Virus record (IMG/VR): IMGVR_UViG_3300031673_011814
Span: 1-24,563 of that record
From: a virus
Reading direction: 5' to 3' (one strand)
DNA length: 24,563 bases
This document shows positions 1 to 24,563 of the stretch, piece by piece (position 1 is the first letter of the stretch; every line of letters starts with the position of its first letter). Position numbers and translations under genes: made by a program. The notes beneath the pieces are model-generated. The model had not been told where the DNA came from. It ran no database searches and saw only the letters and a list, made by a program, of their open reading frames with translations.

Positions 1-136
1 TATACTTATCATCGGAAAAATTGGATGCATCTATGGTTATATAGTGCTTTTCAACTTCTTCCTTTGTTCCTAAAATGTTGCAAGCAAACAACATCATGAA
101 GGATAACAAGGAAATTAAACGAATAGCGTTATTCAT
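1..136 (-). CDS. Lipoprotein, C-terminally cut by window edge
   Basis: Partial gene running off the left edge; 45 codons are visible. It opens with a short positively charged N-region, a hydrophobic stretch and a lipobox ending in MLFAC (Cys at residue 19), so the mature protein should start with a lipidated Cys and sit in the cell envelope. An AGGTG ribosome-binding site lies about 6 nt before the ATG. It starts 8 nt after the stop of the CsgG-like gene and is probably co-transcribed with it. The visible mature part (ILGTKEEVEKHYITIDASNF) is not recognisable, so no function is proposed. Confidence 0.7.
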   Translation of the reverse strand, partial: MNNAIRLISLLSFMMLFACNILGTKEEVEKHYITIDASNFSDDKY

Positions 137-144
137 GTTTTCAC

Positions 145-798
145 CTATTGTACGGTTATCGAACCACTGGATCTTTCAACAGTTTTTGTTTCTGGTTCAT
201 TGGTTAAAACTAGTGTAACTACCACGCCAGTTATTAACGTAGCAACTCCGATGTATGGCCACTTATCCTTAAAAAAGGATTTTTGTTCCGTGTTACGTTT
301 TTTTCTTGTTTCTTTTACATGAGCCTTTAATTTATTGGCTATAATTTTTGATTTTGCCAACAACAATTGGGGGTCACCGCACTTAGAACAATCAGTGCTT
401 CCGGTATATTCTATACCACCAGTTTCTACGTCAATCATTCTTATATCAATGGTGATAGTTCTTTTCAATCTACCAACTGTCCCTGTAATTAAGTGAGTAA
501 CACCCAATAACTGACCAGCTTCTATCAAACATTCATCTGAGACACAATCTGTCTGCTGAAACTCTTGTTCTTCGAGGATGGCTTTCATCTGTGAACGTTC
601 AATCACGTTGAAAACTTTGGTTTTAAACAATTCAGTTCTAATCCTATCAGTTAGAATATTTGCCGTGGTTGAATCAATACCTTCATACTGAAAACCAGTT
701 ATTGCCACGAATACTTTATTTTTCTTGAAAGTGACAGATTCAATGGAAAATGACAAATTCAAGATGAATAACAAACATATAATTATTTTATTTTTCAT
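145..798 (-). CDS. CsgG/FlgO-like envelope protein
   Basis: 217 aa. A signal peptide (about residues 1-18) is followed by a CsgG-type domain (about 25-150): a strand leading to FVAITGF, a helix with DRIRTELFKT, the FNVIERSQM segment and GVTHLITGTVGRL, the order typical of CsgG N-terminal domains. A Cys-rich patch (CSKC, near residue 138) follows, and a C-terminal transmembrane helix lies near residues 181-200. CsgG relatives are periplasmic or outer-membrane secretion and assembly factors. This copy lacks an obvious lipobox and has an added C-terminal membrane anchor, so it is unlikely to be a true curli pore. It overlaps the thioredoxin-like gene by 11 nt, implying translational coupling. 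The family call is reliable; the role is unknown. Confidence 0.75.
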   Translation of the reverse strand: MKNKIIICLLFILNLSFSIESVTFKKNKVFVAITGFQYEGIDSTTANILTDRIRTELFKTKVFNVIERSQMKAILEEQEFQQTDCVSDECLIEAGQLLGVTHLITGTVGRLKRTITIDIRMIDVETGGIEYTGSTDCSKCGDPQLLLAKSKIIANKLKAHVKETRKKRNTEQKSFFKDKWPYIGVATLITGVVVTLVLTNEPETKTVERSSGSITVQ

Positions 799-1336
799 AA
801 TTACTTCCTTTTTGATACCCTATCAATATCTGAGTTATTTTTCTCAAACCTTTGAGTCCTTCATTACTTCTATAACCTTCTGACTTGAAAATTATTTCTC
901 CCGACTTGTCAATAAGAAAAACAGCGGGTATTTTTTCAACATCATACCTATCAGCAGTTTTTTTATAACAGTCGATGAGTAATTGAGATTTGATACCATT
1001 GTTTCTGATAAACGATGCTAGGTTTTTCTCACTCTTTTTACTAATATCAATTATTAATAATCGCAAATCATCTGGATATTTTCTCACCAATTGTTCTAGT
1101 AGAGGCAATTCCTTTCGACACGGTAAACAATAAGATGCGGAAAAGGCTACAATAATATTATACTTACCAACATAATTTTTCGCAAGGCTAACCGACTTTC
1201 CAAAGATATTTCTTAAAACAATAGGTGGTGCTACATCGCCTATTACTAAACCAACCCCATCTGCGGAAGTTGTATCCGCTTCACCCGCAAAACAAACGAT
1301 GTTAAGTACCAATAAAATTTTTAACATTTTTTTCAT
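788..1336 (-). CDS. TlpA-like periplasmic thioredoxin/redoxin
   Basis: 182 aa. A signal peptide (about residues 1-18) precedes a redoxin/TlpA fold. The domain starts at GDVAPPIVLRN, the active-site motif is SASYCLPCRKE (CLPC), and the family's cis-Pro segment KIPAVFLID is present. Such proteins reduce disulfides or haem-ligand cysteines in the periplasm. It sits upstream of the CsgG-like gene, which carries several Cys (CVSDEC, CSKC), so that protein or host envelope proteins could be substrates; this is inference. A GGTGAG ribosome-binding site precedes the ATG. A sigma70-like promoter lies 42 nt upstream. This gene heads the envelope operon reading to the left edge. Confidence 0.85.
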   Translation of the reverse strand: MKKMLKILLVLNIVCFAGEADTTSADGVGLVIGDVAPPIVLRNIFGKSVSLAKNYVGKYNIIVAFSASYCLPCRKELPLLEQLVRKYPDDLRLLIIDISKKSEKNLASFIRNNGIKSQLLIDCYKKTADRYDVEKIPAVFLIDKSGEIIFKSEGYRSNEGLKGLRKITQILIGYQKGSNYEK

Positions 1337-1377
1337 ATCTCACCATACGTTAAAAGAATTATTTTTCGTTCTCTTCT

Positions 1378-1405
1378 AAAATAAATTTACAGAAGGTTTT
1401 GTCAA
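1378..1405 (-). promoter_or_regulatory. sigma70-like early promoter P1
   Basis: On the minus strand TTGACA (1405-1400), a 16-bp spacer and TATTTT (1383-1378). It reads into the TlpA-like gene. An 18-nt block including the spacer end and -10 box (TTCTGTAAATTTATTTTA) recurs exactly at the 12687-12714 promoter. Confidence 0.75.
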
Positions 1406-1421
1406 TTGATTTTTTTAAAAT

Positions 1422-1457
1422 AAAAAAAGGCAATAAATCGAATTTATTGCCTTTTTT
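1422..1457. terminator. Bidirectional intrinsic terminator
   Basis: A 10-bp stem (GGCAATAAAT with its complement) and a 3-nt loop, flanked by a 7-nt A run on one side and a 6-nt T run on the other, so it can terminate in either direction. It separates the 1476-2099 gene from promoter P1. Confidence 0.85.
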
Positions 1458-1475
1458 GCTTAAAAACGAGAAAAA

Positions 1476-2099
1476 TTAACAGGGGTGGTCATCCATGCTG
1501 TCCGGGTTGTTGGCATCTTTCAAGAACTCCCGCATTCCATCAGTAAAATTCAACGTTGGTAACGCTTTGAATTTCGACATGTCAGCTATTTCTTTATCAA
1601 CTGTTTCACTTATTTCTATGAACTTGTCTGTGTGAAATTGTTCATTAACAATTGGTTCGGGATCTCCCTGTAAATTAAGGGCTATTTCTTCCCTTTTAAT
1701 TCTTTCTTCTAATCTATCATAATACTCTGAAAACCGTTCATCCCCAAGCTTCCCCAACCTCATCATTTCGGTTGCTGCTTCTACATGGTTAACATCTTCT
1801 TTCAACCACGTTATTGGAATATCCATTTCAATTTTAAATTCTTTTTCTTCTTCGTCATATATTTTATATATAACCGATGGGATTCCAAAATCTTCTGTTG
1901 TCAGATTACCTTCCTCATCCAATTCATACGTTTTATCTAAAATAAATTCTATTTTATCTTGGTCGGGGTTAAATTCTTTATCTTGCATCAATACTTTTTT
2001 GTGTACATTATTAAAAACTTCAATTGCTTTATGACGCAATTTAGTTTGCAAGAAAAAGAAATCCATTGTGTCTTCTGAGGTTACGTTCATTTCATCCAT
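1476..2099 (-). CDS. Acidic protein of unknown function
   Basis: 207 aa, strongly acidic, with many Glu/Asp in the middle and C-terminal thirds and two predicted helical stretches (about residues 18-36 and 105-140). No signal peptide, membrane segment or catalytic motif is seen, and it is not recognised. The start at 2099 has no clear Shine-Dalgarno; an in-frame ATG three codons later is an alternative. The first codons form one arm of an 11-bp inverted repeat with the DNA just upstream, so translation may be controlled by mRNA structure. It is followed by a strong terminator and preceded by a tRNA-like gene. Confidence 0.7.
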   Translation of the reverse strand: MDEMNVTSEDTMDFFFLQTKLRHKAIEVFNNVHKKVLMQDKEFNPDQDKIEFILDKTYELDEEGNLTTEDFGIPSVIYKIYDEEEKEFKIEMDIPITWLKEDVNHVEAATEMMRLGKLGDERFSEYYDRLEERIKREEIALNLQGDPEPIVNEQFHTDKFIEISETVDKEIADMSKFKALPTLNFTDGMREFLKDANNPDSMDDHPC

Positions 2100-2132
2100 A
2101 TTAAAAAGATATTTTTTTCACATGGATGAAAT
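2089..2132 (-). promoter_or_regulatory. Inverted repeat sequestering a start codon
   Basis: ATTTCATCCAT (minus strand 2132-2122) is perfectly complementary to ATGGATGAAAT (2099-2089), with a 22-nt spacer. The second arm begins with the start codon of the 1476-2099 gene, so in the mRNA the AUG and next codons could be base-paired. Confidence 0.55.
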
Positions 2133-2141
2133 AAAAAATAA

Positions 2142-2222
2142 TCTAGGAAGTGGGACTCGAACCCACATTCCCCGCTTGCGTCTTTGCGGGGGAGTTAGAC
2201 AGTTCCGCTAAACCGTCCCTAC
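2142..2222 (-). tRNA. tRNA-like gene, anticodon not assignable
   Basis: A canonical T-arm (GTGGG-TTCGAGT-CCCAC) is followed by TTCCTAG, which pairs with GTAGGGA at the 5' end except for a terminal G-G. A 7-bp hairpin with loop TAGCGG occupies the D-arm position. A second hairpin (CCCCGC, 10-nt loop, GCGGGG) fills the rest. That loop has no U before a plausible anticodon, so it reads better as a class II variable arm, leaving no clear anticodon arm. No CCA is encoded. It may be a class II tRNA with odd folding or a decayed tRNA. Confidence 0.55.
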
Positions 2223-2373
2223 TTCACGTTCACATAGTCTTTAAAACCACACCCCGGTGGTGCTAAATGACGTATTGATATTTTGTACTGAACCGCAAGG
2301 TATGTTCCTCAATCAATTTCGGCCACCGTTACTCCATTCCTAGTTTAGGGGTTAAATTTGGTATAAATATATA
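2223..2373. other. Non-coding stretch upstream of tRNA-like gene
   Basis: About 150 nt without a credible ORF. On the minus strand CGGTGG (near 2330) can pair with CCACCG (near 2255), giving a possible long-range stem, and a GC-rich imperfect hairpin lies at about 2247-2262. It could be a leader or small RNA; nothing more can be supported. Confidence 0.3.
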
Positions 2374-2379
2374 TTATTT
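2362..2379 (-). promoter_or_regulatory. Late-type promoter motif upstream of tRNA-like region
   Basis: The minus strand reads AAATAATATATATTTATA, a variant of the AATTTATATTT motif found before many genes here. It overlaps the stop of the sulfotransferase gene and faces the tRNA-like gene. Read on the plus strand it contains TATAAATA, so orientation is not certain. Confidence 0.4.
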
Positions 2380-3036
2380 GAAGCTATAATTGAAAAAATC
2401 TATGTCTGATTTGCATCTTTTTTCAACTATTTCTTGAGTAGTTGTATTATAGTACTCAGTGTAGTGTTTTTTCTCTTCTGGCTTTATCAAATCTAAAATT
2501 TGTTCAGGGACAACCTTATATTTATTACAAATCCACTCAAAATTATTTTTAACATTGAAAAAATGTCCTTCATAATATTTAAGAAGTTTAACATCATCGC
2601 TTAATTTTAATAATTCTTTTAATTTTTCAAAATCTTCTACGATATTTTCAAATCTTCCTATAAATCCAATTTTTTCTGTAGGATGTGCAATGGAATCGTA
2701 TTGGTTGATAGAAGGCTGCTCATGTTTCTCTGGATGGAAATTAATCAAAAAATGTTCAAACCCTTTCAGCTTTTGATCTAAGTAATACGGTGATTTCCAA
2801 ATAGATACAAGCCGACTCCATGGATTTCTAACAAAAACAAAAGAGAGATAAAGTTCTGTGAAACAAATCTCTTTGTAACGTTTTAATGCATCTACAAGCG
2901 TTATATGTTTTGCGATACCCTTTTTATAAATATCTTTGGGTTTAACAAAATCCTCGCCAAGTAAAGATTTTTCGATACTTGTTCCACCCGTGCGGGGAAT
3001 ATGTATGAATATAAATTTATGCTTGTGATTTATCAT
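2374..3036 (-). CDS. Sulfotransferase (Sulfotransfer_2 type)
   Basis: 220 aa. The N-terminal strand-loop FIHIPRTGGTS is the PAPS 5'-phosphosulfate loop, and FVFVRNPWSRLVSIW is the 3'-phosphate motif of membrane carbohydrate sulfotransferases. The family transfers sulfate from PAPS to sugar or lipid hydroxyls; a phage copy probably modifies a host glycan or a phage structural sugar (inference). I use the ATG at 3036, because its ATGA overlap with the upstream 25-codon ORF and the strand-first N-terminus (MINHKHKFIF) fit the family; a longer frame to 3075 would add 13 unrelated residues. A second, unrelated sulfotransferase lies at 13325-14020. Confidence 0.85.
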   Translation of the reverse strand: MINHKHKFIFIHIPRTGGTSIEKSLLGEDFVKPKDIYKKGIAKHITLVDALKRYKEICFTELYLSFVFVRNPWSRLVSIWKSPYYLDQKLKGFEHFLINFHPEKHEQPSINQYDSIAHPTEKIGFIGRFENIVEDFEKLKELLKLSDDVKLLKYYEGHFFNVKNNFEWICNKYKVVPEQILDLIKPEEKKHYTEYYNTTTQEIVEKRCKSDIDFFNYSFK

Positions 3037-3110
3037 ATGAAATAAATCAATGACACGATCCCACCGACTACACAAAGTTCAATCATAAAAGCATTAATAA
3101 TACCTTCCAT
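3033..3110 (-). CDS. 25-aa membrane peptide
   Basis: A tiny ORF starting MEGIINAFMIELCVVGG, essentially one hydrophobic helix (residues 4-25). A G-rich GGGGG site lies about 6 nt upstream, and its TGA overlaps the sulfotransferase ATG (ATGA), so it is likely translated at least to couple the next gene. Function unknown. Confidence 0.5.
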   Translation of the reverse strand: MEGIINAFMIELCVVGGIVSLIYFI

Positions 3111-3119
3111 TGTAACCCC

Positions 3120-3260
3120 CTAATCAGACGAAGTTATACTTTTTACCAAACTGCAAAACGCAACAACTATAATAACCACCCCAATAACAACAGTTGCAAA
3201 TTTTGCGTTTTCATTTAGATTAAAATTTACGGTAACGGGGCTTTTACTCTTATCACTCAT
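3120..3260 (-). CDS. 46-aa single-span membrane protein
   Basis: A polar, Asn-rich N-terminus (MSDKSKSPVTVNFNLNENAK) is followed by one transmembrane helix (about residues 21-40) and a short tail. It starts 6 nt after a late-type promoter motif, which supports this start. It heads a three-gene unit ending with the sulfotransferase. Not recognised. Confidence 0.6.
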   Translation of the reverse strand: MSDKSKSPVTVNFNLNENAKFATVVIGVVIIVVAFCSLVKSITSSD

Positions 3261-3266
3261 AGAGTA

Positions 3267-3281
3267 AAATATAAATTATTT
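3267..3281 (-). promoter_or_regulatory. Late-type promoter motif
   Basis: AAATAATTTATATTT on the minus strand, ending 6 nt before the ATG at 3260. With a -10-like box at this distance the mRNA would be leaderless. Confidence 0.55.
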
Positions 3282-3299
3282 ATTAAAAATAGGGGATAA

Positions 3300-4124
3300 C
3301 TATAAAGCACCAATTCTTATCATCTCGTCTTCAATTTCATGGACAAGATTTATAAACGTATAGTTACGTTTTAACTCTTTGGTACGATTTATAGGCAAAG
3401 GTACATGATAATGTTTTTTGATGTTCCCCGGATTCTTACCCATGATGTAAATATCATCCCCCAGATAAACAGCTTCGGGAATGTCATGAGTTACAAAGAC
3501 TATTGTGGGCTGTATGTCATTCCATATCTGGGAAAGGAGATCCTGCATGTTAAGCCTTGTGTGTACGTCTAACGCCCCAAAAGGTTCATCCATTAAGACA
3601 ATGCGGGATTCATAAACAAGGCTCCTAGCAATGGCTACACGCTGTAGCTGACCACCTGAGAGCGTTGGATACTGAGCATACTTATTTTCATGTCCATCTA
3701 ATCCAACTTTCTGAATCATCGCCATTGCTTTTTCATGTCTCTCCTTTTCAGGAGTGCCATTGTAAGTCAATCCCAAAGCAACATTATCAAGAACAGACAA
3801 CCAAGGAAATGAAGAATACTGCTGAAACACCATACCTACACGGTTATCATTTGTTCTAGGCTTAGTATCAATAAGAATTTCGCCTGAAGTAGGTTTCTGT
3901 AATCCGCTGATATATCTAAGGATGGTTGATTTCCCAGAACCACTCCCCCCAAGTATAACCACAAACTGTCCTTGGTTAGATTTATTTTCAACCAATAAAT
4001 TAAACCCCTTAATGATAGTTGTTTCATTTCCATCATCATCGGTATACACCTGACTGATATCTTTTAACTCAATAATATCAGGCAATGTTGTATTTATAAA
4101 TGTTACTGCTTGCTGTTCCGTCAT
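3300..4124 (-). CDS. ABC transporter ATPase, NitT/TauT (SsuB/TauB) type
   Basis: 274 aa, full family length. All nucleotide-binding motifs are intact: Walker A GGSGSGKST, Q-loop VFQQYSSFPW, signature LSGGQLQR, Walker B IVLMDEPFGALD and H-loop VTHD. The sequence resembles ATPases of nitrate, taurine and alkanesulfonate importers. It would energise the permease encoded at 4433-5224 on the cytoplasmic side. The start overlaps the stop of the zinc-ribbon gene (ATGA), so it belongs to the long operon that begins with the coiled-coil genes near 8563. Catalytic competence is likely; the imported substrate cannot be told from sequence. Confidence 0.92.
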   Translation of the reverse strand: MTEQQAVTFINTTLPDIIELKDISQVYTDDDGNETTIIKGFNLLVENKSNQGQFVVILGGSGSGKSTILRYISGLQKPTSGEILIDTKPRTNDNRVGMVFQQYSSFPWLSVLDNVALGLTYNGTPEKERHEKAMAMIQKVGLDGHENKYAQYPTLSGGQLQRVAIARSLVYESRIVLMDEPFGALDVHTRLNMQDLLSQIWNDIQPTIVFVTHDIPEAVYLGDDIYIMGKNPGNIKKHYHVPLPINRTKELKRNYTFINLVHEIEDEMIRIGAL

Positions 4125-4312
4125 ACAACTACCTTAAGACTTTCTAAAAATTCTTCTTTCGTAAGACCGTCACAAAACACGCATCTTCCACCAGCAATAT
4201 CTTCTTCACACCGCTCACATTGTTCAATGACGGTTTGGTTTTTAAACAAATCATTTTTTCGCCTGATGGAAACAAACGATAATTTATTCTCCGTCAACGT
4301 ATCCCCATACAT
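4121..4312 (-). CDS. 63-aa zinc-ribbon protein
   Basis: Contains CERCEEDIAGGRCVFC, two CxxC pairs typical of a small zinc ribbon. I place the start at 4312 (MYGDTLTENK) because AAGGAG lies 9 nt upstream; the frame is open to a TTG at 4342 but lacks a ribosome site there. It lies between the 41-aa membrane peptide and the ATPase, overlapping the latter by 4 nt. Not part of known NitT/TauT importers; role unknown. Confidence 0.65.
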   Translation of the reverse strand: MYGDTLTENKLSFVSIRRKNDLFKNQTVIEQCERCEEDIAGGRCVFCDGLTKEEFLESLKVVV

Positions 4313-4317
4313 ATCAA

Positions 4318-4443
4318 TTATCTCCTTTTCCATAAAACACAAATCTTTTCCATTAAAACTTTAGCAACCCATACGCAACAAGAATGCAAAAGAGCACCAA
4401 TAAAAAGTACAAAAAATATAATGAAAAATACTTTAAGTGACAT
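4318..4443 (-). CDS. 41-aa membrane peptide
   Basis: Starts MSLKVFFIIFFVLFIGALL, a single N-terminal membrane helix, followed by CCVW and a basic tail ending WKRR. It overlaps the permease stop by 11 nt, and its last codons contain the AAGGAG site of the next gene. Tight packing supports translation. It may be a small accessory subunit of the transporter; this is inference from position only. Confidence 0.55.
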   Translation of the reverse strand: MSLKVFFIIFFVLFIGALLHSCCVWVAKVLMEKICVLWKRR

Positions 4444-5224
4444 ATTTATATTTGAATAATTTTTTATCTACCCAATAAAATATCTTATCTTGGACAAAGC
4501 CAATTATAACAATAGTAAAAAGGAGTGCCATGACTTTATCAACCCTGCTCTGTCGAGAAGCTTGATAGATCATGGCACCGATCCCCCCCTCTGCATTCAC
4601 CATTTCAGCTATAATAATATATGTCCAACTAATGGCCACCAATACCCGGATGTCATCAGACAGTTTAGTCAAAACTGCTGGAAAGAACACGCTCCTAATC
4701 ATTTGCCACTTAGTTGCGCCTAATGTAAAGGCAGTCTGTTGATATACATCCTCTACTTCAGACACCCTTTGAACAACAACAGGAAGGAGATAAACAATAA
4801 TACCGAAAGCGAGGAATTGCACCTTCATTAATATTTCGATACCAAACCAAACCACAAAAAGACCTGTCACTGCTGTTAAGGGAACGAACCGGATAGCATT
4901 AACATGATTTTTAAAAGCTGCATTGAATCCGGGGAACAAACCTATCACAAAACCAATAGGTATGCAAACAAGAATTGCCTCTATGTAACCCATGTAATTT
5001 AGTTTCAATGAATAAATAATATTTAAAACTAAACTATCATTGAAATGGAGTTCACCAAAAGAACCCAATACTTTAAAAGGAGATGGAAAAATACCAGCAG
5101 GAATTAAACCTGTAACTGTGACACTAGCCCACAGAGAAAAAAGAATGACTAGGCCAACGACACTTAACGTTCGCCTAGTCTTCTTATCTAAAGAGCCACG
5201 TATTTCAAATAGCTCAGATACCAT
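4433..5224 (-). CDS. ABC transporter permease, NitT/TauT (SsuC/TauC) type
   Basis: 263 aa with about six membrane helices. The cytoplasmic EAA loop is recognisable (TAFTLGATKWQMIRSVFFPAVL), the interface with the ATPase. Size and pattern match BPD-type permeases of nitrate/sulfonate importers, which work as homodimers in the inner membrane. The start overlaps the stop of the solute-binding protein gene by 1 nt (TAATG). Together with the 3300-4124 ATPase and the 5224-6801 binding protein it makes a complete importer. Confidence 0.92.
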   Translation of the reverse strand: MVSELFEIRGSLDKKTRRTLSVVGLVILFSLWASVTVTGLIPAGIFPSPFKVLGSFGELHFNDSLVLNIIYSLKLNYMGYIEAILVCIPIGFVIGLFPGFNAAFKNHVNAIRFVPLTAVTGLFVVWFGIEILMKVQFLAFGIIVYLLPVVVQRVSEVEDVYQQTAFTLGATKWQMIRSVFFPAVLTKLSDDIRVLVAISWTYIIIAEMVNAEGGIGAMIYQASRQSRVDKVMALLFTIVIIGFVQDKIFYWVDKKLFKYKYVT

Positions 5225-6801
5225 TATTGCCTGACTAACTCAAAATCAGTTCTTCTATTTTGAGAAAGGCAATCTTCTGAATCATCAAAACAAACGGGTG
5301 CGTCTGGGCCATTACCGACAACAATAAACCTGTTGCGGTCAAAACCCTGACTAGCTAAAAAGTCAGCAACTGATTTGGCCCGTTTGCGGGAAAGGATAAC
5401 GTTATTACCACGGCTACCAGTTTTATCAGTGTTTCCTTCAATTCTTATATACATATTGGAAAATGATCTGGCGTTGGGAACAAATTCATTCTTTATGGTA
5501 ACTTGGGCTGTTTTATCCAATATATATCTTCCTGTGGGAAATGTAATACTTATTGGTTTTGAAGCAAATGCTTCGGCCTGTTGAACCTTTGGGGGTGCTT
5601 TAACAAACCTAGCACCGCCCTCACCTGAATGGTTTCCAGATGCAGTTAAATTTACCGCTTGAAGAACAGAAACATCCGTCACTGCACTAAAAGTTGGTGT
5701 GCGGGAACCACTGGTTAAACCCTTTGACTGATATATTCTTTTCATCCGGTTATACAATTCCTTACCATTCACCTTAGTGTAACTTGGATTCAATCCAAAG
5801 AAATTTAAGTTATCACCATATGTAGTTAAGCGAACATTATTTATAGCAGCCATTGCATCATCTTTTGAAACACTTAAACCTTCAGCCAATATACCAGCAG
5901 CCTGATCTTTAGCTTGGGAATTACTGTTTATTTCAGCAGCACCCTTCAACCAACCTTCAACCAATTGAGTAAGTTTTTGTTTATTGTTATCAAGGTATTT
6001 ACGTTTCACTAAGAAGCCATCAGCAATGATATGTGTAGCATCTCTTGTATTGGCTAATATTTTTGCGCCTGATACTTCCTGAACACATATTGCATCATCG
6101 GGACTCCAAACAACAGCAGCATCTACCTTACCTGCCTTGAAATGATCAGCAGCCATGATAGCATCTTTTACTTTAACGATTTGAATATCAGCATCAGACA
6201 TTCCATTGGCATCCAAGAAATAAATCAGGAATGAATGTGAAGGACTTCCCTGAAGAACCGCTACTTTCTTTCCTTTTAAATCTTTTGGTTTGTCGATAAG
6301 TTCACTAACCACGATTGCATCACCGCCCCGGCTCCAATCTGCCTGAAACAGGAAGATAGGTTCGTAATCTGATAATCCACCAGACTCAGTTGGGAATGCA
6401 TCTATAGTTACCCAGAGCAGGTCTACATCACCACTTTTAAATGCTTGGCGAGATACATCAAAATCATCCAGAACTTTAAAGTATACATCAAATCCATATT
6501 GTTGTCTGAACTGTGATTCTGCATTAGGTTTAAAGCCACGGTTAAAATATTGACCTCCAGCATAACCACCCCACGTCACGACACCAATTTTAATAGCATC
6601 CTTGGGTACACTTTTCATCTCTTTTGCGACTGCTTTAGCCTGTTTTGCAACAGATACATCACCACCAGTAGAAGCTATTTCATCATCACCAGACGGTGGG
6701 ATGATCTTGTCTTTGAACTTTACATATCCCACGAATAGGGCGATTGCTATAACAGCAAAGATTGCAATCTTTCCTGCTGGTTTTATTTTTCCTTTAGCCA
6801 T
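5224..6801 (-). CDS. Membrane-anchored NMT1-like solute-binding protein fused to OmpA domain
   Basis: 525 aa. Residues about 11-27 form an uncleaved-looking membrane anchor; a Ser/Lys-rich linker follows. Residues about 70-360 are a NMT1/THI5-like periplasmic binding domain of the NitT/TauT class. A linker with FVKAPPKV leads to an OmpA-like C-terminal domain (about 415-525) with GNTDKTGSRGNN, LSRKRAKSVADFL and the peptidoglycan-contacting NRRTDF. The protein would span from inner membrane to cell wall. This fusion is unusual for an importer, whose binding proteins are normally free or lipidated. AAGGAG lies 8 nt before the ATG. It precedes its permease and ATPase and follows a PspA-like protein. 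Confidence 0.88.
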   Translation of the reverse strand: MAKGKIKPAGKIAIFAVIAIALFVGYVKFKDKIIPPSGDDEIASTGGDVSVAKQAKAVAKEMKSVPKDAIKIGVVTWGGYAGGQYFNRGFKPNAESQFRQQYGFDVYFKVLDDFDVSRQAFKSGDVDLLWVTIDAFPTESGGLSDYEPIFLFQADWSRGGDAIVVSELIDKPKDLKGKKVAVLQGSPSHSFLIYFLDANGMSDADIQIVKVKDAIMAADHFKAGKVDAAVVWSPDDAICVQEVSGAKILANTRDATHIIADGFLVKRKYLDNNKQKLTQLVEGWLKGAAEINSNSQAKDQAAGILAEGLSVSKDDAMAAINNVRLTTYGDNLNFFGLNPSYTKVNGKELYNRMKRIYQSKGLTSGSRTPTFSAVTDVSVLQAVNLTASGNHSGEGGARFVKAPPKVQQAEAFASKPISITFPTGRYILDKTAQVTIKNEFVPNARSFSNMYIRIEGNTDKTGSRGNNVILSRKRAKSVADFLASQGFDRNRFIVVGNGPDAPVCFDDSEDCLSQNRRTDFELVRQ

Positions 6802-6836
6802 TATTTGTTCTCCTTTGTTTTGTGGTTTGAGTGGAC

Positions 6837-7844
6837 TTAATTTTTAAACATGTGTGCAAATTGTGATTGGGTATTCTGTGCGACAACTTCAACATCGTCA
6901 CTCCAATTTTTATTGGTGTCACGAGTATCATTTAAGATTTTACCTTTATCTTCACCTAATAAGGAAGAATCGCCATTTTCCCACGCTTCCAGAAGTGCCA
7001 TGCCTTTTTCGTCAAACACACCTTCCTGCAAATCAACATTGTTCATAAAGTCATCAGAGAGTTCCATGAATTCATCCATTTCACCCATCTTAAAACCAAT
7101 GTCATCAGCAATGTATTGCATGGTTTGCTCGAAAAGATCTTTTTCTGTGCTACCACCAGCTATCAATCTTTTAGCAAGTGACATAGCAGCATGAGCAGAT
7201 TTAATGGCATTGTATTCAGTTTCCCTGTTTTCCACTTCATTGGCAGTATCTTCACGGAGAAACTTGATTTTCTTGCTCATATTAGTAAGAATACGATAAA
7301 GCATTTCCATTTTTTCGTAAATTTTCTGCATTCGTTTAATGGATTCGTCAGCTCTCCCTGCGTTCCTAGCATGTAGAGTTGCTTGCATCGCATCGTTCTT
7401 CTTTTTCGCATGTGATGCAAAATTTAATTCTTTTTCTTTTGAACTTTGCTTGGTTTCAATTGTGCGTTTCAGTTTTCCTATTTGCCCTTTGAGATTGGTA
7501 ATGTTATCCTGCACTTTTTGGATCTTTTCATCCATGCTATCGATGTAATTTTTCAAAATACCGATAGGATCAATGGTAATAAACCAACCAGTGAACTTAC
7601 GCATTGCGCTTTTAAACATATAGGAAACAGTAGTGCGGAATTTCGCATTCATTATTAATGCTACAACCCCTAATATAATACCACCAAGGATGGCAGCATG
7701 TATGGTGTTTTGTAACAATATTATAATGGCAGGTAAGAAATTATATAATAATATTGCGCCAACCAATCCACCAGCACAAAGCACAATCATCCCAGTTGTT
7801 CCTTCGGGACGATTGAAAAACGATTTAGGTTTCATTTCAGGCAT
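6837..7844 (-). CDS. Membrane-anchored PspA/ESCRT-III-like coiled-coil protein
   Basis: 335 aa. Two hydrophobic helices (about residues 18-40 and 46-66) precede DPIGILKNYIDSMDEKIQK, which resembles the first helix of PspA/Vipp1 (DP, then amphipathic coil), and a long coiled coil (about 95-215). A helical region AAMSLAKRLIAGGSTEKD and an acidic C-terminal tail follow. PspA-family proteins bind and remodel stressed inner membrane. The resemblance is of pattern and position of motifs, not strong identity, so membership needs a profile search. AAGGAG precedes the start, 2 nt after the stop of the upstream coiled-coil gene. Confidence 0.6.
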   Translation of the reverse strand: MPEMKPKSFFNRPEGTTGMIVLCAGGLVGAILLYNFLPAIIILLQNTIHAAILGGIILGVVALIMNAKFRTTVSYMFKSAMRKFTGWFITIDPIGILKNYIDSMDEKIQKVQDNITNLKGQIGKLKRTIETKQSSKEKELNFASHAKKKNDAMQATLHARNAGRADESIKRMQKIYEKMEMLYRILTNMSKKIKFLREDTANEVENRETEYNAIKSAHAAMSLAKRLIAGGSTEKDLFEQTMQYIADDIGFKMGEMDEFMELSDDFMNNVDLQEGVFDEKGMALLEAWENGDSSLLGEDKGKILNDTRDTNKNWSDDVEVVAQNTQSQFAHMFKN

Positions 7845-7846
7845 GA

Positions 7847-8563
7847 TTACTCAACTCCTTGTGTTTCGGGTTTTTGTTCGGGCGCATCTTCTGGTGTGCC
7901 TAAATAGGTTTGTATTTTAGTTCTGTCTTCAGTTATCTGACTGACAACCTTCTGGAACGTAATTTCAAAACTGCTTTTGACATTACTGATTTGTAAATTT
8001 TGCTCGTTGACTTCATTTGACAACTTAACATTTTCTTGTTGAGCTGCTGAAATTTTTTCATTCAATTCTTGAATCTGCTGTGTCATTTCAGTAATAGCCG
8101 TTTCGTTATCAGTTTTTTTCTGTTCCCTGCCAGTGATTTCAGTATTAATTTGTGCTTCTATAACACCATCGAAATTTTCCTTTTCTTTTTCGAGAACGCC
8201 AAGATAATGTTCAATTGCGTTTAATATTGTATCAATAGTTACACCGATGGTTTGCGCTGTCTGAAAAATAGCTTTGTATTTATCCGCTTCGCTCATAGGA
8301 ACGGTTAGTTTCTGTAGACTATCTTTAAATTCTAGATAGTCATATCCGTCTATGTTATTATCTATGATGGTTTTCATTAATCCATCAAACATTTCCTGAT
8401 TGAAAGTCCCGCCAGTGCTGGATAAAATAGTACTTGCAGGTGCGGGTGCAGGTGCGGGTGTAACTTCTGCTGCGGGTGCAGGTGCAGCGGGTGCAGTGGG
8501 TGCAGTGGTTTCTTCTCCTGAATCAACAAAAAGACTACCGATTCCTTTTAATATTTTTCTCAT
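7847..8563 (-). CDS. Ala/Pro-linker coiled-coil protein heading the ABC operon
   Basis: 238 aa. A short amphipathic N-terminus (MRKILKGIGSLFVDSG) could touch the membrane. Residues about 20-45 are an Ala-Pro repeat linker encoded by GCxCCx repeats. A helical domain (about 55-125) follows, then a long coiled coil (about 125-215) and an acidic tail. It probably partners with the PspA-like protein encoded 2 nt downstream. An AAGGAG-type site (AAAGGAG) precedes the ATG, and a late-type motif lies 44 nt upstream. No family recognised. Confidence 0.7.
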   Translation of the reverse strand: MRKILKGIGSLFVDSGEETTAPTAPAAPAPAAEVTPAPAPAPASTILSSTGGTFNQEMFDGLMKTIIDNNIDGYDYLEFKDSLQKLTVPMSEADKYKAIFQTAQTIGVTIDTILNAIEHYLGVLEKEKENFDGVIEAQINTEITGREQKKTDNETAITEMTQQIQELNEKISAAQQENVKLSNEVNEQNLQISNVKSSFEITFQKVVSQITEDRTKIQTYLGTPEDAPEQKPETQGVE

Positions 8564-8606
8564 TTTACTACTCCTTTGATTTTGATTTTTAGTTAAAAAT
8601 ATTCTT

Positions 8607-8620
8607 AAATATAAATAAAG
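8607..8620 (-). promoter_or_regulatory. Putative promoter of the ABC/OmpA operon
   Basis: CTTTATTTATATTT on the minus strand, a match to the late-type motif, 43 nt before the ATG at 8563. Unlike most copies it leaves room for a leader with a good ribosome-binding site. Confidence 0.45.
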
Positions 8621-8654
8621 GATTGATGAAAAGTAAAAGTTTTTTATTTATTTA

Positions 8655-9065
8655 TTAAGAAATTTTTCGCCCGATAGTTAAGTGGAATTTAAAATTAGGT
8701 TTTCTGGACAACCCTAATTCTCCACGTATTTCTCTAAAAACCTTTGACCTAGCCCAGATCCACCAATGAATTCCGTTGTCTAATATAAAATTATTATAAC
8801 GAAATGTTATTTTTTTTCTGTGATATTTTTTCCACACATTTTTATTTGGTGGTTCCTCGCCTTTAATTATCGAAACATGGCTCCCATATAATGAATATTT
8901 AAAAGTATATATTCCCCGTTTTTTTAACCAATAATTATAATAGTCAACTATTCCATTATCACACATTAATAACAACCACCAAGGCTCAGAAACCTTTTGT
9001 CTTGATTTCGCTGCCCTTCCATGTGGATCATAAATTAACGTGCCTTCTGATTCAAACCAATTCAT
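8655..9065 (-). CDS. Compact 2H phosphoesterase-like protein
   Basis: 136 aa with two His-x-Ser/Thr motifs 65 residues apart: GSHVSI (H63, S65) and FHLTIG (H128, T130), each in a predicted strand. This is the signature of 2H (LigT-like) phosphoesterases that open 2',3'-cyclic phosphates or related RNA ends. No other enzyme motif is visible. It lies 32 nt after an RNA ligase gene on the same strand, which strengthens a role in RNA end healing. Small size and divergence make substrate assignment uncertain. It starts right after an AT-rich late-type motif and lacks a strong Shine-Dalgarno. Confidence 0.65.
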   Translation of the reverse strand: MNWFESEGTLIYDPHGRAAKSRQKVSEPWWLLLMCDNGIVDYYNYWLKKRGIYTFKYSLYGSHVSIIKGEEPPNKNVWKKYHRKKITFRYNNFILDNGIHWWIWARSKVFREIRGELGLSRKPNFKFHLTIGRKIS

Positions 9066-9069
9066 CTTT

Positions 9070-9085
9070 TATAAATATTTTATAA
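9070..9085 (-). promoter_or_regulatory. Late-type promoter motif
   Basis: The minus strand reads TAAAATATTTATA, ending 4-5 nt before the ATG of the 2H gene. It is a weaker match than the consensus and lies between the RNA ligase stop and the 2H start. Confidence 0.35.
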
Positions 9086-9097
9086 TTTACCATGATA

Positions 9098-9715
9098 TCA
9101 TCTCAACTTATCAAACAACCCAATATTTCCCCGGCAATATTCTTTCAATTGTCCCATCCATGCGTCAGATTTTATCTTAAACATCAACGGTTTAGAAAAT
9201 TTCGTTTTCCTTTCAGCACCTTTACATACAACCCCTTCAAAAGTCATTCCTTCCAGTGTTGATTTTTTCACAGCGTCAACAATATCAGAATTTAAATTTC
9301 CCTGATACAACACTTTTGGAATACCACATTCTTTAAACAATTTTATAAAATCTTGTGGGGGTAATAGCCCTTGTTTATACGGCGCAACATCGATTAAGGT
9401 TACTGAATGTGGTTCATCATTTACATGTTGACCAAAACATGAATGATTACCACAAAATTCAAAAAAAGAAATTACCCGCTGCCATTTTTGTTTCTTAAAG
9501 ATTTCCGTAAACTGTTCTTCCTTGGCTTTAATTAATTTTATTGATTCTCCTAAAAATTCATGGGATTCATCTATAAGAACTTTTCTTGAACCAAATTTGT
9601 AAAATTCTTTCTTCTGACTCCATTCCACACGAATATTAGAACCGTCCAGTTTATCGAATGCATAAACTTCACCCGATTGGTTTTTAAAATGTGCTATGGT
9701 TGGATAGTGTTTCAT
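9098..9715 (-). CDS. RNA ligase, Rnl2-like
   Basis: 205 aa. Nucleotidyltransferase motif I is FDKLDGSN with catalytic Lys22. Motif III-like FFEFCGNH, motif IV EGVVCKG and motif V FKIKSDAW follow in the right order. The protein stops soon after motif V, so it is a minimal ligase without the C-terminal domain of T4 Rnl2. It would seal 3'-OH/5'-phosphate RNA ends using ATP. Phages use such ligases to repair tRNAs cut by host anticodon nucleases. The neighbouring 2H phosphoesterase-like gene fits end processing before ligation (inference). A GGTAAAAG stretch precedes the ATG. Confidence 0.85.
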   Translation of the reverse strand: MKHYPTIAHFKNQSGEVYAFDKLDGSNIRVEWSQKKEFYKFGSRKVLIDESHEFLGESIKLIKAKEEQFTEIFKKQKWQRVISFFEFCGNHSCFGQHVNDEPHSVTLIDVAPYKQGLLPPQDFIKLFKECGIPKVLYQGNLNSDIVDAVKKSTLEGMTFEGVVCKGAERKTKFSKPLMFKIKSDAWMGQLKEYCRGNIGLFDKLR

Positions 9716-9724
9716 CTTTTACCA

Positions 9725-9754
9725 ATAAAAAAGGACAGAAATAAATCTGTCCTT
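9725..9754 (-). terminator. Intrinsic terminator or 5' hairpin
   Basis: AAGGACAGA, a 6-nt loop and TCTGTCCTT, followed on the minus strand by a T run. It lies after the 9789-10424 gene but also between a late-type motif and the RNA ligase start, so it could end the upstream transcript or cap the ligase mRNA. Confidence 0.7.
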
Positions 9755-9755
9755 C

Positions 9756-9772
9756 AAAATATAAAATATTTA
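9756..9772 (-). promoter_or_regulatory. Late-type promoter motif before the RNA ligase
   Basis: TAAATATTTTATATTTT on the minus strand, immediately upstream of the 9725-9754 hairpin. Transcripts from here would begin with the hairpin and then the ligase gene. Confidence 0.4.
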
Positions 9773-9788
9773 TAAAATAATGGGTGTA

Positions 9789-10424
9789 TTAATTCTCCGT
9801 AATTTCAATTTTCTTATCTGAAATATGAACCTTGATATCCGTGGGGATATTATCAAAGGCGTTTTCAAATTCGGCCATCGGAACACGGATGTTGAAATAA
9901 CAATCAACCGTTGCTTTTCTCCCACTGCCATTATCTTCGCATATTTCAATACAGCCTGAATTGGTTGTAATACGAACAACATTATATTTACCAAAACCAG
10001 CTTTGCGGGTATTCTTGGCAGAAACCGAAAATCTTTTACGATTATCGAATAAATCTGAAGCCGGAGATTTGCCTGTGGCGGTATTGGTCTTAATATTTAC
10101 CGTTGTGCTCCCATCGTCATTGTCAGTCTGATCCACCGTAAAAATGGGAATATCGAACTGATCATAATCTGTGGGATCTGTTCCCTCAAGATGAAACAAC
10201 AGCGGGTTTCCTTGAATCTGAAGGAAAGTCGTTGAATATTCATCGGGAATATCGATGTTCTCAAAGTGTCCTTTTACAACATCGTGTTTTGCCCAGAAAC
10301 CATCATGGCGCAACTGTTTTGTTACATCATACTTGGTGAAGAATTTATCCAAGCTGACCCAACTATCAACGATGTTTTGGACATCTTGTTGTGATGGTTC
10401 AGGTAATTTACTTTGGTCTGTCAT
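9789..10424 (-). CDS. Protein of unknown function
   Basis: 211 aa, no signal peptide or membrane helix. Predicted helices at the N-terminus (about residues 10-45) are followed by a mainly beta region; the C-terminal half has regular strand-like stretches (VDCYFNIRVP, IKVHISDKKIEI). No motif is recognised. It has AAAGGAG upstream and its own sigma70-like promoter of the same class as those before the PARP and TlpA-like genes, so it is probably an early gene. It is the last gene before the homing endonuclease insertion. Confidence 0.7.
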   Translation of the reverse strand: MTDQSKLPEPSQQDVQNIVDSWVSLDKFFTKYDVTKQLRHDGFWAKHDVVKGHFENIDIPDEYSTTFLQIQGNPLLFHLEGTDPTDYDQFDIPIFTVDQTDNDDGSTTVNIKTNTATGKSPASDLFDNRKRFSVSAKNTRKAGFGKYNVVRITTNSGCIEICEDNGSGRKATVDCYFNIRVPMAEFENAFDNIPTDIKVHISDKKIEITEN

Positions 10425-10454
10425 TTTTTGCTCCTTTATGTTAAACTTTTCTTT

Positions 10455-10482
10455 AAAATAAAAACCTATAAGGTTATGTCAA
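10455..10482 (-). promoter_or_regulatory. sigma70-like early promoter P2
   Basis: TTGACA (10482-10477), a 16-bp spacer and TATTTT (10460-10455) on the minus strand, reading into the 9789-10424 gene. Confidence 0.7.
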
Positions 10483-10562
10483 TCAATTATTTTTTCCCAA
10501 CGCCACTTTAGTTAAAAAGAACCAATATCTTATAAACTGTATACAAAATAAGGTATTGATGA

Positions 10563-11258
10563 ATGAAAAAAGATAAATATTTAACAAGTTTACGTTCATT
10601 TTCAGGTGTTTATTGCATAAAAAATATCAAAAATAAAAAAGTATATGTTGGTAGTTCTATTTCTATTGGAAAAATGCTCAGTATACATAGATCACGACTC
10701 CGTGGTGGATATCATCCAAATTTACATCTACAACGTTCATGGAATAAATATGGTGAAAATTCTTTCATTTTTAGAATGCTTGAAATTGTACTGTGTGAAA
10801 GTGAAGTAAGAAACCGTGAACAATTTTGGATCAACTCATGGAAAGTTCTCAATCCAGAGAAGGGATATAATACATGCCCAGATGCAAAAGGAAGTAGAAG
10901 AAGTGAAGAAACAAAAAGGAAAATAAGTAAGGCTAAAAAAGGCGTTCCTATGAAAAAAGAAACTAAAATAAAATTAAGTATAGCTAGAAAAGGAAAACCT
11001 TCGAATTTAACTTCCGAGGGAAGACAAAAAATCGGAGATACTTCTAGAAAAAGAAAAGGTATTTGGAAACATAGTGAAGAAACAAAAAGAAAAATAAGCA
11101 CATCTAAAAAAGGAAAAGTTGTTAGAAAAGGGTTTACATTATCGGAACGACAAAAACAATTTTTAAGAGAGTACCAACTTAAAAATCCAACTAAAAAAGA
11201 TCCAATAACAGGTAGATTCATTTCACACCCTAAGAAGAAAATTCAACCAAATAATTAA
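10563..11258 (+). CDS. GIY-YIG homing endonuclease with NUMOD3 repeats
   Basis: 231 aa, the only credible plus-strand gene. The N-terminal GIY-YIG domain (about residues 14-100) has GVYCIKNIKNKKVYVGSS and a later NREQFWI with the catalytic Glu region. Lys/Arg-rich NUMOD3-type DNA-binding repeats follow (SEETKRKISKAKKG and again SEETKRKISTSKKGK, with a third degenerate unit between). This is the Seg-like free-standing homing endonuclease architecture. Opposite orientation and a 29-nt tail-to-tail overlap with the PARP gene mark it as a later insertion. A weak AAGGT ribosome site precedes the ATG. Confidence 0.9.
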   Translation: MKKDKYLTSLRSFSGVYCIKNIKNKKVYVGSSISIGKMLSIHRSRLRGGYHPNLHLQRSWNKYGENSFIFRMLEIVLCESEVRNREQFWINSWKVLNPEKGYNTCPDAKGSRRSEETKRKISKAKKGVPMKKETKIKLSIARKGKPSNLTSEGRQKIGDTSRKRKGIWKHSEETKRKISTSKKGKVVRKGFTLSERQKQFLREYQLKNPTKKDPITGRFISHPKKKIQPNN

Positions 11259-12561
11259 GATTGCATCTATCGGTTGAATAAACAATCATCTCGTTGTTCA
11301 TCACTCCTGACTTACGTGCTTTAGCGAATGTAGAATCATATCCGGGTTTTGGAAAATTGTGAGATGGGCCAGATGGTACATAATACTTTCCCATAGCTGC
11401 GGAGCATAAAAACATAAAACAATTATTATCTGTAGAACCATGTCCCCAATATCCTTGAGCGTAGTTCAATGATTTAGTGCTTTGATCTGAGAAATAAATA
11501 CCATCTCCGAACATACGACCAGTAACATGTGATGCTGAAGACTTAGGAATTACTAAACCACCCTTAAGAATAGAAAGCACGTTTTCTACACGAGTTCCAT
11601 GCCAAAGTTCCATAATATTCCCAATTTTTTTACTGAATTTTTCAAAAGCGTTTTGCATAATTTCAATTTCTACCGTATATATCTTTTTGATCCCTAATTT
11701 GTATGATGTATGCATCCTATTTCTTGTTTTATTATAGAAAGCTTCAATTCTTTTAAATTCTCTCCTATTATCCATAACATCCAATTTGACATTGAATATC
11801 TTAGGTGTATCTGTTTTCTTTTTGGTCTTCTTTTTAGCATCATCATCGCTACCACTTAACACCTGCTGAAGAGAAGCATCCAAAGCATCAAGAAGCTGAC
11901 CTTCTTTTTGAAATGCATCGGTATCAGGCAAAATGTCTTCTGGAGTAAGCTTTCTCCCCACTTTCCGAGGTATTAATTGAATGTATTGTTGTAACATATC
12001 AACGAAGTCGGAATGACCATATTGGCTCTTTTGAACATATGGCACCAGCTTATCCAGAAGACCTCTTGCTTCATCTATTCCATCTTGGGTTACAATACCC
12101 AACGGTGTTTTAAAAACTCCCTTAGAAGTATCATACTTCATCGTAGTGGACGAAGTAATATTGTGAATATTTTGTTTGGACAGGTATTTTATAAGTTTTG
12201 CGGTATCAGGAGATGTGGATGAAATTTGCTTCAATGCAACGCTTTCAAGATTGGCACCCGCTGAAATAACCTGTGTGACGTTTTCACCGCTGCCACCACC
12301 ATTATCATCATCTAATATACCTTTAAACTTTACGTACCCTTTTCGGGGGGATTGTTTTTCCCTAATTTTTTTATCCCAAAAGGCTTCAGCAGCTTCCATT
12401 GAACTGAATTCTTTTATTGGTTGGATTTGACCGTTTGTTCCGACACGGCCATTGAATACGTGGACACTTGCATCATCAAAAAGCTGGATTTTCCAAAATT
12501 TATTGTTGTTTCCAGCAACGTTTGATTTGATATACATCTCTTGTTTTACCAGATTTGCCAT
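11230..12561 (-). CDS. WGR-domain poly(ADP-ribose) polymerase
   Basis: 443 aa. Residues about 1-80 are a WGR domain, but the name-giving WGR is NGR (N37-G38-R39-V-G). Residues about 120-235 resemble the helical PARP regulatory domain (KTPLGIVTQDGIDEARGLL, LIPRKVGRK). A Lys-rich linker leads to the catalytic domain (about 255-443) with the full H-Y-E triad: LWHGTR (H321), FGDGIYFSD (Y356), NNEMIVY (E424). It should transfer ADP-ribose from NAD, and the Glu is compatible with chain extension. The target could be host protein or nucleic acid. It has an early-type promoter and a good GGAGTAAGAG ribosome region. A NADAR protein is encoded 3 kb upstream. Confidence 0.9.
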   Translation of the reverse strand: MANLVKQEMYIKSNVAGNNNKFWKIQLFDDASVHVFNGRVGTNGQIQPIKEFSSMEAAEAFWDKKIREKQSPRKGYVKFKGILDDDNGGGSGENVTQVISAGANLESVALKQISSTSPDTAKLIKYLSKQNIHNITSSTTMKYDTSKGVFKTPLGIVTQDGIDEARGLLDKLVPYVQKSQYGHSDFVDMLQQYIQLIPRKVGRKLTPEDILPDTDAFQKEGQLLDALDASLQQVLSGSDDDAKKKTKKKTDTPKIFNVKLDVMDNRREFKRIEAFYNKTRNRMHTSYKLGIKKIYTVEIEIMQNAFEKFSKKIGNIMELWHGTRVENVLSILKGGLVIPKSSASHVTGRMFGDGIYFSDQSTKSLNYAQGYWGHGSTDNNCFMFLCSAAMGKYYVPSGPSHNFPKPGYDSTFAKARKSGVMNNEMIVYSTDRCNLNYLVEFSS

Positions 12562-12637
12562 CTCTTACTCCTGAGTATTGTTTAAACTAAATAGTGGATC
12601 TAAATCCCAATTTGTTTTTCGATTTTACTCTAACCAT

Positions 12638-12650
12638 AAATATAAACCTT
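12638..12650 (-). promoter_or_regulatory. Late-type motif in PARP leader
   Basis: AAAGGTTTATATTTATG on the minus strand. It lies inside the leader between early promoter P3 and the PARP start and opens a 16-codon ORF that I do not call as a gene. Possible second promoter. Confidence 0.3.
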
Positions 12651-12686
12651 TTTAATCGTAAAAGATCACCTTTCAATATTTTTTTT

Positions 12687-12714
12687 AAAATAAATTTACA
12701 GAAAGCTGTGTCAA
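12687..12714 (-). promoter_or_regulatory. sigma70-like early promoter P3
   Basis: TTGACA (12714-12709), a 16-bp spacer and TATTTT (12692-12687) on the minus strand, 126 nt before the PARP start. The last half of the spacer and the -10 box are identical to P1. Confidence 0.75.
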
Positions 12715-12766
12715 CAACTTTCTTAAATTATTAGTGCTGTTTTTTTTATAATTTTAGCACTATTTG

Positions 12767-13291
12767 CTATTCAGCGGGTTTTTTGATTGCTCTTAACTTA
12801 CTTATTTCCATGTTATATGTGTCACAATGAAACGTAAAATTATTGCTATGATCCCCGCTTCCTTTTGGATGAAAAACTGCTTCTTCAAAAAAGGTTGAAG
12901 ATTTTTTCAATCCTAGCAACCAACCACAATCGTAAGTATTTAGTACCTGAGCAAATACATAATAATCTACATCCTGTTTACCGTTCATCAAATTAACAGA
13001 GCAATCATAAAATAATTTAGGAAAAACGGTTCTTTCTTTTGTCTTAATGTCAAACGTTAACTTTGTAGCTTCTTCACCGTATGTAAAATCATAATCAAAT
13101 GTATTTTCTCTTTTCATAAAGGGGAATACATGGTGAAAAATTTCTTCTCCCAAGCAACCAGCGTAAGTACCTTTTCCCTTCCTTATCGAATTCCTAAGAT
13201 TATTTTCAAAACTTTGAGATGCTATTCTAGCACTTTCTCTCATTTCATCTGTGATGGGAACGAATATGAATTCTGATTCATTATTAATCAT
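12767..13291 (-). CDS. PD-(D/E)XK nuclease-like protein
   Basis: 174 aa. An N-terminal helical segment leads to GCLGEEIF (E49), then YDFTYG (D68), LTFDIKTKER (D81-I-K83) and a strand-rich part with VDYYVFAQV. This order matches the PD-(D/E)XK core helix with Glu, Asp, and D-x-K on adjacent strands, typical of small restriction-like or phage endonucleases. No DNA-binding domain is obvious. It starts 5-6 nt after a late-type motif. The fold is likely; whether it cuts DNA, and which, is not known. Confidence 0.6.
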   Translation of the reverse strand: MINNESEFIFVPITDEMRESARIASQSFENNLRNSIRKGKGTYAGCLGEEIFHHVFPFMKRENTFDYDFTYGEEATKLTFDIKTKERTVFPKLFYDCSVNLMNGKQDVDYYVFAQVLNTYDCGWLLGLKKSSTFFEEAVFHPKGSGDHSNNFTFHCDTYNMEISKLRAIKKPAE

Positions 13292-13295
13292 TCAT

Positions 13296-13311
13296 AAAAT
13301 ATAAATAATTA
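13296..13311 (-). promoter_or_regulatory. Late-type promoter motif
   Basis: TAATTATTTATATTTT on the minus strand, ending about 5 nt before the ATG at 13291. Confidence 0.5.
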
Positions 13312-13324
13312 TTTTAAAAAATGG

Positions 13325-14020
13325 TTAATCTTCGAAAAAATTTTCCCATTCTGTATTAATGAATTTTTCTTTAAGTTCCCAGTAGTTTGTAATTTCGTCA
13401 TGTAACTTGACAGTTCTGACTTTGCATATATTATCAATTTTTTTTCGTGGGATATTTAAAAGATCTTGTATGTTGTAAATTACTTTATCGTAATCTGCGT
13501 ATAAGTCTTCATAATAAATTACAATAATATTATGTGATTTAAATAAGTCATGGTACTTTTTTTCATCCTCCGTTATATTTAAGAAATTTCTCAAACATTT
13601 TTCGTGGGATAAAGTTACTTTTATGTTTTTTTTACATGCATCATGTTCAGAAAAAGTAGCCCAAGATTGTGTAAGCATTGCCTTTTCAAATGATGCGACA
13701 ACCCTTAAAAGATTTCTCCGTTTTAATTGAATAATTCTTATATATTTTTTTTCACCTAGATATGCCCAAATCTGTTTTAATTTACCTGTTTGGGCATGAT
13801 CGTAATGTAGCTTAAACCCCTTAATTGATATTTTTTTATTAAGTGCCGTATTAAAAAACCTTTTTAAAAATTTAATTGGTTCTGAGGATTTTTCTGTGGT
13901 TACATTAATATTATTAAAAATTTCATCGGCACAATAAACCCCATCGAGTTTATTCATTATTTTGACCAACAGCGTTGAGCCAGTTCGTGGTCTGGAAAGA
14001 ACTATAAATTTCTCATCCAT
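13325..14020 (-). CDS. Sulfotransferase (Stf0-like)
   Basis: 231 aa. The N-terminal RPRTGSTLL is the PAPS-binding 5'-phosphosulfate loop; IIQLKRRNLLRVVASF supplies the 3'-phosphate contacts, and IIVIYYEDLYADYDKV is the typical late strand. This arrangement matches Stf0-like trehalose/lipid sulfotransferases rather than the Sulfotransfer_2 type encoded at 2374-3036. It would use host PAPS to sulfate a small molecule, lipid or glycan. No signal peptide, so cytoplasmic. Short spacing to the PD-(D/E)XK-like gene downstream. Confidence 0.8.
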   Translation of the reverse strand: MDEKFIVLSRPRTGSTLLVKIMNKLDGVYCADEIFNNINVTTEKSSEPIKFLKRFFNTALNKKISIKGFKLHYDHAQTGKLKQIWAYLGEKKYIRIIQLKRRNLLRVVASFEKAMLTQSWATFSEHDACKKNIKVTLSHEKCLRNFLNITEDEKKYHDLFKSHNIIVIYYEDLYADYDKVIYNIQDLLNIPRKKIDNICKVRTVKLHDEITNYWELKEKFINTEWENFFED

Positions 14021-14038
14021 ATAACTTTAAAATATATT

Positions 14039-14359
14039 TTAGTATGAAAAAGATGTAGCTTTATCATCCTTAAATTCTATTTTTAAAAGTGTAACGGTGT
14101 CTTGGTATGTATAAATCCATAAACTATCATTACTCTTCTTTTTATCCGGCTTGCCTATCATTTTAGTAAGTAACTCTTTAGGCAAACCAAGTTCAATGTT
14201 ATTATTTTTAAACGCATAAATTTCTCTCTCAGAATACTTATCTTCGTTTCTTTCAATGTATTCAACACGTTTCTTTAAATCCCAACCTCTCTGAAACAAA
14301 AACCTACTTTCAGCACAACCTGACATTAATAAACATATCAACAGTATAATGTAAACCAT
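14039..14359 (-). CDS. BamE/SmpA-like lipoprotein
   Basis: 106 aa. Signal sequence with lipobox LMSGC (Cys at residue 15). The mature part contains GLPKELLTKMIGKPDKK, then LWIYTYQDTVTLLKIEF and DDKATSFSY, the pattern of the small alpha-beta BamE/SmpA fold: a G-P turn after the helix and a three-strand sheet. BamE proteins sit on the inner face of the outer membrane and assist outer-membrane protein assembly. GGGAGGG precedes the ATG. Weak sequence similarity; the lipoprotein call is firm, the fold call moderate. Confidence 0.65.
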   Translation of the reverse strand: MVYIILLICLLMSGCAESRFLFQRGWDLKKRVEYIERNEDKYSEREIYAFKNNNIELGLPKELLTKMIGKPDKKKSNDSLWIYTYQDTVTLLKIEFKDDKATSFSY

Positions 14360-14386
14360 AATGGAACCCTCCCACTATAGTTTATA

Positions 14387-15124
14387 TTAACTCATTTTTT
14401 CTATACATGCATAATATTCTCGAAGGCAATTACCACAATGTCTACAAGCTGTAACCCCTCTCTCCCCCTCAATTTTCCCACATGAGTAAACCCATTTATT
14501 ATCCTTGTACTTATTCATTATAGTTTCCCATGCATCAGTCGTAATTGCACAATATGTATTTGTAGTTCTCTTACGAGTGACATAAGTTTTCAACTTACGT
14601 GCTTCTGAATCTGGTATATCACTTACAAAATATGCCATAAACGTAAGTACGATAGGAATTTCTTTTTCAGAATAATGTTCTACTACTTTATCAACTAAAT
14701 CTAAATTCCATGTATTGACCCGCACTCTAACAAACATCAAATTTGTTGGTATCTCTTTGAGTAACGTAACACATTTTATATTATCAGTACTCTTACCCGG
14801 ATTTACTGTCAATACAACAGGTGCATCAAATTTTTCCAAATTTGTTCCAATGGATGTGTTGTAAAATTTATTTAGATACTTACTTACACTTCCCATCACC
14901 ATTTCTTGTTTGTTGTTGCTGTCGTTTCCATCGTTTACCCTAACAATTTTATTCTGAGCTTCTACCAACGATGGCATGTTTGGTATATTATCTTCCAATG
15001 GTTCCAAGTAAGAACGCCCCGATTGAAAAAAACAATCTTCACAATTAATGGGACACGTTGTCTTATGCGGAATACAACAAATTATCCCGCTACCTTTTGT
15101 TTTTGGATTTTCTATATATGTCAT
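14387..15124 (-). CDS. Radical SAM enzyme of a phage-type family
   Basis: 245 aa. TTCPINCEDCFF carries the C-x3-C-x2-C cluster motif (C24, C28, C31) that binds the catalytic [4Fe-4S] with S-adenosylmethionine. Strands VVLTVNPGKS, LMFVRVRVNTW and IPIVLTFMAY fit the partial TIM barrel. A second Cys group near the C-terminus (C215, C227, C230, C233, C240) suggests an auxiliary cluster, like SPASM-type enzymes. Substrate unknown. It overlaps the upstream 89-aa gene by 4 nt (ATGA), which together with a 48-aa zinc ribbon and NADAR makes a likely four-gene unit. Confidence 0.8.
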   Translation of the reverse strand: MTYIENPKTKGSGIICCIPHKTTCPINCEDCFFQSGRSYLEPLEDNIPNMPSLVEAQNKIVRVNDGNDSNNKQEMVMGSVSKYLNKFYNTSIGTNLEKFDAPVVLTVNPGKSTDNIKCVTLLKEIPTNLMFVRVRVNTWNLDLVDKVVEHYSEKEIPIVLTFMAYFVSDIPDSEARKLKTYVTRKRTTNTYCAITTDAWETIMNKYKDNKWVYSCGKIEGERGVTACRHCGNCLREYYACIEKMS

Positions 15125-15390
15125 GTTCTATCTCCATATCTGTTCTTTATGATTTTTGTAGTCCCGTCTGTGTAAACTATAATTACAAGAGCTGCAACAT
15201 CGAATTCTTCACATGAATAACTTAATTTGTAATGGAGACATCCTTTCGGAACTCCTGTAAATATCAACGTCTTTCCGTCAATATACTTCGTTATTTGGTT
15301 GGTGGTTCTATCGTCATTCCTTACATGGAATCTTCTTCGCACAATGTTCCCATTCCTCATTAACTCAGCATCATTAACTTTTTCCATCAT
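15121..15390 (-). CDS. 89-aa protein coupled to the radical SAM gene
   Basis: Starts MMEKVNDAEL; I chose 15390 because GAGAG lies a few nt upstream and it follows the zinc-ribbon stop directly, while an extension to 15462 would run back through that gene. The sequence is mostly beta-like (KTLIFTGVPKGCLHYKLSY, VAALVIIVYTDG). It could be the substrate or a partner of the radical SAM enzyme, whose gene it overlaps by 4 nt, but no family is recognised. Confidence 0.6.
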   Translation of the reverse strand: MMEKVNDAELMRNGNIVRRRFHVRNDDRTTNQITKYIDGKTLIFTGVPKGCLHYKLSYSCEEFDVAALVIIVYTDGTTKIIKNRYGDRT

Positions 15391-15400
15391 GGTAATTCTC

Positions 15401-15547
15401 TCATGCCTTAACTTTAAAATCCTTTTTACACTTATCACATAACGCATCAATAAACCCATCAATTATCAGTCTCATTCCTTGAAACTGATGGAACCATAAT
15501 CTCTCTTTACAGTCAGGGCATTTTAGGGTGTTTTTTCTTAATTTCAT
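15401..15547 (-). CDS. 48-aa zinc-ribbon protein
   Basis: MKLRKNTLKCPDCKERLWF and later ALCDKCKKDF give two CxxC pairs (C10, C13, C37, C40), a small zinc ribbon. It starts 2 nt after the NADAR stop and ends 10 nt before the next start, so it fits an operon. Function unknown; possibly nucleic-acid or protein binding. Confidence 0.6.
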   Translation of the reverse strand: MKLRKNTLKCPDCKERLWFHQFQGMRLIIDGFIDALCDKCKKDFKVKA

Positions 15548-15549
15548 CT

Positions 15550-15996
15550 CTACTTTAATTTCTCCCTAATTTTCATTAAACGACTGACAAATTCTTGCTC
15601 AGTGAGAATCGTATCATTTGGTTTTTTTGTTCCAATGTGGTGCGTTAGAACAGCGTTTCCAGTGGCCAATAAGGCTGCTCTGGCCTTTTTATTTTGTTTG
15701 AATAGTTCTTCATATGCTTCATCTAAAATGGCTTGATACACCTGAGAATGTCTGTCAATGGGATTGCCTAACATCCATAAGATTTGCTTTCTTTTCCAAT
15801 TCTTCTTGCTTCCTTTTTCCTTGGCCATTCTTCCAACTAACGAAAACATATGCAATTGCATATCAGGATTTTTGTACTTCAAACCCTGCAAAAAACCCTC
15901 CATCGAATTAACTGGATGACCACGAAATATAAAAGGGTGGGGAGCAAAATTGCTCAACGCATTAGCGGGATATTTTTTTCTTGAATGAACATCCAT
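15550..15996 (-). CDS. NADAR-domain protein
   Basis: 148 aa, one NADAR domain end to end. The core ALSNFAPHPFIFRGHPVNS followed by MEGFLQGLKYKN matches the N-terminal signature (LSNF, G, S-x-E, Q-x-x-K), and the C-terminal AVLTHHIGTKKPNDTILTEQEF matches the terminal motif. NADAR proteins handle ADP-ribose linkages; some are antitoxins removing ADP-ribose from DNA guanine or act in NAD-related conflict. Its presence near a PARP gene suggests an ADP-ribose writer/eraser relationship (inference). It starts 5 nt after a late-type motif. Confidence 0.85.
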   Translation of the reverse strand: MDVHSRKKYPANALSNFAPHPFIFRGHPVNSMEGFLQGLKYKNPDMQLHMFSLVGRMAKEKGSKKNWKRKQILWMLGNPIDRHSQVYQAILDEAYEELFKQNKKARAALLATGNAVLTHHIGTKKPNDTILTEQEFVSRLMKIREKLK

Positions 15997-16001
15997 GCAA
16001 G

Positions 16002-16016
16002 AAATATAAAATATTA
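16002..16016 (-). promoter_or_regulatory. Late-type promoter motif before NADAR
   Basis: TAATATTTTATATTT on the minus strand, ending 5 nt before the ATG at 15996. Confidence 0.5.
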
Positions 16017-16038
16017 ATAAAAAAATAGTTAGACTATT

Positions 16039-17778
16039 TTATCCTAATATCAATAATTTGTTAGGTCTTTTTGAGTCTGTTCTACCTATAATTTTTCCAT
16101 TTTTATAGTTCACCTTGAAACGACAAGTTTTACGCATTTCTTGAAGTGCCGGGGGATAAGGACATAATTTTTCATCGTACCTTTCGAGTTCATTCCTACA
16201 CATTGTATCAACTACCTTATCAGCAGCTTCCAATATAGAATCAACACTATCGTCCTTAATATCAAACCGCTCTAATAAGTAATCCTTAAACTCAAGTTTA
16301 CCACCGCTACTGGTATATTCCATCCAACGCCACCAATATCTATACAGGATTTGTTCAGATGGCTTTACACCACTACAATGAATACCTAAGCACTTACTAA
16401 TCCCAACTTTTGGTTTCAAAACGTTCCAATCAAATTTCATAATTTCAAATGTTGTTGACATCACAAATTTTAGACCAATTTTAGGAACTACGTAATGTTC
16501 TGAATGCCTATGGGATTTTACATCTTTTTTACGGTGTTCCAAATCACCCCATAAATTTGCGTAATAATATGCAATTGGGCCACCGTGATGCATTTCTTCT
16601 TTAATTTGAAATATTGAATGTTCTCCTTCGGTACACGCTACATTATCTAAATCCCATTTTAATATCCAAGTTTTGGTACATAAGTTCAAAGCATAATTAT
16701 AGTAGTCAGCTAGAGTTGCTTCATTTTTCTGGATATCCTTATTAAAACTATATAGCTTAACATTTACATTGGGATACGTTTTAATAAACCTGTTGATCTC
16801 AGCTATTGTATTATCAGTTGATAAATTATCTACAATAATTATTTCATCGACAAGATCCTTAATAGATTCCAAACTTACAAAAGCAAATGTTTCTTCATTT
16901 TTTACCCTCACCATAGCAGATATTTCAGTAGAAATTGAAAATTTTGCCAGAGATGTTTTAAAGAAATGACGTACACCATTTTTTCTTGGTAATTTTTCCT
17001 TTAATTCGGTTCTAAGTATGTTTTTAACTTTTTTAGTTCCAAGATTTGGAATGTCTGTACATAACCGCCTAAAATAACTTTCCACTTTTGCCCTGCTATT
17101 CCATGCTCTAGCTAAAATAGCATTTCCATACGTCTGACTTATACCCGCTTCATGTCTTCTGTAAAAATAAATATATCTGTTGATATATCTTAACTTTGTA
17201 ACTTCCTCCAATTTATATGTTAGCATCCTATCAACGCATTTTTTATATTTAGGATCAATACCACCTGACTTATCATAGGCTTCCCTTGTATAAGTAGTAA
17301 AATGACTTACACTCTGGTGAATTTGAAGAGCTGACTTGCCTTCCGGTATTTTTCTACTGAATCCTTTTGATATAATATTTAAACGTTCATCGCAATCATA
17401 AAAATTACTGTAAATCATACCATATTCAGGAGTATTTTTATAAGCTTTCAATATTATTTTTACAGCATCATTACGGAGTGCATCATCAGAATCAAGTCTC
17501 CCTAATATATCACCAGATGAGTTATCAATGGCAGTAATTACGGAAGCAGCACATCCTTTATTTTCTCCGTGCTCAACAAGTTTGATGCGATTATCCTTCA
17601 AATAATGCTTGATTATCTTTACGGAATTATCAGTAGAACCATCATCTACAATTACTAATTCCCAATGTGGACTCGTTTGCTTTATGACACTTTCAATCGC
17701 CTGTCTAATATATTCAGCACGGTTATAATTCGCCATCAAAATGGAAAGTTTTTGGGGGGCGGTTGAATTATTGTTCAT
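16039..17778 (-). CDS. Two-domain glycosyltransferase (GT2 plus second GT-A)
   Basis: 579 aa. Residues about 8-260 are a family-2 glycosyltransferase: SILMANYNRAEYIRQAIESV, LVIVDDGSTDNS and DILGRLDSDD with the metal-binding DxD. Residues about 285-460 form a second GT-A-like domain with EISAMVRVKNEE, EIIIVDNLSTDNT and ILKWDLDN (D-x-D). No membrane segments, so it is probably a soluble enzyme adding two sugars or making a repeating glycan, perhaps on a phage protein, DNA base or host surface. Starts 6 nt after a late-type motif. The final 110 residues are not recognised. Confidence 0.85.
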   Translation of the reverse strand: MNNNSTAPQKLSILMANYNRAEYIRQAIESVIKQTSPHWELVIVDDGSTDNSVKIIKHYLKDNRIKLVEHGENKGCAASVITAIDNSSGDILGRLDSDDALRNDAVKIILKAYKNTPEYGMIYSNFYDCDERLNIISKGFSRKIPEGKSALQIHQSVSHFTTYTREAYDKSGGIDPKYKKCVDRMLTYKLEEVTKLRYINRYIYFYRRHEAGISQTYGNAILARAWNSRAKVESYFRRLCTDIPNLGTKKVKNILRTELKEKLPRKNGVRHFFKTSLAKFSISTEISAMVRVKNEETFAFVSLESIKDLVDEIIIVDNLSTDNTIAEINRFIKTYPNVNVKLYSFNKDIQKNEATLADYYNYALNLCTKTWILKWDLDNVACTEGEHSIFQIKEEMHHGGPIAYYYANLWGDLEHRKKDVKSHRHSEHYVVPKIGLKFVMSTTFEIMKFDWNVLKPKVGISKCLGIHCSGVKPSEQILYRYWWRWMEYTSSGGKLEFKDYLLERFDIKDDSVDSILEAADKVVDTMCRNELERYDEKLCPYPPALQEMRKTCRFKVNYKNGKIIGRTDSKRPNKLLILG

Positions 17779-17784
17779 TAAACC

Positions 17785-17798
17785 AAATATAAATTATT
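17785..17798 (-). promoter_or_regulatory. Late-type promoter motif before the glycosyltransferase
   Basis: TAATAATTTATATTT on the minus strand, ending 6 nt before the ATG at 17778. Confidence 0.55.
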
Positions 17799-17827
17799 AA
17801 TAATAAAACATTTAAAAAAACTTATAT

Positions 17828-17857
17828 TTCAAGTGTAAATATTATAATTTACTTGAA
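17828..17857. repeat. Inverted repeat in the 17779-17984 gap
   Basis: TTCAAG-TG-TAAAT and ATTTA-CTTGAA form an imperfect stem with a 2-nt bulge. The surrounding 205-nt gap has runs of A and T and only ORFs under 26 codons, one of them a GTG ORF at about 17890-17965 that I do not call. Confidence 0.4.
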
Positions 17858-17984
17858 CAATATATTGTAGAAAGCGCAGCTTTTTTTTTACAAAACTTTT
17901 GACAATTCATCCATCATATATGCCAATGGGGCAAATAATTTTAAGGGACATTTTTTTTTCACCTTAAATTTTACATTAATGTTC

Positions 17985-18188
17985 CTATTGTTTTCCACCA
18001 TTATATGCTTCTTTAGATTCCGGGGATAGACATTCATAACAGACAGCAGGAGATGTTGGGGAATTGTATGCTGGAATTAAATCATAATCGACTTTTTTAC
18101 CACACTGCATACAGTGGCCTTCTTTGTATTCATCGACCATTCGCTCAATCTGAGCTTCCATTATTTCTATTGGATCAGGAATTTCCAT
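17985..18188 (-). CDS. 67-aa zinc-finger-like protein
   Basis: An acidic helical N-terminus (MEIPDPIEIMEAQIERMV) is followed by CMQC (near residue 26) and CYEC (near 54), giving a four-Cys zinc site resembling TraR/DksA-type small phage zinc fingers in layout. It starts right after an AT-rich motif (TAATAATTATTTATGG). No specific function can be assigned. Confidence 0.6.
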   Translation of the reverse strand: MEIPDPIEIMEAQIERMVDEYKEGHCMQCGKKVDYDLIPAYNSPTSPAVCYECLSPESKEAYNGGKQ

Positions 18189-18229
18189 AAATAATTATTA
18201 TCCCTAACTTTTAAGATTTTTGGATGAAC

Positions 18230-18430
18230 TTAAAACTCATTGATCAATTCGTTTTCTTCCATCATACTTTCAAAGCTGTTAATCAAAGATATGGCTTTGC
18301 TTAGTTCTACCAATTGTTTCTCATCGGCCAATATTTCCTTTGGGCGAATTCTTCCACCGTTAAAAAGATCATAATGAAAACCATCACTACTACCTTGTGG
18401 TTCTACGTTTTCTTTTAATTTCCATTCCAT
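18230..18430 (-). CDS. 66-aa protein of unknown function
   Basis: Starts MEWKLKENVEPQGSSDGF; mainly polar with a C-terminal helix (LVELSKAISLINSFESMM). An AGGAG site 6 nt upstream fixes the start and directly follows a late-type motif. No family recognised. Confidence 0.6.
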   Translation of the reverse strand: MEWKLKENVEPQGSSDGFHYDLFNGGRIRPKEILADEKQLVELSKAISLINSFESMMEENELINEF

Positions 18431-18440
18431 TTTTTCTCCT

Positions 18441-18455
18441 AAATATAAATTATTT
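18441..18455 (-). promoter_or_regulatory. Late-type promoter motif
   Basis: GAAATAATTTATATTT on the minus strand, overlapping the 3' end of the 69-aa membrane protein gene. Here an AGGAG site lies between the motif and the ATG at 18430, so spacing is 10 nt. Confidence 0.5.
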
Positions 18456-18659
18456 CCTAAAAATAAAATAGAAGATGTGTCTAAGACCTACAATAAAACA
18501 AACAGGATTTGTTATCAACGTTGCCCAATCTCTCCAACTATCCCAATCCCTTGTTCCTTTTATTATGGAGTCTATTTGTGGTGGGAGTGAAAAGGCAGCA
18601 ATTATAAACGCCAGCATTATAATCGTCACGAAGAAAGGATTTTTATATACAGGGATCAT
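18450..18659 (-). CDS. 69-aa two-span membrane protein
   Basis: Helices at about residues 8-26 and 46-66 with a short loop containing IKGTRDWDSWRDW. An AGGTAAG site lies just upstream of the ATG. It follows the 49-aa ORF at 18670-18819 closely and shares its transcription direction. Small two-span phage membrane proteins include holin-like and superinfection-exclusion proteins; nothing here decides between these. Confidence 0.55.
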   Translation of the reverse strand: MIPVYKNPFFVTIIMLAFIIAAFSLPPQIDSIIKGTRDWDSWRDWATLITNPVCFIVGLRHIFYFIFRK

Positions 18660-18669
18660 TTCTTACCTG

Positions 18670-18819
18670 CTAGAAAGTTTTATCATCTTTTTTAAACTGT
18701 TCAAACGATATACTTTTATCACCTTGCCAGAATTTACCAAATACTTCTTTATCTGTGGGATGTGTAGCAGGAAGAGAACTAAGATTTAAAGGAAATATCT
18801 GCATAAAATGAGCTTGTCA
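18670..18819 (-). CDS. 49-aa protein of unknown function
   Basis: Starts MTSSFYADISFKSSSLPATH and contains DKEVFGKFWQGDKSISFEQF. A TTAAGAG ribosome site lies 4 nt upstream, and spacing to both neighbours is short (about 6-10 nt), as expected for a phage operon. No family recognised. Confidence 0.5.
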
Positions 18820-18825
18820 TTGACT

Positions 18826-18900
18826 CTTAATATCTGCATTTACAAAGGATATACTAACAAGTCTATACCCTTCCATTTTTGAACCTATACACCCATTCAT
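18826..18900 (-). CDS. 24-aa possible peptide
   Basis: ATG lies one base after the stop of the 59-aa gene (TGA-A-ATG), so re-initiation is possible. The product would be MNGCIGSKMEGYRLVSISFV plus four residues. No independent evidence for translation. Confidence 0.25.
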
Positions 18901-18901
18901 T

Positions 18902-19081
18902 TCATCCCTTTATCAACAAAGGTTTCCAACGTTCTTTTGGTATGATGATAGTAGTATCATTTTTATCAAGAAAACCCTCTTCATGCCAAGTTGGTAATAA
19001 TGTGTCCGGGTTCCATCCAGCCTTACAATATAACCATCCCATTTTTTCAGCTAATGCTATTTTTTCTTCTTTAGAAGCCAT
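18902..19081 (-). CDS. 59-aa protein of unknown function
   Basis: Opens MASKEEKIALAEKMGWLY and continues CKAGWNPD; three Trp-containing segments and a C-terminal IIIPKERWKPLLIKG. The style (charged helix, then a W-x-P-rich part) resembles small phage proteins with an ABA-sandwich-like fold, but I cannot confirm that. It starts 6 nt after a late-type motif, which supports this start. Confidence 0.6.
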   Translation of the reverse strand: MASKEEKIALAEKMGWLYCKAGWNPDTLLPTWHEEGFLDKNDTTIIIPKERWKPLLIKG

Positions 19082-19087
19082 CGCATT

Positions 19088-19102
19088 AAATATAAAATAT
19101 TT
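19088..19102 (-). promoter_or_regulatory. Late-type promoter motif
   Basis: AAATATTTTATATTT on the minus strand, ending 6 nt before the ATG at 19081. Confidence 0.5.
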
Positions 19103-19123
19103 TTAAATTAATGGGGATAAGAT

Positions 19124-19483
19124 TTACTCGTAGAAATCTACCGCACCAATTAACATATCCGTTACCCCTTCAGTTTCTTCATAATACTTAGTGCTCTTTG
19201 AACACGCTTGTTTAGTATCTCCACGTTGAGCATGAATTTTTACTGCCCATTCAACTTTTTCACCCCATTTCCACTTTATAAAAGGATCAGATAAAACAGA
19301 CACTCCATAATATGTGTGTAAATACTTGCAGTCACCGTTGTAAGTTCTAAATATAATTTTTTTAAAATACGAGTCTTTAATAATATCCCTCTTACCACAG
19401 GAACTGAACTGTTCAATTAATCTTGAAAAGATTTGATCGATGCAGAATTCTAGGATTTGATGCTTAAGGAAAATTTTAATCAT
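19124..19483 (-). CDS. Dispersed member of the LKH/NF array family
   Basis: 119 aa. The first 26 residues align without gaps to the array proteins at 21197-24492: MIKIFLKHQILEFCID ending in ..EQF, with the invariant L6-K7-H8, E12, I15 and F26. The rest is different, containing SYFKKIIFRTYNGD and ending AVDFYE, which resembles the VDF-type tail of other members. It is about 1.7 kb from the array and lies after a 71-aa Cys-rich gene, so it was probably separated by insertion of tRNAs and small genes. Function unknown. Confidence 0.75.
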   Translation of the reverse strand: MIKIFLKHQILEFCIDQIFSRLIEQFSSCGKRDIIKDSYFKKIIFRTYNGDCKYLHTYYGVSVLSDPFIKWKWGEKVEWAVKIHAQRGDTKQACSKSTKYYEETEGVTDMLIGAVDFYE

Positions 19484-19491
19484 TAATAATA

Positions 19492-19707
19492 TTATAGTTT
19501 AATCGGATTGCTACTACATTTCTTTATATGTTTCAAAACTGCTAATTTAGTTTCTGAATGTTGTGTGGTATCCTCTACTATTTTTTCATTGCACCACGGA
19601 CATACACCATCACACATAAGTAGTTGAACGCCTGACGGTGCATGATAATAACCCTTTAGCGGTGTTGAACTTCCACAAAATTTACTACATGATTCACATT
19701 CTGGCAT
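19492..19707 (-). CDS. 71-aa Cys-rich zinc-binding-like protein
   Basis: Starts MPECESCSKFCG; has CDGVCPWC near residue 32 and KKCSS near the end, so about eight Cys and likely one or two zinc sites. It starts 6 nt after a late-type motif. The next gene (array-family member) begins 8 nt after its stop. Family not recognised. Confidence 0.6.
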   Translation of the reverse strand: MPECESCSKFCGSSTPLKGYYHAPSGVQLLMCDGVCPWCNEKIVEDTTQHSETKLAVLKHIKKCSSNPIKL

Positions 19708-19712
19708 AACGA

Positions 19713-19727
19713 TAATATAAATTATTA
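19713..19727 (-). promoter_or_regulatory. Late-type promoter motif
   Basis: ATAATAATTTATATTA on the minus strand, ending about 6 nt before the ATG at 19707. Confidence 0.5.
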
Positions 19728-19740
19728 TATTCTAATAAGT

Positions 19741-19756
19741 GCTCGTCTTTCCGAGC
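19741..19756. other. Small hairpin
   Basis: GCTCG, a 6-nt loop and CGAGC just upstream of the late-type motif. No T run follows, so it is not a clear terminator. Confidence 0.35.
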
Positions 19757-19798
19757 TGCCATTACCACTATAAGGGTAGATAAGCTCCCCCGATCATT

Positions 19799-19885
19799 TT
19801 AATTTTTTTCCCGTAAATTATCTCCCAGTATGGTAGAAATAGTTTCTAATAATTCCTTAGCTAGATCATCTCTTCCCGTGAACAT
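19799..19885 (-). CDS. 28-aa peptide
   Basis: Starts MFTGRDDLAKELLETIST, a single acidic helix. GGAGATAT lies 5 nt upstream, inside the end of the 87-aa gene, and the ORF overlaps that gene by 20 nt. Good ribosome site but very short. Confidence 0.4.
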   Translation of the reverse strand: MFTGRDDLAKELLETISTILGDNLREKN

Positions 19886-20129
19886 TTATATCTCCTATTT
19901 CCATATCAACGGTTTGTATTTTTGTATGAAAAAGCTTCGGGGGATCATAAGCAGTGCCACCAATAGTGTATTCACCGTCAGTCCAATCATACCACTCGTC
20001 TCCACCATCGCTTTTTACATTCTTTCTTCTTATCCACCAACCGAAGGAAACACCTACAATTTCCTTGAATCTTCGATAGAACTCTTTCGATGGCATCTTA
20101 CTACCGTCTAGTAGAACTTTTGTAGCCAT
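19866..20129 (-). CDS. 87-aa protein of unknown function
   Basis: Starts MATKVLLDGSKMPSKEFY; basic helical N-half, then DGGDEWYDWTDGEYTIGGT and a C-terminal beta-like stretch VDMEIGDINVHGKR. It starts 5 nt after a strong late-type motif. No family recognised. Confidence 0.6.
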   Translation of the reverse strand: MATKVLLDGSKMPSKEFYRRFKEIVGVSFGWWIRRKNVKSDGGDEWYDWTDGEYTIGGTAYDPPKLFHTKIQTVDMEIGDINVHGKR

Positions 20130-20134
20130 GCTCT

Positions 20135-20149
20135 AAATATAAATTATTT
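20135..20149 (-). promoter_or_regulatory. Late-type promoter motif
   Basis: AAATAATTTATATTT on the minus strand, ending 5 nt before the ATG at 20129. Identical core to the 3267-3281 site. Confidence 0.55.
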
Positions 20150-20152
20150 ATT

Positions 20153-20171
20153 GAAAAAAGTTATTCAACTT
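20153..20171 (-). terminator. Weak intrinsic terminator after the tRNA cluster
   Basis: On the minus strand AAGTT-GAAT-AACTT followed by a T run, just upstream of the late-type motif at 20135. A second palindrome (AACACATGTGTGTT, about 20186-20200) lies between it and the tRNA cluster. Confidence 0.4.
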
Positions 20172-20210
20172 ATTAGGGTATAACTAACACACATGTGTTA
20201 AAAATTAAGC

Positions 20211-20330
20211 TCTGGGGGTGGGCTACGATCCCACGACCTTCTGATTACTCTTGGAACTCCCCGAATCGAACGGGTTGCGCAAACCTGCTGTTCCCACAGT
20301 CAGACGCTACTACCAACTGAGCTACCCCAG
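20211..20330 (-). tRNA. tRNA with insertion in the anticodon loop
   Basis: 120 nt instead of about 73. The 5' part is CTGGGGT, a D-arm AGCTCAGTTGGTAGTAGC and the anticodon 5' stem TCTGA-CT. The 3' part is AA-TCAGA, variable AGGTC, T-arm GTGGG-ATCGTAG-CCCAC and acceptor CCCCAG-A. The roughly 50 nt between CT and AA contain GGAAC/GTTCC, GGTT/AACC and a second T-arm-like hairpin CCCG-TTCGATT-CGGG. The body looks like a Lys/Asn-type tRNA. The T-loop ATCGTAG lacks the usual TTC. Either an intron-like insertion, a fusion of two tRNA genes, or decay. Confidence 0.55.
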
Positions 20331-20341
20331 ATCAATTTTAA

Positions 20342-20412
20342 CTGGCACGGGAGGACTCGAACCTCCATAACAACCTTAACAGGGTAGCGTCCTACCATTG
20401 AACGACATGCCA
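20342..20412 (-). tRNA. tRNA-Asn(GTT)
   Basis: 71 nt. Acceptor TGGCATG/CGTGCCA with one G-T pair, D-arm with TTCAATGGTAGGA, anticodon loop CTGTTAA giving GTT, T-arm GGAGG-TTCGAGT-CCTCC, discriminator G. CCA is not encoded. Confidence 0.9.
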
Positions 20413-20422
20413 TCGTATAAAG

Positions 20423-20495
20423 TAGCGGTGGGGGGAATCGAACCCGCCTCACACAGTTTGAAGGACTGTGAGCCTAACCGTTAGCCGACACCGCC
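20423..20495 (-). tRNA. tRNA, anticodon read as TTC (Glu) with C33
   Basis: 73 nt. Acceptor GGCGGTG/CACCGCT (first pair G-T), D-arm GGCTAACGGTTAGGC, anticodon stem ACAGT/ACTGT, T-arm with TTCGATT, discriminator A, no CCA. The 7-nt loop is CCTTCAA, which places C at position 33, where U is nearly universal, and TTC as anticodon. The identity is therefore tentative. Confidence 0.75.
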
Positions 20496-20503
20496 ATAAT
20501 TTT

Positions 20504-20580
20504 TGGTATCCCGTAGCGGATTTGAACCGCTGTTGCGTGACTGAAAATCACGAGTCCTTGACCAACTAGACGAACGGGAC
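20504..20580 (-). tRNA. tRNA-Glu(TTC) with encoded CCA
   Basis: 77 nt. Acceptor GTCCCGT/ACGGGAT, anticodon stem CGTGA/TCACG with loop TTTTCAG (anticodon TTC), T-arm AGCGG-TTCAAAT-CCGCT, discriminator A followed by an encoded CCA. Confidence 0.92.
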
Positions 20581-20586
20581 ATAACT

Positions 20587-20820
20587 TCAACATACTTTCA
20601 CAAACGTATCTCCTTCCATTGCTTTTCTAATGTATCTCATTAAATTAATAGCCTTATGTTCCGCATTAAAACATGCGCTGCCAATATCTTTCTTGTCATC
20701 GACATTAACCGGAAACATCCATTTAGGTTTTCCTTCAACAATAATCTCATAATACAGCTCCCCACATTTGTAAAAAGCGAACCTCGCTGTATTTCCTTTC
20801 ACTATTTCTAGCATTTTCAT
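20587..20820 (-). CDS. Conserved-looking 77-aa phage protein
   Basis: Starts MKMLEIVKGNTARFAFYKCG and has WMFPVNVDDKKDIGSACFNAEHKAINLMRYIRKA. The pattern FPV-x-DD...A-x-F...KAI-x-MR-x-IRKA is one I associate with small proteins found in many large phages, but no function is known to me. GGAAGGAATG precedes the ATG. It sits between a tRNA-like gene 16 nt upstream and tRNA-Glu 6 nt downstream. Confidence 0.7.
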   Translation of the reverse strand: MKMLEIVKGNTARFAFYKCGELYYEIIVEGKPKWMFPVNVDDKKDIGSACFNAEHKAINLMRYIRKAMEGDTFVKVC

Positions 20821-20835
20821 TTTTCATTCCTTCCT

Positions 20836-20912
20836 CTGTGGTAGAAGGTATCGAACCTACCGTCTCTTAAGTGTACACACCGTAAGAGATAGTCCCGCAA
20901 CAGCTTACCACA
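20836..20912 (-). tRNA. tRNA-like gene with non-canonical anticodon arm
   Basis: 77 nt. The 7-bp acceptor TGTGGTA/TACCACA is perfect, the T-arm is GTAGG-TTCGATA-CCTTC and the discriminator is G. Between them lies TCTCTTA, a 13-nt loop CGGTGTGTACACT and TAAGAGA, a stem of 7 bp rather than 5, and a shrunken D region (GT-TGCGGG-AC). No 7-nt anticodon loop with U33 fits, so the anticodon is not assigned. Confidence 0.6.
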
Positions 20913-20927
20913 ATAATTTACAACCAT

Positions 20928-20955
20928 AAAAAAAGCCCCGCTAGTGCGGGGCTTT
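20928..20955 (-). terminator. Strong intrinsic terminator
   Basis: AAAGCCCCGC, loop ACTA and GCGGGGCTTT followed by a T run on the minus strand. It ends the transcript of the 24-aa CGVCG peptide gene, 15 nt before the tRNA-like gene. Confidence 0.9.
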
Positions 20956-20976
20956 GTGAATGCTCAGAAAAAAAAA

Positions 20977-21051
20977 CTAGCCACAAACCCCGCACATGGT
21001 GCGTTCCTCTTCATTATTATTATTATTAACTATGATGGTGATTTGTTTCAT
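20977..21051 (-). CDS. 24-aa Cys-tailed peptide
   Basis: Starts MKQITIIVNNNNNEEERT and ends MCGVCG. The AATAAT codon repeat makes the five Asn. AGGAAAG lies about 11 nt upstream, a sigma70-like promoter precedes it and a strong terminator follows, so it is a self-contained transcription unit. The C-terminal CGVCG could bind metal or be modified. Function unknown. Confidence 0.5.
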   Translation of the reverse strand: MKQITIIVNNNNNEEERTMCGVCG

Positions 21052-21080
21052 GCTCAATTTTCTTTCCTCAATACTCTTAT

Positions 21081-21109
21081 ATAATATAAATCTTTTTATA
21101 AAAAATCAA
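21081..21109 (-). promoter_or_regulatory. Promoter of the CGVCG peptide
   Basis: TTGATT (21109-21104), a 17-bp spacer and TATTAT (21086-21081) on the minus strand. It overlaps a late-type GATTTATATTATAT motif, so either class could apply. Confidence 0.45.
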
Positions 21110-21151
21110 GTACTTTTTTTACTTTTTTTTAATTCATCGTATCATGGCATA

Positions 21152-21196
21152 TCATCCGATTTCATACAGCAAATGTTTTAGTACGATTTTAATTAT
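21152..21196 (-). pseudogene. Decayed N-terminal copy of the array family
   Basis: Directly after the stop of the 21197-21490 gene the frame reads IIKIVLKHLLYEIG and stops. The Met codon is ATA, and the copy ends at residue 14. It matches the family N-terminus at K3, L6-K7-H8 and E12. Confidence 0.8.
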
Positions 21197-21490
21197 TTAA
21201 AAAAGTTCCAAAATCTGGTTTTTATATATTCCCGTACTTGCACGATCATGACATATATCTGGCCAATCATATCTAATAACTATCTCCACTTCACCATTAT
21301 ATAAATGTTCATAGAGGACAACTGCCCTTTTAAATTCTTGTATTTCACCTTCCCTGTTTTTGTACCGTATCATATTATAATAAGCACCGACTGACAGTTC
21401 TGGTTTCTTTCTAAAATTTTTCCGAATAGCTGAAAAAACCCGTTCAATACAAATTTCATAAATCAAATGTTTCAGTGCGATTTTAATCAT
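21197..21490 (-). CDS. Array family protein A
   Basis: 97 aa, shortest member. Family N-terminus MIKIALKHLIYEICIE ending KNF at 26; then a variable part with YYNMIRYKNREGE, FKRAVVLYEHL and a tail QILELF that only weakly resembles the VDF-type ending. It overlaps gene B by 4 nt (ATGA) and is the last intact copy in transcription order. Confidence 0.85.
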   Translation of the reverse strand: MIKIALKHLIYEICIERVFSAIRKNFRKKPELSVGAYYNMIRYKNREGEIQEFKRAVVLYEHLYNGEVEIVIRYDWPDICHDRASTGIYKNQILELF

Positions 21491-21822
21491 AACTTTTCAA
21501 AATCAACAATATCATACCTTTCGACATTTACCTCAGAATGATTAATTTCAGGGTGGTAATTAGAAAAGTCATCCTCCCGATAAATAATTCTAACCCCCCT
21601 GTAAGAAATTTTTAAAAAGGTATTACTAACATCTGTTATTTCAATATTGTACATAATATGATATAAAGGGCTTTTTGGGGCATGTACTCTTAACCAATTA
21701 AGTTTATCTCCGGTTTTGATATTACGAGTCTTGTTTATCATAAAAAAATTTCTACCAATGCTATTAAGCATTTGTTCAATACAAACTTCAAATATCAAAT
21801 GTTTTAGTGCTACTTTAATCAT
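21487..21822 (-). CDS. Array family protein B
   Basis: 111 aa from the ATG at 21822, chosen by alignment to the family and by a TAATG overlap with gene C; the frame is open 11 codons further. N-terminus MIKVALKHLIFEVCIE, RNF at 26, then NIKTGDKLNWL and a variable middle, ending YDIVDFEKL. Confidence 0.87.
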   Translation of the reverse strand: MIKVALKHLIFEVCIEQMLNSIGRNFFMINKTRNIKTGDKLNWLRVHAPKSPLYHIMYNIEITDVSNTFLKISYRGVRIIYREDDFSNYHPEINHSEVNVERYDIVDFEKL

Positions 21823-22223
21823 TATTTTCTTTGAAAATCTATTACAAATTGACAATTCAAAAGTGTATTAATAATCCAACGACCTGTCCTATAGTTAGAA
21901 GTTATACTTCCTACCACTTCTCCTTTGCTATTTAATTTTTCATAAATATTTGCTTCTATATAAAAAGCGCACTCATTATGTTCACCAAGATGTACCTCAG
22001 TTACTACACATCCACGGTACATCACAACATCAATTTTTCTTTGCGCATATTCTTCCTGAGAATTTGCCCACTCGTATGTTATGCTATCAAACTTATCTCC
22101 CACTTTAACTGGCCTTAGACCTTTTATAATTTTCCGTGGCATTGGGAAATTTTTTAAAACATTAATAAAAAACTGCTCAATACAGGCTTCAAAAACCCAA
22201 TGTTTCAACGCAACTTTAATCAT
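21822..22223 (-). CDS. Array family protein C
   Basis: 133 aa. N-terminus MIKVALKHWVFEACIE, KNF at 26, then PVKVGDKFDSITYEW, a long variable middle with CVVTEVHLGEHNECAFYIE, and the tail FVIDFQRK. It overlaps the 55-aa gene by 8 nt. Confidence 0.87.
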   Translation of the reverse strand: MIKVALKHWVFEACIEQFFINVLKNFPMPRKIIKGLRPVKVGDKFDSITYEWANSQEEYAQRKIDVVMYRGCVVTEVHLGEHNECAFYIEANIYEKLNSKGEVVGSITSNYRTGRWIINTLLNCQFVIDFQRK

Positions 22224-22383
22224 GTCTCAAATGTCTAGTCAAATGATCTGCAAGGGCATACAGACTTTCTTTATCTTTCTTTTCTTTGCATTTTTTAAAA
22301 TCAATTATATTTTTCTTGGGTTTTTCTTCCCTATCAAAAGGTAATTCTAATTGTTCCCATTCTTTTTCCATTTTTCCCACCAT
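22216..22383 (-). CDS. 55-aa protein embedded in the array
   Basis: Starts MVGKMEKEWEQLELPFDREE and continues with a Lys-rich stretch, then ALADHLTRHLRHD. Not related to the array family. The QLELPFD segment followed by a Lys-rich region is common in small phage proteins. It starts 2 nt after the stop of copy D and overlaps copy C by 8 nt, so it is translated in the same operon. A second ATG at codon 5 is possible. Confidence 0.6.
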   Translation of the reverse strand: MVGKMEKEWEQLELPFDREEKPKKNIIDFKKCKEKKDKESLYALADHLTRHLRHD

Positions 22384-22385
22384 GT

Positions 22386-22730
22386 TTAAGAGGATTTAGC
22401 GTGACCGATAATATGGTGACTGTGAATGAACGAAATACTACGATGATAACCCGGAGTAGTAACGCTGCCAATTCCTAAACGATAATAAAGTCTCTGCTGT
22501 GATATTATATCAATACCATAGTCTTCTACATGAATAATTTCACAATCAAGATATGAAATATATCTGAATCTTTCATTGAACCATCTACTTCCTGTATTAA
22601 TACTTATATGACTATACTTATCACCAACCTTAAATTTAGGGCTTGGTAATTTAAAATTGTTAATAATGTTACTGAACAGTTGTTCAATACAGACTTCAAA
22701 AATAAAATGTTTCAGTGCTACTTTAATCAT
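22386..22730 (-). CDS. Array family protein D
   Basis: 114 aa from the ATG at 22730, chosen by family alignment and the 4-nt overlap with gene E; the frame is open to 22754. N-terminus MIKVALKHFIFEVCIE, NNF at 26, then KFKVGDKYSHISI, a CEIIHVEDYGID strand and a His-rich end (HSHHIIGHAKSS) unlike the other tails. Confidence 0.86.
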   Translation of the reverse strand: MIKVALKHFIFEVCIEQLFSNIINNFKLPSPKFKVGDKYSHISINTGSRWFNERFRYISYLDCEIIHVEDYGIDIISQQRLYYRLGIGSVTTPGYHRSISFIHSHHIIGHAKSS

Positions 22731-23044
22731 TTTCGAAATTCTTTTATCGACCAATATTTAATCCAAACACTATTACAATATCTATTTCCCTCAACATACC
22801 ATCCACGAAAATCCAAAGAATACTTACTTTCTCTGGTAACTACACAATCAATAAAGCTGTAATCCCCATCCCCCCTTCCATCCCCCATATCAAGATCATA
22901 AGAGACAACTGATTTAAAAGTGTCTCCCTTTTTTAAAGCAAAAACATCTCTGGGAATATTACGCTTAAAATTTTTTTCAGTAAAAGAAAATAAAACATTT
23001 ATACATACTTCAAAAATCCAATGTTTAAGAGCTACTTTAATCAT
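22727..23044 (-). CDS. Array family protein E
   Basis: 105 aa from the ATG at 23044 (TGATG overlap with gene F); a TTG one codon earlier is less likely. N-terminus MIKVALKHWIFEVCIN, KNF at 26, then ALKKGDTFKSVVSYDL, a DGRGDGDY turn, CVVTRESKYSLDF, and the tail SIKEFRK. Confidence 0.86.
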   Translation of the reverse strand: MIKVALKHWIFEVCINVLFSFTEKNFKRNIPRDVFALKKGDTFKSVVSYDLDMGDGRGDGDYSFIDCVVTRESKYSLDFRGWYVEGNRYCNSVWIKYWSIKEFRK

Positions 23045-23457
23045 CAATATTTCTGGTAATCTACGATACCATCTTTTATTATTTTATATTCATAATCACC
23101 CCAACCATGATGTTTTCCACCAAAAGAGTAACCATAATACCATTCCCCCTTGTATATCTTACCGAAGTGATATCCTTCATAACAATATGGTAATACATGA
23201 TCAATGCTAGATACAGTAACGTGAAATCTTGTGCAATTACCCTCTGGAAATCCTTCTTTATCAATATGTCTGATTATTGCATCATGATAAATTCTCATGC
23301 TGTGGTCAATTGGTTCATTTTGTTTCAAGGTTATCTGTTTGAAACTATCCCCCACCTTCCAACCAGATATGTTTGGCTTGAAATTTTTGTTGATCATTGA
23401 AAACAATTGTTCGATACAAATTTCATAGACCAAATGTTTCAACGCAATTTTAATCAT
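23044..23457 (-). CDS. Array family protein F
   Basis: 137 aa, longest member. N-terminus MIKIALKHLVYEICIE, KNF at 26, then GWKVGDSFKQITLKQ. The middle has an extra Gly/Tyr/His-rich stretch (WYYGYSFGGKHHGWGDYEY). Tail IVDYQKY. It overlaps gene G by 4 nt. Confidence 0.87.
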   Translation of the reverse strand: MIKIALKHLVYEICIEQLFSMINKNFKPNISGWKVGDSFKQITLKQNEPIDHSMRIYHDAIIRHIDKEGFPEGNCTRFHVTVSSIDHVLPYCYEGYHFGKIYKGEWYYGYSFGGKHHGWGDYEYKIIKDGIVDYQKY

Positions 23458-23750
23458 TTTCTCAAATCAACTACGGTACGCACATATATCCAACCACAAA
23501 AACATCTCTGGGAATCACGTTTATCAGTAAGAAAAGAACCATCTACTTTAATATCATTTTTTTGAATGGTTGCATCGTAAAGATTTTTCCGCTCACCATT
23601 ATTGTCTATATACACAATACGCCTGTATACCTCGCCCTTCTTGATGTTGTAAGGATTAAGTGGAGTTGGTACAAAATTTTCGTTGATAATTGTAAAAAAT
23701 TGATTAATACAAATTTCACAAACAAAATGCTTCAACGCTATTTTAATCAT
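23454..23750 (-). CDS. Array family protein G
   Basis: 98 aa. N-terminus MIKIALKHFVCEICIN, ENF at 26, then NIKKGEVYRRIVYIDNNGE, a DATIQKNDIKVDGSF strand pair, CFCGWIYV and the tail VVDLRK. It has its own GGAGAT ribosome site in an 11-nt gap after gene H, the only real gap between adjacent family copies. Confidence 0.87.
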   Translation of the reverse strand: MIKIALKHFVCEICINQFFTIINENFVPTPLNPYNIKKGEVYRRIVYIDNNGERKNLYDATIQKNDIKVDGSFLTDKRDSQRCFCGWIYVRTVVDLRK

Positions 23751-23761
23751 CTATATCTCCA

Positions 23762-24124
23762 TCACGGTATAACGTTAACTATTTCTTCAAAATTTATCCT
23801 GTAATCCATAGCATCAGGAAAATCCTCAGAAGAAGCGGATAGGTTTACCGGAGTTGCATTCCCAGTGTGTGGATCATATTCTGACCAACTCATATGTCTG
23901 ATACACACTGTTCTTTCTATTGTATCCATTATTTCACATTGATACAAATGTAGCCCCACCAATCCTATCTGAGATGGGTGGTGAACAGTTATTTTAGCAT
24001 AACGATTCCCGGTTTTTATATTCCATAAATTTTTTTTAACGACCATAAAATTTTTAAAAACACCAGTAAAAAACTGTTCAATACAAACTTCATAAATTAG
24101 ATGTTTTAAAACTATTTTTAACAT
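23762..24124 (-). CDS. Array family protein H
   Basis: 120 aa. N-terminus MLKIVLKHLIYEVCIE, KNF at 26, then NIKTGNRYAKITVHH, a CEIMDTIERTVCI strand pair and a variable end DYRINFEEIVNVIP. It overlaps gene I by 7 nt. Confidence 0.86.
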   Translation of the reverse strand: MLKIVLKHLIYEVCIEQFFTGVFKNFMVVKKNLWNIKTGNRYAKITVHHPSQIGLVGLHLYQCEIMDTIERTVCIRHMSWSEYDPHTGNATPVNLSASSEDFPDAMDYRINFEEIVNVIP

Positions 24125-24492
24125 TTGCTTGAGACAGCTAAAATATTTCGGTAATAAACTGTCATATCCCCTTCAACCGTACCACGCACTTCTTCTGCGC
24201 CATTATCAAATATATCTTTAAATTCACCAGCATCTACAGTGAAATATCTTTTTTTAATACTTGTTACAGTGCAATCAAATAAATAAGATTTAAGGTTACT
24301 CCCAGAAGCATAATAAATATAGTAAAATCTACTACCTACCCTTACATCATACAATGTCCTATTATAACCAAATCGTTGGCCATATTTTATATTATGTGAT
24401 TTGTTTAAATTAAAGAAATTCTGATCAACGCACTTGAAAAATTGCTCAATTGCTACTTCGCATAACCAATGTTTTAGAGCAACCTTCATCAT
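24118..24492 (-). CDS. Array family protein I
   Basis: 124 aa, first visible copy in transcription order. N-terminus MMKVALKHWLCEVAIE (Ala in place of Cys14), QNF at 26, then NIKYGQRFGYNRTL, CTVTSIKKRYFTVDAGEF and the tail AVSSKC. The first of two ATGs keeps the 26-residue alignment. No good Shine-Dalgarno is visible, so it may depend on coupling to the upstream gene ending at 24502. Confidence 0.86.
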   Translation of the reverse strand: MMKVALKHWLCEVAIEQFFKCVDQNFFNLNKSHNIKYGQRFGYNRTLYDVRVGSRFYYIYYASGSNLKSYLFDCTVTSIKKRYFTVDAGEFKDIFDNGAEEVRGTVEGDMTVYYRNILAVSSKC

Positions 24493-24501
24493 ATACGTTA
24501 A

Positions 24502-24563
24502 TCATCTTTTTCTAAAACTTCTTACCGCTTGGGGAGTAAATGAAAAATCACCATCATGTGATT
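24502..24563 (-). CDS. 3' end of a gene cut by the window edge
   Basis: Nineteen codons ending QAVRSFRKR then TGA, 9 nt before copy I. The FRK-type ending recalls the tails of copies C, E and G, so it could be another array member, but too little is visible to decide, and another frame is also open. Confidence 0.35.
   Translation of the reverse strand, partial: SHDGDFSFTPQAVRSFRKR

Follow-up and report, generated by a model that had tools for sequence, protein, structure and literature searches.

Why should a large bacterial virus keep ten small genes whose proteins begin with the same 26 residues and continue into bodies that can hardly be aligned with one another? The question is raised by a virus record of 24,563 bases, called the window here. 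It contains ten minus-strand open reading frames (ORFs) with a common, ungapped 26-residue N-terminus, nine of which occupy positions 21197-24492, while a tenth stands apart and a relic of an eleventh follows the ninth gene (Table 1). Adjacent module genes overlap by 1-8 bases or are separated by a few bases, a spacing that fits one operon, from which the array copies are probably made together. In several copies the mechanically called ORF start, a TTG, lies upstream of the module start, so that the start moves from 22754 to 22730 in one case and from 21855 to 21822 in another. The array ends 71 bases short of the contig end (24563); therefore, more copies may be missing. An earlier note on this DNA had counted nine adjacent genes, a tenth and a decayed eleventh. 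The counts hold, and the decayed copy is real but short, whereas strict adjacency had to be given up because an unrelated 55-residue ORF, for which a PHROGs search gave no match, lies between copies six and seven.

Table 1. Module genes and associated features in the window. Fractions give the shuffles, out of 500, not surpassed by the body in the leave-one-out profile test.
Feature	Position	Strand	Description
Array gene 1	24118..24492	-	124 aa; helix module MMKVALKHWLCEVAIEQFFKCVDQNF at start (24415-24492); barrel-type body (0/500)
Array gene 2	23762..24124	-	120 aa; helix module and barrel-type body (0/500); 7-base overlap with gene 1
Array gene 3	23454..23750	-	98 aa; helix module and barrel-type body (0/500)
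Array gene 4	23044..23457	-	137 aa; helix module and barrel-type body (0/500), longest insert
Array gene 5	22727..23044	-	105 aa from ATG 23044; helix module; body borderline (5/500)
Array gene 6	22386..22730	-	114 aa from ATG 22730; helix module and barrel body; modelled copy (AlphaFold2 pLDDT 79)
55-aa ORF	22216..22383	-	within the array, between copies six and seven; without module; contains QLELPF
Array gene 7	21822..22223	-	133 aa; helix module and barrel-type body (0/500)
Array gene 8	21487..21822	-	111 aa from ATG 21822; helix module and barrel-type body (0/500); weak AlphaFold2 model (pLDDT 65)
Array gene 9	21197..21490	-	97 aa; helix module and barrel-type body (0/500)
Relic of eleventh module	21152..21196	-	IIKIVLKHLLYEIG-stop; ATA as start codon; directly after gene 9; weak match in single-copy search
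Dispersed tenth copy	19124..19483	-	119 aa; clear helix module; body not shown to be barrel-type (92/500)

In the alignment of the ten window copies, the first 26 columns are free of gaps and K3, L6-K7-H8, E12, I15 and F26 are invariant, in agreement with the earlier description, to which only K3 has to be added. A chance origin of this N-terminal likeness is excluded, since one copy as the sole query retrieves all nine others with E values of 2e-6 or better, and the 26-column profile, which includes the window copies, matches each of them with E values of 6e-16 to 2e-12. The mean identity among the copies is 59% over the first 26 residues versus 17% over the aligned body columns. At module positions with the same amino acid, the codon is shared slightly more often than expected (0.64 versus 0.545 +/- 0.03); synonymous sites in the module have therefore not reached full saturation, whereas almost no alignment of the bodies is possible.

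No known family accounts for these proteins, as the earlier note had supposed. The Pfam and NCBIfam searches gave no significant match for the window proteins and the profile search of the PDB gave none at all; only weak matches were obtained from PADLOC (best E 0.0034) and PHROGs (E 0.019 or worse). The candidates HD, Vezatin, DUF7718, ZorC and Cas7f (E 0.003-0.1) were rejected as far under cut-off and inconsistent between copies. A near-identity search of phage records with the whole window found no match, isolated phages, searched at the protein level with two copies and a consensus module, yielded nothing meaningful, and no description of this family was found in the literature on phage arrays with a constant N-terminus and a variable C-terminus. 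When host contigs of 84,980 species genomes were scanned with one module pattern, 27 loci were found, which is near the estimated chance number, and none of them scored convincingly. Within the reach of this pattern, the module is thus not evidenced in host genomes or prophages, and the scan revealed no host protein that would explain the helix, a result counted as neutral.

The bodies of the window copies are 71-111 residues long, as had been stated, and most of them are related to each other. In a leave-one-out test with body profiles, for which the underlying alignment was built from all members, eight of the ten copies (genes 1-4 and 6-9) scored above all 500 shuffles. The earlier view of homology along the entire protein, combined with a rapidly evolving body, can be maintained for these eight, but the body of gene 5 is borderline and that of the dispersed copy fails. 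An AlphaFold2 model of gene 6, computed with nine relatives (mean pLDDT 79, pTM 0.56), shows a single helix over residues 2-25 (pLDDT above 90 in the first 20 residues), followed by an SH3-like small beta-barrel. The model of gene 8 again has a helix over residues 2-25 and strands, but it is too weak for any fold to be claimed from it separately. Sm, LSm, Hfq and other small barrels are the best PDB structure matches of the gene 6 barrel, and at Z scores of 6-7 these are generic small-barrel matches, insufficient to name a family. A Foldseek search against viral structures gave nothing below E 0.047. One common small beta-barrel, which the earlier note had put up for examination, is predicted confidently for gene 6 and weakly for gene 8, but it does not extend to the whole family, because relatives carry unrelated bodies.

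The search for these relatives started from a neighbour gene of PARP-like type and from degenerate DNA patterns, with rescoring by profile, and all of them are metagenomic contigs. It added 16 module proteins in seven further lineages (two in G002, two in L031, three in L032, one in L041, two in G021/G019 with the second in G021, one in G023 and five in G022), which makes 26 proteins in eight phage lineages together with the window. G022 is T4-like, with Gp23 at E 7.7e-69 and Portal_T4 at E 1.4e-79. L041 encodes a P22-type coat protein and L031 a similar one, and in G023 the genes for terminase, portal and head follow one another as in siphophages. With regard to gene neighbourhood, a PARP gene lies near the modules in the window, G002 and G022, an AAA+ gene is common to L032, G002 and G022, and the module gene is located upstream of the terminase genes in L031, L041 and G023. 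In the last three contigs a sigma-factor-like gene, labelled by eye, adjoins the module gene. Barrel-type bodies are found in most window copies, in L041, in one protein of G002 and in two of G022; the gene 6 body matches the L041 body with a z score of 8.7.

Other relatives carry something else behind the helix. The body of the second G021 copy matches the Pfam family Portal_T4 with an E value of 5.5e-11 (42.3 bits versus a cut-off of 22.9) and the G022 portal with an E value of 4.2e-8 (z 18.6). It covers model positions 202-245 of 433 and aligns to residues 276-321 of T4 gp20, including 288-311; this is mostly clip domain (279-358 in T4), and the full-length portal with wing, stem, clip and crown is absent. 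Copies b and c of L032 contain the same segment of the Gp23 major capsid protein, about 40-50 residues around the spine helix, for which E values of 1.5e-4 and 0.0017, both falling short of the curated cut-off, were obtained with Pfam Gp23 and of 0.019 and 0.0024 with the PHROGs major head family. Copy b matches the capsid protein of G022 (E 5e-8, z 19.9), and the resemblance of copy c to the capsid segment is weaker (shuffle z 10.0). Both the capsid and the portal pieces retain sequence typical of the parent protein, and none of the other 23 bodies gave a comparable score against the portal and capsid segments. A z score of 5.7 for L032 copy c against the portal piece was left uninterpreted. 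In L031 copy b, a CPVC...CNRC pair is zinc-ribbon-like, with Pfam matches under cut-off. As judged from sequence comparison, the body has thus been replaced, the versions being a small beta-barrel, a zinc-ribbon-like stretch, a T4-type portal segment and a T4-type major-capsid segment. Since the barrel is sometimes replaced in the relatives, the helix can be regarded as a constant tag on interchangeable bodies, and its retention where the body is unrelated argues that it is more than a component of the barrel fold.

The 26 modules of the window and its relatives are most conserved at M1, I15, F19, N25 and F26, followed by H8, E12, C14, K3 and L6. The conserved positions span about three quarters of the helix circumference, with the variable positions 9, 13, 16, 20, 23 and 24 forming a single stripe, and the hydrophobic moment (0.16) does not exceed the value for shuffled helices (0.20). 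This combination would be expected of a helix enclosed by a partner or by an oligomer rather than of one that lies along a membrane.

What the tag could be for is suggested by the range of its bodies and carriers. That one helix is retained on bodies of different origin, and in phages whose heads are also unrelated, speaks for either a shared, probably host, partner or self-assembly. The account preferred here, which is held tentatively and at somewhat less than even confidence, is that of a putative docking helix whose attached body varies and would serve, in conflicts between phage and host or between phages, as bait or blocker. Every copy would be docked by the helix to the same unvarying partner, for which a host factor is the likeliest candidate because the module-bearing phages share little else; the occurrence of the same helix on T4-like, P22-coat and siphophage-type contigs likewise suggests a shared host-side partner. 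The variable specificity would come from the body, acting as bait or blocker against whatever recognises parts of a phage. Where the body is a portal or capsid piece, its target may be a sensor with which the host recognises portal or capsid or, alternatively, the machinery for packaging and assembly in a competing T4-like phage, so that a helix-tagged clip or capsid piece would either occupy the sensor or block the packaging of the rival. In T4, the portal clip domain is the attachment site of terminase and neck, and its peptide 288-311 has been reported to bind gp17 and to inhibit packaging (PMC4493910). The SpbK defence binds, and is triggered by, a portal clip domain (PMC12847820), and a capsid protein is the trigger of CapRel (PMC9712102). 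The barrel copies of the window would be built likewise and offer a different bait; that their bodies change rapidly fits antagonistic evolution. An anti-defence or injected function, which the earlier note had offered as an example, is plausible.

Four other explanations have to be weighed against this docking account. If the proteins were injected head proteins, the N-terminal helix would be a packaging signal, as in T4 Ip1-3, and the bodies would be anti-defence proteins entering with the DNA. Module positions 10-12 are always [ILVM]-x-[ED], which is near the T4 protease motif. A common leader on otherwise unrelated bodies is also the architecture of Ip1-3, the bodies of which inhibit different restriction enzymes (PMC12373910). 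However, the T4 signal is only about 10 residues long and is cleaved off (PMC7697877), whereas conservation of the module continues to F26, far beyond any cut after residue 12. Moreover, the module occurs on contigs with a P22-type coat or a siphophage head, on which no prohead protease gene was seen between portal and coat, and one packaging tag for such different heads is improbable; the injected-protein explanation is thereby weakened and appears rather unlikely. The helix could also be self-associating and have no host partner, the copies assembling with each other into a mixed oligomer whose outline would be like that of Sm/LSm rings of paralogues. A helix with a five-stranded SH3-like barrel is the Sm outline, Sm, LSm and Hfq chains are among the top structure matches, the conserved positions 8, 12, 15, 19, 22 and 26 are in heptad spacing and the copies lie in one operon. 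Yet Z scores below 8 are common for any small barrel, the aligned range begins at residue 24 and thus leaves the helix outside the match, the body lengths spread over 40 residues and some members have no barrel; such mixed oligomers are considered unlikely.

The fused bodies might, on the other hand, have no selected role, if the locus were a recombination hot spot and its conserved gene start picked up pieces of other phage genes. Homing-type endonuclease genes adjoin the module genes in G002, G022 and G023, the captured fragments derive from highly conserved phage genes, and a relic copy is present. Against such a trap, which we consider quite unlikely, open frames are retained in all 26 proteins, the barrel body is retained across phages and the capsid and portal pieces have not lost their parental character. 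The least probable explanation, to which hardly any weight is given, is a membrane anchor, by which the helix would hold the bodies at the host membrane: usually at least 15 of the 26 module positions are hydrophobic, but an ordinary transmembrane span is incompatible with the conserved mid-helix residues K7, H8 and E12, and the hydrophobic moment does not exceed that of the shuffles.

Within the preferred docking account, the bait idea derives from three proteins with portal or capsid bodies in two contigs (G021 and L032), neither of which is the window; no window body resembles the capsid or portal segments, and the barrel profile, searched against 17 phage records, hits array proteins only and no larger phage protein. 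A parallel case was observed in the 395-kb phage G004, in which at least 20 short ORFs share a different, C-terminal module; in two of these ORFs a capsid piece stands at the N-terminus, with 52% and 78% identity to the Gp23 of G004 itself. This suggests that the coupling of a constant module to capsid pieces arose more than once. A broader version, in which arrays of tagged virion-protein pieces display, by means of a common docking helix, fragments that act as decoys or inhibitors (from the portal clip, the spine segment of the capsid protein or the barrel) and block host sensors or rival phages, and in which the independent G004 family would be the same strategy evolved twice, is regarded as doubtful. 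What is new here is the relatives, in which an unchanged helix precedes unrelated bodies; this suggests a docking tag that can be reused for proteins fighting host defences or rival viruses. If the helix is such a tag, a whole class of fast-changing phage accessory proteins would become recognisable by sequence, and the common partner could be found by one pull-down. The idea suggested by the members with portal or capsid bodies is that pieces of structural proteins, which are known targets of host sensors, are reused as decoys or as poisons for rivals.

Compared to known systems, the modelled window protein recalls Sm/LSm proteins and Hfq by its predicted small five-stranded barrel preceded by a helix, but the module helix is much longer and unaligned, the Z scores stay at 6-7 and there is no sequence match in Pfam or the PDB, searches by which distant Sm-like proteins can be missed. 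The second G021 copy carries the segment of the T4 gp20 clip with the gp17-binding peptide 288-311, and two L032 proteins carry the same stretch of Gp23 around the spine helix. Unlike gp20, the former has a short piece fused to the helix and is not a portal; unlike Gp23, the latter have about 40-50 residues only, with matches below the Pfam cut-off for single proteins. The nearest known architecture, alike at the level of design, would be that of the T4 internal proteins Ip1, Ip2 and Ip3, which also combine a constant N-terminal leader with unrelated bodies, several copies, variable loci and a role in conflict with host defence. Conservation of the array module does not end at a T4-type protease site, C14, I15, F19, N25 and F26 all lying behind the sole candidate site, and the module is therefore not filed as a capsid targeting sequence. 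In contrast to the short, cleaved leader of Ip1-3, which belongs to T4-type heads only, the 26-residue module is conserved through its last residue, is present in P22-type and siphophage-type contigs as well, and is joined to bodies that include capsid and portal pieces.

In the separate array of the 395-kb phage G004, which holds at least 20 short ORFs, a C-terminal module (DPxFxPDGI...) is common to the ORFs and the N-terminal parts differ; in two ORFs these parts are pieces of the major capsid protein of that same phage. Short frames of another kind were observed in G022, a T4-like phage contig carrying module genes, and in G008, each giving a weak match to the same segment of the Portal_T4 model (region 202-245), and both phages have a full portal gene as well.

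Features in the window and in related records
Record	Positions	Feature
Window	2374-3075	sulfotransferase-like protein
Window	3300-6801	transporter-like operon
Window	11230-12561	PARP protein
Window	13325-14020	sulfotransferase-like protein
Window	15550-15996	Gp30.3 family protein
Window	20587-20820	77-aa gene, PHROGs family 20427
Window	22216-22383	55-aa ORF within the array
G004 (L012 record)	90065-135832	array of short ORFs
L155	1354-1845	G004 array ORF (example)
L154	1165-1707	G004 array ORF (example)
L042	2732-3373	sulfotransferase-like in appearance; module-bearing contig
L135	12739-12990	83-aa gene
G022	33558-33638	short portal-segment frame
G008	139547-139651	short portal-segment frame

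The 55-aa ORF contains QLELPF, which, by eye, we take to resemble a sliding-clamp binding motif. Besides an ABC ATPase and a permease, the transporter-like operon includes a fusion between an NMT1-type binding protein and OmpA, and a single PHROGs family was matched across the whole length of this fusion. The L042 protein looks similar to both sulfotransferase-like proteins of the window.

The window also encodes a complete phage protein with WGR, PARP regulatory, and PARP catalytic domains. Approximately 3 kb away lies the Gp30.3 family protein, whose similarity to NADAR is weak; the two could possibly constitute a paired writer and eraser of ADP-ribose. PARP genes are found near the module genes of G002 (another phage contig) and G022, and the G022 PARP gene is adjoined by the 83-aa gene, which is similar to the 77-aa gene of the window. 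Relatives of the PARP protein of the window occur in at least 12 viral contigs, as well as in isolated phages such as XacN1.
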